DNA of 64,000 nucleotides, taken from assembly GCF_037975245.1 (NCBI RefSeq), contig NC_092567.1, positions 1,358,714 to 1,422,713 on the forward strand. The letters run 5' to 3'. The DNA comes from Apostichopus japonicus (lineage: Eukaryota > Echinodermata > Holothuroidea > Aspidochirotida > Stichopodidae). Position numbers and translations under genes: made by a program. How positions within the stretch are numbered: position 1 is the stretch's first letter; each line of letters begins with the position of its first letter. The notes under the pieces were generated by a model. It saw only the letters and a program-made list of their open reading frames with translations. It had not been told where the DNA came from and did no database searches. Shown here piece by piece: positions 1 through 64,000 of the stretch.

Positions 1-2046
1 ACATCGCAAGTGCGATGAGAAAATTCACCCTCTACAGGATTTTGATTCTTCTGAAGGTAAATTTTGACGTTTTATTACTTGATCTAGTCAAAGTCAATAC
101 AGCTTACATTCAATTGAAATCAAATATTAGTTGAAGCAATTTCATAGATCTTTCAGTTATAAGATAATACAGGTGAAACAAGAAATGGTTTTACTTAATC
201 TGACCGTTGTCATTGCAATATCGTACAGCAACAAACAGCGAAGACTCGGAAAACGAAAACAATGACAATGCAGTGTCATCACAACATCGCAAGTTTGATG
301 AGAAAATTCACCCTCTACAGGATGTTGATTCTTCCGAAGGTAAATTTTGATGTTTGATTACTTGATCTAGTCAAAGTCAATACAGCTTACATTCAATTGA
401 AATCAAATATTAGTTTAAGCAATTTCATAGATCTTTCAGTTATAAGATAACACAGGTGAAACAAATCATGGTTTTACTTAATATGACCGTTGTAATTGCA
501 ATATCTTACAGCAACAAACAGCGAAGACTCGGAAAACGAAAACAATGACAATGCAGTGTCATCACAACATCGCAAGTTTGATGAGAAAATTCACCCTCTA
601 CAGGATGTTGATTCTTCTGAAGGTAAATTTTGACGTTTTATTACTTGATCTAGTCAAAGTCAATACAGCTTACATTCAATTGAAATCAAATATAAGTTGA
701 AGCAATTTCATAGATCTTTCAGTTATAAGATAAACACAGGTGAAACAAATCATGGTTTTACTTAATATGACAGTTGTCATTGCAATATTTTACAGCAACA
801 AACAGCGAGGACTCGGAAAACGAAAACAATGACAATGCAGTGACATCACAACATCGCAAGTTTGATGAGAAAATTCACCCTCTACATGATGTTGATTCTT
901 CCGAAGGTAAATTTTGACGTTTTATTACTTGATCTAGTCAAAGTCAATACAGCTTACATTCAATTGAAATCAAATATAAGTTTAAGCAATTTCATAGATC
1001 TTTCAGTTATAAGATAAACACAGGAGAAACAATTAATGGTTATACGCAATATCACAGTTGTAATTGCAATATCTTACAGCAATGAACAACAACGACTCGG
1101 TCAACGAAAACAATGACAATGCAGTGTCATCACAACATCGCAAGTTTGATGAGAAAATTCACCCTGCACAGGATGTTGATTCTTCCGAAGGTAAATTTTG
1201 ATGTTTTATTACTTGATCTAGTCAAAGTCAATACAGCTTACATTCAATTGAAATCAAATATTAGTTGAAGCAATTTCATAGATCTTTCAGTTATAAGATA
1301 ACACAGGTGAAACAAGTAATGGTTTTACTTAATATGACAGTTGTCATTGCAATATCTTACAGCAACGAACAGCAAAGACTCGGAAAACGAAAACAATGAC
1401 AATGCAGTGTCATCACAACATCGCAAGTTTGATGAGAAAATTCACCCTCTACAGGATGTTGATTCTTCCGAAGGTAAATTTTGACGTCTTATTACTTGAT
1501 CCAGTCAAAGTCAATACAGCTTACATTCAATTGAAATCAAATATAAGTTGAAGCAACATCATAGATCTTTCAGTTATAAGATAAACATGCGTGAAACAAG
1601 TAATGGTTTTACTTAATATGACCGTTGTCATTGCAATATCTTACAGCAATAAACAGCGACGACTCGGAAAACGAAAACAATGACAATGCAGTGTCATCAC
1701 AACATCGCAAGTTTGATGAGAAAATTCACCCTCCACATTATGTTGATGCCTCCGAAGGTAAATGTTGACATTTTATTTCTTGATCCAGTCAAAGTCAATA
1801 CAGCTTACATTCAATTGAAATCAAATAAAAATTCAAGCAATTTCATAGATTTGTCAGTTATAAGATAAAAACAGGTGAAACAAGTATTAGTTTACGTAAT
1901 ATGACAGTTGTCATTGCAATATCTTACAGCAATAAACAGCGAAGACTCGGAAAACGAAAGCAATGACAATGCAGGGTCATCACAACATCGTAGGTTTGAT
2001 GAGCAAATTCATACTTCAAAGGACGTGGAGGCTTACGAACTTCAAG
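1..2046 (+). repeat. Tandem exon-intron array, 283-284 bp unit, eight copies
   Basis: Exon starts fall at 229, 512, 796, 1080, 1363, 1647 and 1930, a spacing of 283 or 284 bp, with a ninth boundary implied just left of the window. Each unit is a 111-nt exon (117 nt in the last) plus about 172 bp of intron, and the introns are as similar as the exons. Each exon sits between a cag acceptor and a gaag|gtaa donor, starts in phase 1 and ends in phase 1, so copies can be gained or lost without breaking frame. The encoded unit is 37 residues, rich in N, D, E and S (for example NSEDSENENNDNAVSS), then a QHRKFDEKIHP stretch. The copies at 1080 and 1647 are the most diverged; the last is longest and ends YELQ instead of DSSE. 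Confidence 0.88.
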
Positions 2047-4388
2047 GTAAATCATTGCTGTTATTTCCTATTAAACTCAAACACAATCAATATTATTTGC
2101 AGTTGGAATAATATATACAGATGATCAATTTTATAGCTTCCTGATAGCAAAGACAATTCATTGTTGAAAAACGTAATGTTAATTTGTTTAAATGATATTT
2201 AATATTGAAATAAAAAAACAATTCCTGAATTAAATTTGCTCTGGGGCATTTTAAAGATCTGGAATTAGTGTGAGTTTTGCTTTATTTTGTACTTCTACTT
2301 TGTAATTACTAAAAAGACGCAATCTTTGGATGTTGAATCAAAGAATATATTATATTTTATACTTTCATATATGATACTTTTATTTAGAGTTTTGTAAGAA
2401 ATGAGGATGAGGTTATGAAAAAGACGTAATCTTTGTTTGTTGAACCAAACAATGTTGAGACTTCCGAGGGTAAATCATTGACGTTATGACTTGTTCAAGG
2501 AATGAACAGCGACGACTTGGAAACCGAAATCAATGATACTGTAGGGTCATAACAACATAAGACATTTGATTTCATTCTTGACTAAAATTACAAATATACA
2601 GAACGTAAAATCATCTTAGTCATAACATTAAAGATATAAAAACAATTGTATAAGTGTATTGTTAACAGAGTGGGTTTTCTTTAATGACGGTTGTTTGCTA
2701 TGAACAAATAATATCTGAAATTGATACATCAAACATGTAAAATGCAACATTTGATTGTCTATCTTAGAACTTACATCTGAGAGCAGCAATAACTTGCAAA
2801 ACGACACGATGAATACGACAAAACACACCCAAGATGACAAATCTGATTTCCAAAGCCCACCAATAAGCCAGAGTGAGCTTAATAAAGTTAAATATTTCAG
2901 TATTGTGCTTCTGTTGATGTCACTAAATAAAACTTTCAATGGAGATATCGGGAAACAACGTAATTTATCAATGATTAAATATAGATCCTCGTTACTTAAA
3001 ATTTCTCGTCAAGTCATGTTATGGAAGTTAACAAAACTTCACTTGACGTTCACAACCTGCAAAGTAGTTTTTTATGGAACGGTGCTTATTTGTTATAAAC
3101 AAAAATATGTTAAGGTTTTAATAAGCAAATGAATTTTCATTATGAAAACCTTAAGGCGACAGTGGATTCTCATCTTATTTCAAGTTAAGTACAAAACGAC
3201 AAAGTCAACATATTGTGTTATTTATTTACAGCCTGATGTTTCTATTTTTGTTTATATTAAATGTACAGCCTTTACATTACGTAGTTTAATTGTATTTATC
3301 CATTATTTGACTAAATGCTTCAGCAAAGAGAACAGACGCAGATGATAATGACAACTCTGATGCAAAAAGATGTCCAACAGGTCAAAGTGAGATCAAGAAA
3401 GGTAAATCAGATATATGTTTTTGTCCATTTTTTCTGAACTTAATAATCATATTCAAATTAGAAATCAAGACAATTAAATGATAATATAAAGTGTCACGTG
3501 GATTATAAACACTCGCTTACCAAGAACATAATAACAAGTAACACTTGTATATGAATATTTGATTCGGATAAAATACATGAAATAAGATGCCCCGTTTTGA
3601 AATGAAAGATGATCTGAAAAACAATATATATGCCTATCTGGTTATGTTTTGGCAGTCCTTTTGACAATGTTCATATAATGTCAATGCTGTTTTGAAATGA
3701 TGGACACAGCTGTTGCATATATGGATTTCATTGTATGTGTCCAACATTTTTACTGAAGTTTCCTCTATTTTAATATTACTCATGTCATTGACAAGCTACT
3801 GACCGAAATAACTGAACACGTAATAAACTGTTGAATTAAAAATGATTACTTTCGTAGCACCGATAACGTGCTACGTGCAAATCGGGACTAATGCAAATGC
3901 TTTTAACAACGAAAAACTGACTTGGAAATAAGAAAGAAAGAAAGATAAAAAATTGACAAAGAAAACATTGTCTAGAATGGAATTTCAAACCGAGTTAACA
4001 GTATTACAAGTTTTGGTTAACCAAGTGAGTTATCTTATTCGTATTTGGATTGGATAACCCATATTGCCCCCTACTTTACCGCAATGTCACGCAAACATTG
4101 TTATAAGTGGGATTTCTGTGCAATATGCACGAACTGAAATTTTACTCGATTTTCCAGTCTTCAATTCTTAATTTTTGTTTTCATGTCTACACGCAAGTGG
4201 TTTGATCATTTCATTTTGATGAATGCTAACCTACTTTCTAGTCAAGATTTCAGATATACTTATGAAGGTCGCCCAGCCAGTCTTATTCTGTCTAACTATG
4301 TTATAATTTGGTATTGCTTTCATTAAAATATTAGCGTTCCTTGTCGGTAACATGCTTATTAAACATTTAATTATACATAAATATATAT

Positions 4389-4419
<31 letters not shown>

Positions 4420-6931
4420 GAGTAGGTCGGCGTCTATCTTGGCGCAGAGTGCTCTATGTCCATTGGACAGAGCGTAATATATGTTGATACTAGATGAGAC
4501 TAGTGGAACACTAGTAGTTGTTACTCGGAGTTTCACGCGTTATAGCGATCTTCAGAGCGATCTTCAGCGATCTTCAGAGTTGTCTGAAGATCGCTATAAC
4601 GCGTGAAACTCCGAGTAACAACTACTAGTGTTCCACTAGTCTCATCTAGTATCAACATATATATATATATATATATATAGTTTGTTTTAAATTTTAATTC
4701 TTATTTATATGGATAGACACAAATCGTATCGAGTGGGACGGGCATTTTTGGAACCTTAGTATCTCAGCAACAGCATTTTACAGATGTGAAGACGGTAAAT
4801 ATACTAATTTATTGTAATTTATATTCAAAGGTAGTTTCAAATTAACGTTAAAAAACAAAAGAAATATATTACGACGATTAAGGAAACAAAAGCATTACTC
4901 ATAAATGTTAATAATGCTCGTTTGAATTTGGAATAGAATAATCTTTAGAATAGCTTCTTCTACAATGCTTACATTGGTTAGTTATATAATAAACAATGAT
5001 TGGATCGTATAAGACTTTAAATAATTCACGGGGTCATGCTATATTTAGGCAATTACGATATGCATGTTTTAGCAAAATACTTTCAACACGGTTTTGTTGT
5101 CGCAGCGTTGACAAAGACGCGTTCCTTTGTTAATATAACCCATAATTGGAAGTTTTCAGCGGTATTCGTTCCTTCAGTTAATCGTGAAACTACATTTGCT
5201 AAGCACTGACATTATCAACTGATCTTCAGTATGGGATAAATTTACAGATTATACAAAACACACAGTGGAATCGATACAATGTAACACGAGGTAGTTGTCT
5301 ACGACAGAGCGCCAAATTATATAAATGGTGATTCTCCTTACCGATACTAAAAGCCATTTAATTCTCCAAAATATCGGCCGCTACATGTGGTATCACAATC
5401 ATCTTCAGTGCACGCATTACTTACCTTGCATATATCACATAGCAAACTATAAACGACCCTGATTTGCTGTAAAGATCAATAAACAGTGTGTACTTAGACT
5501 TGCAGTGTGAACACAGTTCGACCAGTTCAAGCACGAGTACGAGTATGAGGACATTATCTATTTTTGTAAGGAAGGGATGAACTCGCAAGTACCCGTACGT
5601 TTTCTACACCAAATATTGGGGTCAACCGTCGGGGTAACCAATTTAGCACTATTCGCCTACAACAGTTAATACACTATAAATAATATCCCTATGTACAGAA
5701 CATATATATGGATGAGATAAAAATAAACTATATATACACAACTGATGTTAAGGTTATTATGTATATGATAAACTACAAAAAAGCGGAACGATTCATACAA
5801 GCTAGAGAAGAAATAAATTATGTTTAGAATCAAATGTGTGGATCACTGTTGAAAGGATTTGAGTAAACGTTAGGTCAAATTAATTAAAAACAAACAATAT
5901 CGCCATCAAAACATTTATTGCTAAACCTCGCAAACAATACCATTGCTATGATTTTGTTTTGTTAACCAGAGGTTCACCCTGATGAGCAACCTGGATTCTC
6001 ACGCTATCCGAAGTTGTGCTGTTTACGCGTTGCTGACACCAGTGAGAAAGTAAAGTGGCATAAAAACAACATCAACGTTGAAAGCGGTGACCATGTTGCT
6101 TGGCTCAACACCCTCGGCGGGTACTGGCATCATGCAATTGTAAAGGAGGTTTTAACTGGAGCCGAACCAAAAATAACTGTAATTGAGTGGTCTCGAAATG
6201 GTAGCACTTTTAAAATAAAAGAAGGGACTTTCAGTGAAGGTGACTGGCTTTCTCTTCGACGACCGATGTACAAAATTTTGTACCCAAGGACAGTTCTGAA
6301 TGAAAATCCAAGTACCATTGTTTTGAGAAGGGCAGTATCTTGCATGTCAAAACAAGATAGTTATAACCTAGTGACCAATAATTGTGAACACTTTGCAAGG
6401 TACTGTAAGACTGGGACGGGCTACAGCCACCAGGTGTTGCAAGGCTATGGCACATTAACTGTTTGGGCCATCCGAATTTTCCTAGATTTATTGAAATTAA
6501 TTGCATTTGTATTTTTCTCTGAAGTAGTAGAATCTTACACCAGTTGGTCATTTGAACAAGTTAGTATATTGATAATATTCGCTTTTGAATTTATTTACCT
6601 AATAGTGGCCGTGCATGTTATTGTTTTCAGAGATGAAAAATTGTCAACTTTACCGAAGGGTCAATACTGCTTTCCTATCGGTTGTGCAATTGGTAGATTA
6701 GCGGCCCGATCGGCAATTATATGGTTTTTCGCTAGCTTGTTTATGATTTATATTCCCCCATTGTTTGGTGAAATAGCAGATTGGGAGGAAATATTGGTGA
6801 GTACAGCTTTTGGTTTTTTAGGTGGTATAATAGGTGTTCTGGTATCTTACATTGCATTTTATTTAACACCATGTTGTATGTGTTATCATGAAAGAGGTAT
6901 AATTCAGAAAAAAGATGAAATAAGTGTATAA
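1..6931 (+). CDS. LRAT-domain multi-pass membrane protein with acidic exon-encoded repeats (5' partial, spliced)
   Basis: Proposed exons, all joined through phase-1 introns: 1-56 (cut by the window edge), 229-339, 512-622, 796-906, 1080-1190, 1363-1473, 1647-1757, 1930-2046, 3324-3401 and terminal exon 5970-6931. Candidate extra exons are 2768-2886 and 4717-4794. The exons end in G before gtaa, and the last exon opens with AG (acceptor AG at 5968-5969), so every junction stays in frame. The N-terminal part is a hydrophilic Asn/Asp/Glu/Ser-rich repeat. The last exon carries an LRAT-type (NlpC/P60 superfamily) domain and about four hydrophobic helices. LRAT/PLAAT relatives are acyltransferases or phospholipases acting on membrane lipids; that activity is inferred here. 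An ATTAAA lies at 7080. The true start lies left of the window. The exon chain is my reconstruction and needs RNA evidence; the terminal exon is the most secure part. Confidence 0.72.
2453..2570 (+). pseudogene. Decayed copy of the repeat exon
   Basis: Remnants of the exon end and donor (acttccgagggtaaat near 2460-2475) lie just before a degraded exon front (aatgaacagcgacgacttgg near 2501-2520). The latter keeps the N-S-D-D-L-E-T-E-I-N-D-T-V-G-S reading but then hits TAA. The normal acceptor is gone. It looks like a dead unit of the tandem exon array. Not included in the gene model. Confidence 0.5.
2768..2886 (+). CDS. Possible extra exon of the LRAT-TM gene
   Basis: After a tatcttag acceptor the phase-1 frame reads LTSESSNNLQNDTMNTTK and continues to SPPISQSELNK, similar in composition to the array exons. 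Its end resembles the next exon's GQSEIKK. The donor is the weak aaa|gttaaat instead of gaag|gtaa, and using it ends the exon in phase 0, so inclusion would break the frame unless another donor is used. It may be a dead or poorly used exon. Confidence 0.3.
3324..3401 (+). CDS. Acidic 78-nt exon of the LRAT-TM gene
   Basis: Acceptor aatgcttcag and donor aaag|gtaaatcag bound a 78-nt exon that begins and ends in phase 1 (KRTDADDNDNSDAKRCPTG, then QSEIKK). Length, phase and Asp/Asn richness match the upstream array, so it is probably a diverged member that precedes the LRAT exon. Confidence 0.55.
3402..4380. other. Intronic/non-coding stretch
   Basis: AT-rich sequence with no convincing exon, RNA gene or mobile element. 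It contains a short GAAA-rich tract near 3930-3945. Confidence 0.5.
4380..4417. repeat. (TA)n microsatellite
   Basis: Near-pure alternating AT, flanking the left side of a perfect inverted repeat; a matching (TA)n tract lies at 4655-4678. Confidence 0.9.
4479..4660. repeat. Perfect 77-bp inverted repeat (hairpin)
   Basis: The left arm 4479-4555 and right arm 4584-4660 are exact reverse complements over 77 bp, separated by a 28-nt spacer that itself repeats gcgatcttcag. The structure is bracketed by (TA)n tracts. It would extrude a long cruciform or, if transcribed within the intron, a long hairpin RNA. It is most likely a foldback/MITE-type element inserted in a TA repeat. Confidence 0.92.
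4717..4794 (+). CDS. Candidate Ig-like mini-exon, phase 1-1
   Basis: A T-rich tract and atggatag acceptor precede 78 nt that end at gaagacg|gtaaat. The phase-1 frame reads IEWDGHFWNLSISATAFYRC followed by ED, which resembles the last strands of an Ig domain (W...L-x-I...Y-x-C). It would splice in frame between 3324-3401 and 5970-6931. A 26-codon fragment is too short for certainty. Confidence 0.33.
4795..5969. other. Intron upstream of the LRAT exon, nothing recognised
   Basis: AT-rich, no long open frame and no recognisable repeat; it ends in a gttttgttaaccag acceptor. Confidence 0.5.
5970..6931 (+). CDS. Terminal exon: LRAT domain plus four predicted TM helices
   Basis: The frame is open from acceptor AG at 5968-5969 to TAA at 6929-6931. 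Numbering residues from the TTG at 6014, there is a G-D-H turn at 25-27, the family's catalytic-type His in WHHAIV (H40), and the nucleophile motif NNCEHFARYC with Cys124. This is the standard order for LRAT, PLAAT and FAM84-type proteins. Hydrophobic segments follow at roughly 148-168, 183-205, 233-250 and 262-284, then a Cys-rich juxtamembrane stretch (TPCCMCYHE) that could be lipid-modified, and a short basic/acidic tail. PLAAT enzymes usually have one C-terminal membrane anchor, so four helices is unusual. There is no good ATG at the front of the exon, which supports its being an internal/terminal exon spliced to upstream coding sequence. Confidence 0.85.
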
Positions 6932-9900
6932 TTTCCGTAAAAGTAAAAATGGTTTTGATGTCACATGAACCGGATTCACGTAACTATTGTTGTAAGAAGT
7001 GCATGTTGCACGCCATAGGAAGTTTCAGCAAAAGGTTCTCTTCACATCTGTAATGGGATAAGTTTAACCTTGAAGCTCCATTAAAACAGTAATTGTTTAG
7101 TAATGGAAAATATAAAAATGCCGCAAATCCTGTAATCATACAATTGCATTTCACCCTTCAGTATATGACTCATAAAGGGCTTCTTGTCAGAAGGCGAGCG
7201 GTTTCTGATAAAAATGCATATTCCTCAAAGAAGTTACAGGTTTTGTATTCACCGCTTTAGAGATATTTATTCTAACGTGGTTAATAACTATAACTTTAAC
7301 AAGCTTTGATTGCTTGAAGTTTTAATTTTACAACCTTAGAACTATAGACTAACGTTGTGCGTTCGTAGTTCTTTCTAAAGTAGGATCAGTTTACACATAA
7401 CAATTTTCATAGCTCTGACCTTAGTTTTGAGATTACTTTATATAAAAATTCGTTTTATTGTCAAGTTGTGACTGGAAGCCTAGGATGATTAAAAATCCAA
7501 CTAGTCATGTTGTTATGGTAACCACTTTGAACAGTCTCAGTTTTTTTCCAGTTGCACTAATTTTCCATTGAACTTAATAACAGACACCGTGTTATCAATA
7601 AACCATATTTGTCACAACAATTATAAACATCAACGTATTAGAATGAATTATTGTTCATTTTCTACCGTTTTCACATTTTTTTTCAAAGAGATAACATGTA
7701 TCGTTCAAAACTTGTTAGCAACGTCATAAGTTCTAGTCTCAATTGAAGCTAACTCAAATGCCTTTTTGGATAAATACATAACAATGATATGAATAGCACT
7801 TGCATTTGATATTCTACATTTTCATTTTCTAAGTTTTGTCACTATCTCTTGTGAACCGATTAATTTGATGCCCAAGAAACAATTCCGTTAGCTCGTCTGC
7901 AGGATCTATCGCCCATACGCGGCGTCGCAACTCTAAATCTAAATGGTTTTGCAATAGAAATCGCCTAACATTTCTCAACGAGATGAACGTAACCGGTTGT
8001 GATTTATAATTCTTTGCTTTATAATCGTTTAATAATTAATTCAAATTATCCTTATACTTTTTTAACTGTTATACATCTAGTACTGTTCAAATTGGTACGT
8101 AAAGATGATTTTCGATGATTGTAAGAATAATTAGCCTTCATACTGGTTGTTGCTTTTCAAGGCAACGATCAAAATTTCCAGAAAACGCAACCCCTTGAAG
8201 GATGAAGAGGACCGTAGGGATGTCTATATGTTGGTATATACTAACAAAAATAAAGTTAACAAGAGTGTCAAATTGTATTTATCGAATTAAAAATTATGAT
8301 AAAAATTTCGCCTTTTTGCTTAAAAAATGTTTAGAGTTATTGCTCTTATATTAAGAAGTAGAGAACACAGTTTACTGGTAAGTTAAGATCAGCTATATAA
8401 TCAACAAAAATGTTTCTAGTTCTTTGCAGATGTTTCTAATGTTGATTTTAGCATGCAGACGCAGCTGATCTGTTTATTGAATTGTCTAAAAGATGTAATT
8501 GTCATTTTATCTAGTTAATATTTGTCAGTTTTTGGTAAAAATATGTATTTCTATTATCATTCCTTCTGTGTTCAAATATATTTCAATAAATTTGATGGTC
8601 TTGTAACGTTATTTGCCGCTAACGTGAAAGCACTTTATTTTACTTTGTATTCTCTTTGTATTCAAATCATTAACTTTAGAAGTACATTAATACAACTTTG
8701 TTTCGTATAGACGGACAGGACCTTCTTTCCTAACACCCCCCCCCCCCTAAACTCCTCAGTATCAAAATGTAGAAGGATACAGAATGTCATGCAATACACA
8801 TTACACATTAATTTTGTGTTAATCCAAACATTAGGCTCAAAAAATATATCCCGCTTAACTTTTGACAAGCACCTATATAGGGCAAGAGAAGGGGAGGAAA
8901 GGGGGGGGTGTTGGAGTGGAGAGATCCAGGGGAGACATTTCCATTAATAGACATTTCCAACAGTAATATCAAATGTATTAAACTAGATATTTTTAGCATT
9001 CCTTTTTCGTACAATAAACACTTATAATTGAATACAGATGTAAGAGATTGTATAACAGTAATTTTAAGTCCTGTGTCGTTTACAGTCGTAATATAGGCCA
9101 CAACCTCGTTTCCATTGTCTCTCATCCACTGCTATATACCACATCTAAACCATCGAAGCCGTGGTACCGATGTTCAAGTTGGAAATGTTGAGTATCAGAA
9201 ATCTGGAATAGAAATAAGTTAACCACGCCACCAACACTGGTGTTCAAGGCGGTTTCGTCCCACGACCTGGTAAACGCATACAGGAATGTTATGGGAGATT
9301 GACATTTTGCGCAAGTCTAACACGTCAGGTCCTTTGAAAAAGACAAGTGAACGTCGATCGCCTCCTTCGTCATTATGCTAATAACTGAGTAAGCTAAGGG
9401 AGAGGCACAAATTAAACAGATTCCATGAACCAGGAAAACATTCAAGGGTATAAATAAAGTCATCGTCGTATTTATGCCGTAGAAAAAGAAAGCCAAAGGG
9501 GTTTTCGACACTGATTCACCGTTTTAAGAAGCTACCAATTTCACAATATCGGAAAATACCCACCGTTAGAATTTGTCCGCTGAATTTCATTTTTAAAGAG
9601 AGAACATAATGCTTAGTTTAATTTTCAAGGAGGCGAAAGTTCCCTTTCCTTGCAGCCACCCGCTCCCCTCATGTTCGCACAGAAGTACAACAGTATTCGC
9701 ACATGGCAGCCAACAATGTACACATTATAACGTAGGGATACTGTAAAATATCGATGCCTACATACATACATACATCTCGTGAGAAATTATGCCCGGATGG
9801 AAGACATAACACTGCTTTGCCTGAATTCCGTCCTAATTCTAGACGCATTGCCTCCCTATTGGTGCACTGTATTGTTGTCTCGTTAAGTGATTTTTGTCTC

Positions 9901-10590
9901 CCATTTAGACCGCCACTTTGTGTTTAACAAAACAGTTTTAGCACACTTCGTGTAATTCTCACATTCCTATGTATGAAAGTATTTCGTATATTTAAATCAT
10001 CAACTTAAAAAAAAAAGAATGCACATGCAGCAATTCAATAAAGAAGACGCATGGCAGAAATCATGTCGTGTATGGTCAATAAATATGATTAGATAGATAA
10101 GTCACTGTGGTACACCAAATGATATAACATGCTACTTTTCCACGGACAACAACACCATAACAATAACCTTTGTGACCCAGTGCCTTGTTGACTTTCGAAT
10201 TACTTTGACAGTTCGTGACACACATCGATAGATTAATTAATTATACTATTATTATAAATAATAAAGTGATAAAATGGTTTATATCTACAAAGATAAAGCT
10301 GTGTTGTATATAGACAATCAGATTACCTGTTAATTGTAATAGGTCTTTTGCATATGTACTAGCCTTATTAATCTTCTATAGCCAACATCGCATCGACATA
10401 AGCATATTTTCAGCAAGTAATAAAGACAATATTTCAATTCAATTCATTTATTCATTCTATTAATGTATAAAGCTATTACACACCAAAGTCGTAAAGTTCT
10501 TGCTGCTTCGTCATAATATGAGTAGGAAAATATTTATAAACAAATGCAAACAGATGTAAGAACATTAAAAACAAATATTCATATAAAAAA
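6932..10590. other. Intergenic, no gene recognised
   Basis: Only short random-length frames. Poly-C (8737-8750) and poly-G (8900-8910) tracts, and a CATA-repeat near 9760-9775. No family-like protein similarity seen in either strand. Confidence 0.5.
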
Positions 10591-10594
10591 TGTC

Positions 10595-10660
10595 GAAAAA
10601 GGCTGGAGGCTGGAAGTTTTTTCACTTTTCTGGATTTTCCAACAAATCCAATTTTCCAAC
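10595..10660 (+). repeat. SINE tail fragment
   Basis: The stretch ggaggctggaagtttttt followed by ctggattttcc matches the sequence directly after the tRNA-like head at 10900-11005, so this is a truncated copy of the same short repeat about 360 bp upstream. Confidence 0.5.
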
Positions 10661-10899
10661 TAAACCTTACAATGACATATTCATTTGCCTTTGTCGTTAT
10701 TTCCATTTCATTTAACATAGTCTGATCGAAGTATCTCTTTCGAGATCCGGCTTTAGGAATCACAAATGCTTTCTGAGTTGGCTAGCATCATGTTTGATCT
10801 ATAGATTAACAAAACTAGCATTGTTCGATACAGGTGGTAGATGCCTTCAGTGTAATTACGTTCTTCCCTGCCGGTTTCCAACCTGTGGACTAACAATCA

Positions 10900-11010
10900 G
10901 TGTCCATAGCCTAGTGGTTGGGTGGTCCTATTATAACGCGTGAGGCCCGGGTACGAATCCCGGTGGAGGCTGGACGTTTGTTTACTATTCTGGATTTTCC
11001 ACCTCAAAAC
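10900..11010 (+). repeat. tRNA-derived SINE-like element
   Basis: It contains an A-box-like tagcctagtggttggg and a B-box-like ggtacgaatccc about 35 nt apart, the internal RNA polymerase III promoter layout of a tRNA. It is followed by a non-tRNA body shared with 10595-10660. The anticodon arm does not fold convincingly, so it is a SINE head and not a working tRNA. Confidence 0.6.
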
Positions 11011-11426
11011 CATTTCAATTTGTTATATAAATAAAATGTTATGAAGATTACAATACCGTTACAATAGCGTTTGCAGCTCTGTGACTTTTAAATGACTTTG
11101 ACAGATGAAGGTATACATCATTGAATATATTATTACTAAAGTTAATCATTGTCTTACCATACAAGAATTGCACCTCTAATATCTCGTTAGCAGAATATTT
11201 CACTCACTGTTACCTTATCGTCATTCGTTTATCAGAATCTTTACTTAGTTATCGCGTGATTAACAGGGTCCGAATTGGGTACTTGAGAAGGACTTCAGTG
11301 ACTTGTCAAACAATGGTTCTTAAATTTAACCTGTCCACCAAAAGCGGTGTTTTATAATAATAGGTATAGGTATACGCACTTTTATAGAAACATAGTTCTG
11401 TGGAGCATGTCGCCAACCTTGAGGAG

Positions 11427-11427
<1 letters not shown>

Positions 11428-11479
<52 letters not shown>

Positions 11480-11505
11480 GGTGTACGTGTGTGTATGTGT
11501 GTGTA
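11428..11505. repeat. (TA)n-(TG)n microsatellite
   Basis: About 38 bp of TA followed by about 38 bp of TG-rich repeat. Frames reading IYIYIY or HTHTHT through it are artefacts. Confidence 0.9.
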
Positions 11506-12175
11506 TGAAATGAATGAGTAGCAAGTGGTATGACATATAGTAAATAAATAAAGAATAACACACCAGAAAAAAATCCACTTCACGACCGGTTTCGTCCTTT
11601 TGGGACTCATTAAGCGAATGTAGGAATCGAACCCCGGATCTTGTGTCACGAACCGAAGTCCGTACCAATCGACCAAAGTGATTCTACTGGTGTGAATGGG
11701 TATACATTGGCTTTGAATAGCTGCTATTGAGGGCGTATCGCCTAAGTGTTATGATTGTACAAAGTGCACCCCTGGGTTTTGAAGCTGACAATTTTACACA
11801 GAACAATCACTCTTTATAGGCAAGCCAAGCCGTAAATAAGAAATGAATGTGTAGCACGTGGTATGACAGATATACAGTTAATAAATAAAGAATAACACAC
11901 CAGAAAAATTCCACTTCACGACCGGTTTCGTCCTTTGGGACTCATCAGGCGAATGTAGGAATCGAACCCCGATCTTTTGTCACGAACCGAAGTCCGTACC
12001 GCTCGACCACAGTGATTCTACTGGTATGTGAATGCGTATACATTTGCTTTGAATAACTGTCATTAAGTGCGTATTGCCACGAAACCGGTCGTGAAGTGGA
12101 ATTTTGTCTGGTGTGTTATTCTTTATTTCTTTACTATATATCTGTCATATCAACTGCTACAAATTCATTCCTTAG
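11505..12175 (-). repeat. Two tandem SINE-like copies plus an inverted terminal piece
   Basis: Copy 1 (about 11505-11815) and copy 2 (about 11838-12066) are direct repeats sharing aataacacaccag, cacgaccggtttcgtcc and a tRNA-like block. On the minus strand that block has an A-box-like tggtcgattggtacgga and a B-box-like ggttcgattcctac. A third piece at 12070-12173 repeats the copy-2 front in inverted orientation (ccggtcgtgaagtgg, cacaccagac family). This gives a foldback with arms near 11845-11930 and 12075-12170. Confidence 0.7.
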
Positions 12176-12289
12176 GTCCACCTTTGTCAAAAAGTTCTTT
12201 TTTTTCAGTGCAATTGTGCTTAGGAAGATATTCTCAATATTTCTAATGCGTTTGATAGTAGCAGATGCTTTACAGACATTTCCTTTTAC

Positions 12290-12920
12290 AGTCCACTTGA
12301 AAAGTTTGGTAACCAAATCATCTTGAATAATTCCTTTATTGGAGAAGATAATGCGATCGTTATGTATAATCACTTGATTAATAAAAATGTAATATATGCC
12401 AGCGACTTGTTTGATCAGTATGGTAATCCAATTGCGTATGATAGGCTCAGGCGCCGATTTCAGATTAATATATATCAATTTTCTTTATGCTGTAGTTAAA
12501 TTGACATTTGATTCCCCTGGATTGGAGAAGAGCTGGCCTGTATAAAACCTGATTCTATTTATAACAACTGTGATTGGTTTAACAAGGGCATTAATGCTAT
12601 TTCAATTTCCTAATTTCTCGTATTACCAAGAAACCGACACCATAAATAAAGAGGAATAATGCGTTTAATGTATTTATCGGAACAGGACTAGCAAGGATTA
12701 TTTTGTAAATGCCGAGTTATACTGTTTCAGATGTAAAACTGCGGGTATTTTCAATTCCGTTTGGATGTCATAAATTTATTGCGACTAATACACTTTTTTT
12801 AGTAAGGGGAAAACCAAGCCAATGTTCCTTCTATACATCACAGGTTGAAAGTCTGGAGCACTTGTTTTAGGAATGTCAGTTCACGTCAAACCTTACAAGT
12901 GGAACATGTTTTTTTTTTGT
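12290..12920 (+). mobile_element. L1-like LINE ORF2 C-terminal relic
   Basis: The plus frame from about 12291 carries NNSFIGEDNAIVMYNHLINK and then DLFDQYGNPIAYDRLRRRF, the conserved post-reverse-transcriptase pattern of L1-type ORF2. From about 12735 it continues with DVKLRVFSIPFG, then QCSFYTSQVESLEHLF-stop-ECQF, the C-terminal Cys/His cluster of the same family. Internal stops and a gap show it is dead. Confidence 0.65.
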
Positions 12921-13521
12921 ATTGGGGCGGTGTATGTTAACACAAATATATAAAAGTTAGAACACCCGGTAAATAGTTTCGCTACAGCGACGTGACCTTG
13001 TTTGCCGCTCTAAACGCACGTCACTTGGTAAACACTTGCTGGTAACTTATTAAGTTTACTTAACCAAAATAGACAACAAATGATTTGGTCTGTCGATATT
13101 TACCGCAGAGAAAGACTAGACTGCCATTCATTGAGTTTCAAGAGAAAAAGGTAAAGTATATTTGACTTATGGCCTAGAAATTCGTATGAACGTGTCGTCA
13201 CAAACATTGCATTTGCTTTATGATACGCATGTGGCTGTTTTATTCATCTTATCAAAATATTGTGAAATTGTTAACACATGCTGTTTGTTATATCATATTT
13301 TAGATTGCACATAATTAAAACTTGATCAAAATTCACTAGTGTTACTGGATTCGGATGGCAGTCTAAATACTGGAACAGGTCAGGAGGGTGTACTTTAAGA
13401 ACACGACACCACAAATCTTACTGGTTTTAACATTCTACTTGCATCTTGTGTGCCAGACATTTTATTGTAAATTGATCGATTTTCCAACAGTGTCATCGTT
13501 TTCCGGCTATTATTTGCAATC

Positions 13522-13579
13522 ATGTCGGGGACAGTACCAGTGCCAGCTGAGACTTCATCTACAACTCATGGTGGACATC
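13522..13579 (+). CDS. Start exon of death-fold/LRAT gene
   Basis: Encodes MSGTVPVPAETSSTTHGGH, then the first base of Gln, before donor c|gtaagt (strong consensus). The leader is Ser/Thr-rich, without a signal peptide, so the product is probably cytosolic. Confidence 0.7.
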
Positions 13580-16500
13580 GTAAGTGACTTATTAGTTAGA
13601 AGATCTGTTTAATGAAGAATTCTTTATGTACCAATTATATATTAGAGCATAACTTTCTTTCTTTTTGCTAAATATTATGCAACGATATGATATTCTCCAC
13701 TTCTTGCTTGTTAAGTTTAAACTGTACATTTTGAAAATAAAACAATGAATCTCTAAGAACACTGGTTAAAATCTATATTGTAATATATAATGGATAAGCT
13801 CAAAATTCATTTTCCAAGTTGGAATTCTATTGTGTTTTTGAAAATTGACAGTGTTTGAAATATTATTAATTTTGAAACATTTTATTTGTACATTAATGCT
13901 GTTACTTTTTAAGAAACGCACGAAGATGGAGACAAATCGCAACGGCATCCTTCTGAACAGTTAAGTCATGGTAAGCTAGATCCAAATTGTTTTGTTCTCA
14001 AGAATTTGACATGTTATCACTTGTCTCAAACCCCGAACAGCACTTATAACCTTCCTGTCTGTCATTGGAATGTAAACATATGAAAAGTTTAAAGGTATAC
14101 AATTATACTAATGTACCACAAAATAAAAATTGATATCTATGTATGCCTATCTACAGCAGTAATAATGGATCCTACTTTACAACGGTGTTCAAAATATCGC
14201 GAAATCTCTCAAATCTTAAAACAAGATTGTTATCTGAACAACAACAAATATTTAGATTCTTATGCTCTGTAATACCGTAAATGAAAATAAAAGAACCACT
14301 GTTAAATGTCTTTGTAAGATTTTTTGATAGTCTGTTACAGTATAAACATATTTCAGAACTATGTTTAAATACAATTTGGATGCACAATTCCAAAGCTGAA
14401 GATTTTCTTGTTCGCCTTAAAATGATGGTTCTTTATTATTATTACAACTCTATAACAAAACAATTGGAAACTATTTTACAAATATTTTTAAATTCATGCA
14501 AATTATGAAGTGCCGAGATAACTTATTGATCCTCTGATTGTCAATTGCTCGTTACTCTCCATATACAGAAGGTTGGGCTGAATTCCTTGGTAAAATGGCG
14601 GACGAAATAGACCGTAAGACTGCGCAGTCACTTGCAACAATTTACCAGTTTTCAACAGCGGAAATTGAAGAAGAAATGCGTCCTGGTTACGTATTTACGA
14701 GAATGGTGGTTACGAAGGGTCATATCACTCCTAGTGACATTAGTTCTCTCTTGGAGAATCTAAGGAAAGTAGGTGGCAAAGGTCATGAGAGTAAAATAGA
14801 AGACCATTTTCAACGCGCTATGAAATCTTCCACAACCGTTGAAAGACGTGACGGTGAGTATTACATATACGATTCAAAGGAATGTGAACAATCTGAGTTA
14901 TAAAATTTGTTATAAAAACGAGATACGATAGGAAACAATATGCTTCATAATCACGGTAAAGCAACATAACGATTGTTCGACAATAATAGAAAATGCGCTA
15001 ACCTTTTTGGTTTCCATACCAAGCGTTCTTTAATTGCCTATTTGACAGATTACGGAGAATTAAAAGTGAATTTAATAAAAAGACTGGACCGTGCGACCCA
15101 TACAACGCAAATTCTCGCAATATACTTTGACATCCCACCTTGGACGTTGGGCCAATTACAGAAGGATCCCTCTCCGGGTTGCGTATTGGTCACGTATCTT
15201 GAGGAGATCCGTGTAATGTCCAAAGAGAACTCCAAAGAAGTGATCACCGCTTTGGAAAACATTGGTGCGACAGACATACTCAAGGAAACATTTGAACAAG
15301 ACCTGCGGAGTGAGGATGGTAACCTTCAAGGGGAAACTGACGGTACGTCACACAGTCACACAGTCACATAGTCACATATGATTTTCCAAGGGTATCATAC
15401 CATCATGTTCATTTCTTTGTGTGCGCTTGTGTGTTTTTCATTAGTCACATGTTCTTTTCATCATTGCTGAAACTGCATTTAAGTTAATTATGCTGATACA
15501 TACTGCACATTTGTTCTATGCAAATGTCTATTGGACTGAATCACTTCTCTGGTTAATATTAAGCATAAAATGATATTCCTATGTATTTATATTATCCTCT
15601 AAACTTCTCTGAGCATGTAAGCCGTTGTTACACCTATCATTCTTAATCATAGATCATTTATGCTTGTTCCAGTTATTCAATTTGTTACCAGTTTATATGA
15701 AATAAATAATTACCTTCAAGCGAGATACCTGCCTGAAACAGTAGAGTGAGTATAAAAATAGCTTTTCTATGTTTTTTGTTTAAAGTTTGCATCTAAGCCT
15801 CTCCTTTGTTAGATAAATATTCATTTTAGGATTAATCTTTCTTGTAAACCAAAAAAAGTTCCACATGTATCAGGAACGTACAACAATCGTATTTATCTCC
15901 TCGTGTTATTTCATGCAAGTAGTAAATTAACCACCGTAATTTATCTGAACGGTTGCTTATTCATTCTTGCAGAGAGAAATCCAAACGTTACTTCTACGGT
16001 GCAGATAGAGGACCCTCATAGCGTTGCGTCGACTCAAAAAACCATTATTAACAGTGTTAATAGCAGCATCAACTCTGGTATAACGATAGTGAGTATTTTA
16101 TCAAAGGGAAGGGGGACACCCCCTCCCCACTGAAAATGTTTTGCATTTCCAGGTGGACTTGGATGCAATTTGGTGCTCCAAATGATGTTTTTGTTTCTCA
16201 TTTGGAAATGAAAAAGGGGTTTTCTGACTTGCGAAGCGGTCGGGCGGAATGATACTTCCACCCCTCTTTATTTTTCACTGGGGAGCTGGCGCCCCCAGCC
16301 CCCGGTTCCTTCGTCCTTGGAATAAACAATACGAATAAACTGACCTTGCTCTAACCCAGTTTCTCTTCATTTTCATCATGTCATTATAATTGCGGTAAGC
16401 CTACATTACATAGATATGTGATGTACCGACTCAACTTACGCAAATGATAATCAACTTCAGTAATCATTCATACGTGATATATCGAGTTGAAGAGATTGTT

Positions 16501-18538
16501 TATTATGTACAATGAAAGTTTGACAGCCGCGTTGAATTAACTGACTAAGCGCATGGTGGACCGATTCACACAAAGATTACAGTAACTACTTTGAAACTTA
16601 AAGTATTGTAACACAGTAAAAACTGGATCTTGCTGATATATATGATAAATCGTTGGCATATGTCATTATGTTTACAATAAGAACTGAGAATATATGTAAT
16701 TCCAGCAAACGCATCAAACTGCATTTGTTGGAATTACACATATTCCCATATTTACTGTTCTCTGTGTGCATCGGAAACCATCAATGATAAATTATACTTT
16801 AAGTGAGTACCTGTTAGTTTCACAATTCCGTTGGACTAAGCAGTACTTAGTGTGTAAGATTCACTAGTAATTTAAATTTAGTGAGCTTGAGTCATGTAAA
16901 ACAAAATTGTTCTTCTAATCTTTTCTTTTTAAAAAAAAACAGTGGTTTAAGTTATTCCAGTAGTATTTCAGAAGCACATATAATGTACAACAATTTCAAA
17001 ATATGTGTCACGGTATGATTTTTCTTTCCATTCATTAGTTAACTTAACTAAATTTGTTTCTTACTTTCTAGACGGAACAGTCTCCCAAGTTTGAAATCCT
17101 TCAAAGCAGGCCTAAAGAAGATACATGTGTTTGTAATACTGGCGACTCCCGCAGATTCAGAAAATATTACTTAAATAAAAGTGTTGTAGGAGCTATTTGT
17201 AAGACGTGCGGAAAGGAATGGTTACAGAAAATGTTCCTTAGAGACCTCGCCACTACGCGAGAGATATCTGTTGATGGTCAACCGCTTTGTCTTCGAAGAT
17301 GTTCCATTAATATTTCAGAATCTTTGCCCAGCGAGAATGACGGAGATTGTTCAACATTCAAAGTAGGCGATCTCATTAAATGGAAATCAGATGAACACCA
17401 TCAAAACTTAAATGCTATTATAGAATCTATTGACACGGACGAAAACGTGTCGCTTATTGTCATTGAAGCGTCCCACTTTGGTCAAATTAAGATTTATAGA
17501 GAAGACAATTGTCTATCAAAATTTAACGATTTACATGCCATTACTTATGAGAGAAATGGCGAAGTACCAGACTTACCAGATTTGGTAAGGGCACGGGCGC
17601 TTGCATGGTGCACTGGTGATTCATACATTTCCAACATATTCCTTACTGAAACCATGAGGTTTATAAAGTACTGTAAGTTTGGTTCAGATTTGCAATGGAG
17701 GGTGATGGGGCATGTAGGTGAGGTAGTTACAAATGCACTAAAGAACACGCTAGGTTCTACATGGGTTACTGGAAGAGAGGAAAAAGATCCTTTCTCATCG
17801 GATAGAAAGTATTTTGCACCAGATGTTCATTCTGGAATCTATATTATAATTGCCGATTCAGCATTCACATTTCAGCTCAACGAGCGTGACACACACACAA
17901 CAACAGAACAAAACCTGTTTAGGTCATTTTGTACAAATTTCTCAAAATGTTTGTCTTACCACAACTTCCTGGTTTATGAGATGCTCTCTGAAAGACCATG
18001 GGCAGAGGAAAACTGGTATGTCAAACTGCGTCTAACGGATATGGTCGTCCCAATTCTGATCAAAAGTATTGAACAAGAAACCCAATCTCCTCGAACTTCT
18101 TTTAACCCTCTTGCATCAGTTGTCGGCCATGCTATTCATTTGACAATGAAAAAGACCGACGAAGAAGTCCAACTTAATGAATTACTACCCGGTGATCATA
18201 TAGTCACCTCACATACTACTCTCCATCCTCGCTGTCACGCCATCGTTGCTTCCGTAAACCTACAAATGGGACAATTAGGATTAATTCGTAATGTTTTCCC
18301 TGGCCGTATCGTGGAAAGAGTAGAGAAAGTTTCACCTCCAATTTTACGTGTAGTTTACAACAAAAGTGACATCTGTTCTCCAGATGAAGTCATCCAAAAG
18401 GCTAGATCTGAACATGCTAGAAAAAAACATTTATACTACAATATTCTGACGAACAATTGTAAACATTTTGCTGTTTGGTGTAAACGCAAAACGGATGAAA
18501 CTAGTAAATCGCGCTCTGAGAGTAATGAGTCTCCCTGA
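13522..18538 (+). CDS. Tandem death-fold (DED-like) protein with degenerate and intact LRAT domains
   Basis: Six coding exons join without a stop into 758 residues: 13522-13579, 13914-13970, 14569-14853, 15049-15342, 15973-16088 and 17072-18538. All have AG acceptors and GT donors. The first four introns are phase 1, the last is phase 0. ATG 13522 (caatcATGTCG) begins a 19-residue leader before the first donor; no upstream in-frame ATG fits better. Order: death folds about 39-134 and 134-232, low-complexity linker 232-270, C-x-C...C-x2-C knuckle (289, 291, 313, 316), degenerate LRAT about 365-470, linker, intact LRAT about 640-740 with His659 and Cys733. Death-effector domains recruit caspase-type or adaptor complexes in animals; LRAT/PLAAT domains act on lipid acyl groups. 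Joining them suggests signal-recruited membrane-lipid chemistry in immunity or cell death (inference). A possible 5'UTR exon uses donor 13150 and acceptor 13490. Confidence 0.84.
13914..13970 (+). CDS. Small linker exon, phase 1-1
   Basis: A 57-nt exon between tttttaag and catg|gtaagc, encoding THEDGDKSQRHPSEQLSH. It is symmetric (phase 1-1), like the repeated exons of the neighbouring LRAT gene. Confidence 0.62.
14569..14853 (+). CDS. Death-fold (DED-like) domain 1 exon
   Basis: A 285-nt phase 1-1 exon encodes one complete six-helix-sized domain. Helix 1 is GWAEFLGKMADEI; the last helices read HITPSDISSLLENLRKVGGK and ESKIEDHFQRA, matching the DED pattern of L-x2-L...G-x-hydrophobic-(T/S)-P-x-(D/N)-hydrophobic-x2-L-x2-hydrophobic-L-x2-hydrophobic-G. 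The RxDL motif typical of DEDs is not clear. A death domain is the main alternative. Confidence 0.68.
15049..15342 (+). CDS. Death-fold (DED-like) domain 2 exon
   Basis: A 294-nt phase 1-1 exon encodes a second helical domain (GELKVNLIKRL at the front; KEVITALENIGATDILKETF at the end). G-A-T-D-I-L stands where DEDs have RxDL. Each domain occupies exactly one symmetric exon, consistent with duplication or shuffling of a single death-fold exon. Similarity between the two copies is low by eye, so the duplication would be old. Confidence 0.62.
15973..16088 (+). CDS. Linker exon with phase-changing donor
   Basis: Begins after cattcttgcag and reads RNPNVTSTVQIEDPHSVAST and on to INSGITI. Two donors exist: ctctg|gtataa at 16077 (phase 1) and acgata|gtgagt at 16088 (phase 0, near-perfect consensus). 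Only 16088 joins in frame to the final exon at 17072. Confidence 0.7.
16105..16318 (-). mobile_element. Short dispersed element in the last intron (copy of the 37325-37690 family)
   Basis: This is the reverse complement of the nested element at 37325-37690, sharing ggggacaccccctcccc, the block tttggtgctccaaatg, gaaaaaggggttttctgac and the G/C-rich end ggcgcccccagcccccgg. It begins only 16 nt after the 16088 donor. It looks 5'-shortened, and no clear target duplication is visible. Confidence 0.72.
17072..18538 (+). CDS. Terminal exon: zinc-knuckle-like motif, pseudo-LRAT and active-type LRAT
   Basis: Acceptor tttcttactttctag precedes an uninterrupted 1467-nt frame to TGA. It starts 53 codons before the first ATG (17231). 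Those 53 codons hold C-V-C and C-K-T-C, a possible zinc site. The first LRAT-like unit keeps VGDLIKWK (from 17366) and ends FIKYCKFG. Aligned to the second unit, the catalytic His is Asn (17411-17413) and the nucleophile Cys is Thr (17651-17653), with the following His replaced by Arg. The second unit has PGDHIV (from 18188), CHAIVAS (His at 18236) and NNCKHFAVWCK (Cys at 18458). An ATTAAA lies at 18804. Confidence 0.86.
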   Translation, partial: TEQSPKFEILQSRPKEDTCVCNTGDSRRFRKYYLNKSVVGAICKTCGKEWLQKMFLRDLATTREISVDGQPLCLRRCSINISESLPSENDGDCSTFKVGDLIKWKSDEHHQNLNAIIESIDTDENVSLIVIEASHFGQIKIYREDNCLSKFNDLHAITYERNGEVPDLPDLVRARALAWCTGDSYISNIFLTETMRFIKYCKFGSDLQWRVMGHVGEVVTNALKNTLGSTWVTGREEKDPFSSDRKYFAPDVHSGIYIIIADSAFTFQLNERDTHTTTEQNLFRSFCTNFSKCLSYHNFLVYEMLSERPWAEENWYVKLRLTDMVVPILIKSIEQETQSPRTSFNPLASVVGHAIHLTMKKTDEEVQLNELLPGDHIVTSHTTLHPRCHAIVASVNLQMGQLGLIRNVFPGRIVERVEKVSPPILRVVYNKSDICSPDEVIQKARSEHARKKHLYYNILTNNCKHFAVWCKRKTDETSKSRSESNESP

Positions 18539-21500
18539 ACATAGATAGTCCCCACACAGGGCTATAAACAACTACCCAAGGTTGAAAGAAACCAACATAA
18601 TTTTAAAATGAAATACCTTAACACTTTTGCAGCGTTTAAATGCAATTACGTTTTTTAATTACTAATGCATATTTTCTTACTCAATGTGTATAACCACAAA
18701 TTTAATTTACATTTTTCAATAGAATACATGTTGTATTATCGTATAAATAGAATGTAAATATTTAAATAGCGTTTATGACCTTTCTTTTTTACCGAAGTTA
18801 GGTATTAAAAAGCAAATGACTATGTTCAACAAGTAGATATATTATTATACGATGGTATAACAGTTTCCACCTTTTCGATATTCAATCTAGGCGACGTAAT
18901 ATTTAGTTAGCTTTTATTGTTATTTGAAATCATTCTACATTTTTTTTTAGTTAAAGGTCGTGTGTAATCAAAGATTATAAGCCTATATGTTAAATCATTT
19001 GATATAGTCAAATTAATTCCTTTGAAAAAGTCGGCAATGTGTTGAAAAGAAATCATTCATTACAGGTTCCTTTGACTAATATTAACTAATATCATAGAAT
19101 ATTGAACACATATCAATTGAAAGGCTCAAAGACTCAAAACAGATCTGTTTGCTCCCAGATGTCTTTTAAAGGTCAATCTTGGTGTGGCAGCGATGTATAA
19201 AGGTCCAATTAAATTGTGGTACTACGTTGTCACACCCAAGTAAGTATTAGTTTCATCACGTCAAAGTAGTACAGACGAAAAACCAAATAGTTATTACGTA
19301 GACTAACAACCTTAAACATATAAGTTCTTTCATTGTTGTTGTTCCTGTTGTAACTAGAGTAACTCATAAAGTATTGTAAGATGCATTGTATTCGGTTTGC
19401 TCAATACAGCGTTACGTAAGTTTGCCAGGTCAACCAAATCCATTGGAATATCTTTTCCGTCGTCTTTATTTGTGACTTTTGTAGTAAAACACCATTGGGC
19501 AGTACATTTACACAGCCGATACTCATAGCTCGTACAGCAACTACTGTCCATGTCTTACAACCGTGCGTCAGTAATAACTACTTTGTGTTCGTAACACGGT
19601 AACATGTGTTACAGGTGGCACTGTAACCACTTCAAAGTTGTTAACTTGTTCCCATGCAAGACAACGAACTGCGTGACTGGACAAGGAGTCTATAAAGATG
19701 AGCATGCCTACAAGATGAAGTAACGGAGGTACAGTAACGCTGATTCCATTTCAAACCTCTCTTTAAATTACGCCAATTCGTCATGTCGAGAACGAATAAA
19801 TGACATGTTCGAATATATCCTTAGGCCTACCTATAGCATAAAACGACGAGATACGACTTCATTTAAGAATCGCGTATTGATGAACTCGCACTAAGGGTTA
19901 GTATAGCAAATACTGTCCATGTTCCACAACCGTGCATTAGTTATTACAATTAAGTGTTCGCAACACTGTTACATGGGTTACAGGACACTAACAATTGTTA
20001 CTGTTTTGGAACATTTGGTGACGTGAGATGCGATGTAAGGTGGGAACATGTTAAATGTTTACAGTTGTTTCTTAGACCATTGTATTAGAGGTGTTACTGT
20101 ATTACTGAGCACTATTGTATGACATTCAACTATATTTATCCTTTACAAATCTGCAATGCATTGTAAACACGTCCTTGAGATCTCGAAACTATTGGTTCTC
20201 TGTGAGTTTTGTGTTGCATCTTACTCTCAGTGTGTTAAACAAGGTAGTCCAGCTATTTTCAATGATGAGTCTCAGATATTTAGAGTAACTTCTCAAAATT
20301 CAAAGGGGTATAGTAATACGACTGCAGTGTCTTCACAAGGTCTTTTACAAATTAATGTTTTGCCGTAAGGTAAACCTTCAACACATTCAAGGAATTGATT
20401 GTAGGTGGTAATGCATCTGTGTACGGATAGAGAATAACATATGTGAAGTATATCTCTCTAATGATCATGTCAAGCTTTGACACAAACAAGAACAAGTAGC
20501 AGTTCGTAACAAAGTTGTTTCAGGTAACGATCATTTTATCATAAAGATTCCATAACGTTACAAGCAATACACTGGTGAACTATGGCACTATCAATAACGG
20601 TTATCGCGACTGCCAGGACAAGCTGAGGCATACCAGACTCGCACTCATATATAGAAGCACACGCACATTGACAATAAACTCGTTCCTAGCAGTTGGCACT
20701 GGGCTTAAATTCGAGACTCGTACGATTATATCCATTGAATATAGAACTGTTGGTGTTTTCAACTGTTACAGCCTTGTCACAGTCAGAAAAATTCAACTAA
20801 TTTGATTTAGAATAAATCTTATCTTTTGTAAAGAAACGGACGGACTGCCAATTAAAGTCGTTTCTTGACCTTTATCTGTTAACCATTGTCATTTAAACCA
20901 CTATTATCTTATCTAATTAATTATACTGGTTTAATGAACATTTGTACTTTGATCACTTCTTGGTAAGCGCAAATCAGCTATTATTCATTTATTTATTTAA
21001 ACGTTTATGAAATTTAACAAAAGCCTTCGTTCTTTATTAACTATACCTTGAATGTGACCTTGATATTTGATTGTTATTTCATATCGTCATTTAAAATATA
21101 AAACGGCAGGAGTAAATATCAATACAAGAAAATACCAAACATTTCGCATTTCGTCCTATATCTCCCGAACGTTCTTCAACACAGATATGAGCGGAGCAGA
21201 AAATGTAAAAGTAGAAGAAAAATTATGCAATCAAACTTTCCAAAAAAAGCGATAGGAACCCTTGCTTTTGTTCAGACAAACATGACAGACGTTTCAGGAA
21301 CGAAGGTTAATTGGTAGTAAATGAACCTGATGAAGGCTTTTACACTTCAACATGTAGCACTCAGACAGTTTAAGAAGGTATATTTATTTGTCATTATTAG
21401 TAAATGAAAAGTTGCAAGACACTGAAAGTCTTTGCAATTTGTCCTTTTACATAATCACTGTATAGTGTTATAAGTTCATTAATTTCATAGATTTCGTAGA

Positions 21501-21900
21501 GCAAAAACAACTGATCTTTAAACATTTCTGATATGATACTAAAACAGCTTGTTGTAAACACATTTTGACAAACTTAAGTATCTGGGCGGTATTTTAAGGT
21601 AAGTTATTATTTTACCGGTGATATATTTGTACTTCTCCCTTACATAACATCAGCAGAGACTTGCAGAAGGAGAACATCAATACATAAGTTTCTTTCCACG
21701 AAGAAAGAACAAACCAACCAGGCGACCGGGCTTTTCCTCAGTAGTAAACAATACTACCAGAGTTTTACTCAAAAACCGTCTGGCCACCTACATCTGCCAG
21801 AGCCGAATGCCCTTACTAAATTATGTGGTCTAGTTAAGTTATCAAGAGACGATTCTTATTTCATTTTAGTATTGCTTTAAACCACCAGATATCCAAGGAA
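18539..21900. other. Intergenic, no gene recognised
   Basis: AT-rich DNA with short frames only. A 70-residue frame at 20156-20368 starts with a weakly signal-peptide-like stretch but lacks family features and is not called. Confidence 0.45.
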
Positions 21901-21907
21901 GAGGTCG

Positions 21908-22213
21908 TTAATTACAAGTTCGAAGAGACGGGTGTATTTTACATTTATATTTATATAATTTAAAGGTGGGATCGCTCGTAATTTCCTCGTAAATTCTGTC
22001 CTTCACACCACCCGATTCAAAAATAACATCAATACTACCCTCTACCGGTTCGTCGCTGTTGTCTCGTAATTTCTCAGCAATCCCGTGTTTACGGCTAGTA
22101 AGCAATAAACGGGTTCGGTTACTTGAACGGTGGCCTTGGCGAAATTCCTCCATAGTTTCTTGTCTGTGGCAGTACAGGGAGTTGTTATGGAACAACTCCC
22201 TGGTCAGTAGCAT
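21908..22213 (-). CDS. Orphan 101-residue ORF
   Basis: A frame with a genuine ATG encodes a charged protein (for example RQETMEEFRQGHRSSNRTR, then AEKLRDNSDEPVEG). Its composition is more protein-like than most short frames here, but no family, signal peptide or splice partner was recognised, and a plus-strand frame overlaps it (22059-22343). Confidence 0.2.
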   Translation of the reverse strand: MLLTRELFHNNSLYCHRQETMEEFRQGHRSSNRTRLLLTSRKHGIAEKLRDNSDEPVEGSIDVIFESGGVKDRIYEEITSDPTFKLYKYKCKIHPSLRTCN

Positions 22214-22744
22214 GCGGTATCACGCCGCGTTTTCGTGTGTGTTGTGTGATACAAAACTCTGTGCTTTGTTTTACGTTCAGAACTTTTTCACAACTAATGG
22301 GCTGTACAGTATAGGTTACGGTCGAGCTTTGCATCAGGCGTAATAGTTTGACCAGTGAGCTGCTACTCTAGCAGTTCCCTGCTTTTACTCTTTTAGGCCT
22401 ACATGGTGAGCAGTCGAAGTCAAGAAACAGCTCAAGAAACTAATAGTTATGAACTTTATGTCTGATTCACGCTGACTGGTGTCACAAAAAGACAAACGCG
22501 AATGAGTGAAAAAATTGACTGAAGTGATTACAAAATTGGGTATCAAACGTAAAGTCAAGTCCGTCATGTGTGAACAATTGGTATTTCAGCCAATTTAGGT
22601 ATTAATTATACATAGACAGAGTCACAGCTTACATTGTATTTTATATATAAAGTTTAGTTATATATCAGGAGGGTAAGACAAAGCGTTTTATGTCATATAC
22701 CATATATAGATAAATATGTATATTTAATTATTTTTGGACTCCTG

Positions 22745-23215
22745 GCAACGGGCTCTTTAGGCGATCACAGAGCACTTGCCCTAGCTCCACCCCGTCCTCC
22801 TAATCGGTGCACGTAAATCCTGTCCTTGCACCCCTTTGACCCGAATTAAAAAAATAACGAAACTTGAACGGAAAAGGGAAGGAAAATACGTTGCCATAAG
22901 GGGCGGCTCCACCCTCTTTAGAAAGGATTGGCAAAAAGGGAATAAGTTCATGAACAATAAACTAATAGTTATTTCCATTAAAAAGTGTCTCGCTGAGCAT
23001 CGGCCGTCAAAGCAAAAAACTTTTTTTTCTAAATCACGTCAGTGTATTGCTTTCCAGCGTACTGTACTCCCAGAATTGACTGTCCTGCTTTCTTGTTCCG
23101 AACGGCTCCCAACGAAATGCCAAAAAGTCGGCAACGGGGTTGGGGTGGGTTACCCAGCTCCACCATGGGGCACCTCATCTCGACTGACTCGAATTACAAC
23201 TCGAAACTTTAACTG
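22745..23215. repeat. Two copies of a dispersed repeat fragment
   Basis: The stretches near 22745-22880 and 23120-23215 share ggcaacggg, cagctccacc and a gac-cgaatt...cgaaacttgaac-like end. They appear to be two short diverged copies of one element. Confidence 0.4.
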
Positions 23216-23220
23216 AAATT

Positions 23221-24370
23221 GGATTGAATTTAAAAAAAAATATACTAGCTGTCTGCATGGATCATACTTATCTATACTATTGTGTGACCATATAGGCGTA
23301 CAGGCTCTATATAGTCAACCAGGAGAGACTGGGGGAAGCTTTTTTTCTTGCAACAGAAAATTAAACATTGCTGGGAAGTTCCTAGCACGATTAATTCATT
23401 TCAAACTTCGACGGCAATGAAGGACAAAGAGAACCATATAGGCTGACTATAAGATCATTGAACCATCACGAACAACTCCGAATAATCTTCCATTTGCCGA
23501 TTCATTACACTGGGAATAAGGGGTGGGGGTGGGGCTTTCCATTTGATCCGCAAGTATATTGAACGGTCACCACAACAAGGGTGTATAGCTTGGGACTAGC
23601 ACGGGGAGACTTGTCAACCTTGTGAACTTTTTTGGGGGTTAGACGCAGGGGGGGGGGGAGTCGGCAAACTAAAAAGTACAGGGTAAACAGAGGGGAGGAA
23701 AGAGGTCAAAAAAGAAAGAGTGAAAAACAGATAAAGGGATGGAGGAAGAAAGTAAAGAAAATGTGGAGATGGAGGCTAGGGGTAGAGATAGATATGATAT
23801 GAAAGTACAGAGAAAAAAAAACCAAGAGCAGAAAAATGGAGATCACTGGGATACTGTCAAATGCACAAGAAGAATATACAATCTAAATACTGGAATTAAA
23901 TAATGCACAACATAAATACAGCTTTGTGACATCAACAAATCAAAGGGGAAGGATATAATGTTTCAAGGATGCTGGAAAATAAGACACAACTATGCCTAAC
24001 TGTTATCTTGCCAGGAAATAAATACACCAGTGCATGAGAGGAGGTGAGAGACAGGACTGATCGTGTCGATAGGGGTACATGTGATTCAAGAAGATAGATG
24101 TAAAGATTAGCATCGTTTGGACACTTCAAATGGGACCCCCTCCCCACCCGCCCCCACGTTCAAATCATATCCCCTCCTGGCAACGGAAATGAACACCAGT
24201 ATAAATAAACCGATACAGATATTTATACAAGCTGTGCGTGTAGGTCTATATACAATATAAAGCTGGCCATTCTCTGATTGTTACTCCTTGATTGAATTTC
24301 CCCAACCTTGCCCACCTTGACTTAGAGGGTGGCCAAGCTCCTGATTCACAGTCATAGCTACTATCGAACA
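23221..24370. other. Low-complexity intergenic DNA
   Basis: Purine-rich stretches (23640-23850, with a poly-G run near 23648), no recognisable gene. A TATAAAG at 24257 lies 116 bp before an ATG at 24373. Confidence 0.4.
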
Positions 24371-24372
24371 AA

Positions 24373-24555
24373 ATGGACGAAAGCAATTTATCTCAATCTG
24401 GTGATGCAGATGTATCATTAGCTGCTAATCCAACGTTTGTGAATGTCGCACAACCTGTCAACAAAAGTCTGGGAAAAGTGCTTGCCCCTGCCATATGTAT
24501 GATCTCTTTTGTTCAGGATCATGTAAATGTGGCAATGTGTATTCGTATAGTCTGA
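24373..24555 (+). CDS. Short ORF, possibly transposon-derived
   Basis: ATG in an aaaATGG context opens a 60-residue frame starting MDESNLSQSGDADVSLAAN, after a TATA-like box. It precedes a Penelope-type relic, so it could be leader sequence of a dead element. No family was recognised. Confidence 0.22.
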   Translation: MDESNLSQSGDADVSLAANPTFVNVAQPVNKSLGKVLAPAICMISFVQDHVNVAMCIRIV

Positions 24556-24799
24556 GGTTTCTCTCCCATGCTGCTCCATATCTAATCCTACTGGTGACAT
24601 TGGACAGAACATTGGCAGATGGCTTCTTGAGAGGTGTTGAAGTAACTGGATCAGGAGTATCTGGAGAGATTACATAAAACAAGAGTTACTAGATTGCAAG
24701 TATCCTGCTATAGCTTCTATGGCTGTGACTAAAAATATACCTTTTGTTTAGAACTTATCACACTTATGCAACACTGGAAACTGATATTTCAATTTAAAT

Positions 24800-25085
24800 G
24801 GTGTCATTGAGTTTAGAGGACATTGAAGTTACAAGTATGTTGGTGAAACCAAGACCACCCTCAAGAAGCAGTTCTAGTCACAAGTCAATACCATGAAAAT
24901 GGAGACTCCAGTAGGGGAACACTTTCAGCTCCCCAATCATACCATTAAAGACATGTCCCAACAGGTAACTAAATTCGTAGACTAACCATTTCAGACATAG
25001 TACACCACAGCAGAGATAGAGAGAGCGGACGGAATGCTCTAGCACCATTCAACTGAATGGGCTCAATATACAGGAAGGACATGAC
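24800..25085 (+). mobile_element. Penelope-like element, GIY-YIG endonuclease relic
   Basis: The frame near 24830 reads YKYVGETKTTLKKQF-stop and then METPVGEHFQLPNHTIKDMS. This matches the Y-V-G-E-T...PV-x-HF...H...D pattern of the C-terminal GIY-YIG domain in Penelope-like retroelements, followed by a degraded E-R-A-D-G-M-L tail near 25015-25035. An internal TAG shows it is inactive. Confidence 0.55.
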
Positions 25086-25524
25086 TAACTTTATCCTGCT
25101 CCATCTCTGTATTCTGCTATAGTTTATTCGCCCTCTCTCCTTACTTAATCCTCGCTCTGTACTCCACAATTTATCTAAATACCTCTGCTTTCACTGACTC
25201 CTTTTGTTCAATACACCATTAACTTCTTTCTTTGTGTTTACCATGTCCTCTCTGTTCCAGGCTCTATTGTGTCTCTTGAATTTACTGTTACTAGTCAGTT
25301 TGCCTCTAAAGAAGATCCTGATATTATCAGGCCCACTTACTTTTATAAATTCTCATACACATGTATGCATTTTAGTGGATGAGCAATATGCTACTATCTT
25401 TTTCTTTTCTTTTGGAATTTAATGAGAATGAAATTGTATTATTTTTCTGATCACATCAGATCAGATAAGATTAGCACTGCTCTTCCAGTCTGTAATTCAT
25501 GCAAGGATAAACATATAAATTTAC

Positions 25525-28319
25525 CTTCTCCTTTCTGAGTGTCAACTGATCTTTCTGTGGTGACAGCTGCTGAGAATGCCTCTGTTTGACTTTCAGCATC
25601 TTTCCGGAAAAGATGCATTTGAAACCTATACAATGAAACAAAAAAAATTGTCCGTAAATCATATAACTGAAATAGTAATTTTACTGTACACCCCAAGCTT
25701 AATTGTATGCATAATAAATCTGGTAATGACCAAATCATTACAAACATACATGTTTTTATCATACCTACCCAAGAAAAAATATGAAAGAGAAAAGTAACAA
25801 ACAAACACTTAGGCAGATTTCAATAATCACATATTGTTAACCCACATTGATTTAAACCCAGATAAGGATGAGATATTCTTTCATACTCTTCTTCAACATA
25901 TCCATAAACCGCAGTACCTTTCAAGAATTGTAAGGATAATTTTGTGTTGCCCAACTGCTTGCCCAACAACTTGAGCTCACATGTCAATGTAAAATTTACT
26001 ATGTAAACTTCCTGTCTTAATGAACTGATTGGTTTCATATCGCTAAAAGATGTCCAGTCTTTTGATCAAAGTTTGATGTACACTCATTATTTACCTACTG
26101 TGTAAACTTCCTGTTTATGTGAGCAGTTGGTTTCATGAGTGACAATTGAGATGCTAGCTTACTCCATGACATAAGCCCACCACTGTGAAAAATTCCTGTT
26201 TACATGAATAGCTTGATTTCAGACTACCATTAATTTAACGCTAGATTACTCTCCACAAGAGATAGTTTCGGCCACCAAATTTAATAGATATTATAATTTT
26301 TGAACACTAAACATCAGATCATTCACAAGAAGCTGAACAAAAACAAGCATAGTACTGACTATATATAAAAAATATGATAACTTAGCACAGCATCATAAAG
26401 TATGAGCATCAGGCCTACACAAAAAAAACTGGTACTTTCTTACCTCCAGGCATGGCTATATAAAGGTTTATATAGGTAGGGCCTATAGCTATATGTACTA
26501 ATATGGTCCCTCAATTTGTGAGGCTAATTTACCTAATTTCTTGCAAAGCAGTTGGGTTCCTTCAAAAATCCCAAACACAGAAATGTACACATGATTGCTG
26601 GAATATTGGACAGACAGTCAGTAGATAACAGTATAACACCATGTTGCCCAAATGAACCATTAAAACTTGATTGCATATATGCTGGCTGTGGCAGACCTTA
26701 GAAAAACCTAAGGTCTAGTTGCATACGCAGCGGTGTGAAAACATGTGAATCAGTTAGTAGTGATTCTAAATTATTTATGTAGATGCATTATTTTTATAGG
26801 AAAAATTGCAGGTCCATGTGGTTGTACTTGTACAGCACAGTAGGCCTTCCTCACTGGTGTATATTACAAAATTAGGGAATACAGTTACTATGAACACTAA
26901 ATTCAGATACTTATTACTAATACTATGGGCCTTAGTCCTATGTTATATGCCTAGTTAATTATGACTGGGCATAGGTGAGGCTTTTCTTTCAAATGCTCAT
27001 TCACAAGAATTATTCCTCAAACAAGGACAGCTGATAACAATTTAGAACCTGGAGGGGTGGGGGTGAACAGATCACCTAGGCCTAGTGGTTAGAAAATATA
27101 TTTCCATCAATTTGTTGAGGCCAAAAAACAGTTTACTTTTTGGTGATGAGAAGGCCCAGCTTTCCATGGCATAAATATGAGGAGTGAAACTAAAGACCCC
27201 CAGTCCCTGTCAGTCTTCTTTAGGAAGGATATTTCAATTTTTAACTGTATACAGTACAAAGTGGCTATTCTTACGACTAGTTGTAAGAATAATTTCCGAC
27301 TACGCATGGGCAGTTGCTATTTTTATGATTAGGAGTACTAATTTTACGACGAGGAGTAACAATAACTTCCGGTTAGGGTTAGGATTGAGGTTTAGGGTTA
27401 TGTTTAGGGTTAGGGTTACCCCTACTACATGCGCAGTTGCTTTATTTACTTTACTTCACTTGAAGTTGCCTTTGTCGTAAGAATAGTTTATAAATAATTG
27501 TTACAACTAGTCGTATAAAGAATAGCCACGGCCTATACAGTATCCTCATGACAAGCATTCACAAACAGTGATGATGATGACTCAGTAATACAACTTACTG
27601 CTATTTTGTGCTAGGATAAGTATGATAAAGTTAGCATACGCTAGGTCCATTGGAAAAATAATGAATGATAGGCCTAGTTACAAAGCCTAGGCTCATCAAA
27701 TCATGTATGTTACAAATACAATAGCATAGACACTGCGAAGTTCGAACACCTAAGCCTTAAAATACCCCAAAAACTATCTTCATTTTATTGACAGATATGT
27801 ACGTACATACTTGCGCACGGGTCATTTTGGAGAGGAAATAACTGTAGCTTCCTAGTTTTTAGTTATATTGGCTTTCGCTCGTAGGTTATCATGGTGAAAT
27901 CGTGTATTTCTTAGGGGTTTCCGAACTTTGCAGTTTGTCTGTACTTCGCAATACTGACAGTTACCTAGGACAATACCCAGTAGTACTACTATGTACTTGT
28001 ATTACCCTATACAGTTTTAGCCTAGCTTAGCAAATCATTACCTTTTCGTGTGATCCTGAAGCAAATGTTCTGCGAAATCTGCGTTGCTAACAGAAGTCAA
28101 ATCGTGGACATGTTTGTAGAGTTCTTTCTCCATTTGCCAGTTTACGTAGGAACGTAGAAGATAGATCTTCGTGGCATCTCTTCGTCGCTGTTGTTCCTTT
28201 GCACTGCTGTTTTTGTCAGGTCCATGCAACAATGGCTTTCCTCCACTTGAACCTAGGCTCGTTCCAGGATAAGGTCGTTTTCTTTCGCCCGATTCTCCTT
28301 GCCCATATCCCTTTTCCAT
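25525..28319 (-). CDS. Candidate spliced gene of unknown function (5' part)
   Basis: The first exon 28319-28042 starts at ATG (plus-strand cat 28317-28319). It encodes a basic N-terminus (MEKGYGQGESGERKRPYPG), then a helical stretch (RRRDATKIYLLRSYVNWQ, then DFAEHLLQDHTK), and ends in phase 2 at aaaag|gtaatg. A second exon 25625-25525 after gtatag begins with the single base needed (AG|G = Arg), reads FQMHLFRKDAESQTEAFSAA and ends at agaag|gtaaat in phase 1. The phases match exactly, but the 2.4-kb intron holds an inverted-repeat element and other exons could exist. No downstream exons were found by eye. I do not recognise the family; the sequence looks cytosolic and alpha-helical. Confidence 0.45.
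27257..27533. mobile_element. 277-bp inverted-repeat element with 9-bp target duplications
   Basis: TATACAGTA occurs directly on both sides (27248-27256 and 27534-27542). The ends are inverted copies, gtggctattcttacgac near 27261 and the complement of gtcgtataaagaatagccac ending at 27529, so it is a non-autonomous TIR element. The 9-bp duplication is typical of Mutator-like elements. The interior includes several TTAGGG-like units (27373-27418). Confidence 0.78.
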
Positions 28320-28644
28320 GATTGTCACTATACTCTAGTCTAATCGAATGTATTTGTACGAAAATCGTACAGTATTCTTTACTCAAAAGGCACACAAACA
28401 ACAAACTATCGCGTACGAAAATCCTTTGCGGTAAACAGTACAATAATCTGAAATGCTGTGTTATAACATTATGTGTGCATGGGTACGGGCTTGTTACGCA
28501 TACGCTTGCCTGTGCTATTCCCTGATATAAATTTGCCACCGAGGTCACGTGAGTTTTCGGGGTCCCAGTAAACCTTGCTGAAACCTCGAAAATGCCAGCG
28601 CCCTCAAAAAAAGGTCTACGAGCGATATCGCCTTTAATGAACAA

Positions 28645-29960
28645 TGGAATGGTATTAACAGCTTCAAGGAGGTTTTGTTAGTGGGAGCTACCTAGAGATA
28701 TAACAATAAATTCTTCTGGCAATGACGTTAGTAATATCTAATTGAGATGTTTGTTATTTAATACAACTTAAAATTCAAATACTGGTGGAAGTATTGAGGG
28801 GCTTATATGTGTTGTTAATTTAGATCAGGATATAGGGACATTTATAATCAATAACTCTATAGGGTATTCATATTCCTCCAGGTTCCAAGTAGATATGTTA
28901 ACATCCTTCTTAAAAATGATATCCTTTCTAGGGTTTTTCCAAAGGCAACAGCTTCAATATGGGGAAGAAATTGCCATTTGAAATTTACATAAGATAGTCG
29001 TTAATTATTTCGTTGGCGCCATGGTAATTCAAACTTACAATTTAATTTGGGGGATTTATTTTGACTCTCAATTGTTACGTCATAAGCCAGTAACATTTGT
29101 AAACTTTGAATGGCTGTGATATATAAGTTGACCTTCTTACTGTACTGCCACTGTACTCCTCGGCAAAGTAGCTTAAATAAGCTAAAGTTGACGTTTTCAT
29201 TAACAAATATGGTTTACTTAGTAAACGTAACTTTAAAAAGGTCACATATATACAGTTGCATCATTCATATCATCTATAAGTGAAATAGTCGGTAGTTTGG
29301 TTGCACTGCATTGTTGCTACAGGGCATATCGAGCTCCCAGTTTTCTCCTGTTTTGTATTTTTTACATAATTTTAACTTACATAATTTTTAATGTTTCTAC
29401 CATGAAATTGGGTGGATTTTTATGTTTATTATGTATTTTCTCATCTTAAAGTTTTGTTTTATTAAACATGGGCTGCCCTTACAAATACCCCAGCTACGAC
29501 CTACGAAATCGATAGCATCATTCACATTGTACAGATTAGGATTTCTGCTGGCGTGTGGTCAACTTTACGTGGCTTAAATTTATGTTCTTGTCAAAGTGTT
29601 TAAAAAACGGTCCACCAAAGCGTAACTATCTGCACTAGATCTGCCAGCAAAGATTATATCTTTGTGCAATGGCATTTCTGTGCATGCGCCACACAAACAT
29701 TGTGGCTTATCTATATACAGTGACCAGTACGTCGCAAACAGCAGTGAAAGTGGTTGACAACGGTCAGCTTGCGGCTTTGATAAGTCAATGAGGATTCTTC
29801 GCAAGTTCCTACTTGCAGGAGGATCTAAAATACATACACACAATTTATTCCTCTTGGTATGTGGATCTAAGGACCTGTACATCTCAACGTCAAATGCTTC
29901 ACGTTTGTTTGCCCTTTTTTTCAAATGTATGTTTTTTATAACAACAATCAAGAGAGCATC
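28645..29960. other. Intergenic, no gene recognised
   Basis: Nothing convincing in either strand. A 123-residue minus frame (29580-29951) lies next to a LINE relic and is not called as a gene. Confidence 0.4.
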
Positions 29961-29964
29961 GTCC

Positions 29965-30235
29965 TAACTTGTCTTACTTTGAAAAGCTGGGCTAAAGACT
30001 TCCGGCATAGTTTACCTATGTGCAGATCTAACTTTAAGTTGTTATCACACCATACTCCAAGATTTCGCACTTCTGTGATAGCTTTAATAGAAACATCATC
30101 AACTACAATAGAACCAATTCAAATCTTGGAGAGAATACTCTTAGATCCCATAACTAAAAGTTCAGTCTTTTGTGTAATTTATCTTAAGTTTTCTTCCAAC
30201 CATTCAAAAATGCAATTTTACATCTATTATACGCA
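29965..30235 (-). mobile_element. Non-LTR retrotransposon RT C-terminal relic
   Basis: The minus-strand translation gives KTELLVMGSKSILSKI-stop, then VRNLGVWCDNNLKLDLHIGK and LCRKSLAQL. This is the conserved K-T-E...G-S...V-(R/K)-N-L-G-V...D-x2-L-x3-H-I segment after the reverse transcriptase in CR1/Jockey-type LINEs. It has at least one stop and is truncated at both ends. Confidence 0.72.
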
Positions 30236-30359
30236 TGTTTAATATGTTGTGTAACGGTGTGTTTGTTTCCTTCAAAGGCTTGTATCCAAAGTGAGCGATT
30301 TGTGTTAATTTTATCAAGAAGTGATCGATTTTATAAGTCAGGTGCAGAGCTGGAGGGGA

Positions 30360-31911
30360 AGGAGAGAGAAGGTTAGGGTAGCTCAACTGAAATAAACTTA
30401 GTCGTATTTTTTAGACAAAGCGTGCCACTTTGATGGCAAAACAAGCCCATAATGTAAAATACATGGAAATATAACTACCCAAATTTAGGTCATGAGTATA
30501 ATTAATCTATATTCTTTAAATGTTTTGTATACGACAGGGATATCCCGGATAACTAAACACTCAGGGCGAAAACTTCGTTGCTGTGCAAAGCTAATTTTAA
30601 GTGTTAACGATATAGGCGTGTGCATGGAATGAGGAGCGTAGACAGGGGCATCCGCTTGACGCAATTCCATTCAAAATCAGTACAAGGAAAATGTATCATA
30701 CTTTCAAAAGAACTAAGATAAACATGACAAAGAGATCATGTAAACTATTCAACTGTTCTAAATTTTAAATTGTAAATGTTAAAGTAGAACGATAGTGACA
30801 GAAAAAAAAATCTCATTTTCATATATAATATAGTTTATATGTTACCAAGCAACATATTTTTTTAATTTTCCAAATAGCACACCGGAAAGTTATAAAAAAG
30901 GGAATTAAAACATCGTTTTTTCGCCTCCGTAATTTAGGAATTTGCAAACACTGCAACGACCTTGAACAGCCCTCAGGCCAGTGAATGACGTCACTGTGAT
31001 GATCTTTTCTGTTGTGAACTGTTCAGTACGGAGCTGTGCGTGCATTTCGTGTCAGCATAACTGTTATTTCCGGCGTAATGTTCAAGATATAAATAGATAA
31101 TGAATATCATGGTGTTTCTTGATTTCTTCACCACGTGTTTACCAGTTTTTTTTTTAACGAAATTTGCGGCGATTTCGCAACGATTTCCCAATATCTGAAG
31201 AGGTAACTCGCAAGCTGACCCAAAGTAACGTAAATCTCAAGATCACGTTTTTGGTGGGTTTTATACAGAGTGATGTATGAATGTGCTCACTTACCAGTCA
31301 AACTGGCACAATAACAATAGTGATGATAGTCTCAAACGTAGTTTAGTATAACATCCGAAAGAAAATCGAAAGTTCTAAACAAAGTAGATTCGCTTGTATG
31401 CACTAGGCCTACTGTAAAACATAAACGTTCCTTGTTCCTTGCATCATTAAATCCAACAGAAAGGTTTCATTGAGCTTGAAATACAACCGCAATTGTACTC
31501 AATCGAGTAGTTAGTCTAGCTCGAACAATTTTCTGACTACATGCAATGCCTATTGCGTTCATTCACATGCATGTCTCGTGGTTTGGGCTTCAGGAGGAAT
31601 CGTATTCTAGCCCAACTTCACGTAGGTCCGCAAACGGTACTTTCACACTGTGCAAACATAAGTGACAGTGTGCGCTACCTTAAGTAATACTTACACGATG
31701 TTTTGTTTCGCTCGAGCATACACACATTTCCTATTCGTATTACATTTAAAGTGGTTTGGAGGGTATAAACACATCTCTGCCCAAAAAAACTCTGCCTAAG
31801 CGACGTCCATGCCCCAATTGAAATTTGATCGTGGATTCTCTCCTCACATAGTCATTAGGCTGTTCACGTCTGACATGTCTTCCAGTTCCAACACTTACTG
31901 TTGCATTTATC

Positions 31912-31950
<39 letters not shown>

Positions 31951-33790
31951 TACGGCATAAAAAACATCAATCTTTCAATTTTTTTTTTACTTTAGTGACC
32001 TTGCCACACGCAAATTTCAATTGGGCCCGAGATGGCTCTATGACCAATTATTCCGTAATTTACATTGGGCAGTCGGCTTCACTAAATCGACAAGAAAAAG
32101 TAGAAACAATAACACCTTATTAAAATTAGACCGTTAAATGTCTCACGCAGTGTATCAAATCTCCTCTCTGGTTTAGGTTGTTTGTCGAGTCCAATATAGA
32201 GTAAGTTGCAACTAAACTTACACACTAAGTGCACACTGCTGAAGTACACTACGCCGAGCTCACTTTGTTATCATCATAATGACGTCACATGTCACTGCAG
32301 ATCACGTGATCATCATATCGCTGTTCGCGAAAAGCCCAAATTTTTTTAAAAAATCAACGAGTTTAGGATTTTCTTAAGCCTTTCCCAACATCGGATTGAC
32401 TTGAATTTTCACATGTGTAATTTGGAAACCAAGGAGAATACTCTTGAATAAAATCGTATTTTTTCGTCGATGCTGAAAAATCACTATCGTTCATCTTTAA
32501 ACTAAGAATATGATCACAACTTGTTGTTGTTTCAAGTTGTTTCATGCTGATTTCATGTTGGAAATACTAACTTTGTGCAATTGATATCACTCTTATTTTT
32601 CAAAGAATGGTTTACCTTCCCTCCTCCGCGGTAGCCCGTATCCCCATTTCTAAAAAAAAAAAAAAAAAAAAAAAACTTAAAACGAAAGCGTCTGGACCCT
32701 TACAGTTATTAGTTTTAAAAAGCTTTGCGCAGACAAAGATGGATCCACGTCACAACAAAGTAAAAATAAATTATGTTATATGTGCTGTTATCTTATAATT
32801 TATACGCTTTACCATGATCCCACAGGGGATTGGGAGTGATCATAAGTCATACCACATTTACAGATATACATCATATAGTACTGTTAATTCGCATTAGTAT
32901 TAGATTATTTCGAGGGACACAAAAATCAGATAGGTAAAAGCTAATTAAGTCCCCATTATGCATTGAATCTCGACGATCAATCGTTTTCAGTGCAACTGTG
33001 GAGCACATTATCACATATTCACGATGATTTAGCTTTTTTGTTGAAATTAAGGTCTATTCGCGGCATGGACAGAATGTTTCATTGGATCAATCTCTGGGAA
33101 TAGGCCAAAATGCTTGGGGAAAAGTACATCCGCATGACTGCGTCATTATTTACTGTAGAATAGTACGTAACAAGATTGTAGAGGTATGGATCGGTTAGTT
33201 TATGTTTATAAAGGAATTAATCAATTGGGATTTAAGATCTGTTAAGTTATTTGTATTATTAGTGAGAGTTACCTTTCTACTAGTTTTTGTTTACTTTTTA
33301 AAGGGCAGTATAATAGTCTAACTCATAAGATGTGCGTGGAACGCTTTCTGGTCACCGCGCCTAACAACCATTTCTCCCAACTGCCATTTTGACCAACCAG
33401 CCTGGAAGTGACCAGCTTCCCGGGGAACTAATGTGAATGTGCTTCAATACAGCAAGTATGCAAATAAAACCTATACTATACGGGTCTTCAATTAATTGCA
33501 TATATTACATTGGTCTGTGGTCGGAACAAACTGCCACGAAGTAAACAAATCTCATTTAACCGAAATTGAACTATGTGCTGGAACAGTCGGTGAGGTGCTC
33601 AAGGCGAATGCCCAAAGGGCCAAAGTAACCGGCTGGTGCTAGATTGTGGGACGACTGTTTTGGCAGGCAGGACTGAACAATTTTTGCTGGCCGATTTAGT
33701 CCTGGGTCACATTGAAAACCCCTGATGTATGTAAGACCTGAATATAGAAGTACGAATTAAGCTATGACAGTGATGAAATCATCTAACAAG
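30360..33790. other. Intergenic with microsatellites
   Basis: No gene recognised. Contains an (AT)n tract at 31915-31944 and a poly-A run at 32653-32675. Confidence 0.5.
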
Positions 33791-33819
33791 TTTAACGAGT
33801 TTTTTTTTCGTTATATGGA

Positions 33820-33930
33820 ACCGACGATGACAATGACGACCAGTGGTAATGATGACAACTAAGACGAAGACGATATTAATGACGATGATGATAATGATGA
33901 TATTTATGACCATGACGATGACATGGGCGA
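33820..33930 (+). repeat. Imperfect GAY trinucleotide repeat
   Basis: Repeated gatgat/gacgat units. One plus frame gives a poly-Asp stretch (DEDDINDDDDNDDIYDHDDD); frames in other registers give artefactual Met/Thr or Ile/Val strings. Confidence 0.75.
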
Positions 33931-34090
33931 TATATCTACTTCCATCACTGTTGAAAATATTCCATCGTGACTCCATGCTATCGACTCTCTTTTTGTGCAG
34001 CTATCATCTGACACCAGAACATGTTTTTCTGAGTTCCATTCAAAGGTTCCTTTTAGGCAACATAATTATCTCTTCTCACCACGCATGCAG

Positions 34091-34419
34091 TGGATAAAAA
34101 CGTGGATGCAGAACAAGTCACATACTTTGTACTTGCACAGGCCATCATATCAAAAAATATCAACAAGATTCAACAAGTTTCGGAGGGCATCATCCATCTT
34201 GAAGAAGTTGCTTTGTTAGTCGCTTACATATACTACACATTAATGAGACAGTTTCCAAAGCTATTATCAGAAATATCACACATCGGGAGAGTTCAAACAA
34301 AGTTATCTTTACAAGGAGAGATAATTGCATTCTCTTTGCCATCAACAATTATTATTCTCTTATTATTATTAAAACCGCCAACTAAAACGTTCCTTCAATC
34401 TGATGACTATTTATGGTAA
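34091..34419 (+). CDS. Possible terminal exon with C-terminal TM segment
   Basis: After a cacgcatgcag acceptor a phase-1 frame runs 109 codons to TAA: DKNVDAEQVTYFVLAQAIIS, then a Leu/Ile-rich helical region, then the hydrophobic run IIAFSLPSTIIILLLLL and a short tail. It has no proper ATG, consistent with an internal acceptor. No upstream exon or family could be identified. It could be a relic. Confidence 0.3.
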
Positions 34420-36660
34420 ACTACATGAAGAAGCAGGTGCTGACGTCACATGGCGTCAATATGACAACGTTTCTATTGAATAATTTGCGTTGCACCTGGT
34501 ATCATATGTGAGGATGGAAGTAACAATATGGAGGAATACTATATATTTATTAAATCAAACGTATGATATGAAAATTTATAAGCAGCTTTTTATCAATGTC
34601 GTATTTGCTTAAATTGTTGTTACTGGTCAAGTTTCATGTTAAATGATGAAGCAATTTTCTTGTTATGTTGGTTACTCCTTCTTCGAGCTTGGGATCATAT
34701 TCGTCCCCTTTCTACTTTATGTTGCATAATCCATGTACACAAATGGTAAATAAAATCCTCATTCAATCACAAATCCTGAAATGAAAACCAGAGCGATAAA
34801 TGAGAAAATAAAGTGAGCGTACTATAATGCTATAAATTACTGTTAATTGATGAGAGTACGCTCATCCCAAAAATCTTTAGCTGTAAACCAATAAATATTG
34901 CTGTGCAAATAACCAATCACAAGTGCAGCCAATAGTTTTCCAAGTTAGCTCCGGCTACATGAGTTCCAAACACCTGCGTTGGATTTTTTTTTTTTTTTTG
35001 GGGGGGGGGGGGACTATAAGGGTTAATTTTACAGTTAATACAATTTCTAAAGTTTAGAGTGAGTCAATTAGTCAATTGGCGTGTCAGGAATACATAAACC
35101 ATCTGGGGACATTTTCCAGGATGGTTATCAGATACTTCACCGAAATGTCATAGTAAATGAAGAACATTCCATAAGCTATCACGTGACCAAAAACATAGTA
35201 ATGCGCTATATATATATAGACTGTTGATTAAAAAAAAGAACCACTTTGGGGCTCCTCAGACTCGGTCTCTAGAAGGTGACGTTCATCTCAAGGGGTGGGC
35301 CATCGCAGGGCTTCACTTTCGGTGCCAAACACGGACGTAGAATGAAAAGGTAATGTATAGTTCCATTACAACAGAAAATTAACACAACGGGCGGTTATGC
35401 AAATAATGTGGTTGCAAGATATCAGTACATGATCAGATATATGTCTGCCTCCATGGATACAGCTTCTGATCATCAGTAAACTGTTAATAACGATAACATC
35501 TCCATGTGTAAACAGCTCCAGGTGTTCACTAAAATAAAATATACAGCTTTAGTATATTCCCTTAACTCTGTCCCCTACCGTCATACTTTGTTCATGACAT
35601 AATAATAATAATAAGAATACTACCACATGTTTAGGACATGCCACCCCAACATGATGTCCTTGAACCAATCAAAAACAATGGTTGATTCATTGAATATTCA
35701 TATAATTGTTTTTGTTTAGAAATTACCACTGAATATCATAATTAGCCGTTGTCTCAACCTCCCCCATCCAACCCTGACCAACATGCTGTCCTGGTATATG
35801 GAGTTCATTGACCTACAAGCTGTCAATTAACACTAACTAAATACATTACCAGGCACATTAATTAACCACGAATTATAAACTTATTAATACGTCTCATCAG
35901 TGTCCTTAAATAAATTTGAAATTTAAATTTCATCACCAAGAATGTTCCTACCAAACCAAAAAAAAGAAGCTTTTAAACTATATATTTCATCCACAGTTCT
36001 CAAAAGTGATAGACGCTTGGAGCCAGTACATGTATTCCTAAAATCAAGGATCACACAAAATAATTACTTAGCCGAAAAAAAGAAGACATTTCAAACAGGG
36101 CCACATGAACACAAACTGTGACCCTCTGTTAGCAATAAAGTAATACATATAGGGAGATCCTCAAACTACCAAAGTAAATGTAATTCATAATCAAATGAAT
36201 GAAAACAAACTAAGAAACATGAAAGGAAATGATAAACATAAACGACAACAAAATATTAACCAGGTTATGCTCTGGTTGCATATACAAAATGTATTAACTT
36301 CTATCACCGGAATATTCATCTAGTACGATAGGCATTTTGAAGCAGGTCATGGGCTACAGTTTGTTGATATAGTGCACTCTTCTTGAAAGACGGTCCAACG
36401 TGACTGTTTGTCATCATTCTATAGAAAAGTTCCAGTCGTGCACTTCCCCACGCATGAAGCGCGCAAAACGTTACACTTCGTTCTCGACAAACGACTCTTT
36501 CTCCCACTTTAAATTCTTTGGTGTATTTTTGATAAGATGGAAAATGAAAGACATTGTTTCCATGGATATATCACAATTTGTAGTTTGAACCCGGGTAAAG
36601 TGGAATCGTCGTGTACAAGATGTGAGACAGTTGCCGAACGCCTGCCTCCTGCGCTGTCTC
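34420..36660. other. Intergenic, no gene recognised
   Basis: Contains a poly-T/poly-G junction at 34985-35012 and a short (TA)n near 35210. No coding signal recognised. Confidence 0.5.
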
Positions 36661-36804
36661 CACCAACGGCAATACGACGAGGAAGCCACTAAATACTAAC
36701 CCCTACAGCGGGTCGGACCATTTCGAGTGCCCTCGGAACTCGGTTTCGGGTGCAACTGTGCTCGGTGCTCTCGATTCCCGAATTACGTTATTTTGCATGT
36801 TTTT

Positions 36805-37885
36805 AAGAACCAGGTCTCGGAAGTTAGTTGACTCTATGTAATAACTTGTGAGGCCTGCTACTCGAGATAAAGATAGACATAATAGCGGTTCGAAACGGTA
36901 CTTGAAGTTTTTAAAATGATATATGTATACAACCAGGTCTTGGAGGTTAGTTGACTCTATGTAACAACTTGTGAGGCCTGCTACGAGATAAAGATAGATA
37001 CAATAGCGGTTTGAAACGGTACTTGAAGTTTTTAATATGATATATGTACACAACCAGGTCTTGGAGGTTAGTTGACTCTATGTAACAACTTGTGAGGCCT
37101 GCTACGAGATAAAGATAGATATAATAGCGGTTTTAAACGGTACTTGAAGTTTTTAAAATGATATATGTACACAACCAGGTCTTGGAGGTTAGTTGACTCT
37201 ATGTAATAACTTGTGAGACCTGTTACTTGAGATGAAGATAGATCTAAACGTTTGAAGTGAATTTTGCAGCTTTTAAATTTGATATTTGTACACAACCAGG
37301 TCTAGGAGGTTAGTTGACTCTATACAAGGGCGTAGGAACCGGGGGGCTGGGGGGCGCCAGCCCTCCCCCAGTGAAAAATGTGGAGGGGCGGAAGTATCAT
37401 TCCGCCCCCCCGGTTCGCAAGTCAGAAAACCCCTTTTTCATTTCCAAATGAGAAAAAAAAATCTCATTTGGAGCACCAAATTGCATCTAAGGCCAGGTGA
37501 AAATACAAAATTAAGTTTACAAAATGGAGTGGGTGTTGAAGTGTGCTATATTGCACCAAATTGCATCTGAGGCCACCTGGAAATGCAAAAAAATCCAAAG
37601 GGGAGGCGGACACCCCCTCCCCTTAGACCCCTCCCCCAGGCTGACCATCAGTCTTCAGCCCCCCCACTCAAAAGTACCTTCCTACGCCACTGACTCTATA
37701 TGTAATAACTTGTGAGACCTGTTACTTGAGATGAAGATAGATATATGGGTTTTAAACGGTACTCACAGTTTTTAAAATGATATATGTACACAACCAGGTC
37801 TTGGAGGTTAGTTAACTTTGTGTAATAACTTGTGAGACCTGCTATACTTGAGATATAAAGATAAATACAACAGTTCTTTATTGCA
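36805..37885. repeat. 121-bp tandem array inside the TIR element
   Basis: The phrase caggtct(t/c)gga recurs at 36811, 36934, 37055, 37176 and 37297, then again at 37796 after an insertion. Spacing is 123, 121, 121 and 121 bp. Each unit also carries gttagttgactctatgtaa and acggtacttgaagttttt. Short frames here are repeat artefacts. Confidence 0.9.
37325..37690 (+). mobile_element. Nested 366-bp GC-rich element with 10-bp target duplication
   Basis: TGACTCTATA is duplicated at 37315-37324 and 37691-37700, and removing the insert restores the 121-bp repeat. The ends contain the inverted GGCGTAGGAA / TTCCTACGCC. The body matches 16105-16318 in reverse orientation. It is non-coding, so probably a MITE or SINE-like family active after the host array formed. 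Confidence 0.83.
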
Positions 37886-38182
37886 GCTTTCTTATATACA
37901 TTTGTTAACTTAAAATGTCAAGAATAAACCGTGAAACGTTTGGATATTTGTGTATTTGTCTCCTATTTCCCCTCTTTTACTTAATCGCGAGCGGGACTTG
38001 GTCCGGCAATTCGTACGTTTTACACGAGCTCGTACCCGCACTATACACGTGAAATGTACAACATGTGCATCTACGTAGTTATGCAAGACTGTGACGTCAG
38101 GTGAGATCATTCTCGCTCGGGATCTTTACCGATGAACCGAACCGCTACGCGGGTTAGTATTTAGTGGCTTCCCATACGACGA

Positions 38183-39072
38183 GAATCCACACCGTACTCC
38201 TTGGCACACAGTGGGAACCATTAAACTGCAGCGAAGGCTTGTGTGATAGGCCCGGGGAACTTGTCCTTGGGCGTATTTTCATGGCTGTAAATGAAAGATA
38301 CGTACGAAATTACAAGCATAAAACTATTATTTTAAAGAGTATACCTGGGAAATAGAGAGAGAGAGTAGAATCATTCAAAGAAAGGGCCTTGTAATGTGAT
38401 CAATTGCTAAGAGTTTTCATTTCTCCTCTTTCTGCACATCTGAAAATATGTGACTGATATGTCAGTATCGAATATCGCATGAGTCGACCAGATCTGTACT
38501 TACTCCACGTTAATCACCACTGCATTAAGACGGGATGATATTTTCCTGGCTTAGCCGTCGGAAGAAACTGAAAGTAAAAAAAAGAGCAAAATCTTCCACT
38601 GTTTGCTCTCGCACACATCAAGAGCATGCACGTTATACCATTATGTTTTCATACAGTATACATTTCCATGTCATGTAGGAACTGACCGACGGCGATAATG
38701 AGGGTACAAGCATGGGCGTCCGCAGGGGGACGGGCGGGATAGCATTGAAAATAAGACAATTTCAAACTGCTATAGCCTTTTGGGGCTCTGCCCCCTGGAT
38801 CCCACTGAGGCTTTCAAATACATTCCAATGAAATGAAATTATTCTCTCAATTGTATGTTTGTGCTCTACTACATCTCAAAAAGTTAAATGTTACAGTTGA
38901 AACCCAAGTCCAGAGATTCCTTGCTGCTTTCTCTGACATGTATTTTCGTAGTTAGTTGAGCTTGAGTGATCACGGACCTTCCTTTGGGCTTTGGGGTCCA
39001 TTTACATTAGTGTACCACTAATTACTATGCCACATTTCTCAGCTCCAAACAACCAACGAAAATAGTTTAAGA
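38183..39072. other. Intergenic; fragment of a dispersed element
   Basis: A piece at about 38711-38830 (gggcgtccgcagggggacggg through ctgccccctggatccc) resembles the end of a common GC-edged transposon. The rest is unrecognised. Confidence 0.35.
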
Positions 39073-40989
39073 CAGGGGCGTATCCAGGATTTTCCAATAG
39101 GGGGGGCGCCAGGCATGAATGATCGCCGTCCTGGGGGATGGGTCTAAGGGGAGGGGTGGACAATTTTTGCTTCCGAAGAAGGGCTGAAATGCCAAATGGT
39201 GCCATATGCATCGGCGGCGATCCGTACTTCCGAGTGGGGGGGGGGGACATGACCTTGTTGACTATCTAAGCGTAGCGCCACCATGAGTTGGCGCGAAGCG
39301 CACCAGAAAATTTTGGGATTAACAAACCCTCTAGATGGCCGGAAACGGCACTTCCCGAGGTTTCCAAGCGGCATATACCCAACTTTAAAATAGGGATGTC
39401 ATGTCCAAAATATATCATAATCAGGATCCAAAATCCTTTTTTTTTAATTTCGGGTGTTATTTTGGGAAAATTGCCCCTGTCAATCTTGTTTCAGGCGCAA
39501 CGTTAGAATGTTCGAGAGCTCTGTTATATTATTCGATGAAGAAAATGGCCTCATGCAGGCTATTATAGGCCTATACACATGCAATACACAATTACACATA
39601 GTTACATTCCTAGGTACCGATTGCTAGGGCATCCAGGTGAAACGTGTATTTAGCATTACCCTGGTTACATGAGATTCTCAGCTGTTCGAGGGAACATGTA
39701 CGTGTGTAGGCCTACTATAGGGCCTATATGAATACTATGAGGGTGCATATATGTACTATATCAATACCGTGGGCGCAATAATACACGTTGTTGTTATAGG
39801 GCCAATGAAGCCTACAGTCAACTATTTTTGCTTTATAAAGACGCTTTATTTGAAAAGATCGCACTGCGTTTATGGTAGGCGAGAAATGAAGCTAAAAAAG
39901 AGCCGTACATTAACGAAGATGCATAAATGTAGGCATGAAAATATTCTTATCCCTGGCATTTGGTGGGGGGGGGGTATGGTGCATTACATCCCCTCCACCT
40001 ATTTTCATGGGGGGATATATCCCCCCTCCACCCAGGATCGCCGCCCATGGCCATATGTGATCCATTTTTCGACCTTAATAATAAGCAACATTTCCAGTAA
40101 ATATGGACACAAAATGCACAATTTAGTATGGCTGGCATGTCATTTAGTGTTTATAGTGATAATGCAAACACAATTACCATCTATGTTTCTAAAACTATTA
40201 TGTCGCCGAACTTCGCCAGAACCTTTTTTTGGCAAACAAAAAATAAAGCATACGGGAGGGGGGGGGGGGGGGTTGAGCGATCACCGACATCTCACATAAA
40301 GGTCGTCATCAATTTTTTTTTTTTTTTTGCTAAACTTTTTTTTTGCGCCCCCCCTGGATACGCCCGTGTACTATGAGGGTGCATATATGTTCTATATCAA
40401 TACCGTGATAAAGATAAAGACGGTTTATTTGAAAAGATCGCACTGCGTTTATGGTAGGCGAGAAATGAAGCTAAAAAAGAGCCGTACATTAACGATGATG
40501 CATAAATGTAGGCATGAAAATATTCTTATCCCTGGCATTTGGTGGGGGGGGGGGATATGGTGTATTACATCCCCTCCACCCATTTTCATAGGGGGATATA
40601 TTCCCCTTCCCCCCCCCCCCCCCAGGATCGCCGCCCATGGCCATATGTGATCCATTTTTCGACCTTAATAATAAGCAACATTTCCAGTAAATATGGACAC
40701 AAAATGCACAATTTAGTATGGCTGGCATGTCACTTAGTGTTTATAGTGATAATACAAACACAATTACCATCTATGTTTCTAAAACTATTATGCCGCCTAA
40801 CTTCGCCAGAACCTTTTTTGGCAAACAAAAATTAAAGCATACGGGAGGGGGGGGGTTGAGCGATCACCGACATCTCACTTAAAGGTCGTCATCAATTTTT
40901 TTATTTTTTTTTGCTAAACTTTTTTTTTTTTTGGTGACGGCCAATAGGGGGGGGCGCGCGCCTGTTGCGCCCCCCTGGATACGCCCCTG
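39073..40989. mobile_element. 1.9-kb TIR element with internal 636-bp duplication
   Basis: The ends are CAGGGGCGTATCCAGG (39073) and its exact complement CCTGGATACGCCCCTG (ending 40989), with TTAAGA on both sides (39067-39072 and 40990-40995). Two long direct copies, offset 636 bp, begin at tactatgagggtgcatatatg near 39733 and 40369. An internal copy of the right terminus sits at their junction (about 40352-40367). No transposase is seen. The terminal sequence is hAT-like, although that group usually makes 8-bp duplications. The 182-residue frame inside is not a gene. Confidence 0.8.
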
Positions 40990-40995
40990 TTAAGA

Positions 40996-43285
40996 TGACA
41001 TTCAACACCATTTGTGTTTGATGCACTGTTTTTCAATGGAGTTTTGTGTTGCATCGGGAGGAACTGACATAATTGCCTGTGTGTTAGTCTCAGTAGTCCA
41101 GTCATTTTAAATATAGCCTCTGATGTTTAAAGTGGTCATCTCTTTAAAGATTATAAAGTCTCACCCCCATTTTAAATGAGATTTACTTGGGCTGCAAACA
41201 GTTTCAACCAAATTGGTGTGAACTGATTTACATGTCAAATAACAATCAGTCAGTAACATATTATAAAAACTATTATTGGGATTATACAAACATTAATCAG
41301 TTTTAATGAATCACCTTATTCTAAGTAGATTTCAGAAATGAGTGGCTAACGACAAATTCTCAATAAACTGATCAAATAAGTAAAAAGGCACCATCCTTGT
41401 CAGACAAGTCATTGATAGAATAAATTCCGTAACTTATCCAATGCATGATAAGCAATTATTGGTTTGTTATCAAATCGTGCTATTGTTCCAGATTAGTTGA
41501 CAAAGAAATAGAGAGAATTCTTGTAACTAAGATTACAATTGAAATTTAACAGATAGTAGTATACGTTGCTCGAAAAACACGATCCCGCCAGAAAAAGAAA
41601 TGTAACTTTTAAGCTAGAAAGCTTGATAAAAAACATAGAGATATATGTATATACGGTCACTCGGATGCTCCCAGTCATATCAGATTGCGACAAAATGCTA
41701 GCAAAGTTGATTTTACAGCAAATGATAATAATGGATTCAAATGATTCTCAAATACGTACCTCAAGTAAGAGGATATTAATGTCCATGTGCTTAATGTCTT
41801 TCGTCGTTATATAGTCATCAATTGAATGCCTGATACGTGTTACCGGAAGCCGATTAAAACGCTAAACGTTCACTGTGAATTATGGACTGCTCACATGGCG
41901 TAAACATATTGTCGTATAGGTTTCAGTAATATGAAAGCAAATGCACCAATTGAATGATATTAATCTATCTGTATTGTTATAAACTTGTATAGAATAAAGA
42001 AGATGTGGTTCGTCAATGAGTATCGATAAAGTCCATTAGTGTGTTACGTATTGGACATAACGTGGACTACTTGGTATTCCAGTAATGGCGGTTTTCTTCA
42101 TTTCTTCATTGTTCATCAGAATGTAGTCCATTGACTTGTAAAACAAATAGAATAAAAAAAACAAGGAATTGGATAACATTCTTCTGAGATCAAACTAGTT
42201 TTATCCCGATATACCGAAGAATTGAAGTCATCCCCGAAGATCATGTGTAGTATCTGTATTTTAGTCTTGATATGTTATAATACTAAGAATACAGACAACT
42301 TTGAGTCCAATAAGGATTCTGTAGCTATTCCAGTATTTTTCAAGCTATGTATTGTTCAATATACTTAATTTCTCGAATATTCGTTTAGGCTAACTTGATG
42401 GTGACGTCGGCTCCTCACTGCGGTTCTTATAGTTAATGTTAATCCGTTGTTTTTGAGGTCAACCAGATTACCAGAATATGTTCGTTGATGTTCATATAAG
42501 CAACAGAGCACCCTTGGATGGCCTTCAACATCATTTATCCATAACAAATTTGTAATTAATTATAAACATGTCATTTGAGACCATATCATTTTAATTTCTC
42601 CCATTGAGTTTTGTAGTGCAACTGAGGAACTACTCTGATAGGCTGTGTAGTAAACTGAAGGTGCAGTCACTTTAACTATGTGCTACACAACCCTAGCTAG
42701 ACCAAGAGCAGTTGTTTTTAACGGTCCACGGCATATCAAAGTTCATTTTTGTTCCTGAAGTTATCAAAACCCAATATACGGTATATTTTTTTGTGAATCT
42801 CAAACAAAGTTCTTTAGAATCACTCTGTTTCCTAAACTACCTACTATCCGGTATGAGAATTTGCTACAACACTGTTGCTTATAATGGGACCTATTTGACA
42901 CTGGTCTACTTCGGTTTTCTTGAAAAAGTGATATAGATTGATTTGTATGTATATTTAAGTTTTATCTCATGGTCTCACTGGCTTGTATGTCTCTGGCATT
43001 GCAACAAATATAATGATTGTTTTATAGTGTAGGTTGTGTACATCCTTGCCAACACATTTATGTCAAACAATGAGTTTAATTAAGTTCCTGCAAACCCTTG
43101 TGAGCCGCATGACTGTTTGGATGTGTTACTTGGCCTACCACAAATAACCCATTACAATAAAATCCGTTCCACCTTCAGAGTGACAAGAAAAAAAACGGCT
43201 TTTAAGGTATTCGATGGCGCTAGTTTGAAACAGGGTGTCCTTAGTATAAAATAATTATATAGCTCTTAAAGGCATCCGTAGATTC
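40996..43285. other. Intergenic, no gene recognised
   Basis: AT-rich, short frames only, no repeats recognised. Confidence 0.45.
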
Positions 43286-43289
43286 ACTT

Positions 43290-43605
43290 TTAGGAGAATA
43301 GCGCCTCATCAGGCCACGTATTCAGTGGACGGTGGCAGCAAGCATGCCGGTCGCAGAGAGTGTCCCCACCTCTGGCCAAAGGCAAGGATTCGCGCACGCC
43401 ACCTAGTACGCTTCTGGTCGATTTGACCGACCTTCTGCGCATTCTCCCGGGTTCTTTTGCGACAACACGGGAGCCATGGTACGGGATCATAGGCCACAAA
43501 AAAGCACCATGCCACAGCCAGAGGTATTATCGCCAGAGGCCTGTCTTGAACCCTAGCCACGATTTACACGACCGACGAGGAATGAGTCTTTCGTCACCCT
43601 CTTAA
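43290..43605. other. GC-rich island with overlapping ORFs on both strands
   Basis: About 315 bp clearly richer in G+C than its surroundings, open for 69-83 codons in three frames (plus 43360-43605; minus 43309-43560 and 43290-43499). The frames are not recognisable. It may be a processed or horizontally acquired fragment, or old transposon coding DNA. Confidence 0.3.
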
Positions 43606-45485
43606 CAGCATCGGCCATCACATCAGCTAGTAAATTATATGGTTGAATTAATATATCAAGACTTCAGCGTCGACTACTGAAAGAGAAAAAGAAATCTTAA
43701 GCGTGTATAAGCAACCATTGATGGCGTCGAACTCAGTTTCTTCAAGTTACCAGTCCACTGCTCTACCCTCTGAGCCATTTGACAAATTAACTTTTAACGA
43801 GCTTAAATTGGTATTATTGGTTGGATACAATCTATTGGTAACATTAAATGACACTGCCTTCAACGAAATCTCTATTCATCCTATTTCACTATCATTAGAA
43901 CAACGGATATATCTTTATTAACAAGAAGCTCACGCTTCAATGTCTTTGTTTACATTGTCGCAAGAAGTTAGAATGTCGTTTCCTTTCAAGACGTAAATGT
44001 ACAATAGGCTTATGCCCGATACTATCGATGACTTCGAAGCAAGCAGTAAAGAAAAACGGATTCCGTGAAATCTTCTTATTCACAAAAGGTTGCTTACGAT
44101 TATACTCGCAAGAGATTTCTTGCTGAAAGTTGTCTCCCTTTACAACTATATTCGATGCAGACGATCGTGAACTGCGATTAAGCCTGAAATTTCAACAAAC
44201 AATACCTATACACATTTCAAGACCTTTTTGAATGAGGAAGGGACAACACTTATTAAGTCAAACACGTTAACTACATGTGACTTTTCTTTTATAGGCATCT
44301 GAATGGCTGGAAATCGCACAGTAATTCTAAACCCGAAACAGAATTCATAGGGTTTTGAGTTTATGCAAGTAGATTTGGGAACTTACCAGGGATCGGGAAT
44401 TCGTCAACTACAAGACTTTGTTTAGTCCGCAGTGACTTGTTGTGTTTATTGATCCTCTGAAACTACGGTATTTGCGTGTGTACCCCTCCGCCCCCCCCCC
44501 CCCACCCCTCACCGCATGATTGTGTTTCACACATATACAGAAGTGTGTATTTAGTTTATTAAAAATATTATAATTATCTTTATGAATATCAAATTTTGAT
44601 CTATATCAGCCAACGTTGTTTACCATTGTTTCATTTTGGAAGGCTGAATGGTAATGAGGAAGGGAATGTGACGAGGACGGGCTTTGCATGTTTATAGCTT
44701 TGATATGTGCAATACATTTTGTCAACACTTTGACATGGTCGACTCTATCAGCAGCTAAAATCTCTATAAAACATAAGTTATAGGAGGCAATAACATCCAT
44801 TCAAGGTCGTAGCTACTCTCCTTTCACCGCCCCCTCCTTCTCATTTCATTTGCCAATAGGTTACCGAACCATGAAAATTGAATCTTAGATCTCTATAAAA
44901 AAGATATAAACTGACGGAATAAAAATTAAGTATCTCCCTCCTTTTGATTTGAAAAGAGGTATTTGCGTCACCTCTCATAGAGTGTGGGTTTGAAATTATT
45001 GAAAATAGAACAACAAAATACTAGTCTTTCATCAGAACTCTGCTTTAATTTATGATGTGTCTTTCATCCAGAACTCTGTTTAACTCTGTTTAACACAAGA
45101 TGTTGTGTCATTGAAATATGCGTGACATGACAATCATGTTCCAGCATGAATGGTATAAACGTAGCTCAGTCATTTGGGTAACCTTATGTACGTAACCAAG
45201 GTATCGTCTTGTATTCAGATCTGATTTTGCCATTGGGTAACAAGCAAATGTGTCCCGCTCACTTCATACAGTTTGGCGCAAATATATCTTATTATCAAGA
45301 ACATGCAAAATTGAGTGGGACCATATTCAATTAGACTATGGGCCAATGGAGACACCCCCTAACTAACTTTAACTTCATCACCTCACCCAAATTTATTCAT
45401 GGAACAAATTTAATCTTCAACAAAAGAACATCATGTTACAAAGTATTGAAGTGTTTAAAGTGTCAAAAGGAAGGAAGAACCAATG
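43606..45485. other. Intergenic, no gene recognised
   Basis: Includes a poly-C tract at 44490-44505. Nothing coding recognised. Confidence 0.45.
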
Positions 45486-45486
45486 A

Positions 45487-47235
45487 GAACATGAGAACTA
45501 TAGAAACATTCTTTGTAACACAACAGTCACTAAAGTTTTATTTTTAGATTTTTCAAGTGCTTTTAATATGGTTTTACCAAATCGGTTAATCCAAGGTTTG
45601 TGTAGTTTTATCGATGAGCCAGGGCTTATACACTGGTTGGCTAATTTTTTACAAGGATGGTCCCGACAAGTCAAGCTACAGAAAGGTTACTCAGAGGAAT
45701 CAAATATTACAGTGGGAGTCCCCCAGGGAGGTCCTCTTTCTGCGTTACTTTTGACAATATACACAGATGATATACGTTCTTCTCTGGGGTGTAATGTAAT
45801 TAAGTACGCTGATGATACAGCTATATCCCGTAACATTTCAAAACGGAAACACCTTGAAAATCAAAATGACTATAAATCATGTATTGATAAAATGGTCAAT
45901 TTGTGTGAGCAGAAGGACCTCTTACTTAATCCTAAGAAATCTAAAGAAATAATTTTTGAAAACATTAACATTAAACATCAAGGTCTCATTCAGACCAGGG
46001 ATCAGGAAACTTATGTTCAAGGCTCCATCGTGGAGCGGGTAACTTATACTATATACTTAGGAGTTGATATTGACTGCCAAACTTATCTTCAAGCAAACTA
46101 AGGTTACACATGTTACCCCTCTCCTTAAAGCATTACACTGGCTTCCAATTGAAACGCGTATACATTACAAAGTCCTTATTATAATCCACAATTGTATTTA
46201 TAATCATTTATCTCCAAACTACCTTTCAGAACTTCTAAAAGTAAAGCAATACAAGCGTGCCACCCGTCAGTCAAAATGTATTACCCTTCCTAAACCTAGG
46301 ACCAATGGGGTTACTTATGCCAACCGTGCTTTTTCAGTTTCCTGGTCCCAAATTGTGGAATTCCCTCCCAAACCATTTAAAATGTGTACCTAATTAATCA
46401 CTTTTCAAATCAAAACTAAAAACCTTCCTCTATGCTAAACATTTTTCAATTTGATTTGTAACTATATTTCATTGTTGCATTATTATTTTTGCTTTTCGTT
46501 CTATTCATATTTATATGTATGGCGCTTTTGATAACTATTTTGTTTATAATTAGCGCATGATAAATCTTAGTTATTATTATTATTATATTGACGCCAAGTT
46601 AACCTTTACTAAACATATATCTAAAACGATGTCTAAGGTGTATTATATTGTATCAACGTTGGCATACATTACTCCTTATTTTCATTCTAATGTAAGAGAT
46701 GAGGTTTTTAACTCATCAATTCTGCCAGTTGTCGTGTATGCAGTTCCTGTCTGGTATCACCTTCTACTTGAAAAGGACAAGACAAGAATCAGAAGTTTCT
46801 TGAAGTACTGCTCAAATATATTTAATCTCGACTATGAAAGCCTTGTTGGTAAAGTAAACACTTCTGCTAAAAATGAATTCATAAGACTAGCTAAGAATAT
46901 ACATAGTTCTAAAGATCACCCACTTCACTCCGAGTTGATCTCTCTGTGCAATAAAACCAACAAGTACAATCTAAGTAATCCTACTATCTTGCCATCTTTT
47001 AGAATTATGCTTTTTAAGAACTCATTTATCTACAGAGCAGCCATTTATATTCGAAATGGGTTCTTAGAATCTCTGTTATAATCCTTTTAATCTTTAAAAC
47101 TTCTAATCCTCCATCTTATTTCTCTTTTTTTTGTTAATGCTTTCATGTTTGTACATGTTTACGTCTATTATGTATCATTCTTATGTGTCCTATTTATAAA
47201 TTTTATAGTTTATACTGGAATAAAGAAAAATGGAA
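45487..47235 (+). mobile_element. 5'-truncated non-LTR retrotransposon with reverse transcriptase, split by a nested LINE
   Basis: The frame from about 45487 contains RT motif A (FLDFSSAF), the GVPQGGPLSALLL block and the catalytic YADDTAIS at about 45806-45829. It continues to YLGVDID at 46056-46074, stops at an insertion, and resumes at 46593 in the original frame with AKLTFTKHISKTMSKVYYI and PVVVYAVPVW to a stop at 47081. A short 3' region ends aataaagaaaaatgg. The usual F-D after motif A is F-N here. The upstream half of the element is absent. Confidence 0.82.
46075..46584 (+). mobile_element. Nested 510-bp CR1-like LINE 3' end with 8-bp target duplication
   Basis: ATATTGAC is duplicated at 46067-46074 and 46585-46592. 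The insert begins with a frame reading VTPLLKALHWLPIETRIHYK and continues to LSPNYLSELLKV, the conserved C-terminal end of CR1-like LINE ORF2. It finishes in a (TTA)n tail, the usual 3' end of such elements. Removing it rejoins the host frame exactly. Confidence 0.88.
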
Positions 47236-47679
47236 TGGTTCATACGCAAAATAACTTTATCCGATCACTGTTTACCATAGGATGTGGTCTTAGCTGAGTA
47301 CCGAGGTATATACGTTGTGAAACAGACTCTCCATTTCAAACGTGCAACATATAACCTACTAATGAGTGAATCAAGGATCAGCTATTCCGAAGAAAAGAAA
47401 ACACTTCCTTCTCGTAAAACCTTCAGCTTGCAAGTATGTGGTGGGTGGATTAAATTTTACAGTGCCTTTTACACACCATGCGTTGCTACATATTATTAAG
47501 TCATCCATGCATTGTAAGAAACGGTTGTTTGCATTCCGAGTGAGTAATTAAGAACCACATATGGCAAGATTTTTGTGGTACATATAGGGATTAAATAACT
47601 GATGTTCCCCTTGATGTTTCCCTGAAGTCCTAAGAACGAAGATGTCAAATATTCTTTATGATAGTTAGTACAAGCATTC

Positions 47680-48936
47680 TTATAAAACTGTAATTTCGTC
47701 ATCTTCAAGATCGTCTTGCTTTTCTACAGACTTTTTCTGGTTCGAGGTTTCAGAAAAGGCCAAATAGAGCGGGTTATCTTGCATTTCTGTGTCTTTCGAA
47801 ATAACTTCAGTTTTCACATCATCCTGGTTTGAAATGGGAATATCCTGCACATTTTGGTAAAGACGCAATTTAACTATGATAACGACTAAGACGAAAGTAA
47901 TTACTCCCAACACTGTAGTACATGTTATCAACACAACACTAACTGACTTAAAATCAGACGGAGATGGCACTGTTTCCTGTTGGCCAACATCACGACGCGC
48001 AACAGCAACCACGTGGGCCCGAGTGTCGTAAGATGAACATTTAACTGTATGAATACCATTACCACCTATTACTGCTTCAGCTAATCTGAGGCTACTTTCA
48101 CCAGCAGTTTGTTTAATGGTTACGTTCAAGCTCGCCTTCATCGTGTGGGTTAGCTCGTTGAAGTTCATTATGTTACCATTGGCTCCAATGATTGTCCAGT
48201 ACGTCAATCGAGGAGGCAGACTTTTACAGACAAAAGTCAAGTCCTCCAAATCTTCGTCAGTGAAGTTATCGGGTGAAATAGCAACTTCCAGCTCTCTTAA
48301 AATCTGCATAGGCGACGTGTGTTCATTTGAACAACCTAATTGAGTAAAGTTATAGGGAAGTGTAACCTCGTGGAATGAAAAAAATATCCCCTTTTTGTTT
48401 TGCACGTTTCTAACGCAAGTGATTAGAACATTTTCTCCGTAATATCCCAATTCACCAACACTAGACATTACAGGATCGTAGCGAGTGTCTATTTTAGTTA
48501 TATTTACAGTAGTTTCTGATTCGAACAAAATCATCACGACTCCTGTAGAACTGGATGTTTTCCTTGACTCGAATCTTTGACGACAAGTGAACATTCCAAG
48601 GGGATCAATCTTTGTAGCAGTCTTGCTTATCCTGTTTTCTAAAATTTCCTCAGCTTCAATCTCGTCCGAATGGTTACGAAAGAGTGTCAGATTGGAAGGA
48701 AATGGTAAAAGAGAAACGCAAGTAATCCTTACCTCGGGGTTATTCCGTTGCTTCGAACCACGCAAGACGTAATTCCTGACCCCGTTTACTATGCGCTTGA
48801 TACCAACGTTGACGTCCAGTGTTATTTGGCCATGGGATGGCACAGTGACTACAGTTAACAGGTTAAGCAAGAGCAGAGTGCAGATAATGCGATTGTTAGC
48901 TGATCTATCCATCATAGGTCTGTATGAAGCGAACAT
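47680..48936 (-). CDS. Single-exon Ig-like single-pass membrane receptor (paralogue A)
   Basis: A 418-residue intronless frame. ATG 48936 is followed by a second candidate start pair (MM at 48915/48912) directly before a signal-peptide-like stretch (ICTLLLLNLLTVVTV). The ectodomain has Cys73-Cys118, a middle region with Cys174 and Cys202, and a clear Ig pattern with Cys237, Trp247 and Cys300 (SSYD after the last Cys). N-glycosylation sequons occur near 82, 88, 145, 196, 224 and 271. A TM helix spans about 334-355, then a 62-residue acidic tail with NPLYLAF at 388-394, a possible NPxY or tyrosine sorting/signalling motif. Relatives lie at 55900-57117 and 63648 onward. Function is probably recognition or adhesion; immunity is a guess from the paralogue cluster. 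Confidence 0.86.
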   Translation of the reverse strand: MFASYRPMMDRSANNRIICTLLLLNLLTVVTVPSHGQITLDVNVGIKRIVNGVRNYVLRGSKQRNNPEVRITCVSLLPFPSNLTLFRNHSDEIEAEEILENRISKTATKIDPLGMFTCRQRFESRKTSSSTGVVMILFESETTVNITKIDTRYDPVMSSVGELGYYGENVLITCVRNVQNKKGIFFSFHEVTLPYNFTQLGCSNEHTSPMQILRELEVAISPDNFTDEDLEDLTFVCKSLPPRLTYWTIIGANGNIMNFNELTHTMKASLNVTIKQTAGESSLRLAEAVIGGNGIHTVKCSSYDTRAHVVAVARRDVGQQETVPSPSDFKSVSVVLITCTTVLGVITFVLVVIIVKLRLYQNVQDIPISNQDDVKTEVISKDTEMQDNPLYLAFSETSNQKKSVEKQDDLEDDEITVL

Positions 48937-51900
48937 ATTACTCTATCTTTACACAGTGTCAATGGTTCACTAACGATGATATCAAGGAACTGTAACAACG
49001 TATGACATATCCTGTCCTCAATAGTTAAAGTTCAAACTTGTTTATTAAAGCATCATAAGTATAAAGACGTTTCCGTAGACTCACCTATATTTTCATAATT
49101 CAAACGATTGTTTATAATCAGTTTAACCGTGTTCATGTGGTGCTCATGAGTACGCATACACTTAGTGAACCACTCTTTTAATCCTCCAACAAATTTTCGT
49201 CTAATCAATGTAAATTTTGAAGTAAACGGATATGAGAACAAATCCAACTTTTTCGACTGTCAATAAATCATAAAGTCCGAGGTATTAATGTCTTCTTATC
49301 AGAATGCATGTGCTTACGGAATGTTACAACTGATGCAGAATTTGAGAAATCATTATCCATAATACATGTGTATAATTCCAAACAAGATTTCTATGAACGA
49401 GTTTGGGTTGATAAAGAACATGCAGCCAATAGTAGGCCTATGTTGATATCAGTATATTGAAAACGGTCAACAATCATGCACATATGCCGAAATTTTATCG
49501 AAGTTGATTTTGATTGTAGCTCGCTTTAACTCTGTATGTATTGCAATACTATTTGTATAAATTAACAGTGGTGCATGTTGGTACATGTTGAAACCAACAA
49601 CATTACATCTAATTGTTTATCATGTTTGTAGTCTTAGGGTTCCATTTGCAGCAGAACATCCTACCTTATCCCAAACATCACCCCTTTCTCACCACCGTAT
49701 CACAGTGGCACGAGATCGATAGCGGCAAACCCAACCTTTCCCAAGTAACCTTAGTAAATGAAATCTTCTTTTCCTAGCATCTTAAGACAAATACAAATAA
49801 GACGATTAGTGAGAAAGAGACCGTGAACAACCAGTTTAAATCTACATAGCGCTTTAAAGATGTTGAAACACAAACACCGGCATCATAATGCACATATCAC
49901 ATGTTAAAAACCCGGTTCAGCCATTATGGAGATGGATGTGTATACAACTACTAATAGGCTAACAATGTCTTCATTGATGTTAATTGGCCAAGCAATACAC
50001 AAACGTGATACTTGTAACTGTCGATCAAAGTGAGAGTAAAACCTGACACGTATGATTTTTGGGGGGAGCATTACTTTTTTTTCGGAAATTAGGAATTGCT
50101 ATAATTTAGATTTCCCCCTCCCTGTGATAGGATCCCCATACAAATTCGTGATGCTCATTGAGTTCAATGACCTGTCAATTCCTTGCAGGAAGTTGATATA
50201 TGACTATGCCTTTATTCTTGGGATCACATTGCTTTTTCCTCCATGTGTACCAAGAAGAGTAAACCACTGCTTACCCCATACGTCAACAGATACAGTACCA
50301 AAGCTCTCCCAGACGATGGGGGTCTTCCAAAAACAGGTGCCCTTTGTGTTCACCTCTCTGTCTATGAGACCCTTTTTCAAGGACTTTGTCCCAAAGTTGT
50401 TTCTTAGTGATTGTTTAATAATGTTGATGTTTCCAGATAATGAGTTAACAGATCAGCTATCAGCTATGGGGTTCATTTATTTTCCTCATTTGGGCTGGGC
50501 AGGAAGTTGTATTAGGATAATTTCACCTGGCTCTATACAAGAAGGCGACAAAATTGTGAGACATTTAAAAACTAGAATTTGGGATCACAAAAAACTATAA
50601 GATGTATGCTCAAAATTACACGTGGAAGCTACTTTTCAAATAATTTCAAACTAAGTTCTGCTTAAATGATATGCGATAGCAGCTATAATACATGTTAAAT
50701 AGTATAATCATAATTTTGCATTTCAGCGTCAGGTCATAGTGTCCAGCACATGAATTCGAAGGTAGTTGGTGGTGGGGTCGAGGGGGGGGGGGTGGAGAGA
50801 GCCGAGCAGTGGGAGTATATTCAAAATTTCCAATTTCGAATGAATTTATATAGGAGAGGAGCTGACCTGGGGTTATTGAAGCCGAATTCTATGAGCACTT
50901 TATTGGCAGCTGTAAGTGCGAGATTGTGCTGACTGAAAATTCCCCGGCTAAGTTAGTCAATAAGCTGAATCTTTATGGGAGTTCCAGCTGCGAATGAAGT
51001 AATTTGCAAAGGAGGGGGTGCTGCTCTAGGGTCATTGAAGCCATTTCTGTAATATGCTGAAAATTCACACACACAGTGGATTTGTTTTGCTTTATATATT
51101 TGTTTGTTTTCGAAAAGGATTTATGATAACAGGAAAACTGTCTGAGTGACATTTCTTGAGAAATCGAGTTTAATCATTAACTTGCTATGCAACGCCAAAA
51201 GCCCGATCTACAAATTTTGAGTAGGAAACTCCAATCAAAGCTAGGAAACCTATGCAAGTATTTAGCTACTGATTCAACAACGAGATGAGATTTATAACAA
51301 CTAACACGTAAAGCAAGTATATAACATAATATACTCCACACAATTCTGCCACTTCCACTGTGGTTATCACATTGTATCTTTGTACTGTCTAACGTGGAGT
51401 ATATACTGTGCAATTCTGACAAAATTTTGCTTGTATGGTTAAGTACGGCTATCCTTGTTGTTTGTCTCCGAATACGGAATTAAGTTAACCACGTTGTTTT
51501 TAACGTTCGATCCTTCAGGTAGGTTTATCGCCAATATCGTTAATTATGAGTATGACGAAATGGTACTCGCCTTTGTATTACTATGTACAAATTTATGAGT
51601 TTATGATCGAGTAAACAACAAGTACCACTAACATGTAATATTTGAGGGTCAGTTCCCTTAGCTTCAGGAGTAACACCCAGAAACTCGATCGTTCTTGTCA
51701 TCTTGATGTGGTTCTTGTGAATCCTTGGTATCTACGTACGTAACGTCGTTGATTCGAACTCCTTTTACCGAACTGCTTAGAATGGCAGTGCTCTAATGTT
51801 GTTGACCTAATGTGTGCGTGCGTTGTTTGTATATCCATCGTTTTTGCAAATTTGTGTTTTTGCGTAACTGGGTGTGCGTAGTTTAAGCCAGAAAACACTG

Positions 51901-52095
51901 TCAATTATATATGATAAAATAAGATTCCCTTCCATTGATGTTTTACGCATTTAACGTTAGTGGAACTAATTAAACGAAAAGCGTAAATACCTAAGTATAT
52001 GTGTCGGTCGAAAAAAGTTTTTCCTCAAATTGTATAATCCAACTGATCATTGTATTATTCTTAATGTCTGTCTCAGTTGGACAAGTTAAGTTTCG
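48937..52095. other. Intergenic; no receptor remnants seen
   Basis: I found no continuation of the receptor family here. Two weak direct repeats lie at 50800-51060. One long orphan ORF is listed separately. Confidence 0.4.
50052..50600 (+). CDS. Orphan 182-residue ORF
   Basis: ATG to TAA, unusually long for this AT-rich region. Segments such as ELTDQLSAMGFIYFPHLGWA look protein-like, but no domain, signal peptide or motif is recognised and no splice context is clear. Chance or old transposon coding DNA is possible. Confidence 0.25.
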   Translation: MIFGGSITFFSEIRNCYNLDFPLPVIGSPYKFVMLIEFNDLSIPCRKLIYDYAFILGITLLFPPCVPRRVNHCLPHTSTDTVPKLSQTMGVFQKQVPFVFTSLSMRPFFKDFVPKLFLSDCLIMLMFPDNELTDQLSAMGFIYFPHLGWAGSCIRIISPGSIQEGDKIVRHLKTRIWDHKKL

Positions 52096-52353
52096 TTATA
52101 TTTGAAAATCAACAGTTGCACATTCGGTATAATAGGGTGTCCAGGAAGACACTACATTTAATGTAAGACAGGTAACTTTCGAAACCGTATATGAGGTGTA
52201 AAGTCGCACTCCTGACTCAGCAATGTGATTACCTGTCACCTCCACATCTGTATTTGTCATAAAACCAGCGTTGATTACTAAAAGATCAATTGCAGAAATC
52301 AACAAAAGTATTAAAACACGAATATTCATATTTCTCGTTATTCTCGCCGACAA
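52096..52353 (-). pseudogene. N-terminal stub of the Ig-like receptor family (B)
   Basis: ATG 52353 (or the internal ATG at 52326) leads a signal-peptide-like run (VLILLLISAIDLLVI), then TDVEVTGNHIAESGV, which aligns with IDVQVQGSNVVKSGV of the 55900-57117 copy and LDVNV...IVNGV of the intact receptor. A Cys and hydrophobic strand follow, then TAA after 85 codons. No TM or Ig C-terminal part lies downstream, so this is a truncated copy unless it has become a small secreted protein. Confidence 0.6.
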
Positions 52354-53929
52354 TGCTAACTTGAAAACTTACATCCTGGATATTATCATTTCTTTGTACC
52401 CTAATTCCGTTCCATCAAACTTCCCTGTTATGACAATTTGTCAAAACATATCGTTCGTAATTAATGACATCCGTCTTTTGTTATTGGGTTAGAGAACGCA
52501 CGACCATTGTCATAATTTGTTTATTCATTTACAGCATTACTTTACATTGTCTATGACTGTCCATGGCAGTGGCGGCACCAGAAATTCCATAGTGGGCAGG
52601 AAGAGGAGTGGGTGACAAGCAAGATAAACTAAGGAGGGACTATGAAACGCGTTTTTCCCTCCCCCTCATGAAATTCTAAACTGCCAAAAGTTGTCTAATA
52701 ACCAGGGTCGTACATTCACATTTTGCAAAGACGAATGTTGACACATCTCAAGACAGACGTGGCTGTTGGACCGCACAGACTGACTGAGCAACTTGCTTTA
52801 TATCGTGAAATGTATGGTACACCCAAACCGATTCCTTCGATCCTGTTGCTCAAATTGTTTATTGCCAAAATTTGGAGGTTGAGATGTTAATATCATGAAC
52901 TGCGCGAGCTGTTAATATCATTAACTGCTTGCGGATTTCCTTGTTGTAATCAAAACATTCAACTAAGTCGAATAAATCTATGAAATAGATTCATTTGATA
53001 AAAGTCTCTTGGATTTATAGAAGTATATTGAACAAGGAAACTGTTAGCACCAATCGATAATGTTTTTAATATAAATGTTAAAGGTACATTTTGAACAATT
53101 GCAAAAGGAATGGGAAAATTATGTAGCAATTTTGAAAGAAATCATTCTTTTTGGTTGCTAAAACGGGATGATAAGTTATTTAAATTTTACAAGTTCTGCT
53201 CACTTATCCAGTCTCTTGGTTGGTTTTGATCTCTACAATAAATTTCTTTGCTGAGGTGCGATATAGCCATATATATATATAGTATACAGCGTAACAAGTA
53301 ACCACATCCAAATTCCATACGAGACAACCCAGACAGAGAAGGAGATTAAAGACAAAAAAATCAACTTTTGCAAATTTCTTTGTTCTTTTCAACTTAATAA
53401 AAATGTTTCACAGTGTTTCATTAACAATGTCGCCAGTAAGGATCCAGTGTCATAAAACTTGTTTAGTCCTGATAAATTGGTTGCAGAGTTCGAAACACTT
53501 ATAACACGGTTACTTATGATTTAGTGATGTAACTTATGTTCATTTTATGAACTAATTAAAGCATGCACGGAGCGAGACAATATCGCAAAATCTTTTACAT
53601 TCAGAACCGGTGGCTTCACTCAACAAAGACCTTATAGCAGCTCAGTACGAAGTAGGTGCAGCTATTAACATGTAATGAAGACACCAATCACTTTGCCACC
53701 ATTACTTATATTATTATTCATCATCTTTATTTTCACATGAAGTGAATTCATTTTACTTGCCCATCCCATCATACCTTAATCATAGGAAACAAGTTGTTTA
53801 CTATTCTGATTTTGTTTTAACCTTTTACTAATTCAACTATCACTGATTAACGCTATGGACACAATTGTTTATTCGCCAGTTGCTTTTTTGTTTTTTTGTA
53901 TTGTAGTATAAACAGAAAAGACAAAAAAT

Positions 53930-54870
53930 GAACCTAATAACATCACAGAAAATTTTCCAGAACGTTACAGAAGTATAAAAAACATCACAGTTACATACAC
54001 GTATACTACATGTGATAGCACCAATCCCTTATATGTAATATAAATTTTTGAAAAAGTTTCCTTTTTCAAACAAACCTATTAAAAACAAGACAGCCAAACC
54101 TTGCACATCCTACTTTCACACATTTTTTGTTTTTGTTTTTACGAACATATAAGTAATAGAAGAAACAGGAAATTGTCCAGAATGTTACAGAAGTATAAAA
54201 AACATCACAGTTATATACACGTACACTACATTTGACAACACCAATCCCTTATTAATAATAGAAAATTTTGAAAAACTTTAAATTTTCAAACAAACATTCT
54301 ATTAAAGACAAGACAGCCAAACCTTGCACATCCAACTTTCTCTCTTACACATATTTTTTTCGTTTTTACGAACATATAAGTAATAATGGAGAGACAGGAA
54401 ATTGTCCAGAACGTTACAGAAGTATAAACAACATCACAGTTATATACACGTATACTACATGTGATAGCACCAATCCCTTATTAGTAATAGAAAATTTTGA
54501 ACAAGTTTCATATTTCAAACAAACCTTCTATTACAGACAAAACAGTCAAACCTTGCACATCCTACTTTCACTCTTACACATATTAGTTTTGTTTTTACGA
54601 ACCTATAACTAATAGAGAAACAGGAAATTGTCCAGAACGTTACAGAAGTATAAACAACATCACAGTTATATACACGTATACTACATGTGACAACACTTAT
54701 TAGTTATAGAAAATTTTGAAAAAGTTTCATTTTTCAAACAAACCTTCTATTAAAGACAAAACAGCCAAACCTTTCACATCCTACTGTCACTCTTACAAAT
54801 AATTTTTGTTTTTACGAACATAAAAGTAAAAGAGAAACAGGAAATTGTCCAGAATGTTACAGACGTGTAT
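53930..54870. repeat. About 225-bp tandem repeat, four-plus copies
   Basis: The phrase ccagaacgttacagaagta recurs near 53960, 54180, 54405, 54632 and 54852 (spacing 217-227 bp). Each unit also contains acatcacagttatatacacg and gccaaaccttgcacatcc. Units are diverged and non-coding. Confidence 0.88.
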
Positions 54871-55319
54871 AAAAAGTATAAACAACTCCCTGCTCGCTGC
54901 TCTTTGCTGTATTATTATCAATAAAAGAGAAAGTATAATGACAGCAATTCAGTACAATCTTTAATTGTAAAAATAAAAGTCTTCCTAACTGCTATAGTAT
55001 TAATCTTTTTCAATTTTTAAATATTTTTCATGAAGAATATTATGCTACAAGTTTCATGTTGAAATATTTCCGTAAAGGTTCATTTTATAAACAGGCTTAT
55101 TTTTTTTCTTAAACTTACCACGTCCATCTACAGATCTAAAAAATATCGTGTCTGTACGTCAAAGAACATAGCAGTACTTATATACAGAAAAGTGTCATCT
55201 TTCGAAAAGTGTTTCGTATAACAGTGAACATGGTATTGAATGCCTCCAAAGGCCCTCATCGTTGTTAATATTTTGATAGAATTATTAGAATTTGTAACAG
55301 ATTGTTAACTGTATTATTA

Positions 55320-55930
55320 CACAGTATAGATTATTCATACAGAAAGCTGGTATAGTCTGTGAGTATAGCATGGCGATATCTTGTGTACTAAATAACTATA
55401 ACAAGACATGTATTGTAGAGACAAATGACGTCATTGGACTTAATGATAGCCCTCAAACCTCATCTTTCAATGTTAATTTGCATACAACAGATATTATTAC
55501 ACAGTGGGCTAAGCATATTGGCTATTTCGTAAGAGGCATGTATATGGGCCTATATGAGGGTAAATCCTGACTTCTCTCCCTCTCTACATATCTCTCTAAC
55601 TTCTCCCAGTGTTGGTCTGTATCCATGTATGACTGTTTTCCGTCCTGATGGGAGGCCTCATCATATGTCTCTGTGCGTTGAAACGCAGAATGGAATATGA
55701 TGTCATTCATGTACCACCTTCAATGTTCCAATATGCATAAACATCGGTTTGAAGCCCTTGACGTTGGGTTATTCATTTGTGAAATTTGACGTCATCTGCT
55801 TTATATTATAATACCATTACATGTTGATCTATGTTAACATGCATCTCTCTTCCTCTTTTTCTGCTGTTCCTTTATCCAATGAAGAACGATCTACCACATT
55901 TAAATATTGTGTAAGTCTATGTCACGTGAT
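55320..55930. repeat. Duplicated 3' flank of the receptor pseudogene (copy 1)
   Basis: Shares agaaagctggt(a/t)tagtctgtgag, gacaaatgacgtcattggac and gaagaacgatctaccacatt with 62940-63620. It lies just downstream (minus strand) of paralogue C, as the other copy lies downstream of paralogue D, so the genes were duplicated with their flanks. Confidence 0.85.
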
Positions 55931-57117
55931 GTCTGTGACGCATGATTGTTGGTGGCTCGCTTTAACTTTCCACATAAGAGGATTAGAACGATGATTATAA
56001 TACAGACAATATACGTCAAAGTAACAATGAATGCTATTAAGATAGCGTAGGTTGTTTCCGTAGTTGCCTCCGTTGAATCATTTAGCGTAACAGTTGTTTT
56101 CACATCATTGTCTTCTGTGACTACTCTGTGTGACGTAACATTCACCTGTGCCAATGTATCATAGGAAGAGCACCTCACTTCCTGTATATCATTACCACCA
56201 GGAGATGCTTCTATAATGTTTAGTATAGTCTCTCCTGGTCTCTGAGTTATGGTGGTATTTATGCTTACCTTGATGACATCATTGGAACTATAGTCGAGAA
56301 TGTCACCATTGGCTGTTATAATAGTCCAGCGCATCAAACGAGGTGGATCACTGGTGCAACGAAACTCCATTGATGCAGCGTTACTTGTAAAATTGGAGGG
56401 TGTCAATGAAAGTTGCAGTTGATTAGTTATGTTTAAGTTGAGAGATAGTGATACACAGTCCTGATAGATGTTTCTTAAATTGATGAAAGGATTTTCTATA
56501 CTTAAATAATATCCCCATTTGCACCTGACGATCCTCTGACTATTGCTAGGAACATGGGTCATTGATGTTGATGACAGCTTTGGTTGAAATTTGCATTTCG
56601 AGTAAAATATATCTACCTCGGTACAGGTTATTGATATCTGTTCACCAGCATAAACCCTCGAACCAACGCTCGTAGAGATGAACTGCTCTTCTGGAACAAA
56701 TTCAACTTCAACTTCACTGTTAATGGTGGTGCGAATTCGTATTTTGTCTAGGAGATAACTTTTGTCAAATAAAGCACGAAAAGTATATTTCTCTGTTCCG
56801 GCACTCACTGTGGATAATCTGTTTGACCACATAATGTTATACATATTACTGTCATCTACATTAATCGCGTGGAGTATTTGACGATTTTTCAAGATAAATA
56901 CCTCTTCAGGACGAACGAAAGCATAATTCAGTGCACATTTGATCAATCTGTTCCGTGAATCAGATCCAACAGCAGTTTATTGCCATACCCCTGATTTGAC
57001 AACGTTACTCCCTTGTACCTGTACGTCTATGGTAGCCACTATTCCTTCCGCAAAGGGACAAATGAGACAAAAAGTCAAACTGAAAAGAATCCCAACATTA
57101 GTAAGAAAGCCGGCCGT
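55900..57117 (-). pseudogene. Ig-like receptor pseudogene (paralogue C)
   Basis: A 348-codon frame (56946-55900) has the family ectodomain (TSDPPRLMRWTI...VRCSSYD), a TM helix and a short tail. The same frame extends upstream through an in-frame TAA (minus strand, 56979-56977) into a signal-peptide-like stretch (GILFSLTFCLICPFAEG) and TIDVQVQGSNVVKSGV. It starts at ACG (57117-57115) in an ACC-ACG-G context where an ATG would be expected. The cytoplasmic tail ends after RDIDLHNI and lacks the NPxY region seen in A and D because of a net 174-bp deletion. Start loss, nonsense codon and tail loss together indicate a dead copy. A spliced bypass of the stop is unlikely: the candidate 41-bp intron would be too short and out of frame. 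Confidence 0.82.
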
Positions 57118-57786
57118 GGTTAGGTATGAATTTCAAGTATCAGTCGTTTGAAAATATCAAAATACATTGTACTCACGAGCATAAAATGTAAAGTGAACTT
57201 ACAAGGAAGTAGTTGCGTGTTTTCTTACGTGTTTATTTATTTTTAGGAGATTGTTTCCTGTTACGTAGTTTTCTGCCGAACTTTTGTATGTTTTGTATGT
57301 TTTGTGTTTTTATTTTAGATGCTGATCATGGCAAGGCACTGTATTATAATTGGCTATTCTCGCAAAAACGAGAAAGCAGCTTTATAGCTATGCGATGGAA
57401 GTTATTGCTTTGTAAAGTTGTTGTTCATAATTTATATTCTAATTGCTAGGCAAAAACGAATATAATCAACTTTATACGTATTTCACAATTATCCGAAATT
57501 AGTAAAAATGTTTTGACTTTTACAATATGAAAGACGACTTTTTTTGAAGATGTTTACCACGGTACGTCGCAGTATCAGGAAAATTAAGCTAAAATAAAAG
57601 TCCCTTGCAAGGAGAGAGGATAAAACTTCACTTTTGTGGCATAGTTTGTCATGAAACAATCCTTTCAAAGTTTGGTTAGGATGAAAGACATCCTACTAGC
57701 TTCCAACTCTAGTCAAAACAAAGAAGTTAATGTTTTAAAATAATTTTTGATTGGTTTTAACAACCCACGTATTTCCAGTTTAACGT

Positions 57787-58465
57787 ATATCTCGGTTTAT
57801 CTCGGCAAAATGTTAAGATTCAGATATTTGTTACTTTGATGAGTTATTGTATCTCGGTAAAACGTCAATTTTCAGATTTTTGTCAGTTTGACGACTTGTT
57901 GTATCTCGGCAAAACGTTAATTTTCAAAATTTTGTCATTTTGACGACTTGTTTTATCTTGGCAAAACCATAATTTTCAAATTTTTGTCATTTTGACGACT
58001 TGTTGTATCTTAACAAAACGTCAATTTTCAGAGTTTTGTTATTGTGACGACTTGTTGTATCTTAACAAAACGTCAATTTTCAGAGTTTTGTTATTTTGAA
58101 GAGTTATTGTATCTCGGCAAAACGTCAATTTTCAGGTTTTTGTCAGTTTGACGACTTGTTGTATCTCGGCAAAACGTTAAGATTCAGATTTTTGTCATAT
58201 TGACGACTTGTTGTATTACGGCAAAACGTCAAATTTCAGATTCTTGTCAATTTGATGAGTTATTGTATCTCGGCAAAACGTCAATTTTCAAATTTTGTTA
58301 TTTTGATGAGATATTGTATCTCGGCAAAACGTCAATTTTCAGATTTTTGTCATTTTGACGACTTGTTGCATCTCGGCAAATTTAATAATTTTGTCGTTTT
58401 GACGAGTTGTTAAACTCGGCAAAACTTCATTTTTCTGAATTTTGTCATTTTGACGAGTTTGTTTC
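57787..58465. repeat. About 53-bp minisatellite, roughly 12-13 copies
   Basis: Repeats of tgtatctcggcaaaacgtca, attttcagatttttgtcatt and ttgacgacttgt. Units vary in length and base composition; no open frame. Confidence 0.9.
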
Positions 58466-58504
58466 TCTTTCATCACCATGTTCCTTCTACGCTTCCGTAG
58501 TTGT

Positions 58505-59000
58505 GTTAGAATAACAATAAACTTTTAGAGCTCCTAAGATTAAACCTGCGTGAACAGTGTACCAGTCCAGGCTTATGTGAAACTACGGTTCATAAATAAA
58601 TTGATTACGTCTTTGTGTTTTATGTAGGCCTATCAGTTTCATTGTCAGCCCCTATATCCAGGGGCGTCAATCACAGTATATTATTTTTCTTATTTTACAG
58701 TATGTTGTATTAGTACGTATAAGCAACATAACACTACATGTAAATGATATTGTCCATTCATTTTGGTAAGCAATGTCACTCATGACAGTTGCAAGTATAA
58801 CATTTTTGAGACTGGTGCTAAGCTGCTAGTCATGTGTAGAATAGCAATAAACGTAGAGAGTTTCTCAGATTTAACCTGCGTGAACAGTATAGCAGTCTAA
58901 TGTGAACTACGATTCATAAATATGTTAATTATGTCTATGTGTTTTAAAGGCCTATCAGTTTTATTTTAAGCCACTTTATCAGTGCCACTAAGTTTTAGTT
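58505..59000. repeat. Two-copy tandem duplication (about 335-bp offset)
   Basis: The block from taaacctgcgtgaacagt to ggcctatcagttt occurs near 58540-58640 and again near 58870-58965 with moderate divergence. Confidence 0.72.
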
Positions 59001-61360
59001 AAGAATATTGAGACACAGTCCACGACAGTCCCACCCCACCATCCCACTCAGCTCACCCCCCCCCCCATAGTCATAGTCATGATCATACGGTTGCAGTTTC
59101 TAGGGAAGGGGACTTGGGTTGGGATTGGATCAGGAAGGGGGGAGTTTTACGCGCGACCAGTTCTATCCTTGTAGGTACCTTTGCAATATGACCATTCCCA
59201 AACACATTTAAAACCATGGTAACGGTACTACGAATGTCTCTTTACCCAAATTGAACAGTTTTTGCCTGAGTTCCCTCCGCTAAATTCTCAAAGGGACAGT
59301 CCAACTAAACATATGAACTTGATATACTGTAGAGAAAGTCCAGCGCGAAGCCAGGATTCCTTAATGGGGGAGGGGTTGTGGGGGAGTTGGATTCCGTTTA
59401 TTGACCTGTGAACGAAAGAATATTGCACTACCTGCGTGGTGTCCAGGGCGCGCCATAGAGACCCTGGTTGGGTCCAGGAGCGAAACCCATGGAAGCTATA
59501 CGATATGGTGGCAACTTTTATCCAATCGGCCGAGATTTTAGCCATGTAAGATATCTTTAAATGTTCAGAATATTGCATATGATTAGCCAAATATTTCATT
59601 CGTTGGTTAGAAATTATTCAAGAAGGAAATACCTCACTTAAACTAGAAGTTAATGCTAGGTTGGCCAAGTAAAATCCGTGATATATTCCAATGTTCGCCT
59701 TTCTGAAACAATGTGCTTGTTCTCTCTACTTTGTCCTCCAAATTCTCCCCACCATGGTCCCACTCTTCCTTCTCTCTTTCCACCTCTCTCCACCCCCCCC
59801 CCCCCCCCTCCTCTCTCTCTCTCCGTCTTATGCTACACCCACCCCCCTCACTTTTACACTCACCATTTCTTTTCTCATTTTATATGGGGCGCAACCTGCC
59901 GTGGTTACGCTTGGAGAAAGTCACTATACTCTTAGCTGATAACCCTGTGTCCTCTGTTATCGTGCTGTTCACAGTACATATATGCATCGTTTACACTTTT
60001 TCTACAAAAGCCTAATGTATTTCTTTATAATAAGCTGATTCATATTTTCGGTTAAAATCTGTTATTTGCCGAAACTTAAAAAATCAAACATGATATAGCG
60101 GTGGGATTTTTACAATTGAGTTAAATTTGTCATCCTTTCAATTGTTTTGCCTAAAGTTCTTTTTTTGGTCGGACTAGTTTTTCAACAGTACATTTTAAGT
60201 TTATTGTCTATGATTAACTATAATTATGATTACAATCAATTTGTATATGAACCTCAGTTTCATCGACTTAGGGTTCATTCATACAGCCACTACAAAACTG
60301 CCTATAGTCCATCGGCTTTATTACATTAATCGGCTTTTAAATATTGTGATGCCGTTTGTCATCATATCTGTCGCCCTCTATTTATTCAGGCTACATGTCA
60401 CCGTTTATAGCAACATGTGCATTCCATTTGGACAATGACGTACTACAGGTCACGTGACGTCTGTCCATCAGCTCAGGTGGATCAGATATCGAGACTTGTA
60501 AGTCATTATTCGCTCCCGTTCTGAATCGTTCGGTTCGGTAGTAGCACTGGCTCCTACCATTGTGGTCGTATTTGTATCTGTTTCTTATTCGTCTTTAAAC
60601 ACGTTTGTGTGTATCGTTATAGGTCTCTACTTCGGTAATGAGACCTCGTTTGTAACCATTTTCGTTTTAGGACATGTTTTTCTATTTTAATTTTGAGGGC
60701 TTCGTGCCGATGTATTGTGGCTAAATGTAGTAATAGATTACGAAATCTCAGAGTTCGTTCTTTACTCGTTTATCCATGTGTTATATTCTCTGCATGTAAT
60801 AGCTAGGTTCAAGGCTCGTCGCTACTAACACACAACCATCCAAGCAGCATTGTTTTTCATACCACCACCAGTTCTCAGTAGGGAATATTTAGGCGCCCCC
60901 GGAATCTTAGTCTGAGGAAACGTTGCAATTTGTTTAGTCGTTGGAAATAATATTTTGGTTATGCCTATTCTAACGACTGGTCAGCATATGTGAGTTCACA
61001 CATGCGATGTTGAAATCACGTAATATATCATGCTGCAGCTTCCAAGTAACAATATCGGAATAAAGTTGCGCGGACGGTCGATATAACAATGGTATAAAGT
61101 TATAACCATACATACGATGTAACAAGCATGGTAGGGGATTATCTCGTTGGGAAGCGAGTGTGACGAAATGAGTGGTGAGGAGAGGGTCTCTTAGCGATGA
61201 CAGAAAGCAACTGGTTTGATAATATTCAATTTGAGACGCAATTGGCTGGTTTAACTATGATAATACCCCGTCAATTTACCTATTAACGTCAACTACGAAC
61301 TGGTTCAATTGAGCCTTTAAATGCACGTTGTAATTTACGTTCAATATTTCGTTTAGCCCA
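59001..61360. other. Intergenic with poly-C tracts
   Basis: Poly-C/CT-rich tracts at 59055-59067 and 59790-59825 create proline/serine-rich frames that are not genes. Nothing else recognised. Confidence 0.5.
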
Positions 61361-61369
61361 CCAATATCT

Positions 61370-61450
61370 TTTGGGGGGCAAGTGAGGGTCAAGTAAGGGG
61401 AAAGTGGGGCATGTGGGGCAGGGGCAAGTGGGGGAAGGCAGGGGCCAGAC
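61370..61450 (+). repeat. G-rich tract with quadruplex potential
   Basis: Multiple G runs of three to six spaced by short linkers (units like ggggcaagtgggg). Frames across it on the minus strand are proline-rich artefacts. Confidence 0.6.
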
Positions 61451-61539
61451 AATTGACTGGGGCCTGCTATCCTCTGTCCCCTTGTCCCCGCTGGATACGA
61501 CACTGGAATTGAACAATCCATGTTCTCCACGAGTAAAGT

Positions 61540-62640
61540 TTTCAGGAATTTGACGAATGACTACTGCTTCCTTTTATTTCTCTTACTGGTAAATACAACA
61601 AACTTCAAATATGAAATGTTTGCTCAGAGGGGAAGTCTATGCTGTGTGTCTTAAACGACGGAGCATGCTAGCGGTCAGTTGATACGAAATGTTTATAAGT
61701 GACACCGAAAGGACTCTGCATTTGTCCTGTAATAGTAGGTCTGATAGATGAAAGTAAATTGTCTAAATTTGATGCCTGATATTACATCATATATAGACAG
61801 ATATTCCTGATTCTTTCATTTATCTTTCATTGCAAATAAACGGTTAGCGTTCGTCAACGAAGTGTTTGTTTGTTTTAACATGTATATGATCATTAAACAC
61901 GCTAAACGTATTCTTTTTCATTCTCTTTCTTTGAGATGAAAACTCTTTTAATATAAGCTACCGTGTAGCAGAGAGTAGGGAGACTTTGATTCATTAAATC
62001 AGTTTTTTTCCACAATTTGTTTGCTAAAAAACATTACGATTAGAGGGATATAAAGAAACCAGACAACGCAGTATACTAACAATCTTCTATACTTGTATTC
62101 TATACACATGCAAGATATCTTCATTGGTCATACTCAGGTAATAGAGAAACAGAAAAATGAGCCACGACATTAACAGGTACATTGAAAAGTAACGATCTTT
62201 CTTGCCTCAGTACTGGAAACGATTAAAACGTATTTGACATGAGCATTTAGATACAGTTATTTACAATCTTTAATAAGAGAAATTAGCATCTTCAATGCTA
62301 AAGTGCAGGTTTAATCCTTTACCAATTTGATGTTTTGAGATATCCTTTGTTAACATCTGATGCTCATTAGCTTTCAGTGACTGTGCTACTTAGTCTTATA
62401 CACAGACCATTAGGTGAGTTTCTCAGATGCAAAACAAAACTAAATGGACAACCAAATGATTTTAATGGCCTCAAAAAATCAAAAAACATGTTTATACTTT
62501 ATGTATGTATGTATTTTAGATCCTCGCGAAGAAGCCATACTCGGTTTATCAAAGCCGCAAGATGACCGAAGCCAGTCTCTTAGATCCATGATTATGAATT
62601 GTCAATTGTCAACAACTCTGTAACTGGACGACATACATTA
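61540..62640. other. Intergenic, no gene recognised
   Basis: AT-rich, no coding or repeat signal beyond short frames. Confidence 0.45.
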
Positions 62641-62645
62641 ATCTT

Positions 62646-62711
62646 GGAGTGACTCGAACTCGGGAACTTATGATTGGAAGGCACCGGCGTTAACCACTGA
62701 GCTAACACTCC
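62646..62711 (-). repeat. tRNA-Gly-like sequence (SINE head or tRNA pseudogene)
   Basis: The minus strand begins ggagtgttagctcagtgg (A box), has an anticodon-loop-like cttccaa (UCC, Gly), and ends gagttcgagtcactcc (B box). The first and last six bases pair. At 66 nt, with poorly pairing anticodon and T stems, it is probably not a functional tRNA. Confidence 0.6.
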
Positions 62712-62939
62712 CTAAATAGTGTTGAATGTCATGGGCGCTCCGTTGTGCATTTTCAAGTATTAAAAAACATATTTTGGTAGAGTTATTAGAATTAATAAAA
62801 CAACGAATAAACATTAACATTCAGGTCTATGTCACTTTTCAATATGGCTGTTAACTTTATTTTAATAACAACGTACAATCATATGCATAATTCATTTTGT
62901 TTACGATATAACTACACAGTATATGTAAAATTATATTTA

Positions 62940-63620
62940 GTACAGAAAGCTGGTTTAGTCTGTGAGTGAAGCATCGTTATAATCTTGTGTATTAAATAAA
63001 GATAACCCTAATAAGATATGTATTGTACAGACAAATGACGTCATTGGACTTAACGATATCTCCAAATTTCTTTAAATTCTCTCAATGTTAATTTGTATAC
63101 AGCAGATTTTTAATGGTACAATACTACACAGAAGGTTAAACATATAGTCTCTTCATAAAGCGCGTATAGTATCTATGCATAACATTCTCATTTCATAGAA
63201 CAAAATGAATGTAATACACTAACAAGTCATGTGTTGTGCAAAAAGTAACGCTATTGGATACAACTATTTCTATAATTCTCTTCAACGACTCTCAATGTTA
63301 ATTAATATCCATGTATAACTGTGCTCGCTGTCTTTATGGGAGACTACATTAGTTGTAGTCTCTGTGAGTTGACATGCATGATGGAAATATGACGTCATTC
63401 ATATACCATCGTTCATGTTCTAATGTGCACATATACCGTTTTGATGCCCTTGATATAGTGTTATCAGTTGTGATCTCTGACGTCATTCCGTGTCATAATA
63501 TAACACCATTTCATGTTGATATATATTAACATACATCTCTCTTCCTCTTTTCCGCTGTTCTTTTATCCAATGAAGAACGATCTACCACATTTAAATCTTC
63601 ATAGAGATGACTTCAAGAAG
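62940..63620. repeat. Duplicated 3' flank of receptor D (copy 2)
   Basis: Counterpart of 55320-55930, with the same order of shared blocks. It also has a partial internal re-duplication near 63215-63310 (caatgttaatt repeats). Confidence 0.82.
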
Positions 63621-63647
63621 AATATGACGTCATTCTGTCTAAAGACT

Positions 63648-64000
63648 TTAAATGTTGATATATGTACATGTATCAGTTTGCTCTTCGTCGTTGGGGTTGT
63701 AAACATCATTTGTTTCCGAGTAGGACATATAAACCGGATTGTGGTGTAACTCTGTTGCTGAGGGTGCTTCCATACTGCAATCGTTGTCATGTGATGTCGG
63801 CGGCGCATGATGGATGGTGGCTCGCTCTAACTTTCTACATAAGATGATTAGAACGACAATTAAAATAGAGACAATAGATGTCAAGGTAACAGTAATTGCT
63901 ATAAAGATAGCGTACGTTGTTCCCGTAGTTGACTGAAAGTTTAGACGTTGTGCTTCGGAGCTCTTTGACTCGTTACAATCATTAGGGGAACCAGTCACCA
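63648..64000 (-). CDS. Ig-like receptor paralogue D, C-terminal part (runs off the window)
   Basis: The frame enters from the right edge and ends at 63648. It contains a TM helix (YAIFIAITVTLTSIVSILIV onward), a basic stop-transfer CRKLERA matching CGKLKRA in paralogue C, and a roughly 60-residue tail with NPVYMSYSETND, then a terminal TYINI. NPVY-x-(S)-Y-S-E-T matches NPLYLAFSET of paralogue A, so the tail is conserved in the family. Several tyrosines could be phosphorylated or act as sorting signals. The ectodomain lies outside the window. Confidence 0.78.
   Translation of the reverse strand, partial: VTGSPNDCNESKSSEAQRLNFQSTTGTTYAIFIAITVTLTSIVSILIVVLIILCRKLERATIHHAPPTSHDNDCSMEAPSATELHHNPVYMSYSETNDVYNPNDEEQTDTCTYINI

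Follow-up and report, generated by a model that had tools for sequence, protein, structure and literature searches.

Animal death-fold platforms are known chiefly for driving caspases, kinases and pore formers, and the domains from which they are built (DED, CARD, PYD) assemble by like-with-like contact. Caspase-8 and c-FLIP are tandem-DED proteins, and the gene described here (gene A), from the sea cucumber Apostichopus japonicus, resembles them in placing two tandem death folds ahead of an enzyme or pseudoenzyme module; it differs in that this module is of the LRAT fold and not a caspase. Judged by eye, the RxDL motif carried by DEDs is not evident in exon 3 and may be partly present in exon 4 (GATDIL). 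The nearest published idea that we found concerns the bacterial Death-like domains, for which fusions are reported that include alpha/beta-hydrolases linked to membrane-lipid hydrolysis (PMC8195603). The likeness is that a Death-like adaptor is joined to a lipid-acting effector, whereas the systems are prokaryotic and their hydrolase fold differs from the LRAT fold of gene A; "LRAT" and "NlpC" have 0 occurrences in the text of that paper. Regarding the enzymes themselves, two papers give the PLAAT triad as Cys113-His23-His35, with Asn replacing the last His in PLAAT1 (PMC4624172, PMC10102619), and published PLAAT descriptions include a C-terminal membrane segment. The open-access literature searched yielded no description of LRAT combined with a death effector domain, a death domain or a DED, nor any paper describing the domain order of gene A, in line with the earlier note on this DNA, which knew of no named family so arranged. 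Judged from its predicted domains, gene A would be a death-fold adaptor-effector fusion with an LRAT module.

The window, that is the whole stretch of DNA analysed, covers 64,000 nucleotides (C7:1358714-1422713), and the assembly searched comprises 671.58 Mb in 35 contigs. Exon joining and translation give six exons on the forward strand in one open frame of 758 residues, every intron being GT-AG (positions are those of the window):

13522..13579, + strand: exon 1, start ATG, phase 1 out, N-terminal tail; GT-AG and frame, 98% identical to the paralog
13914..13970, + strand: exon 2, 57 nt, phase 1-1; 86% identical to the paralog
14569..14853, + strand: exon 3, phase 1-1; death-fold domain 1, residues about 39-133, NLR-type
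15049..15342, + strand: exon 4, phase 1-1; death-fold domain 2, residues about 134-231
15973..16088, + strand: exon 5, linker, residues 232-270; weakly constrained (dN/dS 1.7, few sites)
17072..18538, + strand: exon 6, ending in the stop; knuckle, LRAT-a, linker and LRAT-b; Pfam LRAT and own-genome matches
17117..17296, + strand: Cys knuckle, residues about 286-345; C289, C291, C313, C316
17348..17686, + strand: LRAT-a, residues about 363-475; degenerate
18179..18481, + strand: LRAT-b, residues about 640-740; non-canonical; H655, C658, H659, R676, C733

A six-exon, in-frame gene of 758 residues had already been read from the letters alone, and this model holds, with all junctions GT-AG, matching phases and a six-exon paralog that keeps its frame open. 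About 35 kb upstream of gene A and in the same orientation lies the paralog, gene B (C7:1336881-1341834); it matches gene A in its six exons and their splice phases, and its frame stays open over 760 aa. The two copies are 86-98% identical in exons and 80-92% in introns; their exons differ by two indels (9 and 3 bases), both multiples of three, against 24 intron indels of which only five are. An overall dN/dS of 0.52 indicates constraint that is only moderate, and the value varies along the protein: 0.63 in death fold 1, 0.28 in death fold 2, 0.35 in the knuckle region, 0.47 in LRAT-a with the following linker and 0.55 in LRAT-b. One could argue that exons 1-5 and exon 6 are two adjacent genes wrongly joined in the model, given that exon 6 opens with ATG in gene B and that one relative on C10 has an ATG a few residues ahead of its knuckle, from which it follows that knuckle-LRAT-LRAT proteins may stand alone elsewhere. 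In gene A, however, the first codon of exon 6 is ACG and the first Met codon comes at residue 324, past the knuckle cysteines (289-316), so the knuckle can be translated only through the upstream exons; as the splice phases all match and the exon set is identical in both copies, we regard such a chimera as very improbable. On gene structure, gene A is one real gene, presumably translated as a single protein.

The two domains called DED-like in the earlier note are, on the present evidence, supported as six-helix death folds, one encoded by exon 3 and one by exon 4, which may be DED or DD in the strict sense. An HMM was built from 17 other DEDs of the same genome (28 loci were fetched out of 45 Pfam DED matches and 11 near-duplicates left out; 12 members exceed the Pfam cut-off, one of them only together with its neighbours, and five lie below it, with E up to 4.7e-4), and it ranks exons 3 and 4 of genes A and B 1-4 among 1532 ORFs. 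A second HMM, made from six NLR-type domains, also ranks these four exons first (54.2-55.2, 52.0-53.0, 21.9-23.1 and 17.3-18.5 bits), a result that is circular for exon 3, which was used to find the six, and not for exon 4. With 2000 shuffles made per exon, the best among the 1725 and 1878 NLR-type HMM scores listed were 6.5 bits (exon 3) and 9.6 bits (exon 4); in the other shuffle test (1680 and 1838 listed) the margin of exon 4 was small, 10.4 bits against 9.7 for the best shuffle. The predicted structures show six helices each at low confidence (pLDDT 45-52), and death folds account for rows 1-16 of 22 VIA rows for exon 3 and for 27 of 28 for exon 4, counts that take in one design each on template 1cy5, which we take to be a CARD; direct Foldseek E-values for these models were 0.31 or worse. 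Pfam DED (PF01335) did not report exons 3 and 4 in a scan to E 10 with filters that remove most weak matches, nor do they figure among the 45 genome DED matches at E<=0.001. The best NLR-type domain itself scores 18.5 bits with Pfam Death and 16.9 bits with DED, both below cut-off, and two of the four tested match neither, so that "death fold, DED/DD-like" is the safe name. Separately, single exons gave no usable death-fold match against Pfam/NCBIfam (a weak bacterial Death-like domain match of exon 4 to bDLD3, E 0.063, was set aside), and a PDB sequence search with the death-fold pair returned one row, put down to chance.

The closest kin of these exons are the exons that precede NACHT domains in the same genome, which ties gene A to immune receptors more strongly than the earlier note, based on the letters of the stretch, could know. 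Exon 3 finds 61 genome places at E<=1, chiefly on C16, C22 and C12; exon 4 finds 21, and 13 of the 19 beyond genes A and B are common to exon 3. Of the eight loci examined, six (L077, L079, L081, L082, L083, L084) have a NACHT open frame downstream in the same orientation, 0.4 to about 5 kb away; L078 has a RING-type frame downstream, and no long NACHT-type frame was found within 6 kb of L080. The NLR-type exons share an acceptor made of AG, two bases and a conserved Phe-Gly in all ten listed (of 11 sought), and the acceptor of exon 4 agrees with them in phase and position (AT-TAC-GGA against AT-TTT-GGC in L077), while that of exon 3 has the same phase and lies one codon further out. Both exons belong to the symmetric 1-1 class, which can be shuffled with the frame left intact. 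NACHT matches are numerous in the genome, 106 having been scored out of 488 candidates. The likeness to NLR genes is thus one of death-fold exon type and acceptor phase; unlike them, gene A has no NACHT in a Pfam scan of the 758-aa protein, and it bears the LRAT pair in the C-terminal place.

Pfam LRAT (PF04970) matches gene A over residues 700-742 with 28.3 bits (cut-off 24.3, E 2.4e-6) and gene B with 27.9 bits; a PDB sequence search with exon 6 alone gave one row, attributed to chance. The first LRAT domain was described in the earlier note as degenerate, and rightly so: scored with a model built from ten ordinary LRAT-1 domains of the same genome, LRAT-a reaches 34.6 bits (E 4.1e-12, set of four), yet the catalytic columns hold L383, V400 and T464 in gene A and L, V and I in gene B, and by these residues it is dead as an enzyme. 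The second domain had been called intact and of the active type, with His659 and Cys733; both residues exist as numbered, but the claim is not supported once columns are counted in 16 of 23 distinct LRAT-b copies and in the ten hand-picked LRAT-1 domains. The column of the catalytic His holds Cys in 16/16 LRAT-b (C658 in gene A) and His in 10/10 LRAT-1; the residue that follows is His in 16/16 (H659), H655 is invariant in 16/16, and the third triad column is R in 14 and K in two LRAT-b copies (R676 in gene A) against E in eight and H in two LRAT-1. The nucleophile motif NC, Cys (C733) with its preceding Asn, is kept in 16/16, and the conservation of H655, C658, H659 and C733 reaches copies 29% identical to gene A among those aligned. 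Because H-x-x-C-H and NC are common to all 16 copies counted, the pattern is not the decay of one gene. In this register the canonical catalytic His belongs to strand beta2 and precedes Ala/Gly-Ile by two residues. The register depends mainly on the His found in all ten LRAT-1 domains (the two from C2 have His only in that column); among the PLAAT alignments displayed, a single stretch covers the beta2 His, and in it, at a very weak -3.3 bits, the LRAT-1 His is paired with His23 of 2kyt_A.

These columns bear directly on the view carried by the earlier note, in which LRAT-b would be an ordinary PLAAT-type phospholipase/acyltransferase brought to membranes by death-fold complexes. A mixed profile (nine LRAT-b and three LRAT-1) matches PLAAT/LRAT chains only, 9/9 at E<=1 and over the C-terminal half, and the retained NC motif is a further likeness to the PLAAT/HRASLS and LRAT enzymes; an LRAT-1 profile gave nine PLAAT/LRAT rows together with two Listeria LntA and two PPPDE rows (E 0.06-0.53). 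It has also been observed that a truncated PLAAT3 chemically recruited to mitochondria causes activity-dependent deformation with ruptured outer membranes, so that recruitment to an organelle suffices for deformation (PMC9338259). However, the published Cys-His-His triad, with Asn for the second His in PLAAT1 (PMC4624172, PMC10102619), is replaced in gene A by Cys in the His column, His659 one residue later and Arg676 in the third place, and such a change to Cys and Arg/Lys speaks against ordinary PLAAT chemistry. Gene A further departs from these enzymes in its two added death folds and in having no membrane-like segment, since no transmembrane-like stretch was found over the 758 aa (KD19 maximum 1.02). 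We therefore hold this view to be unlikely, and acylation or hydrolysis of lipids by LRAT-b, as the earlier note supposed, cannot be assumed from a kept nucleophile alone. What comes to light is a conserved LRAT subgroup with Cys where His would be expected, and it follows that LRAT or PLAAT names given by similarity in such genomes should not be taken to imply function.

Our own reading, to which we would give even chances, is that NLR-type recruitment domains were shuffled onto an older knuckle-LRAT-LRAT gene, giving a soluble effector or adaptor that NLRs can recruit. Two phase 1-1 death-fold exons of the pre-NACHT type would have been inserted upstream of that older gene, and the product would be soluble, probably cytosolic, and most likely a recruitable effector or adaptor; with death folds of the NLR type and no membrane segment, it is best read as recruited by NLR-type receptors. 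An activated NLR-type receptor or another death-fold platform would nucleate both death folds, like with like, and the oligomer would bring the two LRAT domains to their target, a membrane or a lipid. LRAT-a, a pseudoenzyme, would probably be a scaffold or ligand binder. LRAT-b, with Cys733 in its conserved non-canonical setting (H655-x-x-C658-H659, R676), would be either an enzyme of altered chemistry or a ligand- or metal-binding domain.

A non-canonical active site also makes a decoy or ligand-binding role a serious rival, in which the death folds would cap or buffer NLR or other death-fold assemblies, as c-FLIP does with caspase-8, and both LRAT folds would only bind lipid or partners. It would agree with an LRAT-a that is dead in both genes, with an LRAT-b that has neither the canonical His nor the canonical third residue, and with a protein that has no transmembrane-like stretch; the retention of H655, C658, H659 and C733 in all 16 LRAT-b copies, on the other hand, exceeds the needs of a mere scaffold, and we consider such a silent regulator rather unlikely. 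Returning to recruitment by NLRs, some precedents exist, which are not tests of gene A: besides the PLAAT3 case, PLAAT4 is described as an effector that acts against microbes and lies downstream of IRF1 and interferons (PMC10102619), and in amphioxus a gene annotated LRAT is among the 15 most induced after poly(I:C) (PMC5752451). Against it counts an A. japonicus NLR studied experimentally, which is described as a receptor of the membrane whose NACHT domain is extracellular and which also carries an Ig domain (PMC13133943); the literature searched gave no instance of NLRs of this species recruiting through death folds.

If the recruitment reading were right, gene A would suggest a new coupling of immune sensing to membrane chemistry, albeit one in which neither LRAT domain has a standard active site, and NLR-type death folds on an LRAT module would represent a different output for death-fold platforms, one that could be tested directly in a cultured echinoderm with many NACHT matches. 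It is tempting to go further and to imagine an inflammasome-like pathway of sea cucumbers in which NLRs recruit an LRAT-fold effector through matching death folds, H-x-x-C-H...C being a new active-site variant of the NlpC/P60-like superfamily, with lipid, acyl-thiol or redox chemistry at membranes in place of caspase activation; we put this forward as a doubtful, speculative extension.

The Cys knuckle ahead of the LRAT pair is present as the earlier note had it, with C289, C291, C313 and C316; three of these cysteine columns, those of C291, C313 and C316, do not vary across seven aligned sequences including gene A. A derivation from the zinc domain of RIG-I-like receptors was considered and found too weak, and is kept as a lead only: Pfam on the knuckle gave Zn_ribbon_8 at E 0.053, below the cut-off, and with a profile of the seven knuckles the E-values were 0.16 for a Zn-ribbon protein and 0.25 for MDA5.

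The wider LRAT family of this genome amounts to 40 matches of PF04970, and a knuckle with two LRAT domains in one open frame is found on C10, on C7 at 19.58 and 19.60 Mb and on C5 at 17.5-17.7 Mb. On C10 a scan of 30 kb turned up no death-fold exon ahead of these genes, so that genes A and B may be the only pair with the fusion; none was found either upstream of the frames at C7 19.58 and 19.60 Mb and C5 17.66 Mb, in 14.5 kb in all. Two C10 relatives are 37% and 31% identical to gene A in exon 6; the first domain of one has lost the catalytic residue in each of the three columns (F, S, S), and that of the other (H, S, C) keeps the His and the aligned Cys but not the preceding Asn. The frames at C7 19.6 Mb, on C5 and on C2 contain KD19 stretches of 1.7-2.4, against a maximum of 1.02 in gene A.

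In all 16 of the second LRAT domains examined (those of loci L006 and L022 and 14 others), the column of the catalytic His is occupied by Cys and the third position of the triad by Arg or Lys, and on these residues the second LRAT domains are best described as a subgroup with a predicted alteration of the active site. An open frame with one LRAT domain lies in the interval separating gene A from its upstream paralog, gene B:

Window 5966-6928, + strand: open frame with one LRAT domain (Pfam LRAT, E 2e-9)

Its HH and NC motifs are both of the ordinary kind, and its C-terminal half is strongly hydrophobic (2.69 on KD19, our measure for transmembrane-like stretches).

Comparison of genes A and B revealed 92% identity in intron 4 and 80-83% in introns 1, 2, and 5, while in the 3' flank identity falls to 57% across the 600 bases past the stop. 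This pattern may reflect gene conversion or the edge of the duplication.

A profile search was carried out with seven Cys knuckles, that of gene A among them:

Window 17117-17296: Cys knuckle

A Zn-ribbon protein came first (E 0.16), followed by MDA5 (E 0.25), a match that looks like a weak echo. Genes A and B aside, the top-scoring relative of the first death fold of gene A is locus L078, on the minus strand; within the 6 kb downstream of its death fold no NACHT frame was found, the frame there being RING-type. The NACHT set of this genome is large, with 106 matches scored among 488 candidates, mostly on contigs C7, C12, and C16.

Other frames were noted in the window:

45487-46098, + strand: part of a reverse transcriptase (RVT_1 in Pfam, E 6.5e-16)
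47683-48942, - strand: open frame, type I membrane protein-like (by eye)
55903-56976, - strand: open frame, type I membrane protein-like (by eye)
63651-63998, - strand: open frame, type I membrane protein-like (by eye)

Further open frames adjoin the reverse transcriptase fragment and reach 47078; the Pfam scan here covered 45487-46098. A Pfam scan of the first two minus-strand frames returned nothing above cut-off; by eye, all three resemble one another and are possibly a tandem receptor family.
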